DNA of 64,000 bases from a virus (IMGVR_UViG_3300028895_000881:19069-83068), one strand, 5' to 3'. Numbered from the stretch's first letter, positions 1 through 64,000 are shown. Program-made: numbers and translations. Notes: generated by a model from the letters alone, not told the origin.

Positions 1-738
1 GGCCTGACGAAGCTGGTCTTCGTACCAGGCTCGCACAGTATCGACGTGCTTGCACTTGCTGGTGTACCGGAAGCCGTCGCAGTCACAGCCCCACTTACCG
101 TTCTTGTCGAGGGTGACGTGGTAGTTGCGAGTGCCATCCGAGCTCGGGAACTGCGTCTCGTACTCGTAGGGACTCTCCTCTTCCGGCTCAGGCTCCGGTG
201 CAGGAGGATCTTGTTGCTGGAAGTGGGCCGGCGCGTCTTCACCTTCAGGACGGGGAAGGTTCGGTTCTTCCTTGCCTCGGGCCTTGGCCAGCTTCTTGAC
301 GGCCTCGTCGAACTGATCGGTGGTGTCGGGAGCTGCGACCTTGTCGATGCCGTCCGTCGGTTGGTCGGGGATGCTCCAGTCCTGACGTTGTCGAGCGATC
401 TCCAGGCGCATCATCTTATGGCCGATGTCCTCGAAGGCTTGCTCGGCGATGTGCCTGTGATACTCACTTGTGAGATCAGAAAACTCGGGGTCGTTGAGCA
501 AGTAATCCACCTGCTCCGCCATGCGAGTGTGCCAAGGACTCACGGAACCCTTGGCACGAACACAGTCTGCGTTCTTGCAGATACGGCAGAAGGTCTTCTC
601 GAAAACGTGAGCGTCCGGGCGGAACCACTCTTTGCCGGGCTCGTTACACCCGGCAAAGAGATCCCGCTTTTCGCGGGGCGCCATCCCAATGACTCGGTCC
701 TCGGGACTGAGCTTGAGCCGTTTGGGTTTCTTGGGCAT
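1..738 (-). CDS. SWIM zinc-finger protein, 3' end cut by window edge
   Basis: The frame is open from an ATG at 738 to the window edge (246 codons, no stop), so the C-terminus is missing. Residues 218-231 give a textbook SWIM zinc-binding pattern: CDC, eight residues, then CKH (C218, C220, C229, H231). SWIM modules bind DNA or proteins and occur in helicases, MULE-type transposases and recombination factors. A second cysteine group near the N-terminus (C51, C54, C59) may bind another metal. Residues 160-190 are a Pro/Glu-rich linker. The ATG overlaps the stop of the upstream gene (TGATG), implying translational coupling. I do not recognise the full protein; only the SWIM motif is secure. Confidence 0.75.
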   Translation of the reverse strand, partial: MPKKPKRLKLSPEDRVIGMAPREKRDLFAGCNEPGKEWFRPDAHVFEKTFCRICKNADCVRAKGSVSPWHTRMAEQVDYLLNDPEFSDLTSEYHRHIAEQAFEDIGHKMMRLEIARQRQDWSIPDQPTDGIDKVAAPDTTDQFDEAVKKLAKARGKEEPNLPRPEGEDAPAHFQQQDPPAPEPEPEEESPYEYETQFPSSDGTRNYHVTLDKNGKWGCDCDGFRYTSKCKHVDTVRAWYEDQLRQA

Positions 739-1394
739 CAGTCTTCCGCAAGGGCATCGAGAAGATCATCCGCAAGGCCAGGAGCTTCCTTGACCTCTTC
801 CTCCTCGGGATCCTCTTCCAAGCCCAAATCGGCGGTGGCCGCGTCGAGATCTTCGGCGATGTACTCGTCCGGGTTCTCGAGTGCGTCCGTCAGCGGCTTG
901 ACCGTGGGCTCCGTGCTCGGAGGAGTATCCGGCTCGGAGTCCAGGATGCCGCTCTCGATCGCCTTCTCGGCAAGCTCCTGCTTCGACACCGGCTCGTGAC
1001 GAGCAGGCTCAGTGGGAGTGGGATCGACAGGAGTCTCTTGTTCGGCAAGAGGTTCGGGCGCGAGCTTGCCCGTCTTCATGTCGTCCCATCGCATTTGACG
1101 CTTGACCGGGAGCCATGGCTCCGTCTCGATGACATGCGGTCGTCCCGGTCGAGGGTTCTGCTTGAGAGCCAGCTTGCAGTCCAGACAACGCGGGCCCATC
1201 ACCATGAGCCCGCAGTTTTCCTGCCAGACCTTGAGGTGCTGGTGCTGGTTCTGATCGATGGCCCCCTGCTTCCACAGGTTGTCGATGTCGTCAGGCGTCG
1301 AGCCGTACATCTGCGGCGGCGGAAAAGTCTTCTTGTGGGTGCACTCGAGAGTGATCTCTCGGCCTTGATAGTTGACGGTCAGTGGTTTCAGCAT
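738..1394 (-). CDS. Hypothetical acidic-tailed protein
   Basis: A 218-aa protein of unknown function. The first ~105 residues look globular, with a few cysteines (C18, C61, C70, C73) that could form a metal site around RCLDCK. From about residue 110 it becomes a Pro/Glu/Asp-rich, probably disordered tail ending in a strongly acidic stretch. It starts four bases after the DNA polymerase stop and overlaps the SWIM protein start by one base, so it belongs to the same operon. The acidic tail could serve in protein-protein contacts at the replication fork, but that is inference from position and composition only. Confidence 0.7.
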   Translation of the reverse strand: MLKPLTVNYQGREITLECTHKKTFPPPQMYGSTPDDIDNLWKQGAIDQNQHQHLKVWQENCGLMVMGPRCLDCKLALKQNPRPGRPHVIETEPWLPVKRQMRWDDMKTGKLAPEPLAEQETPVDPTPTEPARHEPVSKQELAEKAIESGILDSEPDTPPSTEPTVKPLTDALENPDEYIAEDLDAATADLGLEEDPEEEEVKEAPGLADDLLDALAED

Positions 1395-1398
1395 TTGG

Positions 1399-4300
1399 TC
1401 AGATCCCGTGGTAGCTGGCTGCGGTTTCGAACTCGATGGGGTTGACCCGGATGGTTGCCCCCTCCCACAGAACCGACTCGCCCGTGGGTCCGATAACGTG
1501 CAGAGGATGAGACCCCCTGCCCTGACACTGTACGATCACTCGGGCCAGTTTTTCCGCCACACCCACACCAAGTTCACGAAGGCGGTACTGGAAGGTCTCT
1601 CCCTTCTCCAGGGTAGCCACAGACAGCCGTTGTGGGAGGGCCTCGGGTGCGGAGGGGGCCTCGGGTGCCGACGAGCCCAAAGACGCTGAGGGAGCTTCCT
1701 GTGGCTTCTCCGAGGCCGTCTCCTGCGGTTGAGGCGCAGTCGCCGCTTCGAGCAGCGGTGTTTCGGGCTCAGAAGGCTTATCTGTAAGCGGAAGAGGCTG
1801 CCAGTCCGGACCGAAGAACTTTTTACCTTCTTCTTCGGTCAGGTTTTCAACAACAGGCGCATACCCGTAGACCGGCCCGAAGATTTTCACGTATTCGGCA
1901 GGCCACTGCTTGGCCTTGAGCTTGCCTGTCTCCTTGTCCCGGAACAGGCGTCCCTTCTCGTCAGTCTGGAACCCGTCAGGACGTACGCGCTTGTACTTGA
2001 AGTCCTTGAGGTCGTAGGGGACCGTCCAGTCAGGACCAATCTCGCAGTCCGTGGTCAACGGCACACGCCACTTGAGGTTCAGTAGGGTCTTGTTCCGAGT
2101 CATGATCTGCTGGAACAACTCGAGAGCTTCAGCCGCGACGCTCTTGTGCACCTCAAAAACAAGCTCGTCGTGAATCGTGATGATCATGCGAACCTTGTCG
2201 AACCACTCACGCTTTTTCACCTCACGGTAGATGAGCGCCATCGCCAGCTTGGTGATGTCGGCACTCAACCCTTGGATTGGTCCGTTAGTCGCGTTGCGCT
2301 CAGCCTTCGCCTTGAACTTCCGGTTGAACTCCATGAAGCGACGCACGTCCGCATCGGTCGGAGGCTTCGCGTCCTTCCCCGCTGCCTTCTTTGCCTCGTA
2401 CTTCTCCTTGAGGCTTCGAGCCACATCACGCTGGCTCGTCGGCAATCGAATATCCGGCAACGGGTAGTGGCGACCAAAGGCCGTCGCCACGTAGCCGTGC
2501 TTGCGACCGAAGCTTTTGGTCTGGTCCCACCACGCCTTCAGCGTCCCGTAGGTCTCGTTGAAAGTCCGGTGGTGCCGTGCGGCTTCTTGGTCGGAACAGC
2601 CCTCGATGGCACGCATGATGGCGCTCGGGCCACCGCCATAAGCCATCGCAAAGTTGGCCGACTTCGCACCCTGGCGCAGGCCCTTGCCCTCCTTCGTTGC
2701 CATGCGTTCCTCACCGTAGAAGGTGATGGCCGTGAGCGTGTGGAGGTCACCGATACGGTCGTCACCGCATTTGGGACAATAGGCTGGAGGTGCTTCCGGG
2801 GTATAGGTGCCGTCGCCACTATCGAACTCGTGGCCACAGGTGCTGCACCGGAAATACTCAGCCAGCCACTTAGGCTCACCCGACAAGATGGTAGCGATGC
2901 GGAGCTCAACACCACCAAAGTCACAATTGTGAGCCAGAATCCCGCTCACTTGCAGCCGGTGACCGTCTGGAACGGATACGTCATAGACTTCCACAGTGCC
3001 ACTGTTCGTGACCTGTTTAACGGTGTCGAACAGAAGTGGGCCGTCCAGAAGAATCTCCATCCAATCGTCGTCTAGGTCTTCTGGACACGAGAGGGCGGCT
3101 TGCAAAAGCGCACGGCTGACACGACCTTTCCGACGCCCATTGGAATGAACCCGATTGGTTTCAGCGTGACGCTGCCGCACAACAGCTTTTTTGGCCAAAC
3201 CCAACGGGATGAATTCAGTCATATCCCGGTTGCGTCCTGCACGAAGCAAAAGATCGAGTTCCAGGGTTTTCCGGGGGCTTGCCATGCCGATCCGATCTCG
3301 GAACCGTTCCAGGTTTCGAATCCCTGTGATCGACATCTCCCACCCTTCGGCGCGGCCAAAATTTGTTTCCCGCTCTACCCAAACCCTTTTGGCCTGAACC
3401 CCATGCTGAAGCAGGAGAAGCTGAACTTGCTGTGCCATCCTGCTGGAAGAAATCCAGATACGGACCCCATCCCCTCCTCGGTTGCTAACACTTCCGTCAG
3501 CATCGAAAAGCCCACGCAAAAAGGCAGCCGTCACCTCTGGCCCACCTTGAAGAACACACTCAGGCACACTCAGATCGTGTACATCCGTGGCCGCTTTACC
3601 CGTAAGAGTATTGAGCCATCGACAAAGTGGTCGAGAGTTGATCGACACATCTCCGTTTGCGCGATGTGTGAACTCCCGATCGAAAAGAGACTTAGCAGCT
3701 CGGTTCACATGGGGAAGCACCGCATCAATGTCACTACCCAAAGCAAGATTTACCGCAACCATCTCACCTTTATCGTGGGAGATCGAACCGTCTCCCAAGA
3801 ACCGCCCGAGAAACTCTGCCAAGTCTTCAGACATGTGCCGAGGCACGCGAAGGGGGTACTTTTCCTCCTGGGCGCGGGCTCGAGCATTCTTCGACCAAGG
3901 AACATCGGGAAGTTGCGAACTAACCCCTTTTGCTGTTCCTGTGGCTTGACACACCCAGTCGCCGGGGACCAGGTCCCCGGCTTCTTTCCACTCAAAGCCA
4001 CCATCCCCGGCCACAAGGATCCGGTGGTCTCGAGTCACGCGAAGATGGAACCCTTTGTTTGTCCGTACTGTAACTGTGGGCTTGGTTCCGGTGTAGCCGG
4101 ACCATTTCACCTGTTTGTACCCGCTCTCGGTGAGAACTTGGTCAGTATCCGTCACGTCTTCGACTGGAATAAGACCACGAGCAGTCGAAACCAAACTACC
4201 CTTGGCAAAACAAGCGGCCATGATCCAGTCGGGGTCACGCACCATGATGGCCTCACGGATGCGGAGCAGACACTGGGGGCGCTTCTTCTGGTACGTGGCC

Positions 4301-5718
4301 GGCGTCCCGTGCATCGGATACTTCGTGCCGCCATCGATCTCGGGTCGCTTGGAGGAAGGCGTCGTGAAGCGACCCGTATCCGTGCCGAGCTGGTTGTAGT
4401 TGACACGCAGGGTTCCGTCAGGGCCCACGTCACGGTGCAGCGAAATCAAGTACGTGCCAAGAGCCTTTTGAAGCTCACCCAGGCGCTTGATCTTCGGAAG
4501 GAACGGGTAGCGGTGTCCGTACTTGTCGTTGAGCCGGTCGATCTCCGACTGCGTCGTCATGATCTGCTCGGACTTCTCGGTGCGGCGCAGGTCGGGGATC
4601 TTGAGCTCTTCGAACAGGTAGCCAAGCTGCTCGCGGCTGAGGATGTCGTACTTCTCGGCGTGCCCGCTGGCGGTCTTGACGTAGTGACCGTCGGTGTCGA
4701 GATCGTCCATCTTCTTGCGCAGAGCTTCGCCACGCAGGTCTTCGATCTGTTTGTTGATCGGGAAGGTGGCGTCGTCGGGGATGAAATTGTCCCGAAGGAG
4801 ACGCACCCATCCGGGCTCGATGTTGCGGCCGAGGGTCTTGTTGCAAAAGTCGTAGACCTCGGTGATGCACTCGAAGTACTCGATCTGCCCGATCTGGATC
4901 AGCTCGTTGACCTTCTTCGGATCGATCCAGACACGGCAACGCTCCATCCACCGAGTCGCCGGCAGGCACATCTTTTCCAGACGGTAGACGACTTCCTGCC
5001 CTCGAGCTCGGTTGCCCTCCGGCATCACCACCTGCGGCTGTAGGACTTTGAAGAGCTGGTAGGTGCAGATGGCATCGGAGCAGGCGTACCAGATACACGG
5101 GTCCCAGGACGGGTCGAGCTCGGCGAAGTTGATCTTGCCCTTGCGCTTCTTGACCTCGTCCTTGCCGAAGAGGTCTTCGAGCTCGATCATCTCCTTGTCG
5201 AGCTCCACCTTGCTCAGGTGCTTCAACCCCTTATTGCGTTCACGAGTGTTACGAAGCCATGCGAGAATGAGTGTGTCCTCAAATTTGAGCGGGTCGTCCC
5301 AGACACCCAAAGTCGTACCGGGGTTGTGCTGGAGAAACTCCTGGTCAAATTTGGCGTTGTGGAAGATGGCTGTGGCTTCGGATTCGATGAGTCGAGCCAT
5401 CTCTTTGTTGAAGAGGGAGAGCGGCAGGTTGTGCTTCTCACCTTTCATGTGACGGACGGGGATGTAGTAGCCCCGCTTGCCGTCCGGACTGAGACACGCG
5501 CCGACGATCTTGTCCTTCGTGCCCCCCATCTCGGAGAAGTAGCGATTGTCGAGGCCCGTCGTTTCGAGGTCGAGCGCATAGAGGCCAGCTTCGATGCACT
5601 CGTCGATCACACGTTCGATGGTCTCGGCCGTGACGAGCTCCATCGTCACGTTGTTCATCCAAGGTTTCTTGGTGATGTCTGGGCGGGTTGCTTCTTCCAG
5701 AGAGTCCAGAAAGTTCAT
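1399..5718 (-). CDS. polA: Family A DNA polymerase with 3'-5' exonuclease, intein-containing
   Basis: A 1439-aa precursor; after removal of the intein (residues 503-931) about 1010 aa remain. The exonuclease domain shows Exo I DLETTGL (D50, E52), Exo II NAKFD (D125) and Exo III YACSD (Y211, D215). Polymerase motif A is DFGGVELR (catalytic D933, steric-gate E938). Motif B has R1015, K1019, F1023 and Y1027 in the O-helix pattern. Motif C is HDE (1183-1185). A CxxC...CxxC zinc-ribbon-like insertion (C958, C961, C981, C984) lies between motifs A and B. The C-terminus carries a ~200-aa extension with a Pro/Ala/Glu linker (about 1310-1365) and a small terminal domain. No 5'-3' exonuclease domain is present. 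It should be the phage replicative polymerase. The start has GAGG about 7 bases upstream of the ATG. Confidence 0.95.
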   Translation of the reverse strand: MNFLDSLEEATRPDITKKPWMNNVTMELVTAETIERVIDECIEAGLYALDLETTGLDNRYFSEMGGTKDKIVGACLSPDGKRGYYIPVRHMKGEKHNLPLSLFNKEMARLIESEATAIFHNAKFDQEFLQHNPGTTLGVWDDPLKFEDTLILAWLRNTRERNKGLKHLSKVELDKEMIELEDLFGKDEVKKRKGKINFAELDPSWDPCIWYACSDAICTYQLFKVLQPQVVMPEGNRARGQEVVYRLEKMCLPATRWMERCRVWIDPKKVNELIQIGQIEYFECITEVYDFCNKTLGRNIEPGWVRLLRDNFIPDDATFPINKQIEDLRGEALRKKMDDLDTDGHYVKTASGHAEKYDILSREQLGYLFEELKIPDLRRTEKSEQIMTTQSEIDRLNDKYGHRYPFLPKIKRLGELQKALGTYLISLHRDVGPDGTLRVNYNQLGTDTGRFTTPSSKRPEIDGGTKYPMHGTPATYQKKRPQCLLRIREAIMVRDPDWIMAACFAKGSLVSTARGLIPVEDVTDTDQVLTESGYKQVKWSGYTGTKPTVTVRTNKGFHLRVTRDHRILVAGDGGFEWKEAGDLVPGDWVCQATGTAKGVSSQLPDVPWSKNARARAQEEKYPLRVPRHMSEDLAEFLGRFLGDGSISHDKGEMVAVNLALGSDIDAVLPHVNRAAKSLFDREFTHRANGDVSINSRPLCRWLNTLTGKAATDVHDLSVPECVLQGGPEVTAAFLRGLFDADGSVSNRGGDGVRIWISSSRMAQQVQLLLLQHGVQAKRVWVERETNFGRAEGWEMSITGIRNLERFRDRIGMASPRKTLELDLLLRAGRNRDMTEFIPLGLAKKAVVRQRHAETNRVHSNGRRKGRVSRALLQAALSCPEDLDDDWMEILLDGPLLFDTVKQVTNSGTVEVYDVSVPDGHRLQVSGILAHNCDFGGVELRIATILSGEPKWLAEYFRCSTCGHEFDSGDGTYTPEAPPAYCPKCGDDRIGDLHTLTAITFYGEERMATKEGKGLRQGAKSANFAMAYGGGPSAIMRAIEGCSDQEAARHHRTFNETYGTLKAWWDQTKSFGRKHGYVATAFGRHYPLPDIRLPTSQRDVARSLKEKYEAKKAAGKDAKPPTDADVRRFMEFNRKFKAKAERNATNGPIQGLSADITKLAMALIYREVKKREWFDKVRMIITIHDELVFEVHKSVAAEALELFQQIMTRNKTLLNLKWRVPLTTDCEIGPDWTVPYDLKDFKYKRVRPDGFQTDEKGRLFRDKETGKLKAKQWPAEYVKIFGPVYGYAPVVENLTEEEGKKFFGPDWQPLPLTDKPSEPETPLLEAATAPQPQETASEKPQEAPSASLGSSAPEAPSAPEALPQRLSVATLEKGETFQYRLRELGVGVAEKLARVIVQCQGRGSHPLHVIGPTGESVLWEGATIRVNPIEFETAASYHGI
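2926..4212 (-). mobile_element. LAGLIDADG intein in DNA polymerase motif A
   Basis: This in-frame insertion encodes precursor residues 503-931 (429 aa). It begins with the splicing cysteine (CFAKGSL, block A) and ends with the conserved His-Asn (HN, 930-931) followed by a +1 cysteine of the C-extein. A TRDH block B lies near residue 563. Two LAGLIDADG-like helices, ending GRFLGDGS (about 638-645) and RGLFDADGS (about 735-743), indicate a homing endonuclease. Excision joins MAA to CDFGGVELR, placing the junction one residue before the catalytic motif A aspartate, so the polymerase should be inactive until spliced. Boundaries rest on splice-junction residues visible in the sequence. Confidence 0.92.
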
Positions 5719-5752
5719 TCGTGCCTCGCTCCGGGGTTCTACGCCCCAGAAT

Positions 5753-6241
5753 TCAACGAAGCGTGAACTCGGGACCCTTCACCACGAAAACGTACCGGCC
5801 TTCGTCCCACGCTTGCCCGACAGCAACCGCAATCTGTCTAAGCGTGCGATCTTCGCAGGGTGCCAGGTAGCACTCTGGGAGCTTGCCTGACCCCGGGGTG
5901 CAATGAGATCCCGCCAGTTCACACGAGCCCTGCTGCGCCTCGAGGCACATGCGATCCTCCATCGTCAAACGCAAGGGACGACCTTTTGGCGGACGCCCCA
6001 ACATTTCAAGAAGCATGTCCGGGTGCCCATGCAGGGCATGGGAAAGCGCCTCACCGGTTACCGTAGGAACCTGCTCACCCCAACTCGTTCCCTTCAAAGG
6101 GAGCATGGCGCCCCACGGTTCGTGAGGAAGCGGAAGGGGGTAGAGCACAGGCACTCGACGGAACCGCACGGGGTCATCGATCATGGCGTATCGGAGACCG
6201 TCGAGGGGGTTGTCGAAAGTGCGTGGCCCTTTGCCCCTCAC
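5753..6241 (-). CDS. Hypothetical cysteine-containing protein
   Basis: A 162-aa protein of unknown function between the primase-type zinc-finger protein and the DNA polymerase. I place the start at GTG 6241. AAGGAG lies five bases upstream, and the codon overlaps the preceding stop as GTGA, the arrangement used repeatedly in this genome; a longer reading from ATG 6256 adds five residues. The C-terminal half has six cysteines spread over about 40 residues (from MCLEAQQGSC to YLAPCED), suggesting a metal site or disulphides. The final ~25 residues form a compact AVAVGQAWDEGRYVFV-type strand-helix segment. A replication-related role is only implied by its neighbours. Confidence 0.7.
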   Translation of the reverse strand: MRGKGPRTFDNPLDGLRYAMIDDPVRFRRVPVLYPLPLPHEPWGAMLPLKGTSWGEQVPTVTGEALSHALHGHPDMLLEMLGRPPKGRPLRLTMEDRMCLEAQQGSCELAGSHCTPGSGKLPECYLAPCEDRTLRQIAVAVGQAWDEGRYVFVVKGPEFTLR

Positions 6242-6825
6242 GACATCTCCTTGCATTTGTCTTTGGCCCGCTCAAGCAGTTTGAGCATGGCAACAGCGCC
6301 TTTCTTTTCAGGCCAGTTTTGTCGGGCTACACCGTAGTCGATACGGTCGTAGACCTCCCACAAAGAGAGCAACGTCGTGGCGTTCAAATCTCGATCCGAG
6401 GTCAAGCTCTGGAGGAACTTGCCCACCCGCTCCTTCTCACGCTCGAAGCTCGCGGTCTGTATCTCCATCGCCTCGATCTCATTGGCGACGTTGACCGGCT
6501 TGTTCTCTTCGTCGGACCAGGGCAGCGGTGGAAGCCCAAGCTTTTCCTCGAGCCGCTCGATGGCCTCACGAAAATTGACCAGCTCCTTCTCCATCACGTA
6601 GGAGATCGGATCACGGGTCTTCTGACACACCCAGCAGTAGGTCGTGTTGTTGTGCCCGTACAGGCGGGCGGAAGGCTTGTTATCGACACCGTGCAAGTCG
6701 CAGGCAAACTGCTGCTCACGGTGACGGTCGGGTACGACAGCGTAGCCGTACTCCTGCAAGAGCTGCCCGAGATCACACTCCTGTTTGACGCGCTCAGCTC
6801 GAGCCCGCATCCGTTCGAAGCTCAT
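6238..6825 (-). CDS. Primase-type CHC2 zinc-finger protein
   Basis: A 195-aa protein whose N-terminal ~100 residues match the zinc-binding domain of bacterial DnaG primases. It has C42 and H45 (ACDLHG), then C64 and C67 (YCWVC), followed by the typical DPISYVM and a helix FREAIERLEEKLGL. In DnaG this domain recognises template trinucleotides at primer start sites. No TOPRIM or RNA-polymerase domain follows; the rest (about 110-195) is helical and charged. It could act in trans with a separate catalytic primase, or with the helicase encoded in this window. The ATG overlaps the upstream stop (ATGA) and the gene runs into the next one by GTGA. Confidence 0.82.
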   Translation of the reverse strand: MSFERMRARAERVKQECDLGQLLQEYGYAVVPDRHREQQFACDLHGVDNKPSARLYGHNNTTYCWVCQKTRDPISYVMEKELVNFREAIERLEEKLGLPPLPWSDEENKPVNVANEIEAMEIQTASFEREKERVGKFLQSLTSDRDLNATTLLSLWEVYDRIDYGVARQNWPEKKGAVAMLKLLERAKDKCKEMS

Positions 6826-7511
6826 CGCTTGAACGCCTCTCGTACACGAAGCAGGCGAAGGATATCACTGAGATCCGTAGCCGCGTACGTCGTAGTGCTT
6901 GGCCCTTCAACAGTGATGGGGCATGTCGCCCGGTCGATAAGCTCGTTTTTACCGTTGTTGGTCAGGACACCAAGGAAGCGACCATCACGGTCGAAGGCCC
7001 TCCAGTTTTCGCCGGAAGGAACGACGCGACGGACGAGCCCGTAAGGTCCCGTGTTGCGATCCGCTTCCCACCCTTCGACTTCTTTCACCGCGTGGTCACA
7101 GAAGACGGCCCATGAATACCAAACGTGACCTCGAAGTCGTTCCGCATCACGGTCATGAGGCCAAAACCGTACACGCTCGAGATCCACGTTGAGATCCAGA
7201 TGCAGATCGATCCGGTTCAACCATTCACGGAGGTACCTCGCTTGGTCCGGTGACAGACACAGAACCAGGAACTGCGCAGGTGCGTGGAGTGGATTGCGCT
7301 GGTCCTCGTGCATGTCGAGGTAGAGCTCGATCAGCATGTGAGCCGACGTACCAATACCCCGAGGAAACGCCGGTGTAGGCCCCCTCCCGAGTGCGGATCG
7401 CTCGTAGGCCAGCGGCTCACCCCATTGGAGCTTCTGGTAGGCGTCGGCGAGTTTCATCCCCCTCTTGTACTCCCTCGGAGGGCGGCGCCCAACAGTCAGA
7501 AAGGAAGCCAC
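6822..7511 (-). CDS. Hypothetical protein
   Basis: A 229-aa protein when read from GTG 7511. An ATG at 7457 (211 aa), directly preceded by AAGAGGGGG, is an alternative and perhaps better start, because the GTG has no Shine-Dalgarno sequence. The protein is rich in Arg, Trp and Tyr, with no motif I recognise. Segments such as GTSAHMLIELYLDMHED and LNVDLERVRFWPHDRD look like a folded alpha/beta protein. It ends ATGA-coupled to the primase-type gene and is preceded by a GCCTATAG element at 7525-7532, so it may be the first gene of a sub-operon leading to the primase and polymerase. Confidence 0.65.
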   Translation of the reverse strand: MASFLTVGRRPPREYKRGMKLADAYQKLQWGEPLAYERSALGRGPTPAFPRGIGTSAHMLIELYLDMHEDQRNPLHAPAQFLVLCLSPDQARYLREWLNRIDLHLDLNVDLERVRFWPHDRDAERLRGHVWYSWAVFCDHAVKEVEGWEADRNTGPYGLVRRVVPSGENWRAFDRDGRFLGVLTNNGKNELIDRATCPITVEGPSTTTYAATDLSDILRLLRVREAFKR

Positions 7512-7524
7512 ACAGGAGGGCGCG

Positions 7525-7532
7525 CTATAGGC
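7525..7532 (-). promoter_or_regulatory. GCCTATAG element, possible phage promoter -10
   Basis: On the minus strand this gap between two genes contains GCCTATAG. The same 8-mer, or its GCTTATAG variant, occurs in three other gene gaps of the window (33414, 52143, 58331). Position and recurrence suggest a -10-like promoter element for a phage-encoded or modified RNA polymerase. I found no convincing -35 element, so the call rests on recurrence. Confidence 0.4.
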
Positions 7533-7570
7533 GGGGCAGCGTCCATTGTATTTTCACGAACGCGATCCCT

Positions 7571-7828
7571 TCAGTACATGTGGTCGATGAAACCGTTTTT
7601 GAGCTTGATCCCGTTCTCGGTGCAGAAGTTCACGAGCTTGTGGATGTCTTGGAATTCCAGCTTCTGACCGGCCGGGATGTTGTCCACGAATTGCATCGCG
7701 TCTTCTTCGTCGCTCCAAGAATCCCAGGTCTCTTTGGTCATGAGCGACGCGACGAGGTCACCACCCCCAAAAAGGGCGACGACGTACTGGAGGTCTTTGA
7801 CCGGAACTTCGAGCTTCTTCTTGGCCAT
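7571..7828 (-). CDS. Small hypothetical protein
   Basis: An 85-aa protein starting MAKKKLEVPV. The ATG at 7828 is firmly supported: AAGGAG lies five bases upstream and the codon overlaps the preceding stop as TGATG. An upstream in-frame ATG would add 38 residues overlapping the previous gene and is unlikely. The protein is mixed charge, with a hydrophobic LQYVVALFGGGDLVASLM segment near residues 14-30 and a C-terminal HKLVNFCTENG motif. It has no recognisable domain. It is the last gene before a 59-base gap that carries the GCCTATAG element. Confidence 0.7.
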   Translation of the reverse strand: MAKKKLEVPVKDLQYVVALFGGGDLVASLMTKETWDSWSDEEDAMQFVDNIPAGQKLEFQDIHKLVNFCTENGIKLKNGFIDHMY

Positions 7829-8286
7829 CACGTCTCCTTGTAGTCTGCTTCGATCTTCTCGAGCAGCTTGAATAGTCGCTTGTTGTTGCGGCTCACGGGG
7901 TAGATTTTCTCGCACGAGCCGTCCCCGCTCAGGTGCTCCCACTTCCCGGGCACTACCGTTCCATCCTCCAACTTCCGACCCCCTTCGACTTTACGATACT
8001 CGACGAGTGCACCACAACGGTCGCAAGTCGTAGGCTCGCTCTCTCGGAAAGGAACCGTGGAGTCTTCGATGGGGCCGAGGTCTTCCACCGGGCGCACCGT
8101 CCCGTGGGGAGGGCCGTTATCCCAGTGATGCTCCGTGAAGAGGAACAGGCGTCCAAACTTCTCGCGGATACCGATGAACCCGTTTTCTTTCTCAGGAACG
8201 AACAGCCCGAAAGCCAAGTTGCGAGACCGGACACGATAGATGTGCCCACGTTTGCAGTTCGCCAGAGCGATGTAGTCCTCGGTCAC
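7828..8286 (-). CDS. Hypothetical protein with CxxC motif
   Basis: A 152-aa protein of unknown function. The N-terminal half (HIYRVRSRNLAFGLF, then GFIGIREKFGRLFLFTEHHW) has the strand-rich pattern of a small beta-barrel-like domain that I have the impression recurs in large phages, but I cannot name a family. C88 and C91 (CDRCG) with a later cysteine near residue 124 may form a metal site. The start is GTG 8286, overlapping the upstream stop as GTGA. It is part of a run of small coupled genes between the ligase and the primase-type gene. Confidence 0.7.
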   Translation of the reverse strand: MTEDYIALANCKRGHIYRVRSRNLAFGLFVPEKENGFIGIREKFGRLFLFTEHHWDNGPPHGTVRPVEDLGPIEDSTVPFRESEPTTCDRCGALVEYRKVEGGRKLEDGTVVPGKWEHLSGDGSCEKIYPVSRNNKRLFKLLEKIEADYKET

Positions 8287-8753
8287 GACCCCAGCACCTT
8301 GAGCCGCACCTTGGAGCGACGCTCTTCGTCGAGGCGATCCACGAGCGCTTGAGCCTTGGTCATGAACGCGCTTGAGCCTTGGAGAGTACGGCTCCCATCG
8401 GCGTGGCAGATGTAGAGGTCGAGGCCGCTCTGGCGCAGCTTCTTCATCACCTGCTTGGCCTTGGGGTTCCGGTAACCGCCCAGCTTCGTCTCGTTGACCA
8501 CGATGATGTTCCCGAGCTCGGGGCTGTCCTCCGCGTGCACGAGGACGTTGCTGCGATCAGGACGGTGCCCATTGCTGCCGAACCCCTTGAGCCACAGGCA
8601 CTCGAAGGCGCGACACGAGGACGGACGCTGATTGTAGACGCTGCACCCCTCGGCGCCGAGCATCTCGCAGGTCGTCCCTCGAGGTTTGCCGAGCTCCTCA
8701 ACCTTCATGATGGTGCAGCACACCTTGCACTTCCCACAGCTTCGTTCCGTCAT
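8283..8753 (-). CDS. YkgJ-like CxxCxxCC metal-binding protein
   Basis: A 156-aa protein with the hallmark of the YkgJ (CxxCxxCC) zinc/iron-chelating family: C6, C9, C12 and C13 near the N-terminus, then C29, C37, C47 and C52, with the usual YNQRPSSCRAFEC context. The family coordinates metal, probably iron or an Fe-S cluster, through eight cysteines; its biochemical role is poorly defined. A C-terminal extension (about 70-156) includes an LGGYRNPKAKQVMKK helix and ends basic. It sits in the small-gene cluster, coupled on both sides (TGATG at 8753, GTGA at 8283). The family call is strong; the function in the phage is unknown. Confidence 0.8.
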   Translation of the reverse strand: MTERSCGKCKVCCTIMKVEELGKPRGTTCEMLGAEGCSVYNQRPSSCRAFECLWLKGFGSNGHRPDRSNVLVHAEDSPELGNIIVVNETKLGGYRNPKAKQVMKKLRQSGLDLYICHADGSRTLQGSSAFMTKAQALVDRLDEERRSKVRLKVLGS

Positions 8754-9091
8754 CAGTCGTTCCTCAAATCTAGCGACTCCATGTCACCCTTCACAGCCTC
8801 CCAGATCTCACGATCATCGGGAGACAGGTCATCGGGTAGTGCCCGCTGGGATCGCGTGGGCTGCTTCGGAGGCTTGTCCATGATCATCCAGAGGATGGCG
8901 TAGAGGGGAAGCCCAACGCCCCACATGAGCGTCGTGAAGATGAAAGCGAGGCGCCACACGACCGTCGGGGTGCCGGTACGGATGGCGATACCCGAGCACA
9001 CACCACCCAGCTTGCCGCTCTCGAGGTCTCGGTAGAGCTTGTCCGGGCGGTCGAGCTCTCCCCGCTCGTATTTGGTCGGCAGGTTGCTCAC
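8753..9091 (-). CDS. PspC-domain membrane protein
   Basis: A 112-aa protein with a PspC-type domain: KLYRDLESGKLGGVCSGIA (residues 18-36), followed by a hydrophobic membrane segment at about 47-71 and a positively charged, then acidic, cytoplasmic-looking tail. In hosts PspC is an inner-membrane protein of the phage-shock response, which senses envelope damage and binds PspA/PspB. GTG 9091 overlaps the upstream stop as GTGA; a longer in-frame reading would overlap the previous gene by 180 bases and is out-of-frame noise. A phage copy might dampen or mimic host envelope-stress signalling during infection, which is inference. The domain assignment itself is good. Confidence 0.8.
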   Translation of the reverse strand: MSNLPTKYERGELDRPDKLYRDLESGKLGGVCSGIAIRTGTPTVVWRLAFIFTTLMWGVGLPLYAILWMIMDKPPKQPTRSQRALPDDLSPDDREIWEAVKGDMESLDLRND

Positions 9092-9456
9092 AACACCACC
9101 ACCGTCTCGAGCCATGCAAGCACGCGGCTGAAGTCTCCGTGCGTGCGGATCACACGACCGTCCTCCATCACCATGATGGCCGGGTTGTTGACGAGGTGGG
9201 GCTTCGTGTCTTTGTAGCCCTCGGTCCAGTATTGGATACCGATTTCCAGGGCTTCGGTCTCGACACCACACTCGACCGTGATCTTGGTGAAGCGATCGTC
9301 CTGGACCTCTCGGACGATCTTCTTGTAGGGCCCCGGACCATCACACCGAGCGGAGAGGACCTCGTCACCTTCGGTCAGACACCACTCTCGTAGCTTGCGG
9401 TACTCCGCAAACCAACGAAGGTCCTCGGAGATGTGCTTGTGGTTCGTGTTGCTCAT
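9088..9456 (-). CDS. Hypothetical protein
   Basis: A 122-aa protein without a recognised domain. It begins MSNTNHKHI and shows alternating strands and helices, including ITVECGVETEALEIGI and a C-terminal FSRVLAWLETVVVL helix. The ATG has AGAGGA about 7 bases upstream. It lies directly after the interrupted small membrane ORF and is GTGA-coupled to the PspC-like gene, so the two are probably made together. No function can be assigned. Confidence 0.68.
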   Translation of the reverse strand: MSNTNHKHISEDLRWFAEYRKLREWCLTEGDEVLSARCDGPGPYKKIVREVQDDRFTKITVECGVETEALEIGIQYWTEGYKDTKPHLVNNPAIMVMEDGRVIRTHGDFSRVLAWLETVVVL

Positions 9457-9467
9457 CTGACTATCCT

Positions 9468-9641
9468 CTACTCGAACAGCATTCCAAATTCGGGTTCAGG
9501 GAGCCCCAAACGCTTGGCCTCCGCGCGTTCCCGGCGCATGTAATCCTCGACCCACAGGTCTCAGTAGCGCTGCACCAGGAAGAGCACATGGCCCGTCCCC
9601 AGACTCCACAGGAGGCCGCAGAAAAAACCGGCCACGCTCAC
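9468..9641 (-). pseudogene. Small single-pass membrane ORF interrupted by in-frame TGA
   Basis: Reading from GTG 9641 (GTGA overlap with the ligase stop), a 26-codon peptide begins VSVAGFFCGLLW. It contains one hydrophobic segment and ends at a TGA (9561-9563). The same frame then continues for 30 sense codons (DLWVEDYMRRE ... EFGMLFE) to a TAG at 9468. Joined, the pieces make a natural-looking 57-aa protein with a membrane helix followed by a basic tail; a Trp codon would need only one base change. The downstream half could also be translated alone from ATG 9539, which has GAGGA five bases upstream. It may be a point-mutated gene, a base-call error, a readthrough site, or two tiny genes. Confidence 0.5.
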
Positions 9642-11596
9642 AGCAGCGCCTTCGCTTCCTCGAGGCTGATCACCTCGACACCCAGGTCTCGAGCCTTCTT
9701 GGCCTTCCCGCTGGTGCTCTTGGGGTCCTTGGCGACGAGGTAGGTCAGCCCCTTCCCGACACTGCCCTTGACGGCACCCCCAGCGTCCTCGATCTCGGCC
9801 GCGAACGCCTTGTCTCGGATGCCGGTGAAGCAGAACGAGAGACCCGCCAGCTTGCCTCCAGACACGGGAGCCTTGACCTTGACGCCGGCCGCCAAGAGAT
9901 CGTCGATGACCTTCTTGCGGCGACGGAAACCGTCTACGAAGGCGACCGCCTTCGTCTCACCCACACCCGGGACTTGAGCGATGTCGCCCACGGAGGCGTC
10001 CTCCATCTTCTCGAGCGTGTCGATGCCTGCGTCTACGATGAACTTGCACATGGACTGTCCCCACAGGTCGATGCCCAGGGCTCCTACAAACTCATGTACG
10101 CGGAGCTCCATTTTCGCCCGAAGATTCTTCATGACCTTCTTGGCGGTGCTCTTGCCGACCTTCTTGCCGGAGAGCGTGACGGCGGCGAGCTTGTCCTCGT
10201 CGAGCCCGTAGAGGTCGGACACGGACTTGACCATGCCGTTCTCACACAGGGCCTCGATGAGAGTGTCGCCCCAGTCCTTGATGTCGAGCTTCTTGACCCA
10301 GCGCTTGATGGCGCCGCTCTGCTGTGCCGGGCAGCGAGCACTGTTGTCGCACAGCAGGTACTCGCCCTTCATCTTGAGGCGGTTGCCACAGGAGGGGCAA
10401 TCGTGGGGCACGGCGAAGCGGGCGTTCTTGGAAGGCGTCAGGACCTTCTCGACGTAGGGGATCACGTCGTTGCGACGGGACACCAGGATCTTGTCGCTGA
10501 GGCCCATCAGCTTCTGCGGGCTGTCGGCCGCGAGCCGGTGGATGTTGCTGACGTTGTGCAGCGACGCCTGACTCACGGAGGCACCCGCGAGCTCCACGGT
10601 GTCGAAGTAGGCCACCGGCGTCACGCGGCCGGAGTTGCCCACCTGCCACACGATCTCGCGGAGGCGAGTCGGCTGCTTCTCGTGGGGGAACTTGAACGCA
10701 CGAGCACCCTTGGGCCGACCGTCGTGCTCGCCCAGGTGCTCCATGACCGTGAGGTCGTCGTGCTCGACCACCAGACCGTCGATCTCGTAGTCGAGGCCGG
10801 CACGGGTGGTGTTGATGTAGTCCTGGTACATGGAAGCCACGCCCGAGGGCTTGACACGCTTCCAGTTGGGCACCGTGAAGCCCAGCGCCTTGAGCAGCTT
10901 GAACTCGACGCTCTTGGCCGTGATCGGATGCTGCCGGGAGAGCACCTGGTAGCAGACCACGGTGAGGTGCTTGCACGGATCGGCATCGGACTCGCGCTTG
11001 GCGATGCCGCTGGCTGCGTTGCGCGGGTTCTTGTACTCCGGAACGTGCTTCTGGTGGTCGGACTTCTTGAGGATGATCTCGCCACGGATGAAACCCGTCA
11101 GGTCACGGGCATCCTTGACGACGCCCTTCATCAGCAGGACGTTGCGGGTGATGTCCTCGCCCGTCTCACCGTCGCCGCGAGTGACCGCCTGGACCAGCTT
11201 GCCCTTCTCGTACTTGAGACTGATGCTGATACCGTCGAGCTTCTCGCTGACGACGAGATCGCGCTTGGCCTCCTCGAGATCACCGGCACGCTCGCCCTTG
11301 GCGATCTTGTCTTCGGTGTCCTTGGCCCACTTGTCGAACTCTTCCTGGTTCTGGACCTTGAGGAGGGAGCCCATCGGAGCGCCGTGCTTGACCTTCTTCC
11401 ACTTGGTCGTCTTGGTCTTGGCACCGACCTGCTTGAAGAAAGCGTTCTTGGGGTCCAGCTCCCGGAGCTCATCCTCGAGCGCGTCGTACTCGGCGTCCGA
11501 CATCACCGGGGCGTCGTTGTAGTAGGCGTCTCGGGCCTGCTGGAGCTGCTCTACAAGGTCTTGAATCTCACGGTCGCTCATGGCTATCAGATGCAC
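9638..11596 (-). CDS. ligA: NAD-dependent DNA ligase
   Basis: A 652-aa protein with the complete bacterial LigA architecture. The Ia domain, which binds NMN, lies near residues 20-50 (YYNDAP ... SDAEYDAL). The nucleotidyltransferase active site is EKLDGIS with adenylated K119. An OB fold is followed by a four-cysteine zinc finger (C400, C403, C416, C422), helix-hairpin-helix repeats (about 435-575, with VPGVGETKA) and a C-terminal BRCT domain (about 578-652). It seals nicks at 3'-OH/5'-phosphate using NAD+, joining lagging-strand fragments. The start is probably GTG 11596 with GGGGAG just upstream; an ATG at 11581 is the alternative. Most phage ligases are ATP-dependent, so a full-length NAD type is notable. 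Confidence 0.96.
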   Translation of the reverse strand: MHLIAMSDREIQDLVEQLQQARDAYYNDAPVMSDAEYDALEDELRELDPKNAFFKQVGAKTKTTKWKKVKHGAPMGSLLKVQNQEEFDKWAKDTEDKIAKGERAGDLEEAKRDLVVSEKLDGISISLKYEKGKLVQAVTRGDGETGEDITRNVLLMKGVVKDARDLTGFIRGEIILKKSDHQKHVPEYKNPRNAASGIAKRESDADPCKHLTVVCYQVLSRQHPITAKSVEFKLLKALGFTVPNWKRVKPSGVASMYQDYINTTRAGLDYEIDGLVVEHDDLTVMEHLGEHDGRPKGARAFKFPHEKQPTRLREIVWQVGNSGRVTPVAYFDTVELAGASVSQASLHNVSNIHRLAADSPQKLMGLSDKILVSRRNDVIPYVEKVLTPSKNARFAVPHDCPSCGNRLKMKGEYLLCDNSARCPAQQSGAIKRWVKKLDIKDWGDTLIEALCENGMVKSVSDLYGLDEDKLAAVTLSGKKVGKSTAKKVMKNLRAKMELRVHEFVGALGIDLWGQSMCKFIVDAGIDTLEKMEDASVGDIAQVPGVGETKAVAFVDGFRRRKKVIDDLLAAGVKVKAPVSGGKLAGLSFCFTGIRDKAFAAEIEDAGGAVKGSVGKGLTYLVAKDPKSTSGKAKKARDLGVEVISLEEAKALL

Positions 11597-11634
11597 GGAC
11601 TCCCCGACCGTTTTACACAGCCAGGGGCAGAAAT

Positions 11635-11684
11635 CGCCGAAAAGGCGGTTGGTCGCTGTTCTGGCCTCCGCGCTTTTTGCGCGG
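11635..11684 (-). terminator. Two small hairpins in gap before ligase gene
   Basis: The 93-base gap downstream of the 95-aa gene holds two perfect inverted repeats: CCGCGC-5-GCGCGG (11668-11684, six-pair stem) and CGCC-5-GGCG (11635-11647). On the minus strand the second is followed by ATTTCT. They could attenuate or terminate transcription, or protect the ligase mRNA 5' end. Neither has a strong U-tract, so a terminator role is tentative. Confidence 0.35.
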
Positions 11685-11689
11685 AAACG

Positions 11690-11977
11690 TCACTCTTCCA
11701 CAGGATCGGACAAGTTGGGTGTCGTCAGGTAAGACCCGTTACCGATGGTCCACGATACCTTGGTGAGCCATTCCTGGTCCTCGCAGGCGTTGAACAGGTC
11801 CTCCGACCGCAGGTAGTCGAAGACCTGGAGCCGCTCGGTACGAGCGGCCTGTTGCCACAGGCTGAAGAGCATCTCGACAACGGGCTGTTCTTTCTCGAGA
11901 GCCCGGTCGGTTCGCTCGGCACCAAAGACCTTGTCCAGCGCCTCGACGAATTTGTACGGGTAGTCAGACTCCGACAT
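11690..11977 (-). CDS. Small hypothetical protein
   Basis: A 95-aa acidic, probably mostly helical protein (MSESDYPYKFVEALDKVFG ...). It contains an ALEKEQPVVEMLFSLWQQ helix and an ERLQVFDYLRSEDLFNAC segment. No known domain is recognised. It overlaps the end of the upstream gene by 14 bases. AAGGAG lies about 13 bases before the ATG, which is further than ideal. It is followed by a gap with hairpins and then the ligase gene. Confidence 0.62.
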   Translation of the reverse strand: MSESDYPYKFVEALDKVFGAERTDRALEKEQPVVEMLFSLWQQAARTERLQVFDYLRSEDLFNACEDQEWLTKVSWTIGNGSYLTTPNLSDPVEE

Positions 11978-12554
11978 GTTCTGGTGGACTCTCCTTCACT
12001 GACGACTTCTCCGCGTCGTCCATGACCCACCAGTGCGTGTCCTGCTTGTCGAGGTTGTAGGGCGTGTGATTCTCATCATCGTCGTAGCTTCCATACCAGG
12101 GGCAGTTGCCGTTCACGGAGGTCTGGTTCCACCCCACGGCGCGCCAACCCTTCTCCTCGCGCTCCCCGTCGAGCTTGCGAAGGTAGTTGGCCTGCCGGTC
12201 GAGGTGGAAGACACGACCTTCGAGCGCAGGCTTGTACTCGGCGAAGAAAGTTTCCATCGCCTCGGCCACCTTGGCGAAGTTCTCGGCCTTCACCATCGCG
12301 CCATCACAGGTCGTCAAGAGCACGATGCGCTCCCAGGAGTTGAGGCGATCGGTCTTGAGCAGATCGAAGAGCTTCTTGTAGCCCTCCATCATGCCGCCAG
12401 TGCCGTCACCGTACTCGGGGACGTACTTGGCCGAGAGCGCCATCCACACGGCCATGCCACCGCCCCAAGAGTTAGAGATCTGGAAGACTTGATGGATGTC
12501 GCCATCGGCGCCCACGGGGAAGAGTTCAGTGTAGCTCACACCTTTTCTACCCAT
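11964..12554 (-). CDS. Hypothetical protein
   Basis: A 196-aa protein of unknown function. The N-terminal part (FQISNSWGGGMAVWMALS, about residues 24-41) is Gly/Trp-rich, followed by a helical stretch containing WERIVLLTTCDGAMV. The C-terminal third is Trp/Tyr/Asp-rich (NGNCPWYGSYDDDENHT). The ATG at 12554 has no clear Shine-Dalgarno sequence; the 45 bases upstream hold no recognisable promoter. It lies between the methyltransferase fragments and the ligase. It looks like a genuine folded protein, but no family comes to mind. Confidence 0.65.
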   Translation of the reverse strand: MGRKGVSYTELFPVGADGDIHQVFQISNSWGGGMAVWMALSAKYVPEYGDGTGGMMEGYKKLFDLLKTDRLNSWERIVLLTTCDGAMVKAENFAKVAEAMETFFAEYKPALEGRVFHLDRQANYLRKLDGEREEKGWRAVGWNQTSVNGNCPWYGSYDDDENHTPYNLDKQDTHWWVMDDAEKSSVKESPPEHVGV

Positions 12555-12599
12555 ATTTTTACGAAACGTAGAACAGGCCGTAGGAGGTGCCAGAGGAGC

Positions 12600-13127
12600 C
12601 TATTCGGACTGATCCCCGCCAAATTGCCGAAAGAACCGAGAGGCGCCCCCGGTGTCCCCGTAGGTGACCACAGGTGTGCCCTCTGGGCGGCTCTCGGCCC
12701 CGTAGGCCGACGCCCGGTTGCCCCCTTGGTCCTTCGAGCTCGAACGCTTCACGGCCCCTGTGCCGCTCGTGAGCTCGCCGCTCTGGCGGTCCAGGGACGC
12801 CACTGGACACTCAGGCTCGCACTCCCAGTCGGGGATGGTCCCCATGCCATCCTCATCGGCGTAGGTCATGTTGGGCATCGTCTTCTTCTCGGTCTCCGAG
12901 AAGATAGTCCGGCCGCCGCTGTTCTCTCGGTGCGCCGTCCCAGTGGGGACCTTCCGTTCGCCAACGATCTTGCACCCATCACGGTGCGTCAACATCACGT
13001 TCGGAGGCCATCTCTTCTTGTCCCCGATGCGGGCGGCATCAATGTTGAGCGCACCCGCTTCGTACTCCACGACGTTCCTCGTGGTGCTCCCCTTGAAGGG
13101 CTTTCGAGCGATGGTGATAACGCGCAT
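12600..13127 (-). CDS. Orphan DNA-methyltransferase middle module, paralogue of next gene upstream
   Basis: A 175-aa protein beginning MRVITIARKP and containing EYEAGALNID (about 21-30) and RWPPNVMLTH, followed by a cysteine pair region (ECEPECPV) and ending SRFFRQFGGDQSE. These are landmarks of the middle part of phage N4/N6-type DNA methylases: RKP, then GALNID, then RWPANV, then ASRFFY. The DPPY and SAM-binding FxGxG motifs are both absent. The first ~35 residues are a close paralogue of the start of the next gene upstream (MRVVTVSRKP). It stops exactly where the family would continue to the SAM-binding part. It could be a remnant or a target-recognition subunit. Confidence 0.72.
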   Translation of the reverse strand: MRVITIARKPFKGSTTRNVVEYEAGALNIDAARIGDKKRWPPNVMLTHRDGCKIVGERKVPTGTAHRENSGGRTIFSETEKKTMPNMTYADEDGMGTIPDWECEPECPVASLDRQSGELTSGTGAVKRSSSKDQGGNRASAYGAESRPEGTPVVTYGDTGGASRFFRQFGGDQSE

Positions 13128-14314
13128 CAGAGCTCGAACAAGTCCTCGACCCCGATGGGGCCTTCGTCCTCTTCTTCAGCCTTCACGTCGGAGACAATCT
13201 CGACCCCATCCCAAGCACACACAGCGCGGTCCCAATGCCGCACTCGCTGGTCCGCGATAGTCAAGTAGCTCTCGCTCTGCTCGATGCCGATGAAATCGTG
13301 CTTCGTGTGCAGGGCCGCGATACCCGTCGTCCCAGAGCCCAGGAAAGGATCGACCACCGGACCTTGATCCGTTGGGAGGTTTTGCAGGAGTGCTTGCATC
13401 ACCCCAACAGGCTTGACCGTCTCGTGGCTGTTCTGCACGAACCGACCCGTGGCTTCATCCTCATGCTGTTCGACTCCCGCGTGCCGTTCCTTACCCGAGG
13501 GCTTGGCGACGTAGTAGAAGTCATCCGGCTGATCGAGCAGCGCCACCGCGTCTCGGATCTCGTACCCGAAGTCCTCGACGGAGCACGCACCCGCGTAACC
13601 CGTGGGCTCATCTTCAGGAGAGATGAGAAGGAGGTGCGCTCCCGGACGAAGCACTCGGTCGAGCTCTTTCATGTAGGGTCCAGGGTCGCCCACCGTCACC
13701 ACCCCGTGCACGGTGCTGTCGTCGTACTCAGAGAAGCCCACGTCCTCGAGACTGTCTCCGACGATGAGCACGGGTTCGCAGCCGGGCGGCGGAGCGATGA
13801 GCGTATACAGGTAGTCCCAGAGCTCCTCGGGGAGATCGTTCATGGTGTTCCTCTGCGCTTGTTTGAAATACCGACCCTCGAGGGGGCCCAAGACCGTGTG
13901 CGGGCACCCTTCGGCGCACTCCCACATGAGGAGCTCCTCATCCGGGAACACTTCGGTCTCGAACTCATGACCAGCCCCCCCACCGAAAGGTTTGGCCCCA
14001 TCGACGAAACGGTTGATACTATAGCCCCCGATTGTTCGCGTTCCTCGAAGTTGACACCCAGGTCGGTGCATAAGGATCGCGTTCGCGGGCCAACGACCCC
14101 GTCGGTCACCGCCGCGAGGCCCGGGGGTTGCAGCGAAGTTGGTACTCCCACGCTCGGTGTACCGACGCGCCTGGCTCTCTTCCCCTTGACGTGATCCACC
14201 TTTGCCAGGGCGCAGCCTTGAGCCATCGATGTTCAACGCCCCAGCCTCGTACTCGACGACATTGTGCGTCGTCCCGCCTCGACACGGCTTGCGACTGACG
14301 GTGACGACCCTCAT
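13127..14314 (-). CDS. DNA methyltransferase C-terminal half with SAM-binding motif
   Basis: A 395-aa protein. Residues 1-90 hold the phage-methylase middle module (SRKP 7-10, GALNID 25-30, GRWPANAI 73-80). Residues 160-265 resemble a methylase alpha/beta segment in which the expected DPPY is degenerate (GDPGPY, 209-214). The C-terminus has FYYVAKPSGKER (266-277), HETVKP (297-302) and the SAM-binding motif I DPFLGSGTTG (322-331), then a GIEQ strand. This is the permuted order typical of beta-class N4-cytosine/N6-adenine methylases. The intact DPPY is supplied only by a separate gene (14529-16148), so the two proteins may form one enzyme. ATGA and TGATG overlaps couple it to both neighbours. 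Confidence 0.82.
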   Translation of the reverse strand: MRVVTVSRKPCRGGTTHNVVEYEAGALNIDGSRLRPGKGGSRQGEESQARRYTERGSTNFAATPGPRGGDRRGRWPANAILMHRPGCQLRGTRTIGGYSINRFVDGAKPFGGGAGHEFETEVFPDEELLMWECAEGCPHTVLGPLEGRYFKQAQRNTMNDLPEELWDYLYTLIAPPPGCEPVLIVGDSLEDVGFSEYDDSTVHGVVTVGDPGPYMKELDRVLRPGAHLLLISPEDEPTGYAGACSVEDFGYEIRDAVALLDQPDDFYYVAKPSGKERHAGVEQHEDEATGRFVQNSHETVKPVGVMQALLQNLPTDQGPVVDPFLGSGTTGIAALHTKHDFIGIEQSESYLTIADQRVRHWDRAVCAWDGVEIVSDVKAEEEDEGPIGVEDLFEL

Positions 14315-14532
14315 AGCCCCTTGATGCCCTCAAGGAACTCAGCCCGGTTGTAGCGGTTCCACAGGTCTTTCAAAACTTTGCCGCGCCAAACGATGATCTC
14401 GGAGTTTTGGACGATGCCGCCTGGAATGGGAGGCCACCCGTCAGCCGGCTGCACGTGAAGCGGAATGCCAGGGTCAGTCACTCGCCACGATCCACGAGCG
14501 CAGTAGTAGACGCGGTTGTCGTCCTCCATCAT
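14311..14532 (-). CDS. Small protein inserted between methyltransferase halves
   Basis: A 73-aa protein starting MMEDDNRVYYCARGS. GGAGG lies eight bases upstream, and the ATG overlaps the stop of the upstream methyltransferase half as ATGA, so the start is well supported. Its own stop overlaps the next start as ATGA. It contains a proline-rich middle (GWPPIPGG) and a C-terminal helix (LKDLWNRYNRAEFLEG). No domain is recognised. Its place exactly between the DPPY half and the SAM-binding half of the methylase suggests that it either inserted there or bridges the two subunits. Confidence 0.65.
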   Translation of the reverse strand: MMEDDNRVYYCARGSWRVTDPGIPLHVQPADGWPPIPGGIVQNSEIIVWRGKVLKDLWNRYNRAEFLEGIKGL

Positions 14533-16148
14533 GATGGCTTCCTCCCAACAACGACGGGCTCCCACGCGGGCTTGAGCGCAGTGCCGTACCCGTCCCAGAG
14601 TTTGGCTAGTTCCGTCGCCGGCACCGTGATCGGCACGTCCACCGCGACCTGCTTGGCCCCTGTGCCGTAGGCACCCACGCCCTTGCCACCTTCGTCGGTC
14701 GTCTTGCGGACATGCTTCTTGCCGCGCACGAGATCGTTGAGGTTGTCTCCTCCAACCCCACGCTTGTGGCCGATGACTTCTCGTGTGGCACCGGCTTGCT
14801 TGTCGATACGCTTCGAGATGTTCGTGGATTTTGGGAAGCCGCTGTTGCCGGTGATGAAAATACGACCATTACGCCGAGCGACGAAAGCACCCGTCGGAAC
14901 GCGCACACACCACACATTTCCTACGTATCGTTGCCGATCGTGTTTAGTAAGGTGACGCCGCTGAAGCTGTGTCTGTGGGTTCTCATGGAGACTCACACAG
15001 TTCTTCTTGTCATTGATACGTGCCTGCCAGCCCATCATGTGGACGAGGGTTTGATACCACTCCCGGTCTGCTGGATCTTTTTGATAGAACTGCTTGTTGA
15101 CTTCGGACCCATCCCCGCACAGGGCCGTCCACATGAACACGTCTTTCTCCTCCAGGGTCATGCGCCAGAGCAGGTCATAGGTGGGGTGTTTATTGGGAAG
15201 GTCCTTGCGCACACGATCGGCCACGTCACCCGTAAAGAACCACGTGTGCTCGACGTAAGGGCGCCCGCGATAGCTGCGCTCCCGGGTGTAATGCTTGTGT
15301 CCGGGCACGAGCCGTTTCAGGAGAGTATCGATCATGTCCACGTGTTCGTGACCTTCACCTCCGACGCGAGTGCTCTGGTAGATACGAACCCCGTTTCCAA
15401 TTTGGTCGAACCCACCTTCGGTCCAGATCCACGCGAGAAGTTCGGCGTAGTGCGGGGTCTCATCAAGACCCGGACCTTCGTGGTACCCCGATAAAGGAAG
15501 ATTAATGGGGTTCCATCTGTTGATCTCTGCGGCTTCTACCACCGACCAGCTAGGCTCAAAAAAAGCCACACGGATACCATCCTGCACCTGCCGGATACGG
15601 CTTCGTTTGTAGACCCGGTGGTTCGGCGTGAGCATCTGGTCCGTGTTGTCGTTCACGAAACACACCATTTCACCGTCAAAGGGCGCGAGCGTTTTCTCTT
15701 CCACGGGCATCAGTGTGAGGACCTCCGTGTTGGGGTCCCAGCACATAACACGTTCACCCTGTTGCACCTGAGTTCCGAGTTTCCACCCCATCTCAGTCAA
15801 GATTTCAGAAGACTCATCAAGGCACCCGTAGACCCATGCCTCGAGTCGCACATCCTCAAACTGAGCTTGCTTCACGGCTCGCACCATCTTGTGGAACGTG
15901 CGGGTCCCTCCAAAAGCTTTGATGATGCCGTCGGGTCGGAGCTTGGACTTGACCAGGTCCCAGAACTTCACATCGAAAGCAATTCCGGTCGCATCCCACT
16001 CCTTCCCCATGAACCCCTTGCCCGAGGACTGCGTGAGGTCGTAAGGAGGATCGCAAACAAAGGCGGCCACCGACCCGTCCTCGAGCTCTTCAAGCCGCTC
16101 GCGACAGTCTCCCAGCATCAGCCATACGTAGCGTTTCATGTCAGTCAT
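14529..16148 (-). CDS. DNA methyltransferase N-terminal half (DPPY motif), intein-containing
   Basis: A 539-aa precursor; the exteins total 212 aa. The N-extein has the catalytic motif IV DPPYDL (33-38) and a FGGTRTFHKMVRA segment. After splicing, AWVYG joins SGFPKSTNISK, a sequence normally contiguous in phage methylases, and the extein ends ALKPAWEPVVVGRKPS. In full-length relatives that point leads directly into the GALNID module and then the SAM-binding FxGxG motif. Both are missing here and are encoded by the downstream gene at 13127-14314. The protein would transfer methyl groups to adenine N6 or cytosine N4, probably only as a complex. The start overlaps the helicase stop; an ATG at 16139 is possible. 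Confidence 0.85.
   Translation of the reverse strand: MTDMKRYVWLMLGDCRERLEELEDGSVAAFVCDPPYDLTQSSGKGFMGKEWDATGIAFDVKFWDLVKSKLRPDGIIKAFGGTRTFHKMVRAVKQAQFEDVRLEAWVYGCLDESSEILTEMGWKLGTQVQQGERVMCWDPNTEVLTLMPVEEKTLAPFDGEMVCFVNDNTDQMLTPNHRVYKRSRIRQVQDGIRVAFFEPSWSVVEAAEINRWNPINLPLSGYHEGPGLDETPHYAELLAWIWTEGGFDQIGNGVRIYQSTRVGGEGHEHVDMIDTLLKRLVPGHKHYTRERSYRGRPYVEHTWFFTGDVADRVRKDLPNKHPTYDLLWRMTLEEKDVFMWTALCGDGSEVNKQFYQKDPADREWYQTLVHMMGWQARINDKKNCVSLHENPQTQLQRRHLTKHDRQRYVGNVWCVRVPTGAFVARRNGRIFITGNSGFPKSTNISKRIDKQAGATREVIGHKRGVGGDNLNDLVRGKKHVRKTTDEGGKGVGAYGTGAKQVAVDVPITVPATELAKLWDGYGTALKPAWEPVVVGRKPS
14844..15824 (-). mobile_element. Intein in DNA methyltransferase
   Basis: This in-frame insertion encodes residues 109-435 (327 aa) of the precursor. 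It starts with C109 (CLDESSEIL), contains TPNHRVY (T174, H177; block B) and ends with FITGN (N435) before a +1 serine. The penultimate residue is Gly rather than His. Degenerate LAGLIDADG helices appear at about 236-247 (AELLAWIWTEGG) and 337-348 (VFMWTALCGDGS), so homing activity may be reduced. The splice restores WVYG-SGFPKS, matching uninterrupted methylases of this kind. Boundaries follow the extein logic and terminal residues. Confidence 0.88.
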
Positions 16149-17724
16149 TCAACCCCAGGTCAGGGACAGGCTGCTTGCTTTTCTTCTTCCACTTCTGCTT
16201 CTCATCGTCCTCACCGCCCTTCGCGTCCTTCACCTTCTGATCGATTTCCTCGATACTGGTGTTGTCAGTGAGCAGACGCCGGCAAGGGAATTCTACCCGC
16301 ACAGGGACGCGATCGAAGGGCTTTTGGTCGCGCGACTTGAGGCACTGGAAGATCGCGCGGTTGAGCTTGCGAAGTTCGTCGTCCACCCAGGACGATGTGA
16401 CGATGTCCGAGGAGCGCTCGGCCTCGTTCGCGTAGCTGAGGTGAGTGAGGTTGTACCGGCCGCCGTTCTTCTCGGCCGATCGGTAACCCTCACGACTGAT
16501 CTGAAAAAGCCCAACGACGGCGATGCCCATGCCTCGGTTGAAACCCATCGCCACCTGCTTGAGGTCCTTCATGACCTCGTTGAGCTTGTCGGTGGTGCTG
16601 CTGTACCGACCACGGGCATCCATCAGACCAAGGTGATCCACGAAGATGGTCGAGAACGGAGTCTTGGCGAACACGAGCTCGGCCTGCGATTGAAGGTCGT
16701 CAATCGTGAAATCCCGCTTGTCCGGGTTCTTGTTACGGATGTGGATGTCACCGTAGTCCTCTGCCTGCACCGCAGCAGGCCCTGTCGCCGGCACCGTAGT
16801 CTTCTTGTTGAAGTCGGGGACGACATATTCACGCAGGAACTGTTCTTCGGCAGGGCTGAGTGTCGCGGTCTTGATTTTGTCATAGTCGAGACCGATGTAG
16901 TCGATGCCAAGCTGCTTCCGAACGTCCCGGAACTTCTCATGCGCCGAGTGCATCGTGTAGATCAAGTTGCGCACCTGCACGTAGGGCATCTCGATCGAGA
17001 AGTAGACGGAACTCGAGCGGTAGTAGATGGCTTGCACGTAGGCCCAGTGAAGGGCGAAGGTAGACTTGAGGCCGCCGGTGTATGCGGTGTGCAGCCAGAG
17101 CTCATACTTCTTGGCACCCTTGAGCACCGAGTCGATCTGACTGATGCCGCACATCTGACCGATGCCGTAGAGAGGATCCGCCTTGATACGGTCGTAGCGG
17201 TCGAGGAAATCGTCCTCGTCCTGCATAAGGTTGCCGGACAACTTCGACCCCAAGGTAGGCGCGATGATGTCGTGGCTTCGGTCAAGAGCGTGACGCATCG
17301 CATCGATGGCGCCTTGGAGTTTTGTAGATTGCCCCTTGGTATCCTTGACTTCGATGCCCGTCTGGACGATCTGCGCCATCTCTTTGGCGAGGTCCATGAC
17401 GATGCGGTTGCGGCGGTCGGTCGCTTTCTCCTCGAGATAGGTGAGGAAGTCACCTCGCGTGCGAGGCTTGAGCTGCGCCACACGTTCGATGCGGTCCACG
17501 ACATCCACCTCGTGGACGGTCGTGAAGTGAGAGCGCACCGTTTGAACCTCGGGCACGTGCCCGTGGGACTTGAAGAAGTCCGTGATGAACTTCCAGATGA
17601 TGTTGTCCTCGGGGGTATCGAACCCAAGGCCGCTCTCGACGAGCGCGTGATAGTTTTGGGCAAAGAGCTCAGGCTGATCCGTCGTCGGGTCAGCCACAAA
17701 ACAGGACCGAAGAAGGTTCTTCAC
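16141..17724 (-). CDS. DnaB-like replicative helicase
   Basis: A 527-aa protein with a helical N-terminal region and a RecA-type core. The P-loop is AYTGGLKST (214-222), unusual in having Leu instead of Gly before the catalytic lysine K220. VYFSIEMP (240-247) matches the DnaB motif 1a context (FSLEM). The Walker B/H2-like segment is TIFVDHLGLMD (359-369). A VVGLFQISREG segment (403-413) corresponds to the H3 motif with its conserved Gln. The C-terminus is Lys-rich. It should unwind DNA 5' to 3' ahead of the polymerase. GTG 17724 overlaps the preceding gene's stop (GTGA), and that gene resembles a helicase loader, the usual pairing. Confidence 0.85.
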   Translation of the reverse strand: MKNLLRSCFVADPTTDQPELFAQNYHALVESGLGFDTPEDNIIWKFITDFFKSHGHVPEVQTVRSHFTTVHEVDVVDRIERVAQLKPRTRGDFLTYLEEKATDRRNRIVMDLAKEMAQIVQTGIEVKDTKGQSTKLQGAIDAMRHALDRSHDIIAPTLGSKLSGNLMQDEDDFLDRYDRIKADPLYGIGQMCGISQIDSVLKGAKKYELWLHTAYTGGLKSTFALHWAYVQAIYYRSSSVYFSIEMPYVQVRNLIYTMHSAHEKFRDVRKQLGIDYIGLDYDKIKTATLSPAEEQFLREYVVPDFNKKTTVPATGPAAVQAEDYGDIHIRNKNPDKRDFTIDDLQSQAELVFAKTPFSTIFVDHLGLMDARGRYSSTTDKLNEVMKDLKQVAMGFNRGMGIAVVGLFQISREGYRSAEKNGGRYNLTHLSYANEAERSSDIVTSSWVDDELRKLNRAIFQCLKSRDQKPFDRVPVRVEFPCRRLLTDNTSIEEIDQKVKDAKGGEDDEKQKWKKKSKQPVPDLGLND

Positions 17725-18716
17725 TTGCGAAATCCTTTCTTCGCACCCCAGCTCCGTTTCTTCTTTTTGGACCCGTAGCGCTCTTTTTCAGCCGCCTTCT
17801 CTTCGTTAGCCATCAACGCCGCAAGCATGGGATCGGGCTCGTCCTCTTCCTCGTACTCCTCTTCCTCGTACTCCTCTTCCTCGGCGGCAGTAGTGGCGGC
17901 ACTGTCCTCACCCTCTGCACCCTCTTCCTCGTCAAGATCACTCAGCGCATTATCGATCTTCGTTTCGGCCTCGGGCTCCGTTTCGAGCAAATCGTCCGGA
18001 GACATATCCGAAACCATCTCCGGCTCTTCTTCGACCGCAGGACCGCTGAGCACTTTCACATGCACACCGGCAAGGCCGATGTGCCACCAGTGGCTCAAGA
18101 TGCTCTCGAGCTTTTCGCTGTACGCACGGTGCGACATGTCATCGATCCGCTGGTCAAGCTGGTCGATGATCCATGTAGGTTTCCCGATGTGCATCCGGGT
18201 CGTCACCGTCTCGAGCACACAGGAATAGAGCTCCTTGTTGGGCGTTTGCATCACGCCCAACTTGAGGATGAGCAGCTCAGGAGGCTCAACCAACTCGGCG
18301 ATATCCATCGCCATGAACTGGTTGTCATGGTTTTCGATCTCCGACTGATAGATCTTGTGCCCCTGCGCCTTAGCGGTCTTGAGCCAAGCGTCCGGCAGGT
18401 CTTTGTCCGTAATGACTCGAGCGTCCCACATCGTTGACTTCGAAAAAGCCAACGCTTTGAGGTGCGCGCGGAACACCACGTCTTTCGACGTAATCCAAAC
18501 GTTGTGGCCAACGAGGGGTTTCAGTGGAGGACGCTCACGCAGCCCAGGAATCTCCCGCGCTGCGGACAGTGACTTCCACATCCTCTCCATGTTCTGGAGC
18601 TTCAGTGCATCCATCATGCAGTGGCACGAGCGACCACCATCGAGCATGGACTCACCGTAGATAAAACCCAACCCGCCACAGTCCGGGCAGTTGGGGTCGG
18701 CGTACTCTCGGCTCAC
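17721..18716 (-). CDS. Probable helicase loader-like protein with zinc finger and acidic tail
   Basis: A 331-aa protein read from GTG 18716, which follows the previous stop by 16 bases and has AAAAGG just upstream; a longer ATG start at 18779 would overlap the SNF2 gene. The N-terminus has CPDCGGLGF and CHC (C10, C13, C31, C33), a zinc finger common ahead of DnaC/IstB-type loaders. The middle contains PPELLILKLGV and a long helix ending with an SEKLESIL segment, resembling the Walker B region and following part of DnaC-like ATPases. No canonical P-loop is visible. The tail (about 225-300) is extremely acidic, then basic at the end. Adjacency to the DnaB-like gene supports the loader role; the fold is inferred. 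Confidence 0.55.
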   Translation of the reverse strand: MSREYADPNCPDCGGLGFIYGESMLDGGRSCHCMMDALKLQNMERMWKSLSAAREIPGLRERPPLKPLVGHNVWITSKDVVFRAHLKALAFSKSTMWDARVITDKDLPDAWLKTAKAQGHKIYQSEIENHDNQFMAMDIAELVEPPELLILKLGVMQTPNKELYSCVLETVTTRMHIGKPTWIIDQLDQRIDDMSHRAYSEKLESILSHWWHIGLAGVHVKVLSGPAVEEEPEMVSDMSPDDLLETEPEAETKIDNALSDLDEEEGAEGEDSAATTAAEEEEYEEEEYEEEDEPDPMLAALMANEEKAAEKERYGSKKKKRSWGAKKGFRK

Positions 18717-18732
18717 AACCCTTTTACCCTTC

Positions 18733-21711
18733 TCAAGCGTACTTGCGAGCGTCCGCTTGGAGGGCCGCGAAGATGTCATCGATGCTGTTGTCCGAAGACA
18801 CCGTCACATCGCTCATACCTTCGCCCTTGAGGCGTTTGCCCATGACCGACTCGATCAGCTTCATCTTTGTACGAAGGACGCTCATCACCTTGGCGTCGAT
18901 GGTGCCACGTGCCACGAGGTGGATCGCATAGCAACGGTCATGGTCTGACCCGATGCGAATCATGCGGCCGAGAATCTGAAGGTAGTCTCCGGCCGACCAG
19001 GGGCTGTCGTAGAAGATGAGCGCCTTGGCCGCCTGGAGGTTGATCCCCTCCTTGGCAGCGTCCGTGATCCAGCAAATGCGCACGTCGGAGTCCGGTTTCT
19101 GGAACTCCTGCATCGCCGCCTTGCGCTGATTTTCGTCCTCGTCGCCAGTGATACGGACGGTCTTGAGTTTGTACTTCTTGCTGTGCGCGACTTCCTCGAG
19201 TTTGTCGATCATCTTGCGGAAACGACTGAAAACGATGACCTTCTCGTCCGCGAGATCCCCCTCGGTAAGGATCTCGAAAAGCTCCTTCATCTTGTCGCTG
19301 TCACCCTCGCAATCCACGAGCTCGGGGTGGTCCACGATCTGCTGGCAGTAGATCAACGAAGTCAGCTTCGTGGTCTCGACCTCCTCGTCCGTGCGATCCT
19401 TCTCCAGCAAACCCTCGAGCGCTTCACGGTACTTGGCCTCCTGCGCTTTCGTCATGCCGCAGTGATGCGTGTCGATCTGGAGCACCGGGAGCTCCTTGGC
19501 CACATCGAACTTCGCACGTGCCAAGAAGTAGGGGTCGATCTTGTCCTTGAACCGCGCGATCTGGTCCTTGCGGTATCCGATGATGACCGGGATTTGCCGG
19601 CGCGAGCCCGGGATGGGCTGCAAGCGCGTGAGACAGTACTCGTTCATGAACTTGCCCTTCGAGCTCGGAAAGAGCCCGGGGACGAGCAGCGAGTAGATGC
19701 CGTAGCCCTCGATTAGGTTGTTCTTGATCAGGGTTGCGGTGAGCGCCCAGAACCGGCTCGCGTTCCGAGACAGATGGCGCACCACCTTGTACGTCTGCGT
19801 GCTCGGGTTCTTGAATGCAGTGGCCTCGTCACACACGAGCACGAAGTCCTTCCAGTGCTGGAGGAACTTGATATCCCGACGTGCTGTCGCGTACCCCATG
19901 ATGAGGACGGTCGGCCCCTTGGCTGACTCGAACTCCTTGTAGATCTTCTCGCGCTTGGCCGGGGTGCCGACACAGGTGATGACGTTGATCTGGTCTGGCG
20001 TGCAGAACTTCTCGAACTCGAGTGCCCACTGACCGACGACCGACTTGTTGGTCAGGATGACGGCCTTCGCGTCGGGCTGCTTGGCCCACACGAAACACAG
20101 GGACGCGATGCTCTGAATCGTGTTGTGATTGACGAGCCCGTTACCCACAAAGGCGTGTCGAGGATCACGCACCTCCAAATCGAACACTTCTGCCCAACCA
20201 TCCTCGAGGGTTACGACTGGATCGTAGAACCACCGGCGTTCTAAAATTTCCTGAACCGCCGCGTACGCCGGGTTAAGCTCCGAAATCCCCACTTCGCGGG
20301 CAATCTCCAAAGCACGCTTCAAGTACTGGTACGTTGGATTGCGGCGACCGGCTCGGATGTGGCCCAGCGTGTTGTAGAACGCTGACCCCCACTTCTTGGC
20401 AATCCCTTCACCTTTGTAACCGTGACGTCCAGCGCGGGCGTAAATTTCGGCGCGAAGGTCTTCGATCTCCGCTTTGGCGTAGGGGACCACATCGAAATTC
20501 GGGTTGCTATTTTTCTCGACCAAAGAGGCCAGGGCCGAGATCTTGCGGCGAGAAACCAGGCCAATTTCACGCATGAGGCGACGAACGTCGTCTCCCTGAA
20601 TTTGAAGACGCCAGTAGACGTGGTCGTACCCCTCAACCATTTTTGGCAGCCTGCTCGTCACGATTCCAAAGGTCAGCAGCATCACCTGGATCTGACGCAG
20701 AAGTGTCTCCGATGCCGAGCTCACCTCCAAACCCAAACCGTTGGCATGTCCTTCCGCATCAAGATACCCCCGAAGGAATTGCCGCATGGAGGCCGGCGAA
20801 CTTTGAAGAACGGACCACGGCACTTCTTTGTCCTTGGCCACACCGGGCACCACTCCAATGGAGCGGAGAAACCGGATGACCTGAGTACTCGACAGCACGA
20901 ACCCAACATCTGTTGAGCGCATCTCGATCCCAAAAACTTGGGCCGCAAGGTCTGCCATGTCCGCGTAAACCTCGGGGTTCCGTTCAGCATGTTGACTCGG
21001 GCTGAAAAAATCGTGACGGCTGAACCAACTCTCGGCCACCAGATAACCCAGGAACCGAGCCAGCTCCGGAGACATTTTCACAGGAATCTGGTGTTTCTTT
21101 TCGTTAGAAGCGCCATGTCCCGGAGAAGGTAGAGCCGGCTCAGACCTGCCCTCCACCATCGCCGTCGATCCAGGGTCCCGATCCACGGCCACAAAATCTC
21201 CTTCTTGAAGATCCCGAAGACGCACCCACTGGTCCACCCCATCACGTCGCACCATGACAGGATGGATCTGAGACCCCTCCACTTCGTACCCACATCGCGT
21301 CACGACTCTGATGGTGGGTTTTTCTCCCCCGTAGTAGAAACGACCGATGTCGCACTGACTTTTCCCGAAATCGACCTGGAGATCTTCACTCATGGGAGCG
21401 AAGGTGTCGGGCTCATCAATGCCAGGGTTGAGATCCTTGATCGGGATCAAGCCACGCGAAGTCCGAATCAAAGTACTTCCAACGCAGCACTTCCCGATTC
21501 CGGTGTCGTCACCGAGCAGGAACCGGTTCATCGCCACCAGATGGAGGACACCCTGCACCTGGTAGTACCGAAGCTTGAAAGGCTTCTCTTCGCCGTCGAA
21601 CCCCGTGAAGGTCGTCTTGAGGAGCGGCGTGGGCTTCAGTGAAAGATCCGTGCGCTGGCGGATCTGCTTGAGCCGATCATGGGCTGCTTTGAGGCGCGGA
21701 TCTTGGGACAT
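18733..21711 (-). CDS. SNF2-family DNA helicase/translocase, intein-containing
   Basis: A 992-aa precursor, 536 aa after splicing. The exteins rejoin as GDDTGIGK-TIQSIAS, the SNF2 motif I P-loop. Other motifs are ILTNKS (Ia, about 552-557), motif II CDEA (627-630, in place of DEAH), motif III ALTAT (656-660), a VIVFSRF strand (825-831) and motifs V/VI: TDAAKEGINLQAA (883-895) and QILGRMIRIG (912-921). Such proteins use ATP to translocate on duplex DNA; phage versions are linked to replication restart, recombination or evading host proteins. The ATG at 21711 lacks a strong Shine-Dalgarno sequence; GTATAA lies just upstream at about 21718-21725. The gene ends 16 bases before the next GTG start. 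Confidence 0.93.
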   Translation of the reverse strand: MSQDPRLKAAHDRLKQIRQRTDLSLKPTPLLKTTFTGFDGEEKPFKLRYYQVQGVLHLVAMNRFLLGDDTGIGKCCVGSTLIRTSRGLIPIKDLNPGIDEPDTFAPMSEDLQVDFGKSQCDIGRFYYGGEKPTIRVVTRCGYEVEGSQIHPVMVRRDGVDQWVRLRDLQEGDFVAVDRDPGSTAMVEGRSEPALPSPGHGASNEKKHQIPVKMSPELARFLGYLVAESWFSRHDFFSPSQHAERNPEVYADMADLAAQVFGIEMRSTDVGFVLSSTQVIRFLRSIGVVPGVAKDKEVPWSVLQSSPASMRQFLRGYLDAEGHANGLGLEVSSASETLLRQIQVMLLTFGIVTSRLPKMVEGYDHVYWRLQIQGDDVRRLMREIGLVSRRKISALASLVEKNSNPNFDVVPYAKAEIEDLRAEIYARAGRHGYKGEGIAKKWGSAFYNTLGHIRAGRRNPTYQYLKRALEIAREVGISELNPAYAAVQEILERRWFYDPVVTLEDGWAEVFDLEVRDPRHAFVGNGLVNHNTIQSIASLCFVWAKQPDAKAVILTNKSVVGQWALEFEKFCTPDQINVITCVGTPAKREKIYKEFESAKGPTVLIMGYATARRDIKFLQHWKDFVLVCDEATAFKNPSTQTYKVVRHLSRNASRFWALTATLIKNNLIEGYGIYSLLVPGLFPSSKGKFMNEYCLTRLQPIPGSRRQIPVIIGYRKDQIARFKDKIDPYFLARAKFDVAKELPVLQIDTHHCGMTKAQEAKYREALEGLLEKDRTDEEVETTKLTSLIYCQQIVDHPELVDCEGDSDKMKELFEILTEGDLADEKVIVFSRFRKMIDKLEEVAHSKKYKLKTVRITGDEDENQRKAAMQEFQKPDSDVRICWITDAAKEGINLQAAKALIFYDSPWSAGDYLQILGRMIRIGSDHDRCYAIHLVARGTIDAKVMSVLRTKMKLIESVMGKRLKGEGMSDVTVSSDNSIDDIFAALQADARKYA
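20122..21489 (-). mobile_element. LAGLIDADG intein in SNF2 helicase P-loop
   Basis: The insertion encodes residues 75-530 (456 aa). It starts at C75 (CCVGSTLIRTSRG, block A) and ends NHN (528-530) before a +1 threonine. Endonuclease helices appear as ARFLGYLVAES (218-228) and RGYLDAEG (314-321). Splicing reconstitutes GIGK-TIQ, so the intein splits the Walker A lysine from its threonine and the ATPase is inactive until splicing. P-loops of ATPases are a known preferred site for inteins. A Lys/Arg-rich extension (about 405-465, containing ARAGRHGYKGEG) may aid DNA recognition by the endonuclease. Confidence 0.93.
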
Positions 21712-21727
21712 GCGGGGCTTATACGCC

Positions 21728-22405
21728 TCACGAGAAGAGGTCTACGATTTCTTGAACCGCAGGCTTGGCTTGGAACCGATCAGCAACGAGACGCTTCTCG
21801 AAATTCCGCATCAGCATGACAGCCGCTTTGGGATCGCGAGGCGCGTTACCACCCCGGAACTGCTTCACAAGATCCTGGGACTGCTTCCAAACTTCACGAA
21901 CGTAGACGCGCTCGATCTTGGGCACCACGCTTCGCAAAAACCATTTGCCGAAATCTACAAGAGCTCGATCCCGGTCCCGGCTCTGTGACATGTCCGGGAT
22001 CTGCATGGTGTTCCAGTGCGCCGGCACAGCGCCGTACCAAAGGTACATGTTTTGAATCGCCCGAAGCGCCTTGTTGGCGTCGTTGGGCATCGGCGGCCAG
22101 TTCTTGCCGTTGACCAAGAACCAGTTGAAGTAGAGCGGGTCCAGGCCAGCTTTGCGCGCAAACTGCTGCTCCGCACGTTGGGTGGGGCCGATTTCCCTCT
22201 TGATCGTCGCCATCAGGACCTTCTTGGCAGCCTCATAGGCGTCCTCGATCGACTTCTCACGCGCTCGAGGGGTCATGTTGACCACAGGAGGCAGGTCGGC
22301 AGGCGCGGCGGGCTGAGGGCCCCTGGTGGACCGTTGGGTGCGCTGTATGAGGTTGTTGAGCCAAGCCCAAGCAACCTTCTCGTGATTTGCACTCAGTGTG
22401 GTCAT
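21728..22405 (-). CDS. Hypothetical protein
   Basis: A 225-aa, largely helical protein. ATG 22405 overlaps the stop of the peptidoglycan-binding protein gene as ATGA; the longer in-frame ORF would run deep into that gene and is not credible. It has a Pro-rich linker (about 32-45), a central segment with YFNWFLVNGKNWPPMP, and a C-terminal helix-rich region (KWFLRSVVPKIERVYVREVW). No family is recognised. It stands between a possible lysis-related gene and the SNF2 helicase, so context does not decide its function. Confidence 0.66.
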   Translation of the reverse strand: MTTLSANHEKVAWAWLNNLIQRTQRSTRGPQPAAPADLPPVVNMTPRAREKSIEDAYEAAKKVLMATIKREIGPTQRAEQQFARKAGLDPLYFNWFLVNGKNWPPMPNDANKALRAIQNMYLWYGAVPAHWNTMQIPDMSQSRDRDRALVDFGKWFLRSVVPKIERVYVREVWKQSQDLVKQFRGGNAPRDPKAAVMLMRNFEKRLVADRFQAKPAVQEIVDLFS

Positions 22406-23226
22406 TTGGGTGGATCCCGAACGTCGATGACGACACGGCCGGGACCCGAGATGTGGAGGTTGGCCCCTTGAACGGTGCGCGTCGTACGTACCTGTCCATA
22501 GGGATGTATAGACCAATCAACGTCCGGCATCTCCAAGCGCCCCTGGATGTCCTTTTCGAGCGTCGTGGGCACGTGAGGCGCCTTTTTCACGATCTGCTTT
22601 GCGACATCCTTCATGGGCATCGAGTGCATCCCAGCCGCCCGGAGAGCTCCTTGAGTCTTGTTGCCCACGACACCGTCGATGGCACCAACGTTGAACCCGA
22701 TGCGATGCAAGTGGGTCTGCACAAGACGCTCCGTCATGCGAGGTCCCTCCCACTTACCGACATCGATCTGAGCGGCACAGCAGAACCCGGGCCACCCCGC
22801 CTCACCCCGTCCCGCGCCGAGGAGCTGGTCCATCATCGTCGTCCAGTCGCCGATGAAATGGAAGACCTCATCATGAGGGCCCGGCAACGGGTAGCGCGTG
22901 AACGGAGTGAACCCCAACGGAATCGCCATCCCCCACAACATGGCGAGCTCCCGCTCTCGACGGGATGCAGCCGAGCCTTCTTCGTCTTTCTTGATCGTCA
23001 GGCGCAGGTAGACTTCGCGCCCCGTGGGCACAGCACTCCACTCCGGAGGAAGTCCCGTAGGTCCTGGGTCTTCTCGGATGGAACCCCACCCCATCTCGAG
23101 CGCGGGACGTCCTTCGACTTTCAACGTGACGTTGAGCTTGGAGACCTGACGTTCGAGCTTCCGAAGCGCGTCGATCGTGTCAGGAGTGAAGACGCCGTTC
23201 TTGTGTTGGACGAGCTGATAGCGCAT
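22402..23226 (-). CDS. Peptidoglycan-binding-domain protein, lysis candidate
   Basis: A 274-aa protein. Residues about 163-200 (TERLVQTHLHRIGF, then GAIDGVVGNKTQGALRA) match the PG_binding_1 repeat that anchors endolysins and autolysins to cell walls. The upstream segment (about 97-160) is Trp/Phe/Pro-rich (PFTRYPLPGPHDEVFHFIGDW) and contains a WPGFCCAAQIDVGKWEG stretch that I cannot assign to a catalytic family. There is no signal peptide or transmembrane helix. It could be an endolysin with an unfamiliar catalytic domain or a virion-associated wall-binding protein. It starts six bases after the GroEL-like gene stop, with only a weak ribosome-binding site. Confidence 0.65.
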   Translation of the reverse strand: MRYQLVQHKNGVFTPDTIDALRKLERQVSKLNVTLKVEGRPALEMGWGSIREDPGPTGLPPEWSAVPTGREVYLRLTIKKDEEGSAASRRERELAMLWGMAIPLGFTPFTRYPLPGPHDEVFHFIGDWTTMMDQLLGAGRGEAGWPGFCCAAQIDVGKWEGPRMTERLVQTHLHRIGFNVGAIDGVVGNKTQGALRAAGMHSMPMKDVAKQIVKKAPHVPTTLEKDIQGRLEMPDVDWSIHPYGQVRTTRTVQGANLHISGPGRVVIDVRDPPK

Positions 23227-23232
23227 GGCTTT

Positions 23233-24894
23233 TCACGAACCTGTCCGCGTGAGGGCAACCTCAGCGGTGAGAAGGGTGGACGCGGTCGAGATCGCAGTAA
23301 GCACAACGCTCTTCACGACAGCGAGTGGGTCACAGATGATGGGATCATGGCGCAGATCGCGAACTTCGTTGGTGCGGGCATCCCAACCCGTCTGCCAACC
23401 CGCCATCGGACGGGTCGCCCCAGGCTCCGTAGCAGCCTTCTGAACGCGCTCAAGGACAACCGCTCCCTCGTGCCCCGCATTCCGGGCAAGAACCCTCAGA
23501 GGCTCCTTCAGGGCCTCCACGAGAACCCTCGCGCCGAGCCCGGCGACGGCAAACTCAGGGACCTTCCGGGAAAAGCCGGCAGCCCCCTCCCAGAAATTGG
23601 AGAGCGCCAGGTATGCGATCCCACCTCCGGGGACCACCCCTTCTTCAAGCGCGACACGAACAGCCTCAAGCGCGTCTTCGATCCGTCCTCGTTTTTCACG
23701 AATCTCGGTGTCGGACCACCCACCCACCCGCATGACACAGAACCCTTCGGTGAGCTTCGCGATTCTCGTGCGCAGCTTTTCGGCGTCGTGGCTGAAATCG
23801 ATCTGCTCACGGTGGAGCTGGGACACCCGCTCATCGATGAGTGGGTACTTGTCTTCGAAGGCTACGAAGATCGCGGAGTCGCTCTTGATGGTCGCCGTCT
23901 GAGCTGAGCCAAACATCTCCGACCGAAATTCACTGAACGGCGTGACGAGAGGATCCATTACAGTGGCGCCCGTCAGCGCTGCTAGATCAGCTAAATGATG
24001 CCGCATGTGATCTACATGCCCAGGACAGCGCACAGCGCAGACTTGGAGTTTGCCCCCCGTTGGTAGTTCGAGCTTCTTGTCGTTGGCGACGAGCAGCTTC
24101 ACAGCTTCACCGAAACAGCCACGCGACACGATGATGAGCGGGTGCGGAAACTGAGTGGCTTCCTCCACGATCGGGCTGATGTCCTTGAGCGTCGTGAGTT
24201 CGGCGTCGATCAACGCCACGAGGGGCACATCCATGTGGCGAGGGCCGCCGTCAGGACCTGCAAGCTCACTGCTCTCCCAACCACGATCGATCTCCATGCC
24301 AGTCTTATGGTCGAGCTCGATGCCCCGACCTTTGCCTTCTTCGACCACGACCATGCCTTCGGAGCCAACACGACTAAACGCCTCGACGATGGCGTCTGCG
24401 ATCTCGAGGTCTCCGTTGCAAGCCGTGAGCGCGACGTGTCGCATCAACTCTTCGTCCTCGACCGGCTCGGGGCACATCACGTCCCACAAGTTCGCACCCT
24501 CGAAGTCTTCGGCAATCCGCTGAAGGTCTTGTGCAAGCAGAGCCGGGTGCGCCCCCGCAGCTACCCACTTGAGGCTCTCACGCAGGATGGCGTGTACCAG
24601 AATCGCGGTTGTCGTCGTACCGTCTCCGCACGCCTTGTTCACCTTGTGGCAGGCTTCTTGGAGCACCCTCGTACCAAGGCGTTGGACTCGATTCTCGGGC
24701 TCGACTTCCCAAGCCACGGACACCCCATCTTTGGTCGAGAGTAGACCGCCGGCACGATCAAGCATGACCGTACGTCCTCGAGGCCCGTATGTTGCCGAAA
24801 CGACCCGAGCCATCTCCTCGACACCAGCCAACATGTGGCGTCGAGCTTCGAGGCCCCGGTTAACCTGAACGGGTTGCTTCTTTCTTCGTCTCAC
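23233..24894 (-). CDS. groEL: GroEL-type chaperonin
   Basis: A 553-aa protein when read from GTG 24894, which places the ATP-binding GDGTTT at residues 90-95 (E. coli GroEL has D87). Other conserved points are TYGPRGR and STKDGVSV at the N-terminus, the catalytic aspartate in EDALEAVR (D407, equivalent to D398), VVPGGGIAYL, and an ICDP segment equivalent to the one around D495. An apical domain lies between them. The C-terminal Gly-Met repeat tail is absent. It folds proteins in an ATP-dependent cage; phage GroELs are known from some giant phages, some reported to work without GroES, and I found no GroES here. A TTG at 24942 would add 16 unconserved residues. The start lacks a Shine-Dalgarno sequence. 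Confidence 0.94.
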   Translation of the reverse strand: MRRRKKQPVQVNRGLEARRHMLAGVEEMARVVSATYGPRGRTVMLDRAGGLLSTKDGVSVAWEVEPENRVQRLGTRVLQEACHKVNKACGDGTTTTAILVHAILRESLKWVAAGAHPALLAQDLQRIAEDFEGANLWDVMCPEPVEDEELMRHVALTACNGDLEIADAIVEAFSRVGSEGMVVVEEGKGRGIELDHKTGMEIDRGWESSELAGPDGGPRHMDVPLVALIDAELTTLKDISPIVEEATQFPHPLIIVSRGCFGEAVKLLVANDKKLELPTGGKLQVCAVRCPGHVDHMRHHLADLAALTGATVMDPLVTPFSEFRSEMFGSAQTATIKSDSAIFVAFEDKYPLIDERVSQLHREQIDFSHDAEKLRTRIAKLTEGFCVMRVGGWSDTEIREKRGRIEDALEAVRVALEEGVVPGGGIAYLALSNFWEGAAGFSRKVPEFAVAGLGARVLVEALKEPLRVLARNAGHEGAVVLERVQKAATEPGATRPMAGWQTGWDARTNEVRDLRHDPIICDPLAVVKSVVLTAISTASTLLTAEVALTRTGS

Positions 24895-24914
24895 AGCGCA
24901 AAGAAGGGGGTTCG
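24892..24914 (-). repeat. 20-base motif shared with 49746-49767, at groEL start
   Basis: On the minus strand this reads CGAACCCC, three bases, CTTTGCGCTGTG, with the final GTG being the proposed groEL start. The same two blocks occur, two bases apart, just upstream of the gene starting at 49741. Both starts lack a Shine-Dalgarno sequence. It may be a regulatory or translation signal; no known binding site is recognised. Confidence 0.5.
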
Positions 24915-24934
24915 ATCCCTCGTTGAGGGAGTTG

Positions 24935-24942
24935 CTATACAA
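24935..24942 (-). promoter_or_regulatory. TTGTATAG element upstream of groEL
   Basis: On the minus strand TTGTATAG lies 41 bases before the groEL GTG and directly after the stop of the preceding small gene. It is a weaker match to the GC[C/T]TATAG element found in four other gaps. A small perfect inverted repeat (CCCTC-AAC-GAGGG) follows it in the leader. It could be a groEL promoter, but the match is partial. Confidence 0.25.
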
Positions 24943-24945
24943 GCA

Positions 24946-25182
24946 TCATCGAGGATTGAGGATGTAGTTCCGGACGAATTTGGCGAACTGGTCCCCATCA
25001 ACGTCAGCGTCGAGGTCTACGATCTTGACGTCCTCGGTTCCTGGTTTCGATGTGTGCCAGATGACTTCTTCGATCTGGAAGTTCGTCCAGATGAGGCGTT
25101 TGAGCTCTTCCCGACGCTCCTCATCCAGAAGGTTCGAGGCGTACCGGATCGTGACTTTCTCGTCCCTGGGAAACGCTTCCAT
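24946..25182 (-). CDS. Small hypothetical protein
   Basis: A 78-aa acidic protein beginning MEAFPRDEKVTI. I chose ATG 25182 because the longer frame to 25245 runs through the terminator hairpin, and its extra residues are Arg-rich noise. The protein has a helix (LLDEERREELKRLIW), a strand (EEVIWHTS) and an acidic segment (KIVDLDADVDGD), giving a small alpha/beta pattern. A TAGAAT sequence about 5-10 bases upstream resembles a host -10 box. It is the first gene after the terminator, so it may open the early/replication transcription unit. No function is recognised. Confidence 0.62.
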   Translation of the reverse strand: MEAFPRDEKVTIRYASNLLDEERREELKRLIWTNFQIEEVIWHTSKPGTEDVKIVDLDADVDGDQFAKFVRNYILNPR

Positions 25183-25200
25183 GTCTCGGATTCTACCCCT

Positions 25201-25238
25201 TAAACGAACGAGGGCCCGACCGTTTGGCCGAGCCCTCG
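25201..25238 (-). terminator. Rho-independent-type terminator
   Basis: CGAGGGC (25209-25215) pairs with GCCCTCG (25232-25238), and the inner arms CGACC/GGCCG extend the stem around a GTTT loop. Reading on the minus strand, the hairpin is followed by TTCGTTTA, a moderate U-tract. It lies after the membrane-protein gene and before the next start, separating the structural/lysis block from the replication block. Confidence 0.75.
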
Positions 25239-25240
25239 TA

Positions 25241-25258
25241 CACACAATGTCTTGTGTG
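25241..25258 (-). other. Perfect inverted repeat next to terminator
   Basis: CACACAA-TGTC-TTGTGTG forms a seven-pair hairpin between the stop codon of the membrane-protein gene (25260-25262) and the terminator. It may be a second termination or mRNA-end stabilising element, or an operator for a dimeric regulator. Confidence 0.5.
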
Positions 25259-25259
25259 G

Positions 25260-25853
25260 TTAGGCGTCACCCTCCGCAGCTTCCGCCTTGGCCGACAGGA
25301 AGTGCTTGAGGAGCATCTCCCACAGACCCACTGCGGTCGCGCCAGCCGTGGCACCACCGAGCAGCGCATCCGGGATGGAGGCGCCCTCTGCCATCAAAGC
25401 CGCAATGACGTAACTGAGCACACCGAATGCAGCGGTCACCCACGGGAGTGCCTTGCTGGGTACCTTGTTGAGGACTCCGGTGCGACGGAGCCCAAAGACG
25501 AGTAGGGAAAGGCCGAGACCCAGAGCGAGTGCCCATTGCTTCTGTTGAAGCGCGTTGTAGAGCCCCTTGGCAGTCTCAACGGCCTCCTCGTCACTCTCGA
25601 TCTCCTTGGCCGGAGCAAGCTCTTCGCCGCCAGTGGTGCCGGTATCGCCGTCCTTGGCATCGTCTGCCGGAAGGTCAGCCTTGGGAGCATCCTCGTCGGC
25701 AGCGGGAAGGTCAGCCTTGGGGGCCTCGCCGTCGTCCTTGTCACCGGCGCCGGTCTCGGCAGCAACGTCTCCTGCGGGAGGCGCGGCCAGGGCCGGGGCA
25801 CTGATGGCGAAAACGGCCAGGAAGGCCAGCAGCATCATGATCCGATTCTTCAT
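25260..25853 (-). CDS. Secreted multi-pass membrane protein, holin candidate
   Basis: A 197-aa protein with a clear signal peptide (MKNRIMMLLAFLAVFAISAP, likely cleaved after ALA at residue 23). A ~75-residue acidic, low-complexity linker follows, containing two copies of APKADLPA. The C-terminal part has three hydrophobic segments: WALALGLGLSLLVFGL, LPWVTAAFGVLSYVIAALMA and LLGGATAGATAVGLWEML. It ends with a charged tail. Its size, membrane topology and place at the end of the structural operon fit a holin or other lysis protein, but the long acidic linker is unusual. AAGGAG lies eight bases before the ATG. The gene is followed by a terminator. Confidence 0.72.
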   Translation of the reverse strand: MKNRIMMLLAFLAVFAISAPALAAPPAGDVAAETGAGDKDDGEAPKADLPAADEDAPKADLPADDAKDGDTGTTGGEELAPAKEIESDEEAVETAKGLYNALQQKQWALALGLGLSLLVFGLRRTGVLNKVPSKALPWVTAAFGVLSYVIAALMAEGASIPDALLGGATAGATAVGLWEMLLKHFLSAKAEAAEGDA

Positions 25854-26239
25854 CGTTCTTCTCCTTGAGTAGCGGTCAGAATCGTCTTCACGATCACCGC
25901 TTTGGTGTCACCAGGTTTGACTTCCAAACCCTTTTGCTGAGCGTAGAGGTATAGCTTCGCGTGCGGGATGGTCGAGAGATTCTCGAAATTCATCTCGTCG
26001 AGGTCGAGCTCGATCTCCACGGGAGGCATCGGGCCTGGGTCGATCGCCCCAGGAGGGGGCGATTCGTCTTCGAGGTACTCCTTGGGCTTGCCCAGCCTGT
26101 CCAACAACTGGAGCAGGAGCGTGCGCTCCTCGGCCCGGATACCGGGACGGCGCAATGCCTCCTTGAGTCTCTTCTCCTGCCGCTTCAGGTACGGCGCTCG
26201 AAGCTCAATGGAGATCATGTTCTGGGCAAGGTGTTTCAT
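25850..26239 (-). CDS. Small protein with SAP-like C-terminus
   Basis: A 129-aa protein. Residues 10-55 are strongly basic and helical (YLKRQEKRLKEALRR), followed by a Pro-rich acidic linker (about 58-85). The C-terminus (about 90-125: IPHAKLYLYAQQKGLEV, then PGDTKAVIVKTIL) resembles a SAP or LEM-like helix-extension-helix motif, often involved in nucleic-acid or protein contacts. It is ATGA-coupled to the 1899-aa structural gene upstream and overlaps the membrane-protein gene downstream. It may be a small virion or assembly component. Confidence 0.66.
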   Translation of the reverse strand: MKHLAQNMISIELRAPYLKRQEKRLKEALRRPGIRAEERTLLLQLLDRLGKPKEYLEDESPPPGAIDPGPMPPVEIELDLDEMNFENLSTIPHAKLYLYAQQKGLEVKPGDTKAVIVKTILTATQGEER

Positions 26240-29200
26240 ACGATGTCGGTCTGGTCACGTCCGGGGAAGGGAGCCATCGGCACCGTCTCCGGGTCGGGCA
26301 CCACACGAGTGCGACCCACGTACATCGGCTTCCCAGTCAACCGGTAGCGATCCGAAGCAGCGTTCCCCTCACCGAAGCCCGTGGGGCTGATGATGCCGCC
26401 GATGGTGACGCCCGCCGAGCTCTGAGCCGCCTGTCCGACCTGGGCAAAGGTAAGAATCACCATCTGGATCTCATCACCATCCGTGGTCGTGTCATCCGTC
26501 GAGAAAGCCTCCTCAACGAAATTGCGAACCAGGAGAGCCTTGCAAGCGAGCAAGCCGCCCTTGAGCACCGGCATCAGCGACGGTGGGAAGGTGTCCGAGA
26601 ACCAGTCCACGACCCCGCCCGGGTTGCGACCACCGAGCACGAAGCTCGAGCCACCGCCACGGAACAGACGGAACCGCTTGCTACCGCCAGGGTTGGTGTT
26701 CTGATCAAACGCGGTGTACTGGAGGATCGCACCGTCCGAAGAAGCCAGAAGCTCTCCAGGCGATCCTGCGAACCGAGTGAACTCCTCACCGGCCGATGCG
26801 GTCAGAGGCAACAAACTCTGAACCGGACGGATACCACCGAAGAAGGTGTTGACGGCCGAGGCCGTGTCCCCCAGCGGGTTCTCACCGATGAAGTCAGAGT
26901 CCTGGACCAAGATGCCAAGCGGCAACCGCTCGGTCATGCCAGTCAGGGCGAGCTGAGTCGTCCCCGAACCCGCATTGAGTCGAAGGTCCTCACCTCCAAT
27001 GAGGTTGGTCGTGGTCAGAACGGCATCAAGACCCTGAAGCCCGCTGGTCGGAACTCGAATCAAGAAGTCATCCGTGTTGTTGATCTGGACCCGGACCTCA
27101 TTGCCCGCAGCCCCGACCTCGAACGCGACGAGCTCGATGCGAGGCGAGTCCGTGTCGTTGAAGGCCACGACGATGTTTTGGAGCTCCGTCCGAGCATTGA
27201 TCTTCGTGAAAAGCTCGGTCGCGATCACAGCTACGTCCGGTGACGAAGCGTCGAACTCATCCGCGTTGGCCGTAGCACCATTCACACCGGTGAAAGAGAC
27301 AGCCGTCCCGGTCGGAGTGAAGATGGTAACGGCCGAAGTTCCGTAGTCGAAGACGGGCACCGTGGCAGAGGAACCGGTGACCTCGAACGTGGCTCGGGCC
27401 CGATCCGTGTTATTGCGCGCCTGACCCTCTGTGAAGGCACGAGTCAGGATACGCCACGCCGGAGTGTCTCCCGTAGGCGGAATACGACCGGAAGCCGGCA
27501 GCGCGTCATTGGTGTAGCCCACATCCGTCACGGTGCCCGGGAACAGGCGACCGCCGATGTTGCCCGTGCCCATCGTCGTGTAGAAATCCACGGCGGCAAG
27601 CACCTGGAAAGACCTGGCGTTCGGACGCTGCGGGATCTGATCGCCGTTGTCGTCGAACTGCTGGATCGCGTTTGCCAGACCCACCGCGTCACCTTGACTG
27701 ACCTGACCGTATCGGTTCTCGTAGTCCGACGTGGTACGGGTCTCGCCCTGGCGAGTCATGTATGGGTCGCCCTGGTACACGGTGCGGTTGTAGGCCGTGT
27801 AGACACGGCTCGAGTCCGGAGCCGCGCTCGGGATGCACATGAACGCACCCGAAAGCTCCGGGTTGTCGATGTCCGCACGAAGCGTGCCTTGGCCGTTGTG
27901 GCGCCGGGCCATGACGTAGTTGTTCTCGTTGATCCAACCGTTGCTGAAACCGAAGGCCGTGAACTCGAGCACGTACTCGAGCTGCTCCGGGAGCTCGCCG
28001 TCCACAAAGTTCGGGGACTTCGTGATGTCGATGGCGTTGAACGGCACGATGTACGTGTGGTCCCCCCGCACGCCCGTGAGGTCGAAAGCACCGTCCTCGC
28101 AGATGAAGAGGGTCTGCTTGTCCTGATCGCGACGGAGCAGGTTGACGGCCGGGTTGGCTTCGGGGGTCACACGGTCCGCCTGGTAGGTGACACCACCCTT
28201 CGCGACAAAGTCACGACGGTCGTAGACACCGTAGAGGCGGGCGATGCCGAGGTACGGAGGCAACTGAATGCCCTTGAGACCCGCACCGAAATCGGAGCTC
28301 ACCGTGTTGGCAAGCTTCCGCGTGATTTCAGCCGCCTCGGAGCAAGCGTTCCCGATCTCAGTCGTCAGACGTCCCTGGTAACCCGGCTTGAGTGTACCAA
28401 GGATTGTGGCGAACTGGCCGTAGGCAAGACCGCCCGTCGCACCCGTTTGCAGGTACAGCGGAGTCACCTGAGCACCGCCGGTCATGTTGTCCTCACCACC
28501 GATGATGTCGAATACCGGGTTCGAAAGATTGGTGGTGTCGCAGAACAGGTGGTTGATCCCCTCCAAGAAGGTCCCCGTACCGAAGACAGGACCGTTGTCT
28601 TGGAAGTATGGGATGTCCTGGCGCCCGAACCGAGGCATGTACTGCGAGGGCACCGGGTACCCCATACGCAGACCGGTCGTGAAGATCTGCGCGTCGTCCT
28701 TGGGGCCGTCCCAACCGTTCAGGATGAGGGACGGGTTCGGGTACTCCGTTCCGTTGTTCGGGTTCCCCACGGTTGCAGCGCCCAACAACGTGTTGGTGTT
28801 TGCGGGGGGAAGCGACGTGGGGTCCGCCGTGTCCGTGATGATCGTGTAGCCCTGGAACGTCATCGCCTGACGCTGGAAGGGACGGAACAACAACGTCTTC
28901 GAACCGTTGTCGAAGAAGCTCTCGTTCTCGCGATCGATCTCTGAGCTCAACACCACGTTGCCACCGTAGTCGGGGGCTTGAGGCGCAGGAAGACCAAGGC
29001 TCGGAAGTCGGTTCCACGTTTGGATGTGCGTGGGACAGTAGTCCACCTCAGCCGGGTTGCTCGGAGCTCCCGTATCCGTCGGGAAGTTCGGGTCGAGCAC
29101 AGCACGACTCTGACGCAGAATTGTGCTCACCGGTGACTGGATAGTGATGCGGTTGATCTGGTCCGGAACACGAGCCATCGCACCGCGACCAGGGTGGTAC

Positions 29201-31935
29201 ATCATCGTGAGGTTGAGGACCGCCTTGAAGTCGAAAGGCGTCTGAAGCGAGTGCCCAGGCTTCGTGCCCGGGTTGATGTTGGCCTCATTCCAGGGGTTCG
29301 AAGCTCCGCCCGCGACCGCACGAAGGTCCGTGAGCGTGATCGTCATCGCAGCGGGACCGCCTGCCGAACCATTGCCGTCCTCAGCGTTGGTGATCTGCGA
29401 ACGAAGCTCAGCCGTGACCGTGTTGGTCGTACCAGCGTTGTTGAAATCGTCGATCCCCTGCGAGATGAACTCGACACGCAAACGGTTGCTCTGACTTGCC
29501 GGGTTGGTTGTGAGACCGCCATTAGCCGCCGTCGTGCCCGCGCCAATGACCCGGAACGCGCCGTTGTTCTCGATCGTGTCGTCGTCACCGAAAAGGATGA
29601 GATAGACCTCAGAAGACTTGCCGGTGATGTCGCGACCCCCATTGGTGAGCATGTCCCAGAGGGTTCGTTGCCCACGAAGCACCGGGAAGTTCAGGGTCGT
29701 GGGGTCGTTGTTGAACGCGCCGCCAGTACCCGACCACCAGTCTCCGGGGTTGTCGAAGTCGATACCCGGAAGAACAATCTCGCCCTCACCGAGCGGGATA
29801 GTGCCACCCGACAAGGTGAAGCCTTCGAGCTGTGTCGCAGCGTCGATGCCCGTGATCACCGAGGCACTGTTGAGCACGCCACCACAAACCAGGTAGGGCT
29901 TCTCGAAGTCGAGCGACTGAAGCGGGTACATCGGACCCGGGAACTCGGTCGGGTTTTGACCGGGACCAGCAGGGGACAGAGCTTGTAGACCCGCCCCCGC
30001 CGTCGCCGAGCCGGTGTTGAACTGGGTCGAGTTGACCCACAGCATCGTCACCGGGTTCTGCAACCCGGTATCGTCGTTGGGGAACTGAGTCTTCCAGTAC
30101 TCGAACGGAGAGACGAACCGCACCGCTCGAGTGCCTCCGTCACGGAAGGTCTTGCGAGCTCCATTGGTGCCGTCATCGCCACCGATGTAGAGGAAAATGG
30201 TGGTGCCGTCCGTGAACCCAGGGTTCGTGTTGTTCTGGTTGTTCATGAACGCAGCCGGCTTGAAGTCCGCGCCCACGTCCCAGTCCACCAAGTCATCCAG
30301 GGTCTGGATGAAGCCCGCGTTGATCGTACCGTCAGGGTTCAGCAGCAGAGTCACGTCACCCTGGATCGCCGCCGCGTCCGACCAGATCTGACGGATGCCG
30401 TCTGGACCGTCGAGCGCCTCCGTGCCCACAGGCTCGGCAGTGGCACCATCTTGCAGGAGGTAGTCCACTTCCTTGACTGTGACGCCCTGAGTGTCACCAC
30501 CGTCGTTGCCCGCCTGCTTCCAGGTCGTACGCATACGGCCACGGATCAGGTTGGAGACGTTGTGAAGCAAGATCCGCGTGTAGTCCCAGTCCCCGATGTT
30601 CGAGCCGCGTCGAAGATCGAGGATGTCGTCTTGAGAGATTTCGTCCGCGAACAACCCGTCATCGCGGGTGTTGAAAAAACTGATCGCTGCCCCGGAACCG
30701 ATCTCCCCACCAGCGTTGCGACCCGAGTGCACCACTGGGTCAGTGCCCCAACGACCACGACCGTTGGCGGGGATCGTGATGGTGTTGGGAGCCGCAACGG
30801 TATCCACGGCCGAGATGCCGATGATCTCACCGTCGATGACCATGAACGCCTTGCTCAGGTCGAGGTTCGGATCATCCCACCCAGAACCAATCAGGTTGTC
30901 TACCTCGATGATCGTGTCGAGCGTGAACTGCTCAGCCGGCATCTCGTTGATGAGCGACATGGTGGTCAGTCGCTTCACGCCATCTTGAGGGTTCGCCAGG
31001 GTTGCCGCTGACGGGTTGCGATCGAAAGCACCGTTCTGGTTGGGGCTCCCGCTGAGGTTCACAGCCACGTAGGGCTGGTTGTTGCGACGGAACACCGCGC
31101 ACATCGGAATGGCGTACGTGTAGCCATCCACAGTCCCGAGAGCGTTCTGAGAATCGCCATCACCAGCACGCCACAGCGAAGGGTCCCCCAACGCCGCGCG
31201 CATGTTCTCGAAGGTGAAACTCGTGACAGCCGTTTGGGGGCCCTGAGCAAACACGTTGGGATCACCGAGACCATCGGGATATACCGAGAGGTCCGGGCTC
31301 GAGCCAGCACCCGAACCGGAACCAACGACACGGATTCGGTACTGAAGCTGCACCCGCTCCGTGGTCTCGAACCCGATCGTCGGATCGGTGATGTCGTCAT
31401 CGAGGTTGGTGCCCCCGAATTCGACGTTGCCCCACTTCCAGATCTTGTTGGCGGCAGGCTTGTTTGCCGTGCTCGGGTTCGGAGCGACGTTGACGAGCCA
31501 CGCCTCCAAAAAGACGAAGTCGATGCGAGAGTCGCTCTCAGGGGGAGGGAACAGACGCACTTCGTTGGAGGTCGCACCCTCCGTCGTGATGTTGGAGCCA
31601 GACACCGGGATGATCCACCCGTTGACGTTGGCGTACATCACCGGAGCGAGCTCTTCCGGATCTCCAGCGTCATCGTCCTTCTGCTGTCCGAACTGGAAAA
31701 AGTTCGACCAGTTCTGCGAAGTGACGTAGTCATCCAGCGCCCGAGTGGGGTCCAGGAAGAATCCAGAGTGAGTCTCCACGCGGACAAGCTGAGCGAGCTG
31801 CTCAACCTGGTCCTGCTGAAGCAGGTTCAGCTCGGAGTCCAGGGGCGGCTTGCCTTCTTGGAAGACAACGGCCTGGAACTGCCGGGCGAAAGCATCGAGA
31901 GTACGAGAGACACCATTTCCGAAATCTTGGGACAT
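26236..31935 (-). CDS. Very large virion protein (fibre or decoration candidate)
   Basis: A 1899-aa protein rich in Gly, Asn, Thr and Asp, with no membrane segment and no enzyme motif. The N-terminus (AFARQFQAVVFQEGKPPLDSELNLLQQDQ) resembles the start of the 1143-aa protein at 40207-43638. Both share DFVFLE.WL, a TT.RVQ.QYRIR segment and GTVDG..YAIP, so they are paralogues. A domain near 1550-1650 (beginning RATFEVTGSSATVPVFD) contains the beta-strand/AIN-type helix pattern seen in repeated phage tail domains. Its place at the end of the fibre block suggests an outer virion protein, possibly contacting host or capsid surface. The start has no strong ribosome-binding site. Confidence 0.78.
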   Translation of the reverse strand: MSQDFGNGVSRTLDAFARQFQAVVFQEGKPPLDSELNLLQQDQVEQLAQLVRVETHSGFFLDPTRALDDYVTSQNWSNFFQFGQQKDDDAGDPEELAPVMYANVNGWIIPVSGSNITTEGATSNEVRLFPPPESDSRIDFVFLEAWLVNVAPNPSTANKPAANKIWKWGNVEFGGTNLDDDITDPTIGFETTERVQLQYRIRVVGSGSGAGSSPDLSVYPDGLGDPNVFAQGPQTAVTSFTFENMRAALGDPSLWRAGDGDSQNALGTVDGYTYAIPMCAVFRRNNQPYVAVNLSGSPNQNGAFDRNPSAATLANPQDGVKRLTTMSLINEMPAEQFTLDTIIEVDNLIGSGWDDPNLDLSKAFMVIDGEIIGISAVDTVAAPNTITIPANGRGRWGTDPVVHSGRNAGGEIGSGAAISFFNTRDDGLFADEISQDDILDLRRGSNIGDWDYTRILLHNVSNLIRGRMRTTWKQAGNDGGDTQGVTVKEVDYLLQDGATAEPVGTEALDGPDGIRQIWSDAAAIQGDVTLLLNPDGTINAGFIQTLDDLVDWDVGADFKPAAFMNNQNNTNPGFTDGTTIFLYIGGDDGTNGARKTFRDGGTRAVRFVSPFEYWKTQFPNDDTGLQNPVTMLWVNSTQFNTGSATAGAGLQALSPAGPGQNPTEFPGPMYPLQSLDFEKPYLVCGGVLNSASVITGIDAATQLEGFTLSGGTIPLGEGEIVLPGIDFDNPGDWWSGTGGAFNNDPTTLNFPVLRGQRTLWDMLTNGGRDITGKSSEVYLILFGDDDTIENNGAFRVIGAGTTAANGGLTTNPASQSNRLRVEFISQGIDDFNNAGTTNTVTAELRSQITNAEDGNGSAGGPAAMTITLTDLRAVAGGASNPWNEANINPGTKPGHSLQTPFDFKAVLNLTMMYHPGRGAMARVPDQINRITIQSPVSTILRQSRAVLDPNFPTDTGAPSNPAEVDYCPTHIQTWNRLPSLGLPAPQAPDYGGNVVLSSEIDRENESFFDNGSKTLLFRPFQRQAMTFQGYTIITDTADPTSLPPANTNTLLGAATVGNPNNGTEYPNPSLILNGWDGPKDDAQIFTTGLRMGYPVPSQYMPRFGRQDIPYFQDNGPVFGTGTFLEGINHLFCDTTNLSNPVFDIIGGEDNMTGGAQVTPLYLQTGATGGLAYGQFATILGTLKPGYQGRLTTEIGNACSEAAEITRKLANTVSSDFGAGLKGIQLPPYLGIARLYGVYDRRDFVAKGGVTYQADRVTPEANPAVNLLRRDQDKQTLFICEDGAFDLTGVRGDHTYIVPFNAIDITKSPNFVDGELPEQLEYVLEFTAFGFSNGWINENNYVMARRHNGQGTLRADIDNPELSGAFMCIPSAAPDSSRVYTAYNRTVYQGDPYMTRQGETRTTSDYENRYGQVSQGDAVGLANAIQQFDDNGDQIPQRPNARSFQVLAAVDFYTTMGTGNIGGRLFPGTVTDVGYTNDALPASGRIPPTGDTPAWRILTRAFTEGQARNNTDRARATFEVTGSSATVPVFDYGTSAVTIFTPTGTAVSFTGVNGATANADEFDASSPDVAVIATELFTKINARTELQNIVVAFNDTDSPRIELVAFEVGAAGNEVRVQINNTDDFLIRVPTSGLQGLDAVLTTTNLIGGEDLRLNAGSGTTQLALTGMTERLPLGILVQDSDFIGENPLGDTASAVNTFFGGIRPVQSLLPLTASAGEEFTRFAGSPGELLASSDGAILQYTAFDQNTNPGGSKRFRLFRGGGSSFVLGGRNPGGVVDWFSDTFPPSLMPVLKGGLLACKALLVRNFVEEAFSTDDTTTDGDEIQMVILTFAQVGQAAQSSAGVTIGGIISPTGFGEGNAASDRYRLTGKPMYVGRTRVVPDPETVPMAPFPGRDQTDIV

Positions 31936-31938
31936 AGC

Positions 31939-32601
31939 TCAAAGCTCCATCGGGGCCCACTGGGAGCCTTTGGACAGGTTTACGGGAGCAGGCAGACACT
32001 GATGGTTTTCAGGGGCGAACGCCTTCTGGGGAGTCAGGGGGTCGGTCCAGTCAAAAGAGCTGAGAGGACGAATGTGGTCGATGTGCCACTCGGCACGGGG
32101 CCCAGGACATGGGCCGAGATGGTCCAGGATCGCTTGATAGTCGATCCCGTACTCGTCAGCCGTTTTTACTTTGCCGCCAGGGACATACACGTAAAAAGCG
32201 TGATGCAGCCGGGACCGGAGCCTTTGTTGCAAAGCAAAGGTTTCGTCTTCGGCACGACGTTTGTTGACGTACTTGCGTTGACAACGACGCCACGCATCTC
32301 GACCGTGGTCGGTCGCAAGATACCGGTCAAACGCCCTTTTGGTAGCGGCGTCCCCTTCGGGGGTTTTCCGGTATCTTTGGCGATAAGCCGCCAGCTTGGT
32401 TTTCCCTTGGGGACTACTCTCCCATTTTTTCCGTGAAAGTGCTTGGCACTGCACACAGGGACCCGTTCGGTTTTTCCCCCGATACCGCCAAGATTGGTTT
32501 GACCCCGGCTCTGACTCATGGCCACGACGACAGAGCGCTCCGAGCACATGCTTGGTTGCGTCAGGCTCGAAAACTCCGGTTTTTGATCGGAACGGGGACA
32601 T
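31939..32601 (-). CDS. HNH homing endonuclease
   Basis: A 220-aa protein ending in an HNH nuclease domain: EWHIDHIRPLSSF (H173, D175, H176) and PENHQCLPAPVNLSKGSQ (N199, H200, N208). The N-terminal part has a possible zinc site (C24, H28, C49, C52) and a basic, helix-rich middle, likely for DNA binding. HNH enzymes of this type nick or cut DNA and spread as free-standing homing genes in phages. It starts by TGATG overlap with the gene upstream and ends three bases before the 1899-aa gene, so it inserted neatly between structural genes. It is small and basic, unlike its neighbours. Confidence 0.88.
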   Translation of the reverse strand: MSPFRSKTGVFEPDATKHVLGALCRRGHESEPGSNQSWRYRGKNRTGPCVQCQALSRKKWESSPQGKTKLAAYRQRYRKTPEGDAATKRAFDRYLATDHGRDAWRRCQRKYVNKRRAEDETFALQQRLRSRLHHAFYVYVPGGKVKTADEYGIDYQAILDHLGPCPGPRAEWHIDHIRPLSSFDWTDPLTPQKAFAPENHQCLPAPVNLSKGSQWAPMEL

Positions 32602-33389
32602 CAGAAAAGAAGACCGTAGTGGGCCAGGTAGTACTTGAAATCCGGATTCGTATTTTTGAACGCCAACCGGATCAACAGCCCTGGATTACAGAAGGCGATG
32701 GGAATAAGACGCCCAACGGGGAAAAAATTTGCACCGTCATTGATGGAGATGAAAACCTCGAAATCCGAAGGTTCTTGGTCCACTTCCAATGCCTGACGGA
32801 CTGCTGGAGTGTTGAGTCCCGCAGTGGCGCCAAAACTTGAACGGACATCGTTAGTGGTGGAAAAGCGATACACGTACCAGTAGACCGCAAATTCCATCGC
32901 CCCCACGCCCCCCGTGAGAGGGCCCACGTCGATGGTGTCGGTCACGAGGACGCCCGGACGCTCGAGCCCGAAACCGGGGGCGTCGTTTTGAGGGAGCACT
33001 GCCACCGAGTTTGCCGCGTTTCCAGTCGGCAGTGGGCCAGCGGTCCCACGGCCGAACTGGAATCGTGAAATGTGGGAGGCCGTGATGGGCGAGCCTTCGT
33101 TCAAAACCCCGGCCGGATCGAGATCGTCCATGTCCGCGCCCTCGATGAGAGGGTTGAACAGGATGTTCTCGTACTGAGGGAACTGGACCAGCAACCCTGC
33201 GAAGTTCCGGGCCACGACCGAGTTCGGAGCTCCGCTCGGGAGAATGAAGCTGTTCGGCTCGACGGCGACTTTGACCCCTTCCGCGATGGGGACCATGTAC
33301 TGGCCGTTCCGCGCAACGGGGGTTCCGTTGGGCGGATTCTTCTCCAACTGGATGATCTCGTTGGATTCGAGTGTGGCGACGATGCGCAT
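32601..33389 (-). CDS. Virion-associated hypothetical protein
   Basis: A 262-aa protein of unknown fold beginning MRIVATLESNEIIQLE. It is hydrophobic and strand-rich, with a YWYVYRFSTTNDVR segment near residues 170-183 and a C-terminal FKYYLAHYGLLF. AGGA lies about 7 bases before the ATG, and GCTTATAG is 25 bases upstream, directly after a terminator hairpin. It therefore probably heads its own transcription unit (this gene, HNH, 1899-aa protein, SAP-like, membrane protein). No membrane helix or enzyme motif is evident; a structural role follows from its neighbours. Confidence 0.68.
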   Translation of the reverse strand: MRIVATLESNEIIQLEKNPPNGTPVARNGQYMVPIAEGVKVAVEPNSFILPSGAPNSVVARNFAGLLVQFPQYENILFNPLIEGADMDDLDPAGVLNEGSPITASHISRFQFGRGTAGPLPTGNAANSVAVLPQNDAPGFGLERPGVLVTDTIDVGPLTGGVGAMEFAVYWYVYRFSTTNDVRSSFGATAGLNTPAVRQALEVDQEPSDFEVFISINDGANFFPVGRLIPIAFCNPGLLIRLAFKNTNPDFKYYLAHYGLLF

Positions 33390-33413
33390 CGAGCGTTCCT
33401 GTATGGGGCCGAC

Positions 33414-33421
33414 CTATAAGC
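33414..33421 (-). promoter_or_regulatory. GCTTATAG element, likely promoter
   Basis: On the minus strand GCTTATAG lies 25 bases before the ATG of the 262-aa protein gene and three bases after the T-run of a terminator hairpin. Leader length and Shine-Dalgarno placement fit a -10 element. It is the best-placed of the recurrent GC[C/T]TATAG sites. Confidence 0.5.
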
Positions 33422-33423
33422 TG

Positions 33424-33444
33424 AAAAATGGCCGTTTCTACGGC
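33424..33444 (-). terminator. Hairpin terminator after 1175-aa gene
   Basis: GCCGT (33431-33435), loop TTCT, ACGGC (33440-33444), overlapping the stop codon of the upstream structural gene. On the minus strand the stem is followed by CATTTTTC, giving a T5 tract. The stem is short but its layout fits an intrinsic terminator, immediately followed by a promoter-like element. Confidence 0.6.
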
Positions 33445-36400
33445 AGCAGCGGGAGGTTGAAAGTGCCCAGATCCTTCTCCAGCACGACAGAAACGTGGTG
33501 GAAATTGAGGTCGAAAATGCCGGGATTGGCTGTTGCCGTACGACGAGCTCCTCCGCACACGAACATGCCCGTTCCGCTCGGAGTCGGGAGCAGGTCACCC
33601 TGCGTCACGTTGATGCTGTCGATGAGGTTCTTGTTCTGGTCGAAGACCCCCATTTTCACGATGTTGGAAAAGGGACCATTCTGAGGACCATACGGCTGAA
33701 CCTCGATCACGAAATAGTAGGCTTCGGAGACCAAGTTCACCGGGTTCGACGAAGCCGGGGTGGTCACCACGTTCTCGACTCCCGAAAGACCCCTCGTCCA
33801 GTAGCGCCAGTTCGGCCCTGCGGCGTTGTCAAGCTGGAACCCCACCACCGTGTACCGGAGCGGCAGACCCGGCTCAGCACCGCCCAGAGGGCCCTGAGTG
33901 ATGAAGTCCACGGTGGGGGCGAAGGGCGCTCCACCCTCATCTTGCACAAGCCCGACAAACGCTTTTCCGCTTTGCGTCGTCACCCGGTACTCCGTCGAAA
34001 TCTTGGCGACGAAGCGCAAGTTGTCCCGCATGTGGAACTGACCGTCACCAGCAGGGATGCCGCCCGGTGTGGTGATCCACCCTTGCCAGTCAACACCGGC
34101 ACCACCGTCGGTGCTCATCGGGATGGAAGGTCCGAACGGCGTGATGGTGAACCAGTTACCCGGTTTGGAGCCACGCGGGTCACCGAGCGGAACCTGGTAG
34201 TCCAGGTTCATCAGCAGACCCTCTTCGTCGTAGTAGTTTCGGAACGGGTCGACCAGGTTCACATCGCCGATGGGGTACAGCAACTTGGACGGCGTGATGC
34301 GTCCATAGGCACGATCCTGGAACCCAAAGTCAGGGAGGCGCCGGATCGTCATCGACCCGTCGATCTCAGGCCGCATCCGAGCGCCCTCAAAACGAAGAGT
34401 ATCGGCTCGAGTCGAACTACCGTAGTAGGTGTCCGATGGCGCAAAGTTCGAGACGAACGGGATCGAGAAGGACTCGCGACGGAACACCACTTCACGACGC
34501 AAGACCACAAAGCGAGACTGCGCACCCGGGAACAACGAAGGGTCCGGGTTCACAGAGTTGGCCTTGGCCGAAATGCCGCCCAGAGCAGTCCCAGCCCCAC
34601 CACCAGGAAGGACAACAGGAACTTTCGTCGTGTAGCCCCAAAGCCCAAGCGCCGCGCTTTGGCCAGAACCCGTCTGGATGGTGATGACACCCGTCTCCGG
34701 CCCATCCCAAACACGATCGAGGACGATGTCTACGTTGCCTGTCAGGGCCGAGACGCCGATGTACGGGTTGGTCGGAACGAAGGTCGTGTTGACCAGATCG
34801 ATTTTGGCCGAAACCTCTTCGCTATAGGCGTCGTGGTCCTTGAGACCGTCCGCGTCGTGCGTCGTGACGCGCAGGCCCGTTCCGAGTTGCGAGTCCTCCA
34901 TCGAGTACGGCACGCAGGCCGCAAACAGGACAACTTCGCCACGCGGGTTGTTGCCGGTCAGACCCGTGATGCCGTTCGGGATCACGTCACTCGGTGCGAG
35001 CGGAACGTTGGCTCGAGACTGCGGAGGCGGATGACTCAAGCGCACCACACCAGACGAGTAGTCGATGTCGACGTACTGCTTCTCGTTGATCGAACCGTCA
35101 ATCACGAGCTCGCGGCCCGTGATGGGACGGTCGAAATCCGGAATCGTCTGCGTCGGGTCGAGAGGGCTCTCCTTGGCCGGGAAAAGCACCATGCGGAACC
35201 CGAGATCCATCATGTTGCCGGGGTTCTCGATGTTGCGGATGGGGCCCCCAGCCGCGACAGAGCGCGTATCGAAAATGGCGCGGTCAGGGCGACCCGGGCC
35301 CGAACCCGGCGGCGGTGCGGGCTGGCCACCCGTCAGCAGCGGATCGGCGATCTGTTTCTCGAAACGCCCGACCCACTGAGGATCGATGAGCGTCTTGAGG
35401 CGAGAGGACTCGACGTTGTCGAGGTTGAACTCGTTTTGCCACAAAGACGAGATCGACTGATGCAGGTTGAACAGCAACCCCACCTCTTGACCGGCAAATA
35501 TGTTGCTGACGAAAGGACCAGGGCCCCAGTAAGTGAGACCCGTCTGCGGGTCGGTCTCGGGCACCCGGTTGAGCAAAAGACGGTCGGGACCCACCAAAAG
35601 GTCCACCATGTCGAACCACCCGAAACAACTTTCGATCGTGCCGAAAGACAGCCCCGGGAGATCGTCATCACGCTGGGTGACCGACACATTGACGATGGGA
35701 TATTCGGAGGTGAAGAGCCCCGTCGTGTACGTGGTGGGGTCCGTGATGTCGATGATCCACTGGCCCACCGAAGACCCGAGCGCGAAAGCACTCTCCACCG
35801 TGCCTGCCGCTTCTCGTACGGGGTTGGGGACAGGCAGGCGTACACGGCCGCCATAGGCAGCGGGAGCCCCTCCAACAACGAAAGAACCTCCTCGAGAACT
35901 TGTGAACCCACCTTGCAACCAGGTGCCGTCTCCAGGAGTGCCACCGTCATACGGTGGGAAATTGTCGCCGCCCGCAGCGCGCTCGGGAGAAATGACCACG
36001 AAGGTCTGCTCGCGTCCCGAGGTGGACATCCCGTCGTTACCGCCCGCCGCACCAGATTGCGGAATCGCCTGGAGGCGCGTGACGTAGGGACGAAGCAAGG
36101 TGATGGCACGGATGCTCAGCGTAGGAGCACCCGAAACATCGAAGTAGTCCTGCAATCGCTTGTCAGGGTGGAGCTCGATGCGAAAGGGCAGACCGATGCC
36201 CACCAAAGGAATCGCCGACACACGGAAGAGCTCAAAACGAGCCGTGTCTGCGTTGAGGTCCAACGCGGGCATCGGCGTACGCCCCGCAGGGATGCTGCCC
36301 GGGTTGAAACCATCGTCCGTGATGACCACGTACAAGCCACCGTTAGGCTCAGCCGGGTCGCCAATAGTCCAGCCGCCGCCTCCTCCAGGACCGTAGGCAC

Positions 36401-36965
36401 TGAGCAAGTTGCCGGAGTACGGCTGCATCACGTTCGGGTTGCCGTCAGGGCGCACGTCCATGATGAGAAGGTCGCCGCCGTTGGGGCCAGCACCCAACGA
36501 GACCTGCCACGTCCAGTCCATGAACGGAGATTTGAGAGTCGGTCCGATGACCTCGAAACCGATGGGGTGCCCCACCAAACTCGGGCCCTTCTTGCCGAAG
36601 GTGTTCGTGCGCCAGTTGTAAGGCACGAAGTTGATCTCCGGAGCGCCGCGATACCCGAGTTTGCTGATCTTGCTCCGGATGGGAACGGGAGGCCCTTGAG
36701 GATCGACCCCGGCCACGGGCTCGCTGACCAGGTTTCCCGTGGGGTTGATGGTCGATCCCATCCCGAACTTGTACTGGGCCGCCCAAGACCCCGAGAACCC
36801 TTCGATGATCTTGGCCGCCGCCGACGCTCGGTTCGCGTTGACGGTTGCGTCACGGTCAATGAGCTCCTGCCACGGCTCGAGCTCCGAACGTGTTTTGGCG
36901 TCGCGCTCAAACCCCTTGCGGAGCTTGTCGAGGAGTTCCTTATCCTGATCAGTAAAATCGGCCAT
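33438..36965 (-). CDS. Large virion structural protein
   Basis: A 1175-aa Gly/Pro/Asp-rich protein with no enzymatic motif. The first ~75 residues form charged helices (KELLDKLRKGFERD; RASAAAKIIEGFSG), then a long beta-rich body. AAGGA sits eight bases before the ATG. The gene is ten bases from the 1075-aa gene upstream, in a run of similar-sized structural genes. Its composition and position fit a tail fibre or baseplate-attached appendage protein. No signal peptide or collagen-like repeat is seen. The family is not recognised. Confidence 0.72.
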   Translation of the reverse strand: MADFTDQDKELLDKLRKGFERDAKTRSELEPWQELIDRDATVNANRASAAAKIIEGFSGSWAAQYKFGMGSTINPTGNLVSEPVAGVDPQGPPVPIRSKISKLGYRGAPEINFVPYNWRTNTFGKKGPSLVGHPIGFEVIGPTLKSPFMDWTWQVSLGAGPNGGDLLIMDVRPDGNPNVMQPYSGNLLSAYGPGGGGGWTIGDPAEPNGGLYVVITDDGFNPGSIPAGRTPMPALDLNADTARFELFRVSAIPLVGIGLPFRIELHPDKRLQDYFDVSGAPTLSIRAITLLRPYVTRLQAIPQSGAAGGNDGMSTSGREQTFVVISPERAAGGDNFPPYDGGTPGDGTWLQGGFTSSRGGSFVVGGAPAAYGGRVRLPVPNPVREAAGTVESAFALGSSVGQWIIDITDPTTYTTGLFTSEYPIVNVSVTQRDDDLPGLSFGTIESCFGWFDMVDLLVGPDRLLLNRVPETDPQTGLTYWGPGPFVSNIFAGQEVGLLFNLHQSISSLWQNEFNLDNVESSRLKTLIDPQWVGRFEKQIADPLLTGGQPAPPPGSGPGRPDRAIFDTRSVAAGGPIRNIENPGNMMDLGFRMVLFPAKESPLDPTQTIPDFDRPITGRELVIDGSINEKQYVDIDYSSGVVRLSHPPPQSRANVPLAPSDVIPNGITGLTGNNPRGEVVLFAACVPYSMEDSQLGTGLRVTTHDADGLKDHDAYSEEVSAKIDLVNTTFVPTNPYIGVSALTGNVDIVLDRVWDGPETGVITIQTGSGQSAALGLWGYTTKVPVVLPGGGAGTALGGISAKANSVNPDPSLFPGAQSRFVVLRREVVFRRESFSIPFVSNFAPSDTYYGSSTRADTLRFEGARMRPEIDGSMTIRRLPDFGFQDRAYGRITPSKLLYPIGDVNLVDPFRNYYDEEGLLMNLDYQVPLGDPRGSKPGNWFTITPFGPSIPMSTDGGAGVDWQGWITTPGGIPAGDGQFHMRDNLRFVAKISTEYRVTTQSGKAFVGLVQDEGGAPFAPTVDFITQGPLGGAEPGLPLRYTVVGFQLDNAAGPNWRYWTRGLSGVENVVTTPASSNPVNLVSEAYYFVIEVQPYGPQNGPFSNIVKMGVFDQNKNLIDSINVTQGDLLPTPSGTGMFVCGGARRTATANPGIFDLNFHHVSVVLEKDLGTFNLPLLP

Positions 36966-36975
36966 CGTTCATTCC

Positions 36976-39900
36976 TTACGGGAAGGGAGGCGGCCCGAAA
37001 GGAGTCGCATCGTTGGGGCCCAGACCCGTGCTGTGTCGAAGCACAGTCACACCGGTCAAAGCGCGGGGGACATCAGAGGTGGCGTTAGGACCTCCCTGAG
37101 TGAAGTTGAGGGCCTGGCCCTCCATGTTCGACCGAATCCGAGCGCGGAAGAACACCGGAGCCACTCCGATGAAGGCTCCCGAGTTCGCGAAGATGTTGAC
37201 AGCCGGACCCACGTTCACACGCACCTGACAGAACACAGTACCCGTCACGGCGTCACGCCCGTTGAAGGTCACGGTCGGGTCGATGATCTGACAACCAGCA
37301 CCGTCGAGCAGAGGGTCCTGCTTTGAGGGGCCGTCCATGTCCGCGCGGCCGATGTCCATCCACGTGGTCAAGCCAGGGATCTTGATCTCGAGCGCGATGC
37401 CCAAGCCACCGGGACCGGGAGGCAAGTACGCAAAATCTTCGAGCTCGAGGCCATCGATACGAAGCGTCAGGAAAGGCTGACCCACAACGGTGGGCTCAGG
37501 AGTCGCATCATTGCTGTAGGCCGCGTCGAAGATGCGGTAGTAGAAACGGTCGTTCCCAGCCGCAGGCGCCCCCGAGTAGTCGAACTGCGCCGAAGTGATG
37601 TCACCCGCTACCAGCGACGGCCGGAACCCGGTTGAGTAGTCGATCTGCGGGTAGATGACCATGCCGCTGAACGGCTGCGGGTTCATGACGCCATCCGTAG
37701 CCGGAGGGTCGCGATCAGGGAGTCCGCTGACCTGAAGTTCGTTTTGAACCAAACCGTCCGTTTGCAGGTCACGGACGTAGTAGTCGGCACGCAAAGAGGA
37801 GGCGCCTCCCAAGGTAGCGAAGGGCTCACTTGCGATACGCACCGGCAACTCGATGGGGCCCAGGGGTCCAAAAGGTAGACCCGGGCCCTCGAGGTTGCCG
37901 AGAAGAAGACCCGCGTTGAACGTGGGGTCGATGCCCGGCAGCGTCACCTCTGCGTACCGGTAGACCTCATCGTAGAAACGCTCTTCCACGTCTTTGCGAG
38001 AACTCTCGAGGCCCGCACGCGGAGGCGAGTCTCCCACACCGGTCTTGAAGTTGCCGTACGCCCCTGCGCCCACGAAAGAGGGCGAATGGGACGTGGTGTG
38101 CATGAGGAGCTGGTCCCCGGTAGGACTCGGGAACAAGAACGTCGTGCTCGTGACCGAAGCGTCCTGCTGACCTTGGGGTTTGCGAGCAAAGAGCCGTACT
38201 TGACCATCGAAGGTGAAGTGACACTGGGAGTCGTCACCCGCGAAAGAGATGGGAGTGTCGCCACCCAACAGGATGATGTCGGCCGAGCTGAGCACGGTCG
38301 GACCTGTCGCCAGATCGAACGGACCACTTACGGAATCCACGTCCGTGTACTGGAAATCGACGCGCTGGTACGTGGCGGTTCCCGTGTAGCCAACACCAGC
38401 TCCGTTGATGATGTTGAAATCAGCGGTTCCGATGCCCAGGTACAGGATGGCAGGGTCGCGGTGCCATAGGCCCGCAGTTTCCTCCGCCGGAGGCAAGCTG
38501 GGACCACCCAAGAGGTAGGTGGGAGAAAACAGACCCGCAGCGCCCCAAGCCAACGTGTTGATCTGCCAGTTGGTGCCAAGACCACTTCCGTTGGGGAGGA
38601 AGTACTGGATGCCCGAGACGAACATCGTCTCGTCCACCTCACTCGTGAACGTGTAGCTCAGAGCGTTGGTGAGCAGAGGGTCGTTGGTGTCGGTAAGAAC
38701 CGCCGAGCGGTGGAGATGGTAGGCCCCGGAAGTAACCGGCGGAGATACCGGATCAACCAGGTTGTCGACGCTCTCCGGGTTGATGTAGTTCGACATGTCT
38801 GCGCTCCACAGCTCATAGCCGAGCGACAAGTCGTCAGGCATGATGCCGTCTCGAGCGAAGGCTTCGAAGTCCCCTTCGCGGCGGAAGTGCAGCAGGATGT
38901 ACGAGCCGTTGTCGGGATCGCCGAACACGGAACGGTCGAACTGGTGACGGTAGCGAGCGACCTGGTACGTCCAGTAGTCCTTCGAGAAGTTCGCGTAGTC
39001 ACCGGCTTGCGTCAGATCCACGAGCGGATCGAGCGCAACAGCAGGTTTCGTGAAGTACCGAGGCTTCTGTACGTCAGGGGTGAACTTGAGCCCCGTGGCC
39101 GACGTGTAGTCATCGAGGTGTGGCAGGCGGTAGCCGAAGAAGTTGTTGTCGTTACCGCCACCCGTGGCCGCCGTGGTGCCGCCGAGAACCGGGATGCCCC
39201 CGGGCACGATGGGAACACCGGCCGCCGGGTCAGATCCCAGACGAACTTGTCCGGCACTGGGATCTGCACCGCCAGGGAGGGCTGCTCCCGTCTCACTGTC
39301 GATGCCCAGGTGGAGCTCCACCAGGTTGTACTGGCCCGTGGCGCGTCCCGGGAAAGCGTACACATCCGGGTCGCCTTCCGAAAAAATGCCGCCGGGATCG
39401 CCATCGCAATCCCCGTTGAGACCTTGGCCACACAGGATGGCCGCGATGACACGCTCGGTCAGGGGTTGCGCCAAGAACTCAGCGACACCTCCGGCTGCCG
39501 GCCAGTGAAACAGAGCGATGACCCCTCGGTCTGCCGGATACACGGCGCCAGAGATGACCACGTTCGTCGTGCCTACCCCCGCGTTGAGGGTTCGGGCAGT
39601 TTCCACGATGGGCACCGTGCGTGTGAAACCGCCGTGATGCGTGAAGCCAGGGCCACCGCCGGTGTAGCCCACGTCCGCGATGTTGAAAGTCGGGTCCGTG
39701 TCGGGGTCGTTACCCGGGATGGTGAAAACCACACCACCAGGGTTGTCGGCAAAAGCGGTCGAGAAGATGTTCTGTGTCTCGTACGGAGGGAAGAACCACT
39801 CGTTGTAGACCCAGAAGTCGTTGTTCGGGTTCGACGGGTCCGGGCTCGTCACATCACCGCGCGTGATGAACCCACCGTCACGCAGCTTGAGGACACCCCA

Positions 39901-40203
39901 GTCCGTGATGCCCGTGAAGGTCAACGCATTGGAGAAGTTACCGATCGTCGGAGGACGAGCCGGGATCAGACCCGCAAGCTCGTCCAGGTTCTCCTGCACG
40001 TTGTCACCCGTGTAAGCCCCGTTCGAAGTCGTCGTCGAGATCGCCGAGGCCGGGTGTGCGTCCTCGGGGTCGTTGATGTGCGCCTCGAGCCCCTTGTTCT
40101 GGCCCTCGATGACTTCGTCCGTGAACGAATTGGAGTCCACCGAGTCCTGGTTTGCGAGACCAGAACCCTTCAGGATGGTGCCGGGATCTACTTCACGAGG
40201 CAT
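36976..40203 (-). CDS. Large virion structural protein, fibre-like
   Basis: A 1075-aa protein. Its N-terminus has HINDPEDAHPASAIS (about 42-56) followed by GAYTGDNVQENLDEL (about 62-76), a pattern I associate with the base region of phage tail fibre and appendage proteins, where a short trimeric segment attaches to the baseplate. The rest is Gly/Asp/Pro-rich and strand-rich, with no recognisable enzyme. CAGGAG precedes the ATG at the right distance. It lies three bases from the 1143-aa gene upstream and forms a block with the neighbouring large proteins. Confidence 0.74.
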   Translation of the reverse strand: MPREVDPGTILKGSGLANQDSVDSNSFTDEVIEGQNKGLEAHINDPEDAHPASAISTTTSNGAYTGDNVQENLDELAGLIPARPPTIGNFSNALTFTGITDWGVLKLRDGGFITRGDVTSPDPSNPNNDFWVYNEWFFPPYETQNIFSTAFADNPGGVVFTIPGNDPDTDPTFNIADVGYTGGGPGFTHHGGFTRTVPIVETARTLNAGVGTTNVVISGAVYPADRGVIALFHWPAAGGVAEFLAQPLTERVIAAILCGQGLNGDCDGDPGGIFSEGDPDVYAFPGRATGQYNLVELHLGIDSETGAALPGGADPSAGQVRLGSDPAAGVPIVPGGIPVLGGTTAATGGGNDNNFFGYRLPHLDDYTSATGLKFTPDVQKPRYFTKPAVALDPLVDLTQAGDYANFSKDYWTYQVARYRHQFDRSVFGDPDNGSYILLHFRREGDFEAFARDGIMPDDLSLGYELWSADMSNYINPESVDNLVDPVSPPVTSGAYHLHRSAVLTDTNDPLLTNALSYTFTSEVDETMFVSGIQYFLPNGSGLGTNWQINTLAWGAAGLFSPTYLLGGPSLPPAEETAGLWHRDPAILYLGIGTADFNIINGAGVGYTGTATYQRVDFQYTDVDSVSGPFDLATGPTVLSSADIILLGGDTPISFAGDDSQCHFTFDGQVRLFARKPQGQQDASVTSTTFLFPSPTGDQLLMHTTSHSPSFVGAGAYGNFKTGVGDSPPRAGLESSRKDVEERFYDEVYRYAEVTLPGIDPTFNAGLLLGNLEGPGLPFGPLGPIELPVRIASEPFATLGGASSLRADYYVRDLQTDGLVQNELQVSGLPDRDPPATDGVMNPQPFSGMVIYPQIDYSTGFRPSLVAGDITSAQFDYSGAPAAGNDRFYYRIFDAAYSNDATPEPTVVGQPFLTLRIDGLELEDFAYLPPGPGGLGIALEIKIPGLTTWMDIGRADMDGPSKQDPLLDGAGCQIIDPTVTFNGRDAVTGTVFCQVRVNVGPAVNIFANSGAFIGVAPVFFRARIRSNMEGQALNFTQGGPNATSDVPRALTGVTVLRHSTGLGPNDATPFGPPPFP

Positions 40204-40206
40204 CGT

Positions 40207-43200
40207 TTACTCCTGGTTCCCCGCGACCATCAGCAGATTCTTCGTTCGGAACACGCCGACACCGGTGTTGCCTCCAGCGTCTGCAAAGCTCAGGTCGTTG
40301 TTCGCGTCCAGAACAGCCCAGCGCGTGATCACGAGCAGAAGAAGCTCATCCTTACGGAACAGCACGCTGTCCTGTCGGGCGCGAACGAGCGCGGGCATGA
40401 AGACCTTGTGACGCACGACGTTGCTCATGCCCTGAGCCATGGCCGTCGGGCGGTGGCCCGAACGGTTGATGACCGGGTACACGGCACGGAATTCGGTGTC
40501 CTTGAACGGCTCGTCCGTCGTCGGCGTACCACCAAGCGTCCAATCGATCGAACCTTCGGCCGGCACCAATGAGTGCAGAGCGAGCGTGCCCACCTCGGCA
40601 TCGAAGTCATCGATGCTGATGTTGGCCGTGGCCGCGAAGTAGTACTCGCCAGGGAACGTGTCCGGAGCCGGCGGGATCTCGGTACGGCCGTCGTTGACCG
40701 GAAGCTGATCGAGCGGGGCAAAGTGCGGGAACGGGAGTTCCACGCTGCCCATACCGACCTGGCCCGACCACACATTTTGACTGACGTACAGGGGTTCAAC
40801 CTCGAGGGTGGCAGGCAGGGCGCCCCCAGCTCCCGTATACGGGAAATCGGTAACCGTGGTGCTGAGCACACCCTCTTTGGTGCCCACCGTCTGCGGCGCG
40901 TTGGTCCGGTAGTAGATCGTCTGTTGGTAACCGGCACCGGCGGGACCGAAGTTGGGGACCGCATCCTGAGCAAAGAACCGGACCTCACACAGAGTTTGGC
41001 CAGCACCCGAAAGCGGTACCGCCGGAGGGATACCGGTGTTGTTCAGCACGACGAGGCGAGTCGATGAACCGAACTCCGAAGCCGTGTCGTCCACGTCGCG
41101 CGGGTTGCCATCATCGAGGTCGGTCACCGACACACTGTTCATCGCGTCTCCCCAGAAACGGCGAGGGAGCACGATGTTTGTGGGGTTACGGCTGACCACC
41201 GTCTCCGGGGTAAGCGTGCCGATCGGGATGCCGGCGTTGCCTCCTCCCGCAGTGGGGTCGTTGGCGACGTACTCGATCATGACCTCACGGAAACCGGGTC
41301 GGAAAGAGGGCGCCAACCGGTCTTCCATGTCGGTGGGACGCTGGTCAGGACCCGTGGGGAGCCAGTTCTCCAACATCGCCGCGTAGGGGTACGGCGGGTT
41401 GTCGGGCGTGAGCTCGAGATCAGGAGTATCCGTCAGCCCGACACCCAGCGGGTAGGTGACCTCGAGCTCGATAAAGATGCGTCGAGGGGACCCCACATCG
41501 CCCGTGATGTTGGTTCCGACCATGTCGGTCGCCGCAGCGTTCAGACCACCCGTCACCTGCGTCGGATTGATGTCGAGCGTGATCTGAACGTTGGGCGTGC
41601 CCAAACCCACAATGGTCGTGGCCTTGACCGTCTGATCGACTGCGAAGTTCCAGTTCCCATCATCGTGGAACATGGACAGCACATCTGTCACGATGGTCCC
41701 AGGGGGCACCAGAGACGCCAGGACGGCTGCCGGAACCGGCCAGGACTCTACGTTGGTCGGGTCGAAATCGCCGAGGGTGGAGGCGTTCAGGAGCGTCAGA
41801 TCGATGTTGATCTCGTCGCCTTCAGCCCACCCTGCGAATCCTGCGGCGTAACCAGGTCGCACAACGTATTTGCCAGGGTTTCCGGCCGGAGTGTCTCCGG
41901 GGAAGAACCCAAGAACCACGCGCTCGACGACGGGCTGGTCACCGAACCTTCGAGCGAAGTGATCAAAGTTTCGGATGGTGACGCCACGAGTCGTGTCTCC
42001 TGACAACGGCGCAACACCACCAGAAGCCGCCGTACGCCCCACCTCATTGGCCACCAGATTCTGCGTGGAAACGTCACCCGAACCGGAGCCGAGCACTTGC
42101 TTCGACGCGGTGTCGATTGCCCAGGTTCGCATGGTGCCGTCTTGCAGCACCTGCATCTGGTACTGACATTCAGCCGCCAGATCTTGTCCTGTGAATCGGA
42201 TGTGGCGACGCAAGTCCATCACATCCGTCACACCGATGGCATCTGCAAAGGCGCCATCGGGACGGCTTGATTCGCCCACCCCGACCGGAGACAGGAAGAG
42301 GTTGGGGTTCACCGTGGCCGGGTGGTTGTGGAGAAGAGCACCGTTGGTGTTGGTCTGGGGATCGAACCCGACCCCAGCCGAGTTGTCGTTCTTGCGGAAG
42401 ACAAACGCGAGGGGAATCGCGTAGACGAAACCATCCACGGTCCCAAGATCTGAAGCCGAGGTCGCAGTCCCGTTGCCGGCAATCCACAAGCCATTGTCGA
42501 GAATGCCGTATCCGATGTTGGTACCCGCAACACCGTCTCGAGCATCGCTGTTGTCGATGACGGTCTTGAGGTCCGCAGGAACGAATGGGTACATCGGAAC
42601 TGGGGCCGTCTCCGATCCCTGAGCCAAGACGTTGGGGTTGCTGAACCCATCCGCTTGGAGCTTGAAGTCGATGCCTTCCGCTTCACCCGTGTGCCGGATG
42701 CGGTATTGAACTTGAACGCGCTTGGTCGTCTCGGCCGCAACATCCGGATCTTCGATGTCGTCCGCCAGAGCCACGGAGGCCGGTGACAACACGTTGCCGT
42801 GTCGATAGATCGAATCCTGCGTCGGCTTGTTTGGCGTATCCGCACCACCCGTCAGGAAACCGCCCGAAGGAAGGATAGCCGCCGGGTTGCTACTGCCCAG
42901 CGTGATGGCATTGCCCGCCGCCCCCGAAACGTTGGCCGTGATCTGCACGATGTTGGCGTTCGAGGTTGCGACGACGGTGCCGACCGCGATGTTGATCGCC
43001 GAAGCGATGTTGGCCGCTGTGCTGACCGGGTTACCGGGGATGATCTGGAACTGAAGCGGCCCAGGAGGGACAAGAATGCCCGTGAGAACGATGCCATCCA
43101 CGGTGACCGTGTCACCCACACTGATGGTTACAGGGTCTGCAACGGTAAGTGTTCCTCGGGCCGAGGGGCTGTCGCTGACGAGAGCAAGCCAAACCTCGAG

Positions 43201-43638
43201 GAACACGAAGTCAGTCCGTTTGAATACCGGCGGAGCTCCGGGAGGGCTCGGAGCATCGAGAACGATCAGGTTGTCGCCCTTGACGTCGGTGTTGGTGTAC
43301 TCGATGTCGAGTAGCATCCCGGCGACAAGCGCCTGGACCTTCTGCATGTGGAAGGCGTTGGCGACGAAGTCAGGATTGAGTGCTGGACCTGGGAGCCACG
43401 GATCATCGAAACTAAACTCGTTGAACGCATCGCCACGAGTCTGGCCACGAACCCAACCAGAAGGCACCGACCGTGCCTGCTCCTTGATGCGCTGGAGATC
43501 GCGGATGTCCTGCTCGAGGTTCTTCTCGGAGTCGAGGACGAGTTTGCCCTTCTGAGACACAACAGTGTCCCAGCTCCGCTCCTTGGGATCCAGGTACCGG
43601 CTTACAGAGGCCGGATAGAACTTGGGACGGGTGGGCAT
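40207..43638 (-). CDS. Large virion protein, paralogue of the 1899-aa protein
   Basis: A 1143-aa protein. It shares with the 1899-aa protein an N-terminal layout (SQKGKLVLDSEKNLEQDIRD), then RTDFVFLEVWL, TTKRVQVQYRIR and GTVDGFVYAIPLAFVFRKND. Inserted at about residues 160-265 is a domain with ISVGDTVTVDGIVLTG and the helix NIASAINIAVGT, a module common in phage tail proteins. No catalytic motif is seen. It probably forms an external tail or fibre component. It is followed three bases later by the 1075-aa gene. Confidence 0.76.
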   Translation of the reverse strand: MPTRPKFYPASVSRYLDPKERSWDTVVSQKGKLVLDSEKNLEQDIRDLQRIKEQARSVPSGWVRGQTRGDAFNEFSFDDPWLPGPALNPDFVANAFHMQKVQALVAGMLLDIEYTNTDVKGDNLIVLDAPSPPGAPPVFKRTDFVFLEVWLALVSDSPSARGTLTVADPVTISVGDTVTVDGIVLTGILVPPGPLQFQIIPGNPVSTAANIASAINIAVGTVVATSNANIVQITANVSGAAGNAITLGSSNPAAILPSGGFLTGGADTPNKPTQDSIYRHGNVLSPASVALADDIEDPDVAAETTKRVQVQYRIRHTGEAEGIDFKLQADGFSNPNVLAQGSETAPVPMYPFVPADLKTVIDNSDARDGVAGTNIGYGILDNGLWIAGNGTATSASDLGTVDGFVYAIPLAFVFRKNDNSAGVGFDPQTNTNGALLHNHPATVNPNLFLSPVGVGESSRPDGAFADAIGVTDVMDLRRHIRFTGQDLAAECQYQMQVLQDGTMRTWAIDTASKQVLGSGSGDVSTQNLVANEVGRTAASGGVAPLSGDTTRGVTIRNFDHFARRFGDQPVVERVVLGFFPGDTPAGNPGKYVVRPGYAAGFAGWAEGDEINIDLTLLNASTLGDFDPTNVESWPVPAAVLASLVPPGTIVTDVLSMFHDDGNWNFAVDQTVKATTIVGLGTPNVQITLDINPTQVTGGLNAAATDMVGTNITGDVGSPRRIFIELEVTYPLGVGLTDTPDLELTPDNPPYPYAAMLENWLPTGPDQRPTDMEDRLAPSFRPGFREVMIEYVANDPTAGGGNAGIPIGTLTPETVVSRNPTNIVLPRRFWGDAMNSVSVTDLDDGNPRDVDDTASEFGSSTRLVVLNNTGIPPAVPLSGAGQTLCEVRFFAQDAVPNFGPAGAGYQQTIYYRTNAPQTVGTKEGVLSTTVTDFPYTGAGGALPATLEVEPLYVSQNVWSGQVGMGSVELPFPHFAPLDQLPVNDGRTEIPPAPDTFPGEYYFAATANISIDDFDAEVGTLALHSLVPAEGSIDWTLGGTPTTDEPFKDTEFRAVYPVINRSGHRPTAMAQGMSNVVRHKVFMPALVRARQDSVLFRKDELLLLVITRWAVLDANNDLSFADAGGNTGVGVFRTKNLLMVAGNQE

Positions 43639-43648
43639 GGGAGAGCAC

Positions 43649-44302
43649 CTAGAAGGTGAGACGCCAGGTGATGGTCAGGATCGAAGTGGCAGGCTTGGAG
43701 ATCACGCTGAACGTCAGGTAGTTGACGAGCATGTCGTAGTTGGTGACATCGATCGCGGGGTCGTAGGCTTGACCGCCCTGTCCCGCAAAGTTCGGGTTGT
43801 TGTTCCGAATCGTCGTGTTGTTGGAGATCGTCGAAAGCAACCCCATCTCATTGAGAGGGCCGACAGCCTCCGACTCACCGTAGATGGTGGTGAAGTCCAC
43901 GACGTTGGTCGGGATCTCAACCGCCGCACCGTTCGCGTCTCGGAAGGTAGTCTCCGAAAACGGCTTACGAGTAATCTCGTTGTTGAGACGACGCTGCTGG
44001 TTGGTGGGCGCGTCGGGGTTCAACACGGCGCCGAGTGCTCCGGTTCCGACCCCGAGCATGTTGATACCGTGGGCCGGCTCCTGGGGATCCTTCATCAGCC
44101 GAGCAACGAGTAGGCCCGCGTCGAGCGTCACCACGTTCTTCTTGTCACGCTGAAGCTGGAGCTCGTTCGTTTGAGCATCCCGCATTTCGAAAAAGACGTG
44201 ACCCTCGACGGTCAGCAGGGAAGGCTCGCTGTAGCGGTGTCCCATGCCGACCTTGTAGCCGGAGCGGGCCTTCTTTAGGTTTTCACGAATGATTGTGGGC
44301 AT
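43649..44302 (-). CDS. Virion-associated protein
   Basis: A 217-aa protein beginning MPTIIRENLKKARSGYKVGM. It has a strand-rich middle (LTVEGHVFFEMRD), an Asn-rich loop region (TISNNTTIRNNNPNF, about 157-171) and a C-terminal beta segment (YLTFSVISK, then TSILTITWRLTF). AGGGAGA lies close before the ATG. It sits between two very large structural genes, so a small virion or connector component is likely. The fold is not recognised. Confidence 0.66.
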   Translation of the reverse strand: MPTIIRENLKKARSGYKVGMGHRYSEPSLLTVEGHVFFEMRDAQTNELQLQRDKKNVVTLDAGLLVARLMKDPQEPAHGINMLGVGTGALGAVLNPDAPTNQQRRLNNEITRKPFSETTFRDANGAAVEIPTNVVDFTTIYGESEAVGPLNEMGLLSTISNNTTIRNNNPNFAGQGGQAYDPAIDVTNYDMLVNYLTFSVISKPATSILTITWRLTF

Positions 44303-44342
44303 GGGATCTCCCTGTTAGTGCCTTCCGATAGGATGAAAACCG

Positions 44343-47300
44343 CTACGGAGCCGGGGTTCCAGTCCCGAAGTAGAGGTTGGTCGTCGTGTTGGTGAGGGTG
44401 TCGTAGAGCTGTCCGAACACGCTCCAACCCACAGTACCGTCGGCGCCTTGGAACGGTGGTGTCCCCGGCCCCAACGGCGTGAACAAGATGGCTCCTTGAA
44501 GCACACCCCCTGGCGGTGCGTCGCCGCCGCTTGCTTTGAGAAACTCGGTGCTCGTGACTTGGCCAAACCCGTTGGCCGGGCCATCTGAGAAGGTGATCGG
44601 CTCTGTTTCTGTGAAACTAAGACCGCCAAACCCGATGCCGATCAGACCGTTGCCGATGTCGCCAGGGTCGTTGCCAGGGCTGCCTGCTTCAGCCGCACCA
44701 GGAACGCTGTCATCGCAGAAAGGTGAGAGGCGACACTCTTCACCTTCCGAGACTTCGCAGAAATCGATCTCCTCGTACTGCGTCTTCGGGTCCGATCGAA
44801 AATCTCGGAACCGGAACGGATCGTTGAGGATGAAGTCGGGGTCGGTGTTGAGGAGGTCGTTAGGATCGTTGATCCTCGAACCCCAAGCCAAGAACCCCTC
44901 GTCCTTCATCACCTGTGTTGTCTGGTACGGAGGCGTCCCCTCGTTGAGCAACGTGGTGCCGTCAAGCAGAGGTTGCGAACACAGGTACGTCTTCGTCAAC
45001 GGCTTGCCCGGTGCGAAGTTGACAGTGACCGTAGCCTGGACATCGACGTTGTAGGCGTTGTCGTCAAACTCGTCGAACAGAGGCTCGTTTGGATCGAGGA
45101 AAACCTCGGGCGGGTACGGCCAAGTTTCTGACTCGTTCAAACTCGGATTGACGACGAAGGGATCTTCTTCGTCCGGCACATCGAGCGACGGGTAGTAGCC
45201 CAGATTCTGGGATGACGTGATCGTGATAACTTGAGTAGCCTGGTCAAACTCGAATGAACCAGGGTTGTAGACGACCTCTTCACCCGCATCGTTGACGTAA
45301 ACGAGGTTGAAGATACGATCCGCCGTGATGTTGGTCTGAGAGAGCTCGATCGTGGTGCTGTTGGTAGACACCACTTCCACGGACTCCACGGTCACGTCAG
45401 TCGTGAATTCGCCACTCGTGATGACGTTGTACTGGTTCAGCACCATGTGCGGCGGCATGATGAAATCCTCGCTCGCGTACCGGTAAACGCGGTAGCGGAC
45501 TTCATCAATGCGCGTCTGACTGATGGAACGAGGATCCAGAGCGCCGAAAGAGACAAACCCGAGCGAATCCGAGGTCCGAGGAAGGTGCCGGTACTCGACA
45601 TTGATCCAACCCGCACTCGGTTCGGTGAACTGTGTAGCGAAGTTGCCCGTGAACCCGGGAGGCGGCGGGAGATCCGGCCGCAAGATCGTGACGCCCCAAC
45701 CCGGGTCTCGGTGAATTCGAGCTCGAATCCTCGAGCGCCAATCCATCTCCTCCACTACTGCTGACAGGTCAGAGTTCGGCACGTCCAGGGTGTCCGTGCG
45801 CGGGATCTCCCACTCGTTGATGTCGTCAACATCACCACCAAGCCAGACGCCCAACGTACGCTTGGCCGTGCTCGGGGGGAGTACCACGACAGAGAAGTCC
45901 TCGACTTCGACTTGCGCGTCCGTTGTCGTCGAAGCAAAGCCGAGCGTGGCTTCGGTGTCCGTAGAAGAGAACGAGAACAGTGTGAGGTCCGCAGTGCCCA
46001 GCACCACGTCATCCACGATCACGGAGACAACGTCCACGTCTGTGTCTGCGATGACGCGATACGTGTGGAGCTCTCCGTCATTCCAAGCCACATCGAACGC
46101 GACAACTTCGATGCCTGTCTCGAGAGAGAACAAAGAAACCTGGTCCGGGTTACCCCCGGCAGCGACTCGAAGTTGAAGCCCCACACCTCGTGCTGCTCCG
46201 ATGGGGCCTACGTCTGTTCCGATGAAGATCCCCGTGTCTCCAACAGGGTCCAAAGCACCAATGCTTGACACCTTGATACGAGATTCGAAGATGCGACCAT
46301 CGCCAGCCAAAGAGGTCGCGGGGGGTTGAAGCAAGACGAGCGTGTAGAGCAAGGTCTCGCCAACCACCTGCGTAAACTGAAGGCGTTGGCCTTGAACCTG
46401 TTCGAGCGTGAGCTGACCTGTCTTGAGCCACCCCTGCTGGTCTGGAAGCAAGAGTCCAGAGAGCGAAAGATTCTCAAGGTTGAGGAGCGAACGCTCGGTC
46501 CCGTTTTCGACGTAAAGGAGAGTGCCGAGACGAACTTCTCGTGTCCCATCCTTCACGCTGTAGAGCAGGTCACCTCCCCCAAGAACGCCGCTGTCGATCT
46601 GGAAAGTCGTGTCCACATCGATCGCCAAACGCCGCGTCAAGAAAGGCTCGATGCGTGCGTACCCGATCGTGAGATCCTGACCCTCAACCCCTGCCTGGTT
46701 GTCGGCCGAGGTGGCTTTCAGCAGAATCTGGTCTCCAGTTGAATCGATGATGCGAGACCCGAATTCCTGAGTTAGGAACCAGATGTTGTTGGGGTCGTCT
46801 TCCGGCAGATCGTTCATCTCTGCCGCGACCACAATCTGTCGGAAGTTCTGAGTCGTGACCCCCGGGTCCACTCCGTACCGGAAGAAGTGCCAGTTGCTCA
46901 GGTTGCTCGCACGCCGATCCAGAGATCCCCAGAAGACCTCTCCGTCCTCACCCGTCGGGTACATCAGGACACCATCTGGGGGGATCGCGAAAGGAGGGGC
47001 ACCCTCGAGGGTGAGCGAAGACCCCGAGAAGGAGCTCCCAACGAAAAGCTCCGCGAGTCCATCAGGGAGCAGCTTGATGTCGTTCTTGACGACAAGCCGG
47101 TACGTTACGGGGCGGTTGGTATCACCGTCACCGTCCCATCGTGCCTCGAACACGATCGTGAAATCACGGTTGCCGAAAATCTGCGGATCAGCCGGGAACG
47201 GTGAGTCTGGATCGATGGAGACGGTGCTCGTGCCGTCTGTCTGATCGACGATCTCGATGACCTCGTAGATGCCCGCCTGAGTTCCGTCGAAGATCTGAAA

Positions 47301-48377
47301 ACGAACAAGGTCGTCGGCGATGAGTCGCTCTCGAATACGCTGTGGAAGAGCATCCGACGCCGTCGAGAAGGACGTGCTGTCCAGGATCTCAACAGGGGTT
47401 TGGTACGCGAGCTCCCACGATTCCGCGAGTTCAGGGAACGCGGGCTCGACCAACATCCCAACATGCTGGATGTCGTTGATGACCAGACAACCGACAAGGT
47501 AGAGATGGTTGTTCGTGTGGCAACCGAAACCCACTCCAGTGAAGACACCGTCTGGGTCTGGAAGCGTCGTAGTGGAGTCCGTAGTTTCCGAAGGAGGAAC
47601 CTGGAACCGCGCAACGATGATGATCGAGGACGTGTAATCTGTCTCAATCGCCTGCGTGTAGTAGGCAACCGATCCTGTCCCAAAAGGCCCGCTGGTCTCC
47701 TTGAAAATCTGATAAACACCGCCCTCGAACTGCTCCTCATTCACGTTCAAAGGCGGGTCAGGGCTGAAGTCGATGATGTCCGGAAGTACGAACTCGTTCT
47801 CGCCGACCTCTGTCCAGGGAGGTGTCGTTCCCGAGGGGTCAACGTCACCCTCATAGAAGACCACAACACCCTCGAGATCTCGTTGCTCGTTCTCCAACGC
47901 AACCTGGTGCGGATTGCGGTTCAAGAGCAGCGTCGTTGGACTGTTCAAAGAAGCCGTGTACGGCTTCTGGAACGCCACAAAACGCGGACTTCGAAGAAGT
48001 GGCTTGCGACTGTTCGGGCCCGCAGGGCCCAAAACGATCCCCATCGGGAAACGTGAGAACTCGATCCCATTCGTACCGCCGCCGGGCAGTCCCACACCGC
48101 TCGAGTTACCTCCCGTGGGGCACAACGGCTTGCAGTCGAACTTGTTGAGCACCAAACCCAGCGTGTTCAAACCCGCCATCGCCATGATGGGAGACGGAAA
48201 CCAGATGTAATCCACCGTCACGTCCATCGTGCCCGGAGGCATCAGAGGGATCGGAATGGTGGGGAAGATCTTTCCGTAGTACGGGTTGACGACATCGACC
48301 TCAACAGGGACTCCGTTGACGTACAGGACTACGTCTTCCTTGGTGGCCGGCGTCGCGTTCCCCCACCCCTTCACCAA
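44343..48377 (-). CDS. Very large virion protein with lectin-like repeats
   Basis: A 1344-aa beta-rich protein read from TTG 48377; GTG 48374 with AAGGG about 7 bases upstream is equally possible. A segment with STDTEATLGFASTTTDAQVEVEDF (in parts: DTEATLGF, AQVEVEDFSV) near 820-850 resembles concanavalin/LamG-like jelly-roll domains, and a similar one occurs in the partner ORF upstream. The C-terminus is Gly/Pro-rich (LYFGTGTPAP). It overlaps the previous ORF as GTGA, but a homologous-looking reading frame extends ~30 codons upstream of its start, suggesting that the two may be one gene split by a frameshift. It is probably an adhesin or fibre component. Confidence 0.72.
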   Translation of the reverse strand: MVKGWGNATPATKEDVVLYVNGVPVEVDVVNPYYGKIFPTIPIPLMPPGTMDVTVDYIWFPSPIMAMAGLNTLGLVLNKFDCKPLCPTGGNSSGVGLPGGGTNGIEFSRFPMGIVLGPAGPNSRKPLLRSPRFVAFQKPYTASLNSPTTLLLNRNPHQVALENEQRDLEGVVVFYEGDVDPSGTTPPWTEVGENEFVLPDIIDFSPDPPLNVNEEQFEGGVYQIFKETSGPFGTGSVAYYTQAIETDYTSSIIIVARFQVPPSETTDSTTTLPDPDGVFTGVGFGCHTNNHLYLVGCLVINDIQHVGMLVEPAFPELAESWELAYQTPVEILDSTSFSTASDALPQRIRERLIADDLVRFQIFDGTQAGIYEVIEIVDQTDGTSTVSIDPDSPFPADPQIFGNRDFTIVFEARWDGDGDTNRPVTYRLVVKNDIKLLPDGLAELFVGSSFSGSSLTLEGAPPFAIPPDGVLMYPTGEDGEVFWGSLDRRASNLSNWHFFRYGVDPGVTTQNFRQIVVAAEMNDLPEDDPNNIWFLTQEFGSRIIDSTGDQILLKATSADNQAGVEGQDLTIGYARIEPFLTRRLAIDVDTTFQIDSGVLGGGDLLYSVKDGTREVRLGTLLYVENGTERSLLNLENLSLSGLLLPDQQGWLKTGQLTLEQVQGQRLQFTQVVGETLLYTLVLLQPPATSLAGDGRIFESRIKVSSIGALDPVGDTGIFIGTDVGPIGAARGVGLQLRVAAGGNPDQVSLFSLETGIEVVAFDVAWNDGELHTYRVIADTDVDVVSVIVDDVVLGTADLTLFSFSSTDTEATLGFASTTTDAQVEVEDFSVVVLPPSTAKRTLGVWLGGDVDDINEWEIPRTDTLDVPNSDLSAVVEEMDWRSRIRARIHRDPGWGVTILRPDLPPPPGFTGNFATQFTEPSAGWINVEYRHLPRTSDSLGFVSFGALDPRSISQTRIDEVRYRVYRYASEDFIMPPHMVLNQYNVITSGEFTTDVTVESVEVVSTNSTTIELSQTNITADRIFNLVYVNDAGEEVVYNPGSFEFDQATQVITITSSQNLGYYPSLDVPDEEDPFVVNPSLNESETWPYPPEVFLDPNEPLFDEFDDNAYNVDVQATVTVNFAPGKPLTKTYLCSQPLLDGTTLLNEGTPPYQTTQVMKDEGFLAWGSRINDPNDLLNTDPDFILNDPFRFRDFRSDPKTQYEEIDFCEVSEGEECRLSPFCDDSVPGAAEAGSPGNDPGDIGNGLIGIGFGGLSFTETEPITFSDGPANGFGQVTSTEFLKASGGDAPPGGVLQGAILFTPLGPGTPPFQGADGTVGWSVFGQLYDTLTNTTTNLYFGTGTPAP

Positions 48378-49741
48378 AGGACCCTTCGCCGTGAGAAGGA
48401 AGTCCTTGGTGTTGGCAGCCGAATACCGGCCGGGAACCCAGGAGGCGCCGTGAAACTAGCCGTCAACCCAGCCACAATGGGTTCGCCATTCACGACCACC
48501 GTGTACGTGTCAGCCCGCTGGTTCCGGACCAGGGACACGGTGACCTGTTGGCTCGTCCAGTCGATACTCGAGCTCGCCGTAAACAAGCCCGAGTTGATCT
48601 CCAACGTGTCGATGCCTGCCACGCGCTTGAACGCGAGCTCCACCTGGACTGAGCTGTCATTGATCAGAATCAGCAGGACTGTGTCGGAGTCCGGGGGAGG
48701 ATCGATCTGCCCCGCCGCCGAAGCATCGAACGTAACGTCCGCTCGGTAGCTCGAGTTTGGAAGGAGTTTCCCGCTCGTATCGAGGAAACGCCAACCGTAA
48801 GCGAAACCTACTGGCACGGAGAGCAAGACCTCATCGGTGCCCTGCACCGTGCTTCCGGTTCCGAGTTCTTGAGACAGGAAATCTGCCTGCGGATCGTTTG
48901 GAAGGAAGGTCGCGTCGTAGTCGATCGCCGTTGCCGGACTAACCACGCCCGTGTACTGGGCGGAAGTCATGCCGATCACGTCAACCTTCACCTGCTTGAG
49001 GTCAGCGTTGAACGGGTGCGTGACCGTCTGAGGGATGATGTTCTGCGGGTACGTCGTCTCGTAGCCGTAGGCATCCGGCTGCAAGATGCCAGGGGTGAAC
49101 CCTGCCTCTGTCAGCATGTCCTGCTCGAAGTCGTAGCGAAGCTCCGACCCCGAGATGGGCGTGATCGTGAAGGGAGGTGGCTCACCTTTGCAGAGAACCT
49201 CTGCCTGGTTCAGAGGGGCATACGCCGCGATGGCGGTACCACCGATGTCTCGAGGACCAGAGACGATAACCCGGTACAGGCCGCCCAGTGTCGTGCCCGT
49301 GTGGTTGAGCAGCACGGAGGTCGGACCCCAGACACCATCGACTCCGGTTTGGACGCTCAGCACCGTGACCGGAGCGGCACCGGTGATGTCCATGATCGTG
49401 TAACTTGCCGGATCGAACAGGTCGGCGTCCGGTGACATCTCATTCGAGAAAAACACCTCGATGATGAAGCCCGTAACCGACACCGCCGAGATGACCTCGG
49501 GTGGGTTCGCAAGACCGTCGATGCAGCCGTAAGGGCCCGTGCCATACGCACACCCACCGTAACCTCCGGTGATGGCGATCGATGGCTTGCCGAACCCACC
49601 AAGAGCACCGTAGGGGCTCGTGCCGTACGCATAGCCACCGTAACCTCCGATAGGAGGCACGGTGGGGGGAAGCATGACGCCTCCGAGCCCCCCATAGGGG
49701 CCAGTCCCGTAGGGCTCAAGTCCGTAGCCGAAGACGCTCAT
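48371..49741 (-). CDS. Gly/Tyr-repeat virion protein, possibly frameshifted at its end
   Basis: A 456-aa protein. The N-terminus has three copies of a YG.xPYG-type repeat (about 5-20, 32-49, 59-76), then an Ig-like segment (VISAVSVTGFIIEVFFS) and a LamG-like domain (about 210-430, containing VTVSLVRNQRADTYTVVVNG). The last ~25 residues turn Arg-rich (TPRTSFSRRRVLW), whereas the -1 frame continues with credible protein (SWVPGRYSAANTKDFLLTAK) straight into the 1344-aa ORF. A single-base indel near 48445 or programmed slippage is therefore possible. The ATG lacks a Shine-Dalgarno sequence but follows a 20-base motif shared with groEL. Confidence 0.7.
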   Translation of the reverse strand: MSVFGYGLEPYGTGPYGGLGGVMLPPTVPPIGGYGGYAYGTSPYGALGGFGKPSIAITGGYGGCAYGTGPYGCIDGLANPPEVISAVSVTGFIIEVFFSNEMSPDADLFDPASYTIMDITGAAPVTVLSVQTGVDGVWGPTSVLLNHTGTTLGGLYRVIVSGPRDIGGTAIAAYAPLNQAEVLCKGEPPPFTITPISGSELRYDFEQDMLTEAGFTPGILQPDAYGYETTYPQNIIPQTVTHPFNADLKQVKVDVIGMTSAQYTGVVSPATAIDYDATFLPNDPQADFLSQELGTGSTVQGTDEVLLSVPVGFAYGWRFLDTSGKLLPNSSYRADVTFDASAAGQIDPPPDSDTVLLILINDSSVQVELAFKRVAGIDTLEINSGLFTASSSIDWTSQQVTVSLVRNQRADTYTVVVNGEPIVAGLTASFTAPPGFPAGIRLPTPRTSFSRRRVLW

Positions 49742-49745
49742 CTAC

Positions 49746-49767
49746 CACAGCGCAAAGTTGGGGTTCG
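49746..49767 (-). repeat. 20-base motif shared with 24892-24914
   Basis: On the minus strand CGAACCCC, two bases, CTTTGCGCTGTG, ending four bases before an ATG. It is identical in its two blocks to the sequence at the groEL start. It occupies most of the gap between the beta-helix gene and the Gly/Tyr-repeat gene, which has no other ribosome-binding or promoter signal. Confidence 0.5.
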
Positions 49768-49768
49768 G

Positions 49769-52096
49769 TTACACAGTACCGGTGAGAGACAGGGTCAGTC
49801 CGTCCGTTCCAGCCGGCTGAACTGCCGGGTAGGTGACTTCGAAGAGCAACATGTGCGGAACACCCGGGGGCACCACGAACCCGAGCTGTGCGAGAGGTTG
49901 AACGATGAACGCGCCGACCGGGACGCCGGGGGCGATGGGGCCACCGAGTGTGCTCAAGTCGAAACCGGCCGGGCTGTAGCCCGCGCCGCCGAGGGGATCG
50001 ATGATGGGCACCACAGGGCCACCCAGAGGACCGAGGTAGACCTGCACGAAAGTGCCGGCGGTGAAGGGACCACCGACCGCCCAGAAGAGCTGGAGGGGTC
50101 CTGGGCTGCCTGGAGGGCCTGCCGGGGCCGGAGCCACCGTGAAACCCGTCGTGCTGTTGATGACATCGAACTCCTGAACGATGAGCGGAGGCACGATGAT
50201 CGCCGGAGGCGTCGGCACCAACATCTGCCTCGAGTAGGTGTCTTCGACTACCCCACTGGCAGCCAGGGTGATACGACCCTGAGCGTCAATCGTCAGATCA
50301 GTCCGCGTGTAGGATCCGGGCGCAACGCCCGTAGCCGTAAGGTCCACGCTGACAGCACCGTCATCGACACCAGAGTTGGTGATCGAGGTGCCCACACCTG
50401 CCGAGAGGACCCGGTTGTCGGTGAGGCCAGCAGCCACGGCGTGCGTGATGAACGGGGCCGTGCTCGGGGCCGCACCACCACCGCCACCACCAGCGATCTC
50501 GTCGATGGCGTCCTGGACGTTCTCGGAGACAAGACCAGAGACCGTGTTGTCGTAGAACAGCGACGTACCGATGGTCAGCGCCTGACGAGTGACGGAGCCG
50601 ATCTGCGTGATGGTGCCGTACTCCGAGGAACCGAGGCGCAGGAAAGCAGTGCCGACGACACCTGTGCTGTCGATCGAGAACCCGAGGAATCCCGGGGCTC
50701 CCGTCGTCGTATCTCCCAGAAGTGTGCGTCGCAGGGTCAGCGACAGATCGCCAGGCACCGCCGCAGCCGTCGGGTTGAGCTCGATAGCTTGTGTGACAAC
50801 ACCACCGGGATCAACCGTGATGACGCACCCGTTGTCGAAAATGAGGTCTTCGGACCACGAACGAATTGAGAAGCAACCGGGGCCAACACCCACCTGCTCG
50901 AAACGACAATGGTTGAACATCGCCGTGACGCCACCAAAGGCAGGCACCGTGGAGTCCACCGTGCCGAGCGACGGTCCGAGAAAGAAGCAGTCCTTGGCGA
51001 TGAGTGCTGAAGTGCCAGCCGCAGCAAAAACGTCAAACGCCAGAGAGTCGTCACTGAACGTATCGGTCTGAATGACGCGAGTGTTGTCCAGGAAGGCTCG
51101 TCCCCGCTCGACAGAGATGCCCGCACCCTGGTTCGCTGCACCACCGCCATTCTGAAGCAGTTCGGTGTTCACCAAGTAGACATCGCCCTCACCGATCTTG
51201 CGGAGCAGCGCGTTGGTGGTCGCACCAACGTTCTCGAGGACGAGGTTCGAGATGTAGCAGTACTCACCGAGGTTCGGCAGGTTGGCCGTGAACGTGAGCG
51301 CAGGAACACCACCACCGTTGGCGGCGCGGACGTTCACGCTGCGATCGAAGTCAGGGTGCTCCCCGTTGCCACCGCCCGAGCTCGGCCACCCGATGACGTG
51401 AACGTAGGGTTTGAACTCCACGTCCTCTTCGTAGAGACCCGGGCGAACGGCTACGATCATCGGTTGCGTCGCACTCGGAGCGATACCACCGTTGAAATCG
51501 GCGTTGGTCTCAGCGGCCAAGATGGCCTCAGAGATTGTCGAGAAATCCGCGAACCCTTCCGCAACCGCCGGATCGTTCGGGGCCTGGAGGTTGTCCTTGC
51601 CCCGGTTGGCATCGACGTAGATGATGCGACCGCTGGCGCTGACATGCTGGACCAGGCAGAGAAGCCGGTTCAAGTTGAAGTTTTGGTCGTTGGCCCAACC
51701 CTCCGCAGAGATATCCACGGGGATGATGCCGGTGCCATCCCGGCGCTCACCAGCAGCGACAAGCTTGAGGTCACCAAAGAAGGTGTCGTAGCGAAGACGA
51801 ACGTACTGCTCATCTTGTGTCGGGAGGCCCGCGTCGATGACGAGGCGAATGAGGTACGGACCCTCGTTGTCCACCGTAAAGGTGACGGGACCCGGTCCGA
51901 AGATGTTGCCGACCAGGGTGGCGGCCGACGGGTTTCGGTCTTTATCCTCGGGAGCGAAGGCGATCGACCAGGCGTAGCTGGTCGCCGGGCCTCCGACTTG
52001 GTCGAGCTGCACCACGTCCCCAGCACGGAGATCGTCGCGGCTCGCCCCGACCACCGGATTGATACCGTTGACGAGACTTTGGATCAGTGCGGGCAT
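49769..52096 (-). CDS. Beta-helix tailspike candidate
   Basis: A 775-aa protein. Residues 1-110 look like a PKD/Ig-type domain (AGDVVQLDQVGGPATSYAWS; EGPYLIRLVIDAG). From about 150 the pattern IIYVDANRGKDN, then FADFSTISEAILAA, AVRPGLYEEDVEF and repeated short strands with NxxF/NHCRFEQVG matches a right-handed parallel beta-helix of the pectate-lyase type, common in phage tailspikes that bind or cleave surface polysaccharide. The C-terminal third (about 500-775) has Gly/Pro-rich segments. AGGA precedes the ATG, and GCCTATAG lies 47 bases upstream. Catalytic residues cannot be identified by eye. Confidence 0.78.
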   Translation of the reverse strand: MPALIQSLVNGINPVVGASRDDLRAGDVVQLDQVGGPATSYAWSIAFAPEDKDRNPSAATLVGNIFGPGPVTFTVDNEGPYLIRLVIDAGLPTQDEQYVRLRYDTFFGDLKLVAAGERRDGTGIIPVDISAEGWANDQNFNLNRLLCLVQHVSASGRIIYVDANRGKDNLQAPNDPAVAEGFADFSTISEAILAAETNADFNGGIAPSATQPMIVAVRPGLYEEDVEFKPYVHVIGWPSSGGGNGEHPDFDRSVNVRAANGGGVPALTFTANLPNLGEYCYISNLVLENVGATTNALLRKIGEGDVYLVNTELLQNGGGAANQGAGISVERGRAFLDNTRVIQTDTFSDDSLAFDVFAAAGTSALIAKDCFFLGPSLGTVDSTVPAFGGVTAMFNHCRFEQVGVGPGCFSIRSWSEDLIFDNGCVITVDPGGVVTQAIELNPTAAAVPGDLSLTLRRTLLGDTTTGAPGFLGFSIDSTGVVGTAFLRLGSSEYGTITQIGSVTRQALTIGTSLFYDNTVSGLVSENVQDAIDEIAGGGGGGAAPSTAPFITHAVAAGLTDNRVLSAGVGTSITNSGVDDGAVSVDLTATGVAPGSYTRTDLTIDAQGRITLAASGVVEDTYSRQMLVPTPPAIIVPPLIVQEFDVINSTTGFTVAPAPAGPPGSPGPLQLFWAVGGPFTAGTFVQVYLGPLGGPVVPIIDPLGGAGYSPAGFDLSTLGGPIAPGVPVGAFIVQPLAQLGFVVPPGVPHMLLFEVTYPAVQPAGTDGLTLSLTGTV

Positions 52097-52142
52097 GTTG
52101 CTTCCTCGGCCGGAGAGATCGGCGGTTCTATCCTTGGGGCCC

Positions 52143-52150
52143 CTATAGGC
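52143..52150 (-). promoter_or_regulatory. GCCTATAG element upstream of spike gene
   Basis: In the 69-base gap between two structural genes the minus strand reads GGGCCTATAGGGGCCCC, which includes GCCTATAG and overlaps short palindromes. It lies 47 bases before the ATG of the beta-helix protein. It is one of four intergenic copies of the element. Confidence 0.42.
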
Positions 52151-52165
52151 CCGCCACCGAGGGAG

Positions 52166-53590
52166 CTAGATGAAGAATTGAGACGAAACGTCCTCGCCCA
52201 GCACCGTAAATGGCGTTCGAACGCCCAGACGCTCCACCGTCAGGCGGTAAGACTGTCCTGTGGCCTCCTGGGGCATCCTCGTGGCAATTTGGAGCGTGCT
52301 CGGCGCGACACGCACACCGGTCGCGAAAGATCCCGCAGGCACCAAACCGACAGGACCGCCGTTGTTGCCGAGCAAAGTCTCGAGACGATAGTCTCCCGCG
52401 TTCTGCCCTTCGAGAAAAGTTAGAGTTTCACCTTCAACGGCGTTCGAGAAATCCTGGTTTGGATCCTCGATTTCACCATCCGCGTTAATGGTGGCCGTCC
52501 CCGTCAGCCCGGTAGGGCTTGTCGTGTACGGGTTCGCCACGAGGTCGCCGTTCTCATCTTCATCAAGAGCTCCGACGAGGCGTAGCAGGCCCACGACTCG
52601 GTAGCGTCCCAATGTCGCGGCATCTTCTCCTCCGCTCGTCGGCTTCGTGTTGGGGCCGTCGAGAATCTCGAGCACCGCTCCGGGGCACACCGCACGGAAA
52701 TCCAAAGTCACGTCCTGAAAGAGCTGACGCCCGGGAAGAGTGACTCCCTGCGTCCCCACAATTTCTTTCATGCCGCAACAGAACTTGCGGAAGTCCTCGT
52801 AGTACCACGAGTCCAGATCGATCATGGGCTCGGCAGTGAACAGGTCGCCGAACGTATCCAGGAACAGATGCCGGTACTCGTAGAGGGCCTTAGCCGGCTT
52901 GAGCGCTCGCAGGATCCGGACGTTGTTTCGGAACACACGGAAAGGGTCCACAGGGAACCCAGTCCCAAGCTCTCCTCGAATCAGGTCACCGGTCGTCGGG
53001 TCCGTGAATACGGTCCGGCATAGAACGTTGACCTCGAACTCGTGCTGCTCCCCAAGACCCCAAGCCGTGTTGGGATCAGTCGAGAAGTCGACCTTGGCCA
53101 GCACATCCACTACGGCTTCAGTCAGCAGGTTGAGGCCCTCCTCGACCACGTCCTCGGTTGCTCCTTGAAGGAGCAGCAGGATCATGCGGCGCAAGAACTC
53201 ACGGTACGTGAGGTCGCCGTCGATCTCCGGAACGCCTCGAGGCGTCTTGTCCGTGTCCGGAAAAACGAGCGTACCGATCATCTGCCAGAGATACTCGGGC
53301 CGCGCGAAATCTACGTCCGACTCGAGCGTCACGTCCTCGAGCTCGAGTTGAATCTTGGCGAGCTGTTCGGCGATGGCCTGGAACTGCAAGACGTAGAAAG
53401 GCCCAGGCACCTCCGCCACGTAGTTGGACGGAAGCACGTCCTGAAACGTCCGAAGGATCGAGTTGGTGATGTCGCGAAGTGAGCGACTTCCCTGCTGCCC
53501 TGCCGTAGAGACCGGCGCCGGGTTCTGCTCGCGCTGAAACGGCAGGTACGGCGTCTTGGGAAGAATGAGGGGCTTGTCTTCGTCAGACAC
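52166..53590 (-). CDS. Baseplate-associated protein in gpI position
   Basis: A 474-aa protein read from GTG 53590, which overlaps the gpJ-like gene by 8 bases and has GGAGG nine bases upstream; the longer ATG ORF is a shadow of the upstream gene. The N-terminal half is helical (FYVLQFQAIAEQLAKIQLELEDVTLES; YREFLRRMILLLLQGATEDVVEEGL), and the C-terminal half is beta-rich with a CCGMKEI segment. In P2-like phages the gene following J encodes tail protein I, which links baseplate to fibres; position and size are the main basis for this call. No sequence motif proves it. Confidence 0.6.
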   Translation of the reverse strand: MSDEDKPLILPKTPYLPFQREQNPAPVSTAGQQGSRSLRDITNSILRTFQDVLPSNYVAEVPGPFYVLQFQAIAEQLAKIQLELEDVTLESDVDFARPEYLWQMIGTLVFPDTDKTPRGVPEIDGDLTYREFLRRMILLLLQGATEDVVEEGLNLLTEAVVDVLAKVDFSTDPNTAWGLGEQHEFEVNVLCRTVFTDPTTGDLIRGELGTGFPVDPFRVFRNNVRILRALKPAKALYEYRHLFLDTFGDLFTAEPMIDLDSWYYEDFRKFCCGMKEIVGTQGVTLPGRQLFQDVTLDFRAVCPGAVLEILDGPNTKPTSGGEDAATLGRYRVVGLLRLVGALDEDENGDLVANPYTTSPTGLTGTATINADGEIEDPNQDFSNAVEGETLTFLEGQNAGDYRLETLLGNNGGPVGLVPAGSFATGVRVAPSTLQIATRMPQEATGQSYRLTVERLGVRTPFTVLGEDVSSQFFI

Positions 53591-56500
53591 CGCGCGTGTC
53601 CTCCACGAAGGTGAAGATGAAATTGCCCACGTCAAAGAACTCGATGGTGCCGGCTTCGATGTCCTGCACCCGCGCCTCCACGAACGCAACCGTGTAAGTC
53701 ACCGTGAACGCATGGAGCTCCGGACGGTCATCCGCTGCCAAGGAGACGAGAACTCGGTTGGCTGTAAGCTGCTCGCGAATCGCCTGAATCTCCGCCGCAG
53801 TGTTCGCCGCCGGGTTGTTGTTTTCGATGGTCTCGTCATCGCTGAACCCAGGAATGACGAGCCCGTCGTTGCCGATGATGAACGCCTGGTCTGCTTGTTC
53901 TCGAAGCACTGTCGGGTCCGTCGTGACCAGCGAGAGTTGCTGGTCATCCTTGAACACACCAGTGAACTGAGTCCCATCGCCACCCCCATCCGTGGTGGGA
54001 TTGTCCAGCGGGTTCTCGAGGAGCCAGGTCTTTACCGTGTCGGTCGAGTACGGGATCGCCTTCGTCCCGAGAATGACCTCCACATCGCCTGCCTCAGAGG
54101 GCACCGACTCGCGCACGACCAAGCTGTTCTGGCTTCGAGCCAACTTCCGAATCGGACTCTCCACGTACGAGACGCCGGTCGTGTTGTCGATGACCGCGAC
54201 GATGTCCGACTGTCGTACCGCCGCCCCCAACGGGAGAGCTCGCAGGAAGGTCGTCAGGTTGGTCCGCACGTTCGTGTCAGCAGTCGAAGTACGGAAGCCG
54301 TTTTGAGTGACGATCGTAGCCGTGATATCTACCGGGATCGGCACGGCCTCCTTCGCCAACACATCAGCAGTCAAGTGCTTCTGGGCATCCAGGCTTGCCT
54401 GCGCGCTGGGGATGACGAAGTTCGTCTGGTACGTGACCGTGAAGTTCTCCGCATGGTCGTAGTCCACCAACACGCTCTGTCCGCTGCGGATCTGGCTGTT
54501 AGGCGTACGACGGATACTGAGCGCCGTAGTCTGCGTACCCGGCACGATCACGTAGTCTGAAACACCGCTCGGGTCCTGGGGACCACGGTACTGAACCGTG
54601 CGCTCCGTGTTGAACACCGCGACCGTCAATGGGTTCGCACCAAGGTTGTCAACGAACTCATCGAACTCGCCGAGAAGAATACGTTCCTCGTTCGTCACGG
54701 AGATGCTCTCACCACTCGGAACCCCGTTGACCTGGATGATGTTCAGGAACGCTTGCGCGTCCTCTGAACGACCGAGCAGAAGCGGATCATCCAGGCGCAC
54801 GAACTCAAAGTTCTCCTCCGGAAGCTGCCCAGACACCTGACCCGAAACACTGACCACTGAATTCACGGGCTGTCGGGTAAAGACGAACCGTGTGCTCGTC
54901 AGGTAGCGGTAGTCGCCCAACACGATGTCGCCGAAGGCCACGGTGGGCTGACTGCCCGTGTTGGTGAGCTGGATAGTGCGGTAGTCCAGGATCTCCACAT
55001 CAGCCAGGTTGAAGAAGGTGCCCTGAGTCGCATTGCGCAAACCCAGACCCAAGGTGGGGTCGTCAAGCAGTTCCGCGATCGGGTTCGACGGCGACAGGTT
55101 CGTGTCCAGAGCTCGGAACTGAAGTGCAAGCGGGTTGCCGATGATCTGGAACTGCACGTCGAACGCAGTCTCAAACGTAAAGGCAAAGGTGTCGGTGACG
55201 TTGCCGACCGACGCACCTCGAAGCCACACGTCTACCTTGCCGCCGACATGCTTGTTGAAATCGGTGTCGAAGTCCCGCTGCATTAGATCGTTGCCCGCAG
55301 CCACGACCGACACCTCTTGGACTCCGGCAACATCCGCCGCTACTTGGAAGGTCCCCTGCTCGGTGCCCGAATCCACCGAGGCCAGCGCGTTGCGGGTACG
55401 GGTAGCGAGAAGCAGATTGGTCTCCTGGTTCGAACCTCCAAATGTCGGGTTGTTGTTGGTGACCGACAGGCCCGGAAGCGACGTTACGATAGTCCGGATC
55501 TGACCCGCCCCCAGGTTGCCGGCGGTACCTGGAGATTCTGCCTCGATGGGGAGCTGAATCTGGTAGGTGTTCGTCGTCGGGTTGAAGAAGGATGCGACGT
55601 TGTTGATGGGAATGGATCCGTCCGTCGTTGTCACGAAGCGCACAGCACCGCTGGCGATGCGAGTACCCAACGGGATGAACAACGTAGACGAAGGTCGCGT
55701 TCGAGTGAAGAACGTGGCGAACCCTCGAGCTCGAGTACCCGAACGGCGGAAGACGCCATTGCGGGACGCAAGCTGATCAAACGACTGGTCGAACAGGGCC
55801 TGCGTGTCGGCCGGGTTCTGGAGCTCGAACACCTGCTGAAGCGCCTGCTTGTACGGGCTCTGTGCGACCGGGGTAGGAGTACCATTAGCCTCGATGCCAT
55901 CCACCTGGAGCAGCGTGTCCACAGACTGAACGCGGTAGCTCCAGTCCACGAGGAAACGCAATCGAACGGCCTCATTGGCGGCTGGGTCTACGACCGTGTC
56001 ACGAATGACGGATCCCGGCTGCACCGCGATCTGCGGAGTTGTCCGCGAGATGGCCGTCAGCGTGTCTTCAACGATCTCGAGCCGTGACGGGGCCGGGAAC
56101 GTTCCGACATTCTCCCGGATGATCGTCGGTCGTCCCGACACCTCGGGGGAAAACGCAGACTCCACCTCAAGCTGTGTCGCCGAATTGTAGAACACCGCCG
56201 TCGCAACGTAGAACAGAGGTTCGGTCAGGTCGGTGGCCGCAAACTCAGCAATAGGCACCGTGGGAGGCACGCTTCCCGGCCCAGCCTGGCGATTGTGCCG
56301 GAACGTGTAGAACGACCGGCTAACCAAAGACTGCACGCTGTACGTGCTCCGGATAGTCCTCGTGGTCTCCGGCACCTCGAAAGTCTCCACGAAGTCCGTA
56401 CGGAGAAGCGCAGACCGTTCCTGGATGGTGATGGCAGCGGCGAGTTCGGGAGTCAGTGGGATGCTCTCGAGGTTCTGGATCACGTCGTTACTGCTCGTCT

Positions 56501-57128
56501 GCGTCTCCGTGATTTTGACGTAGAGAGGGTCGGCAGCCGGAGTACCATCAGGGTTGGTCGCAACCGGGTTGTCCACCTGAAGGCTGCCGATCGTCGTCGT
56601 CTCCTGCACCGTCGTCACATCCGACAACGTGTTCAGATTGACGCGCTGGTAGCCTGTGGAACCGCCACCAGTAAACCTCGAAGCGTAGAAGTTGATCCCA
56701 CGAAAAGTGGAGTTGGCCACTCCCTCGATGCGAATCTCTACCTCGTCGTCGAACTGCTCGACGCTGATGTTGCTCGGGACCGTTCCGATGAGAGCGATGT
56801 CCGCCTCTTGAACCAGCGTCACTTCGACGCGAGCCGAAGCCGACACGGCACCAGAAAAGGAGACAGAACGCACCTCGATAATGTTGAGGCCAGCAGCGAG
56901 CTCGAGGCCGTCCGGGAACACAGACGGGTTCGGGAAGGAAAAGGTCGTCCCCTCGAACAGAATGAAGTCGGGATCGGAAGTGAAAGCCCCGCCACGGATC
57001 GAAATCTGCATGTCGATCGTGTCGGCATCCATGGTTCCTTGGAAGAACCTGGAGGTCATCGTCGTAGAAAAGATGGTGGTCTCTCGAGCGACGCCATCCG
57101 GGCCAATGATTTGTGGAGTCGATGCCAT
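53583..57128 (-). CDS. Baseplate J-like protein
   Basis: A 1181-aa protein. The centre (about 525-600) carries the baseplate_J signature: EAESPGTAGNLGAGQI, then GLSVTNNNPTFGG, NQETNLLLATRTRNAL, then GTEQGTF and GVQEVSVV. These are the conserved landmarks of P2 gpJ and related wedge proteins, which connect the baseplate periphery. The N-terminal ~350 residues form beta-rich additional domains, making it much longer than P2 gpJ (302 aa). AGGAGG lies eight bases before the ATG, which overlaps the gp25-like gene by one base. Confidence 0.87.
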   Translation of the reverse strand: MASTPQIIGPDGVARETTIFSTTMTSRFFQGTMDADTIDMQISIRGGAFTSDPDFILFEGTTFSFPNPSVFPDGLELAAGLNIIEVRSVSFSGAVSASARVEVTLVQEADIALIGTVPSNISVEQFDDEVEIRIEGVANSTFRGINFYASRFTGGGSTGYQRVNLNTLSDVTTVQETTTIGSLQVDNPVATNPDGTPAADPLYVKITETQTSSNDVIQNLESIPLTPELAAAITIQERSALLRTDFVETFEVPETTRTIRSTYSVQSLVSRSFYTFRHNRQAGPGSVPPTVPIAEFAATDLTEPLFYVATAVFYNSATQLEVESAFSPEVSGRPTIIRENVGTFPAPSRLEIVEDTLTAISRTTPQIAVQPGSVIRDTVVDPAANEAVRLRFLVDWSYRVQSVDTLLQVDGIEANGTPTPVAQSPYKQALQQVFELQNPADTQALFDQSFDQLASRNGVFRRSGTRARGFATFFTRTRPSSTLFIPLGTRIASGAVRFVTTTDGSIPINNVASFFNPTTNTYQIQLPIEAESPGTAGNLGAGQIRTIVTSLPGLSVTNNNPTFGGSNQETNLLLATRTRNALASVDSGTEQGTFQVAADVAGVQEVSVVAAGNDLMQRDFDTDFNKHVGGKVDVWLRGASVGNVTDTFAFTFETAFDVQFQIIGNPLALQFRALDTNLSPSNPIAELLDDPTLGLGLRNATQGTFFNLADVEILDYRTIQLTNTGSQPTVAFGDIVLGDYRYLTSTRFVFTRQPVNSVVSVSGQVSGQLPEENFEFVRLDDPLLLGRSEDAQAFLNIIQVNGVPSGESISVTNEERILLGEFDEFVDNLGANPLTVAVFNTERTVQYRGPQDPSGVSDYVIVPGTQTTALSIRRTPNSQIRSGQSVLVDYDHAENFTVTYQTNFVIPSAQASLDAQKHLTADVLAKEAVPIPVDITATIVTQNGFRTSTADTNVRTNLTTFLRALPLGAAVRQSDIVAVIDNTTGVSYVESPIRKLARSQNSLVVRESVPSEAGDVEVILGTKAIPYSTDTVKTWLLENPLDNPTTDGGGDGTQFTGVFKDDQQLSLVTTDPTVLREQADQAFIIGNDGLVIPGFSDDETIENNNPAANTAAEIQAIREQLTANRVLVSLAADDRPELHAFTVTYTVAFVEARVQDIEAGTIEFFDVGNFIFTFVEDTRGV

Positions 57129-58312
57129 CAGGTGATTCCTCCTGGCGGCGCAATGCCAGGAATGGTGCCGGTCCGACGATCAAGACCGAAGCCACCAAGA
57201 CCGAGCGAAAGGCCGTTGGTACCGGCAAGTGCCGCTGTGCCCGGAGCCGCGAAAACTGTGGAAACGACCACCGGCACGTTGGAAGCGTTCGCTGCGATGA
57301 TCTGCACCTCGAACACCGTCGGGTCGAACTCAGAGGGCAGCGTGTTGATCGCGATGACGTTGGCCAGACGCTGGCGAGCCGTGACCTCTTGGTAGCGACC
57401 GGCGAACTCTTGAAGTCGCTGGAAGACCGTCAGCGCGTTGATCACGTCCTCGTTGACGGAGGCCAAGCCCGTACCTGTCGCCTTGGTGCCGATGCGTGTG
57501 AGCAACGTGGTCCCATACTCGGGGTGAAAGGGGTTGGAGCCCTTGATCGTGCTCAGCACCTTGAGCACGTCCTGGTTCAACAGATCCTCGTTGACGACCG
57601 TGAAAGGAGTGCCGTCAGCAGAGATGAGGTAGTCGTTCTCGATACCGAATCCCTGGCAGCGCCGACAGTAGCGTTGGTACGTCGTGTAGGAGACCTTGAA
57701 GACCGGGTTGCCTTTTACCGGCTGCGTGAACTGAGGAAAACGAACCGTGACTCGACGGATGTTCGCCACACCAGGCGTGGTAGCGATCTCTGGACGCTCT
57801 GCGAACCGCCACGGCGGGTAAACCATCCGTCCTCGAGCTCGAGTCTGGTTCACAAAACCGAGTTGGGGAGCACCATCCCCAGTCACGATGACCTGCGAGC
57901 GCGTCCCCTGGTCACTTAAATCCGTCAGCCGCAAATAGCCGTTGAGATTCTGAGCGACGATGGTGACCTGCCCATTCCGGAACGCTGCGTTTAGAAGACC
58001 GACGACCCGGTCTGTCGTGATGCGGGCCCCAACCGGAAGCTCGTAGTTCTCGATCGACTGAGTGCGGTTCCGGATCGAGATCGTGTTCTCGTTCTGGATG
58101 ACGCGGAAAGGACCACTGACCGAACCGTAGAGCTGAGCTCGGCTATGGAGCCCATCTCTCGGCACCGAAAGCTGGTCGTTCGCAGTGATGCGGATGCTGT
58201 TCGAAGCAACAGGCTGCCGGGTGACCAACGACCTCCGGTCGTCGCCCAAAACCACTTCCTCCTCCACCGTGAGGTGGGGGCACGCATGGGCGATCTGGAA
58301 GTCGAAACTCAT
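57128..58312 (-). CDS. gp25/gpW-like baseplate wedge protein, extended
   Basis: A 394-aa protein. The segment VLKVLSTIKGSNPFHPEYGTTLLTRIG (about 250-276, in parts LSTIKGSNPF and PEYGTTLL) matches the GPW/gp25 pattern, where a conserved Gly-x-x-x-(F/P)-x-x-x-(F/Y)-G segment forms the wedge core. The preceding ~215 residues are an extra beta-rich domain ending in a CRRCQG pair (about 217-220). The C-terminus is Gly/Leu-rich. Its order directly before a J-like gene is the normal one in myophages. GCCTATAG is 18 bases upstream of the ATG. Confidence 0.7.
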   Translation of the reverse strand: MSFDFQIAHACPHLTVEEEVVLGDDRRSLVTRQPVASNSIRITANDQLSVPRDGLHSRAQLYGSVSGPFRVIQNENTISIRNRTQSIENYELPVGARITTDRVVGLLNAAFRNGQVTIVAQNLNGYLRLTDLSDQGTRSQVIVTGDGAPQLGFVNQTRARGRMVYPPWRFAERPEIATTPGVANIRRVTVRFPQFTQPVKGNPVFKVSYTTYQRYCRRCQGFGIENDYLISADGTPFTVVNEDLLNQDVLKVLSTIKGSNPFHPEYGTTLLTRIGTKATGTGLASVNEDVINALTVFQRLQEFAGRYQEVTARQRLANVIAINTLPSEFDPTVFEVQIIAANASNVPVVVSTVFAAPGTAALAGTNGLSLGLGGFGLDRRTGTIPGIAPPGGIT

Positions 58313-58330
58313 GGCTCACTCAGGGAAGGG

Positions 58331-58338
58331 CTATAGGC
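58331..58338 (-). promoter_or_regulatory. GCCTATAG element upstream of gp25-like gene
   Basis: On the minus strand GCCTATAG occupies the 30-base gap after the 332-aa gene and ends 18 bases before the ATG of the gp25-like gene. If it is a -10 element, the leader would be about 12 bases. It is the fourth intergenic copy. Confidence 0.42.
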
Positions 58339-58342
58339 AAAT

Positions 58343-59341
58343 TCACACGGCAAACGGGTCTGTACCGTCTGGATCCTCCAAAAGCGTGTCGTAGAAGGCG
58401 ATACCGCTCGGGTCCACCTGGCCGCTTTCGGCGTTGATGTCGTTGCTCGCTTCGGATAGTGAAGTTCCATCCGCACGGCGACCGAGGTTGATACGTGTAA
58501 AGTCAGGCTCGCCGTTCTCATCCGTTTCGTAAAAAGTCCTGTCCATCTGGTTCACGATGTCGGTCAGATGAAGGTTTCGAGCGAAACGGTTGGCGTCCGG
58601 AGGCACTGGATAGTCAGGCACCGAGCCGCCTACAGCTTGCTGGATCAGAGAGTCGCGCTCTTCCATGAGCTGCTCACGTAAGTCCATCAGCTTGACAATC
58701 TTCTCCTCGAGCTGAGTGAGCTCCGCAAGTTCTTGCCGTACCCACCGGCGAGCCCAGTCCATCTTGATCGCGACCTTCGCCCCCGCAGTAGCCTCTTCCA
58801 CGTACCGACCTGCGTTGCGCGTCAAGTCAGTCAGCTTGACGGACAGCCCGCCAGGGTACCGACCCCCCACGTCATACGAGTCCGCGCTCGTCACCGAAAT
58901 CACGCCACCGTAAGGCTGATCGAACGGGGTGGACTCGAACCCGGCTTGGGTGACGACCTCGTTGGGGTTGTCGTCGTCGTCATCCTGGGGATCTTCATCG
59001 GTCGTGAACTGCACCTCATCAGGCTGCAACCACAACGAGATCGACATCGGGTTGCCCCCTTGGGCGATATACGCCTGCACGAGCTTCTCGAGCGACGACC
59101 CCGGGGAAACGACGAACCGAGTGCGTTCCTCCGTCACCGTCGTGACCTCTCGCTCGGCACCGGTCTCGGTCTGCACCACGTCAGTCCGCGACCGATAAAA
59201 AACGGTGATGCGTCCGATACGGTTGAGCTCAGCGTTGATGACCTGCAAGCGACCCCGAACAGCACGCCGCTCGTTCAGCGTCCAGTCACGAAAAGCCTTC
59301 CATTGGCAGGCTCGCATGGTTCCGAGGAAGTTGAAGGGCAT
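58343..59341 (-). CDS. Baseplate-region structural protein
   Basis: A 332-aa protein. The N-terminal segment (MRACQWKAFRDWTLNERRAV, about 9-28) is helical and basic. An acidic Asp-run (DEDPQDDDDDNPNE, about 115-128) marks a linker, and residues 200-240 form a coiled-coil-like helix (QELAELTQLEEKIVKLMDL). It begins one base into the preceding stop (TGATG) with GGAGA upstream. It lies between the 895-aa protein and the gp25-like gene, so it is probably a baseplate component, but no family is recognised. Confidence 0.68.
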   Translation of the reverse strand: MPFNFLGTMRACQWKAFRDWTLNERRAVRGRLQVINAELNRIGRITVFYRSRTDVVQTETGAEREVTTVTEERTRFVVSPGSSLEKLVQAYIAQGGNPMSISLWLQPDEVQFTTDEDPQDDDDDNPNEVVTQAGFESTPFDQPYGGVISVTSADSYDVGGRYPGGLSVKLTDLTRNAGRYVEEATAGAKVAIKMDWARRWVRQELAELTQLEEKIVKLMDLREQLMEERDSLIQQAVGGSVPDYPVPPDANRFARNLHLTDIVNQMDRTFYETDENGEPDFTRINLGRRADGTSLSEASNDINAESGQVDPSGIAFYDTLLEDPDGTDPFAV

Positions 59342-62028
59342 CAGGTGTCTCCACTGAAAAGGGCCCGGAAAATGTCGATGGCCAAATTGGGGATGCCGCC
59401 TGCAAACAGGACGATGCCTCCGCCGTACGCATCAGCTTCAGGGTTCTCGGGTTGGATAGGTTTGTTGGTCGAACCGACGAGGGCCGTCGTCACCCCATCG
59501 GTGCCGGGCGCGACGACCACGAGCCCCGCCGCCGGGGTGATGGAGAAGAAGAAACGGAGCAATCGTTGAATGAGCGCGTTGATACGATTGAGGAATGCTT
59601 GAAGCTCCCGGATTCGACTCTGAAGGAACTCGATGTAGCGACGGATGGTTTCCGCGATGCTCTCGATGGCTGCCTGAATGGAGCGCAGAAGCGCGAGGAT
59701 CTGGTCGAAGAAACGGTCGATCGAGGGAATGCCCTGCGGGAACACACGGAAGGCAATCCACCCACGCTCTTGGGGGCGCACCGCAGGACCGGCCGCAACT
59801 TGAAGCACGAACGCAGCACCCTCGTAGACACTGTCGGGCACAAGGTTGCGGAAGAAGTCTACGTTGTTGAGCCGGTTATTCGTCCGGTTGTAGACGACAG
59901 GAGCCTCATCAAACGAGCCCCGACCCGCGCCCGGGATCAACGACTCTTCAGGGGAGGCAAAGAAGAAATGAGGGTCTCGAGCGAGCACGGTCTCATTCCC
60001 CATCTCACCACGGATACGGTCGGCTGCTCGACCCCCAGGAACCCCAATCGAGTAGGGGTTCGGACCAATGCCCTTCTGGAGGTTGGTGTCTTGAAGGAGC
60101 TCGAGAGGCGTTCCCCCAGGAAGACCCTCGAAGAGCTGCGTGAGGTTGGGATCAACCGAAGTAAAGTAGTTCGTCTCTCCAAAGATGATCTGGAAGTTGA
60201 GCAAGTCCTCAGCACGCTCGACCGCAAGCTGACGAGCAGGAAGCGGAGGCAGGTTCTGAGTCAGCAGGCGGTTCGTGTAGTTGATGCAGTTGATGAACAG
60301 CTTCTTCCGGAACTTGGCCGGGTTCGAGTCTGCCTTCTCGAAGAACTTCTTGATTTGCCGACGACCAACAATCTGCGGCAACATGAACTGAGCAATCTGC
60401 TCAAGCTGCGTCGCCTTGTTGGCGCTGCCTTGGTAGGTGTCCCAGTACGGAGGCTTTGAACCATCTTTGAGAGGCCCACTCGGCGGGAACCCAACAGAGA
60501 CGTTTCCCTTACCGAGAAGCACAGGAATGTCCGCACGGCTCAAAGCCATGATGGCCAGAGCTTCGGCTACAGCCCGCAGGTAGAGCTGCGTGCTGGCATC
60601 TGGGAAGAGGATGCGCGTCACGTCCGAAGGTGGTCCCGCATCGTTGAAATCAATGAGGTTGTCCGGATCCGAGCCGGGAGCCACGTTGACCGTAGGGCCT
60701 TTACGATCTCGAAGCGTCTGTTGGTCGAGAACGAACTGGTAGTCCTCGGGTCCTCGAACCGAACGGTTGACGGCGCGGACCCGAACGAAGAACTGGTCGG
60801 GCTGCCGGTTGTCGTTCGTGCGCTTGACTCGTCCCCCACCAGACAAGCTCGTGTTGAGATCAAAGTCTGCCTGGAAAGGCATGTCTTCGAAGCGGAAAGA
60901 AGCGCCGTACCCCTTTCCGGGGAAGAACAGATTCTGGGCGAAGGGGACGAAGAAGGTTCGTTGCAGGAAGAATTTGTCGCCCTCCTGGAGAAGACCCAAA
61001 TCCACCGGAGACTGGTCACCGATACCCCGCACACCGTAAACACGCACGGCGTCAGATTTGAACTCCCCCCGGATGTCGACGGCATCGTTGAAGTTGATGC
61101 GTCCATTGATCTGGAGCTGCTGGATGCCGCCACGAATCGCCAACGGCTGACCGTCAGGATCGAGGAGCTCAACCACCTCGGTTTTCGCCGGCTGATTGTT
61201 CAGATCCATATCCTGGGCGGAGCCTTCGATAACACGCTCGGCCACGAGCTTAAGCGGCTGTTCGCGCGTTGAAAACTCGACCAAGAACCCGGCCGGCGGT
61301 GCAATCGGCACATCCGGGAAAGGAGCTCCTGGAATCGGAGCCATCTCCCACGTCAAGTTCACCGCGTTGTACGGGTTGTTGATGTTGTCGTCTGGACTCT
61401 CCTTGTTGAAGATCTCGCTACGGAAGAACCCTCGGTTGAAGGAGAAGATCGTGGCGCCGTCGTATCCATAGGTTGCCTGGATGTTCACGACCCGGTTCTG
61501 CATCCGAGGTAGCGGATACTGCCGGCTGAACAGAGCCAAGATCGACTTAATGAGTTGGATGATCCGGTTGATGCCACGGATGTCCGCCTGCACGAACAGG
61601 AAAACAGCGATACACGTGGAGAACTCACTGATGTCCGGGCGGTTGGGATCCTGCGTGTCTTGCAGGCGTCCAACCATTCGACCCTCATACTGCGGGTAGC
61701 CACCACGGAGCGCGGCGAAGTCCGGACCCTCGAGCGCGTAGAAATCACCGTGGATGTAGATGCCGAGCTGGCGAATGTCGTTGAGAAGCGCCTCAATCAG
61801 GTTCCGAATCGCTTCGATGAGAGCGATGAGAGGATCAAGTAGACCCGTGGCAAAAACTTTGAGGATCTCCAACACCGCGAGAAGGATGTTGAGGATCTGG
61901 ATGAGGAACGAGAAGAAGGCATCGATCGCCTGACGAACAGGCTCGAGGAAATCCGGGATAGTGAGCGAGATCGTCTGCCACTGACCGATTACGCCCTGTT
62001 GTTGCGGTCCCTGTTCTGGGTTCGACAT
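59341..62028 (-). CDS. Virion protein with N- and C-terminal hydrophobic helices
   Basis: An 895-aa protein. Residues about 35-90 contain long hydrophobic/amphipathic helices (FFSFLIQILNILLAVLEILK; LIALIEAIRNLIEALL). A similar helical block near 800-850 (IRRYIEFLQSRIRELQAF; LIQRLLRFFFSI) lies at the other end, with a beta-rich body between them. Such paired helices suggest a membrane-interacting or trimer-forming tail protein, perhaps related to DNA-injection or hub functions; this is inference. GGAGG lies close to the ATG. It overlaps both neighbours by one base. Confidence 0.7.
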   Translation of the reverse strand: MSNPEQGPQQQGVIGQWQTISLTIPDFLEPVRQAIDAFFSFLIQILNILLAVLEILKVFATGLLDPLIALIEAIRNLIEALLNDIRQLGIYIHGDFYALEGPDFAALRGGYPQYEGRMVGRLQDTQDPNRPDISEFSTCIAVFLFVQADIRGINRIIQLIKSILALFSRQYPLPRMQNRVVNIQATYGYDGATIFSFNRGFFRSEIFNKESPDDNINNPYNAVNLTWEMAPIPGAPFPDVPIAPPAGFLVEFSTREQPLKLVAERVIEGSAQDMDLNNQPAKTEVVELLDPDGQPLAIRGGIQQLQINGRINFNDAVDIRGEFKSDAVRVYGVRGIGDQSPVDLGLLQEGDKFFLQRTFFVPFAQNLFFPGKGYGASFRFEDMPFQADFDLNTSLSGGGRVKRTNDNRQPDQFFVRVRAVNRSVRGPEDYQFVLDQQTLRDRKGPTVNVAPGSDPDNLIDFNDAGPPSDVTRILFPDASTQLYLRAVAEALAIMALSRADIPVLLGKGNVSVGFPPSGPLKDGSKPPYWDTYQGSANKATQLEQIAQFMLPQIVGRRQIKKFFEKADSNPAKFRKKLFINCINYTNRLLTQNLPPLPARQLAVERAEDLLNFQIIFGETNYFTSVDPNLTQLFEGLPGGTPLELLQDTNLQKGIGPNPYSIGVPGGRAADRIRGEMGNETVLARDPHFFFASPEESLIPGAGRGSFDEAPVVYNRTNNRLNNVDFFRNLVPDSVYEGAAFVLQVAAGPAVRPQERGWIAFRVFPQGIPSIDRFFDQILALLRSIQAAIESIAETIRRYIEFLQSRIRELQAFLNRINALIQRLLRFFFSITPAAGLVVVAPGTDGVTTALVGSTNKPIQPENPEADAYGGGIVLFAGGIPNLAIDIFRALFSGDT

Positions 62029-62327
62029 CAGGCACCTCCTCCCTTCTTGAGGCGCCGCAGCTTCACATTGAGCATGTCGATCTCGTTGAGATCACGGTCC
62101 ACCTGTGTCTGACAGATGTCGCGGATTTGCGTGAGCATCTCTGCGTAGAGTTTGAAGGTAGGGATTTGAGCCTTGTCCCCGTCCTTCACACGGCCGTAGT
62201 TGTCGGTCCACTCACCAGCTTCGATCCCCATGGCACGGAGACGCTCCTTAGCCTCCTCCACGGACATCTTGGAGAGGTCGAAGTCAAACGGCGACCGGTA
62301 CTTGTACTTTTCCTTGGGGTCAGCCAT
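62028..62327 (-). CDS. Small helical baseplate-region protein
   Basis: A 99-aa protein starting MADPKEKYKY at ATG 62327, which overlaps the previous stop as TGATG and has GGGAGG upstream; a TTG one codon earlier is unlikely. It is charged and helical, with KMSVEEAKERLRAMGI and a C-terminal coiled-coil-like segment (RDLNEIDMLNVKLRRLKK). It may be a small assembly or adaptor protein for the adjacent 895-aa protein. No domain is recognised. Confidence 0.7.
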   Translation of the reverse strand: MADPKEKYKYRSPFDFDLSKMSVEEAKERLRAMGIEAGEWTDNYGRVKDGDKAQIPTFKLYAEMLTQIRDICQTQVDRDLNEIDMLNVKLRRLKKGGGA

Positions 62328-64000
62328 CAACTACCTCCCGAGATGGAGTTGGTGATCGGGTTGATCGCTCCCCCCACCGCATCGGTGATCGAGGTGGTCA
62401 GGCGCTGGAGACGGCCTCGAGCACTGTCGAAGCGTTCCAACGCACGGAGGAACCGGTTGCGGGTCGGGATCGTCCCGTCTTCACGTTGAACTCGGAAATC
62501 GAGCCATGCGAACCGGAGCTGCCGGAGCTGATCATTGTCGTCCAGGATTTCGTCGATCCTGTCCGTCAAAACCGGACGACCATCACCCACATCAGCCGAG
62601 GGGTTGTTCGCGTTGCTTTCCAGAGTCGAGTAGCTCGGGATCCCCGCGCCCGAGCCCGGCGGGAACTCAGCGTCCAGACGGAAGTCGTTGACCCAGAAGC
62701 GCCGATCCAGCACTCCCAGCGAGTCCGTAGTGTTGGCGAACGGGCTGATGTTCACCAGACCTCGCACCCCGTCGATGAGCTCGTTACTCATGACCCCCTT
62801 ACCTTCATCGGGAATCAAGGGGTTACCGAGATCGGCGATGTGGTCGTCTCGCTGGAAGACGAAGTAATTCCCGAACTTATCTTCACGGAAGAAAAGGTCA
62901 AACTCTTCGAGGAAACTGAACGTACGCTCGCGCATGAGCAGAACGAGATCGATCGCCTCCGTCGAGAACAGGTTGTTTGGACGGATGATCTTGTAGGAGA
63001 AGGGCGCGATGCTGAACAGGTTCCCCGCGTAGGAGTTCGCGATCGATCCCGACTCACCCGCGAAAGCGGTGGGGCGAAGATCAAGCTGACCTTCCACACC
63101 CGGACCACCCGGGGGGTCTGCGAACGGGGCCGTCGAACCCGAGACTGTCGGAAGCACGGCGTACTCGGCATCGATGCCGAAGGTCACGTTGCCTCCTCCA
63201 GGGCTGGCGCTGAACTCCGTGTCGCTCTCGACGAGCACCGCGTCTCCGAGGATCTCAGTGATGCGATACCAGCCTCGGTTGTCATCGAACTCGGACGGAG
63301 CACCCGCGATGAAAGGCACCTCCTGGCCCGTCTGAGCCGTCGTGCGTCCGGGGACACTCCGGTCGCCAAAGGGACGGCTCGCCCGCTCCTGGCCCGTCGT
63401 GGGGATTCCTGTGGGGCCTGAAAGCAGACCCGACGAGTCGATCACCACGATGTCCCCAACTTCGATGCCGAGGTTGGCGAAGTTGAGGTCCGTATCCGTG
63501 TCTCGAAGCCGGCGTTGGTCGGTCGGGCTGCCTTCCACCGGAACCCAGCCCCCCGACTGTGCGGTGAAGTCCGCAGTGCGCTCGAAGACGACCCGGTCGG
63601 TGATCTGTGAGAAGAGCTGCGCGTTGCTCTGCTCATGAGGCACGGGTGGCTGGCTCAGGTAGATCTCGTACGGCTTGCCGGCTACATCAGCAGCACTCAG
63701 CACCGTGATGCCAGGCTCCTTGAGCCAGATCTGTGTGGCCGACTCGATGCCCGCAATCTCCACCTCTTCGAGCAGTGTGACCCCATCATCGTCGAACAGA
63801 CGGAACATGTCGCCCGGGTTGATGTTGACGAACTCGTCGTTGAAGGGACCCAAATTGGTCCCTGTGAACGAGGTCACCACGTAAGGGTAGTTGAACCCTT
63901 CAGAGCCCACCGGCGCCGCACCGAACACGTCCACGGTACCGCGACGGATTTGGTAGACGTAGCGCAGAGGCCCGAGGAGCTCGCCCACGTTCTGGAGCAC
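62327..64000 (-). CDS. Virion protein, 5' end beyond window
   Basis: The frame is open to the window edge (557 codons); the first codon seen is GTG, but the gene almost certainly extends upstream. The body is beta-rich and Gly/Asp-rich, with repeated turn segments (DMFRLFDDDGVTLLEEVEI; VGDIVVIDSSGLLSGP) and a C-terminal helix (ALERFDSARGRLQRLT) ending ITNSISGGS. It looks like a baseplate or tail structural protein preceding the gp25/J region. No enzyme motif is visible. TGATG coupling links it to the small 99-aa gene. Confidence 0.68.
   Translation of the reverse strand: MLQNVGELLGPLRYVYQIRRGTVDVFGAAPVGSEGFNYPYVVTSFTGTNLGPFNDEFVNINPGDMFRLFDDDGVTLLEEVEIAGIESATQIWLKEPGITVLSAADVAGKPYEIYLSQPPVPHEQSNAQLFSQITDRVVFERTADFTAQSGGWVPVEGSPTDQRRLRDTDTDLNFANLGIEVGDIVVIDSSGLLSGPTGIPTTGQERASRPFGDRSVPGRTTAQTGQEVPFIAGAPSEFDDNRGWYRITEILGDAVLVESDTEFSASPGGGNVTFGIDAEYAVLPTVSGSTAPFADPPGGPGVEGQLDLRPTAFAGESGSIANSYAGNLFSIAPFSYKIIRPNNLFSTEAIDLVLLMRERTFSFLEEFDLFFREDKFGNYFVFQRDDHIADLGNPLIPDEGKGVMSNELIDGVRGLVNISPFANTTDSLGVLDRRFWVNDFRLDAEFPPGSGAGIPSYSTLESNANNPSADVGDGRPVLTDRIDEILDDNDQLRQLRFAWLDFRVQREDGTIPTRNRFLRALERFDSARGRLQRLTTSITDAVGGAINPITNSISGGS

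Follow-up and report, generated by a model that had tools for sequence, protein, structure and literature searches.

Does this viral locus encode one DNA methylase distributed over several proteins, or is it what remains of a single broken gene? The window, a 64-kb stretch out of an 83-kb IMG/VR virus record, carries the motifs of such an enzyme on separate open reading frames. A preliminary description had offered two readings, a multi-subunit methylase with exchangeable recognition modules or a decaying gene. Its coordinates and motifs were all reproduced, with every gene on the minus strand:

17724-16141, minus strand: DnaB-like helicase, first in transcription order and followed by A, B, C and D
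14529..16148, minus strand: gene A, catalytic half with an in-frame intein, 539 aa, ending in WEPVVVGRKPS and a stop
15825..16148, minus strand: N-extein of A, 108 aa, bearing the catalytic DPPY; matches PHROG 67 and 6025, DNA methyltransferase
16041..16052, minus strand: catalytic motif IV, DPPY, in A
14844..15824, minus strand: intein in A, 327 aa, CLDESSE ... TPNH ... FITGN
14532..14843, minus strand: C-extein of A, 104 aa, SGFPKS ... WEPVVVGRKPS
14311..14532, minus strand: gene B, 73 aa, between A and C
13127..14314, minus strand: gene C, a T module fused to a pseudo-methyltransferase, P, 395 aa
13859..14314, minus strand: T module of C, MRVVTVSRKP ... GALNID ... RWPAN ... RYFKQ
13130..13840, minus strand: P module of C, methyltransferase-like, motif IV dead, motifs X, I and II intact
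13673..13711, minus strand: pseudo motif IV of P, VHGVVTVGDPGPY, DPPY lost
13409..13426, minus strand: motif X of P, HETVKP
13322..13351, minus strand: SAM-binding motif I of P, DPFLGSGTTG
12600..13127, minus strand: gene D, a second, stand-alone T module, 175 aa, MRVITIARKP ... GALNID ... RWPPN ... GASRFF

The genes overlap at their junctions, with ATGA at A/B and B/C and TGATG at C/D. A and P each occur once in the window's record and T modules twice; the record is a fragment, and more A or T genes may exist.

The preliminary description held that DPPY is intact only in the gene at 14529-16148, which ends in VVVGRKPS. Both points were reproduced, but the 327-aa intein that accounts for the 539-aa length of A had been overlooked. 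This insert comprises residues 109-435, between WVYG and SGFPKS, and has the features of a class 1 intein (Cys1, a TPNH block, and Asn435 followed by Ser), with a penultimate Gly where the usual His is missing. It has no family match in Pfam or NCBIfam, so its identification rests on its own motifs and its homologues. Homologous insertions occupy the same site in L009, L091, L005 (a single-chain enzyme) and Mycobacterium phage Bobi, and L090 and L012 have no insert there, which makes the element polymorphic for presence and absence. Its sequence appears to be an allele of the methylase intein known from actinophages, where such an intein was described by Gosselin et al. 2023 (PMC9957025). Spliced A is predicted to be a 212-aa catalytic half that carries DPPY and ends in WEPVVVGRKPS. 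The SAM-binding motif I is absent from gene A in the window sequence.

That motif lies in gene C, which begins with MRVVTVSRKP and has DPFLGSGTTG at 13322-13351, as first described. The degenerate GDPGPY reported for this gene is also present, but it is not a simple point change, and it sits in a complete methyltransferase-like stretch, in which a pseudo motif-IV half is followed up by motifs X, I and II. The third ORF (12600-13127) does repeat the RKP/GALNID/RWPPN module and ends in GASRFF. D and the T module of C are similar in sequence (phmmer E 1e-15), and each also hits PHROG 3008, 'DNA methyltransferase', so the repeat is not due to chance. In Pfam, the window's methylase genes match only the N6_N4_Mtase family and no C5 family, and D has no match to HsdS or to any other entry. 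The 73-aa gene said to separate the DPPY gene from the SAM-motif gene is the ORF at 14311-14532. Conservation of this gene, B, does not extend beyond the nearest relatives (L090, L091 and L099), so it is probably not a core part.

Ordinary phage enzymes had been said to hold these parts in one chain, and 133 of the fetched ORFs with matches to A and T indeed contain both DPPY and motif I. Their motifs run in the order DPPY half, SGFPKS, WEPxxVxRKP, GALNID, RWPAN, ASRFF, HPTVKP, DPFxGSGTT. The beta-class order, with DPPY before motifs X and I, is found in these single-chain relatives, in the natural fusion L178 and in A and C jointly, and in no single window protein.

Several relatives have architectures of their own. 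Single-chain enzymes with four and with two tandem recognition modules occur at L007 (5325-8307) and L006 (5811-7695), and this type is possibly a multispecific N-methyltransferase. Four tandem methyltransferase genes occur at L173 (5436-10761; LR756508.1, a 484-kb uncultured phage), and the third copy has lost DPPY and a normal motif I and kept its recognition region. LR756508 was excluded as a carrier of the split system because these copies are of the single-chain type. Mycobacterium phage Bobi (L175) has a long A-T ORF (2449-4516) with the motif-I end in a separate short ORF (4616-4928), which is gene 75, annotated DNA methylase.

The single-chain form is the common one, the parts in the window add up to a single ordinary enzyme and DPPY is gone from P, all of which would fit a single-chain phage methyltransferase that was broken by stops and partial duplication and is now non-functional. 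However, the window belongs to a family, present in many large uncultured phages, with the same division into A, T and P. It recurs in 26 phage contigs; these do not amount to 26 independent lineages, as some of them, L106 and L108 for instance, are close relatives. Motif I is kept in P in 26 of 26 and DPPY in none. The motif-IV region of P often reads VHGxxTxGNPxP, and HPTVKP and DPFxGSGTT are retained, as is the GIE region after them. A-type genes were found at 24 of the 26 related loci; DPPY is present in 33 of 35 A genes and motif I in none, and the two genes without an in-frame DPPY (L091 and L112) have it in the adjacent frame. No isolated phage with P is among the matches listed, and one scan of bacterial genomes gave a match to the motif-I region only.

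Related phages with one intact gene, against which the window would show clear indels, had been named as the finding that would speak against a split methylase. Instead, the nearest relatives, L090 and L091, whose helicase is about 85% identical to the window's, retain the same split. Sequence comparison also indicates that A, P, T and D are under purifying selection: comparison with relatives at 43-71% amino acid identity gives dN/dS values of 0.12-0.26 (P), 0.11-0.21 (A, where dS is estimable), 0.24-0.25 (the T part of C) and 0.12-0.40 (D), all rough because several pairs are saturated at synonymous sites. Together with the overlapping start and stop codons, the selection on these genes and the recurrence of a dead motif IV beside an intact motif I in all 26 contigs contradict decay, to which we give hardly any weight. 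The same comparison supports the multi-subunit alternative, with the split, the degenerate DPPY and stand-alone modules all found among the 26 contigs.

The way in which the parts are joined varies. T and P are fused in the window and in L090, L091, L094, L099, L102, L112, L179, L189, L191 and L207, and they are separate in L012, L097, L100, L101, L103, L106, L108, L113, L177, L181 and L243. L178 has a natural A-T-P fusion in one 577-aa ORF, plus two further A genes. P is always present in one copy per locus, and A reaches six copies and T seven (six A and three T in L181, two A and seven T in L243, three A and two T in L108).

Other insertions and neighbors were observed at these loci. The P genes of L191/L095, L111, L113, L185 and L243 have an intein-like insertion in motif X, beginning with C and ending with HN between HP and TVKP. 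A similar one in P of L189 lies within motif I, beginning with C and ending with N between DPFMG and SGTTG. In either case the insertion falls in a functional site that is conserved in P's SAM-binding part. A Dam-like gene with the repeated stretch HVSDAGxGVQAIGxIP lies between A and T in L012 (5625-6695). The DnaB-like helicase of L090, a 618-kb relative, has 951 aa (9001-11856) versus 526-527 aa in the window and L091, and the extra length is apparently an inserted intein.

In the A gene of L091, L112 and L185, DPPY and one further codon are followed by a short gap that starts with a stop. No such gap occurs in the window's A gene. A search of the collection with the pattern DPPY-codon-T(A/G)(A/G)-gap-FMxKxWD returned 22 loci; six have Trp codons rather than stops, and the 16 with a stop represent 13 distinct genes (L266, which is L091; L277, which is L112; L260, which is L185; L256, L257, L258, L259, L265, L267, L270, L272, L273 and L275). 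In all 13, the amino acid encoded just before the stop is encoded again by a codon at or near the gap end; five of these codon pairs are identical and eight synonymous only. The stop codon was part of the search pattern and the codon match was not. The gaps are 8 to 16 nt long and fall in all three phases. If the gap is skipped, DPPY[GED] and then the family motif are restored. Most frames downstream of the gap stay open as far as the usual end of the gene or of the fetched sequence, and the inteins inside several of these genes are intact; in L275 the frame resumes close to the gene end, and this gene looks shortened. An insertion with a three-base target duplication would account for the identical codons and not for those that are only synonymous. 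The pattern suggests that the gaps are candidates for translational bypassing, and their signature resembles that of T4 gene 60.

The L178 fusion was modeled with AlphaFold from an alignment of the fusion, nine T-P rows and 42 single-chain rows, and gave a pTM of 0.79, with the A core strands and the motif-I half of P mostly at pLDDT 90-97. In Foldseek, this model matched complete, solved beta-class methyltransferases (193-350 aa) across 518-570 alignment columns at a target TM of 0.54-0.75; where chains of these same proteins aligned across just 228-248 columns, target TM was 0.31-0.35. The longer span must jump about 280-300 residues, as many as T and the pseudo half occupy together, so the domain recognized would be A plus the motif-I half of P. 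From this span we infer that these two parts form the methyltransferase domain of the L178 model, in which the pseudo half of P would not replace A, although the 42 single-chain rows in the alignment favor a composite arrangement.

Window C was modeled without A and without single-chain rows. Its pseudo half then scored 86-98 and its motif-I half 54-83, and its shallower alignment may account for part of the latter's low confidence. C alone showed no methyltransferase fold (target TM at most 0.28, with a 68-column piece superposed at 3.6 angstrom), so the beta-class fold was recovered for L178, with a target TM of up to 0.75, and not for this protein by itself.

The confident pseudo half and the complete methyltransferase-like chain of P could also mean that P is an inactive partner like METTL14, which holds DNA or stabilizes A while the SAM site comes from another protein and no A-P composite forms. 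P does resemble the inactive subunits of METTL3-METTL14 and MTA1-MTA9, and a separate, apparently complete methyltransferase (L003) lies in the same record outside the window. However, motifs X, I and II are kept in every P, and a scaffold would not need them. No other conserved motif-I half accompanies A at all loci, and the L178 model, judged by its alignment span, joins A to the motif-I half of P. We therefore regard an A that draws its SAM site from elsewhere as quite improbable.

The reading that we favor, and consider likely, is a three-part beta-class N-methyltransferase in which A supplies DPPY, P binds SAM and T confers specificity. A, C and D would be subunits of one DNA-modifying enzyme, and its DPPY motif points to m6A as the most likely product. 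Once its intein is spliced out, A would provide the DPPY-bearing strands, and the P part of C would provide motif X, the SAM-binding motif I and motif II. The A half and the motif-I half of P would then build one composite active site, as motif complementarity, homology to the single-chain enzymes, the L178 fusion and the models suggest. The motif-IV half of P itself would be catalytically dead and perhaps kept on in a scaffold or partner role.

The T modules, fused in C and free in D, would read the target and alternate on the same catalytic core. Their first ~35 residues are common, their middles differ and the longer ones share an ASRFFKQ end, as expected of target-recognition modules. Copy number and variability are what suggest that they may be exchanged. 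As specificity subunits they would allow one phage to modify several sequences, presumably against host restriction.

Free T genes might instead be silent cassettes that recombine into the T-P gene and switch specificity at the DNA level, and the T copies of L243, with near-identical ends and variable middles, look as recombining cassettes would. Against this, the start codons of free T genes often overlap upstream stops and D is under purifying selection. In L012, L100, L101 and L103 no T was found other than a free gene, so T must act in trans there. We consider silent cassettes improbable as the role of free T genes, although cassette recombination and subunit exchange are compatible with each other.

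The three-part enzyme might further be combinatorial, one shared P pairing with any of several A and any of several T, a proposal to which we give a little less than an even chance. If so, a phage like L181 or L243 could make many specificities from few small genes and gain new ones module by module. If the three-part reading is true, this is a natural enzyme that divides catalysis, cofactor binding and DNA recognition among different proteins and entrusts recognition to small swappable subunits. Such a system would illustrate how large phages can match many restriction systems, and it would offer a natural source of modular methylation tools. It would also allow the idea of a pseudo-enzyme that keeps its cofactor site after losing catalysis to be put to a direct test with three short genes.

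Our literature search on split and multispecific N-methyltransferases found no description of a divided beta-class enzyme that combines free T modules with a cofactor subunit of pseudo-enzyme type. The nearest parallels each share part of the arrangement. METTL3-METTL14 and MTA1-MTA9 pair an adenine methyltransferase with a methyltransferase-fold partner without catalysis, and their active subunit has both the SAM site and the catalytic motif. In the window, by contrast, the SAM motif belongs to the dead partner and is missing from the active half. Multispecific phage C5 methyltransferases, such as those of Bacillus phages, carry several recognition domains on one core, much as L006 and L007 have two and four tandem modules. 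They belong to another chemistry class, whereas the window and its split relatives have some of their modules as separate proteins.

M.AquI and M.EcoHK31I are C5 methyltransferases of two polypeptides (PMC3404938), and they too have the conserved motifs of one methyltransferase on two natural, assembling chains. They are of the cytosine-C5 class and have neither free recognition modules, a dead catalytic duplicate nor multiple copies; the window's methylase genes match the N6_N4_Mtase family only and do not belong with them. BcgI-like enzymes have specificity subunits of their own (PMC4081073), and Type I and BcgI-like systems resemble the window in placing recognition on a separate, exchangeable protein. 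Catalysis in these systems falls to a whole gamma-class enzyme that, unlike A, includes a SAM site, and their S subunits have two recognition domains and are unrelated to T in sequence. With no HsdS match in D and no motif I in A, the window's system falls outside that group.

A further parallel is the Dorothy_75 / PopTart_63 family of single-chain phage methylases (PHROG 67, 498 and 3008; PMC9957025), whose members share the sequence family, the motif order and the intein site in A. They hold DPPY, the recognition region and motif I in one gene, whereas the window has them on separate proteins, and its P has an extra, dead motif-IV half relative to that family.
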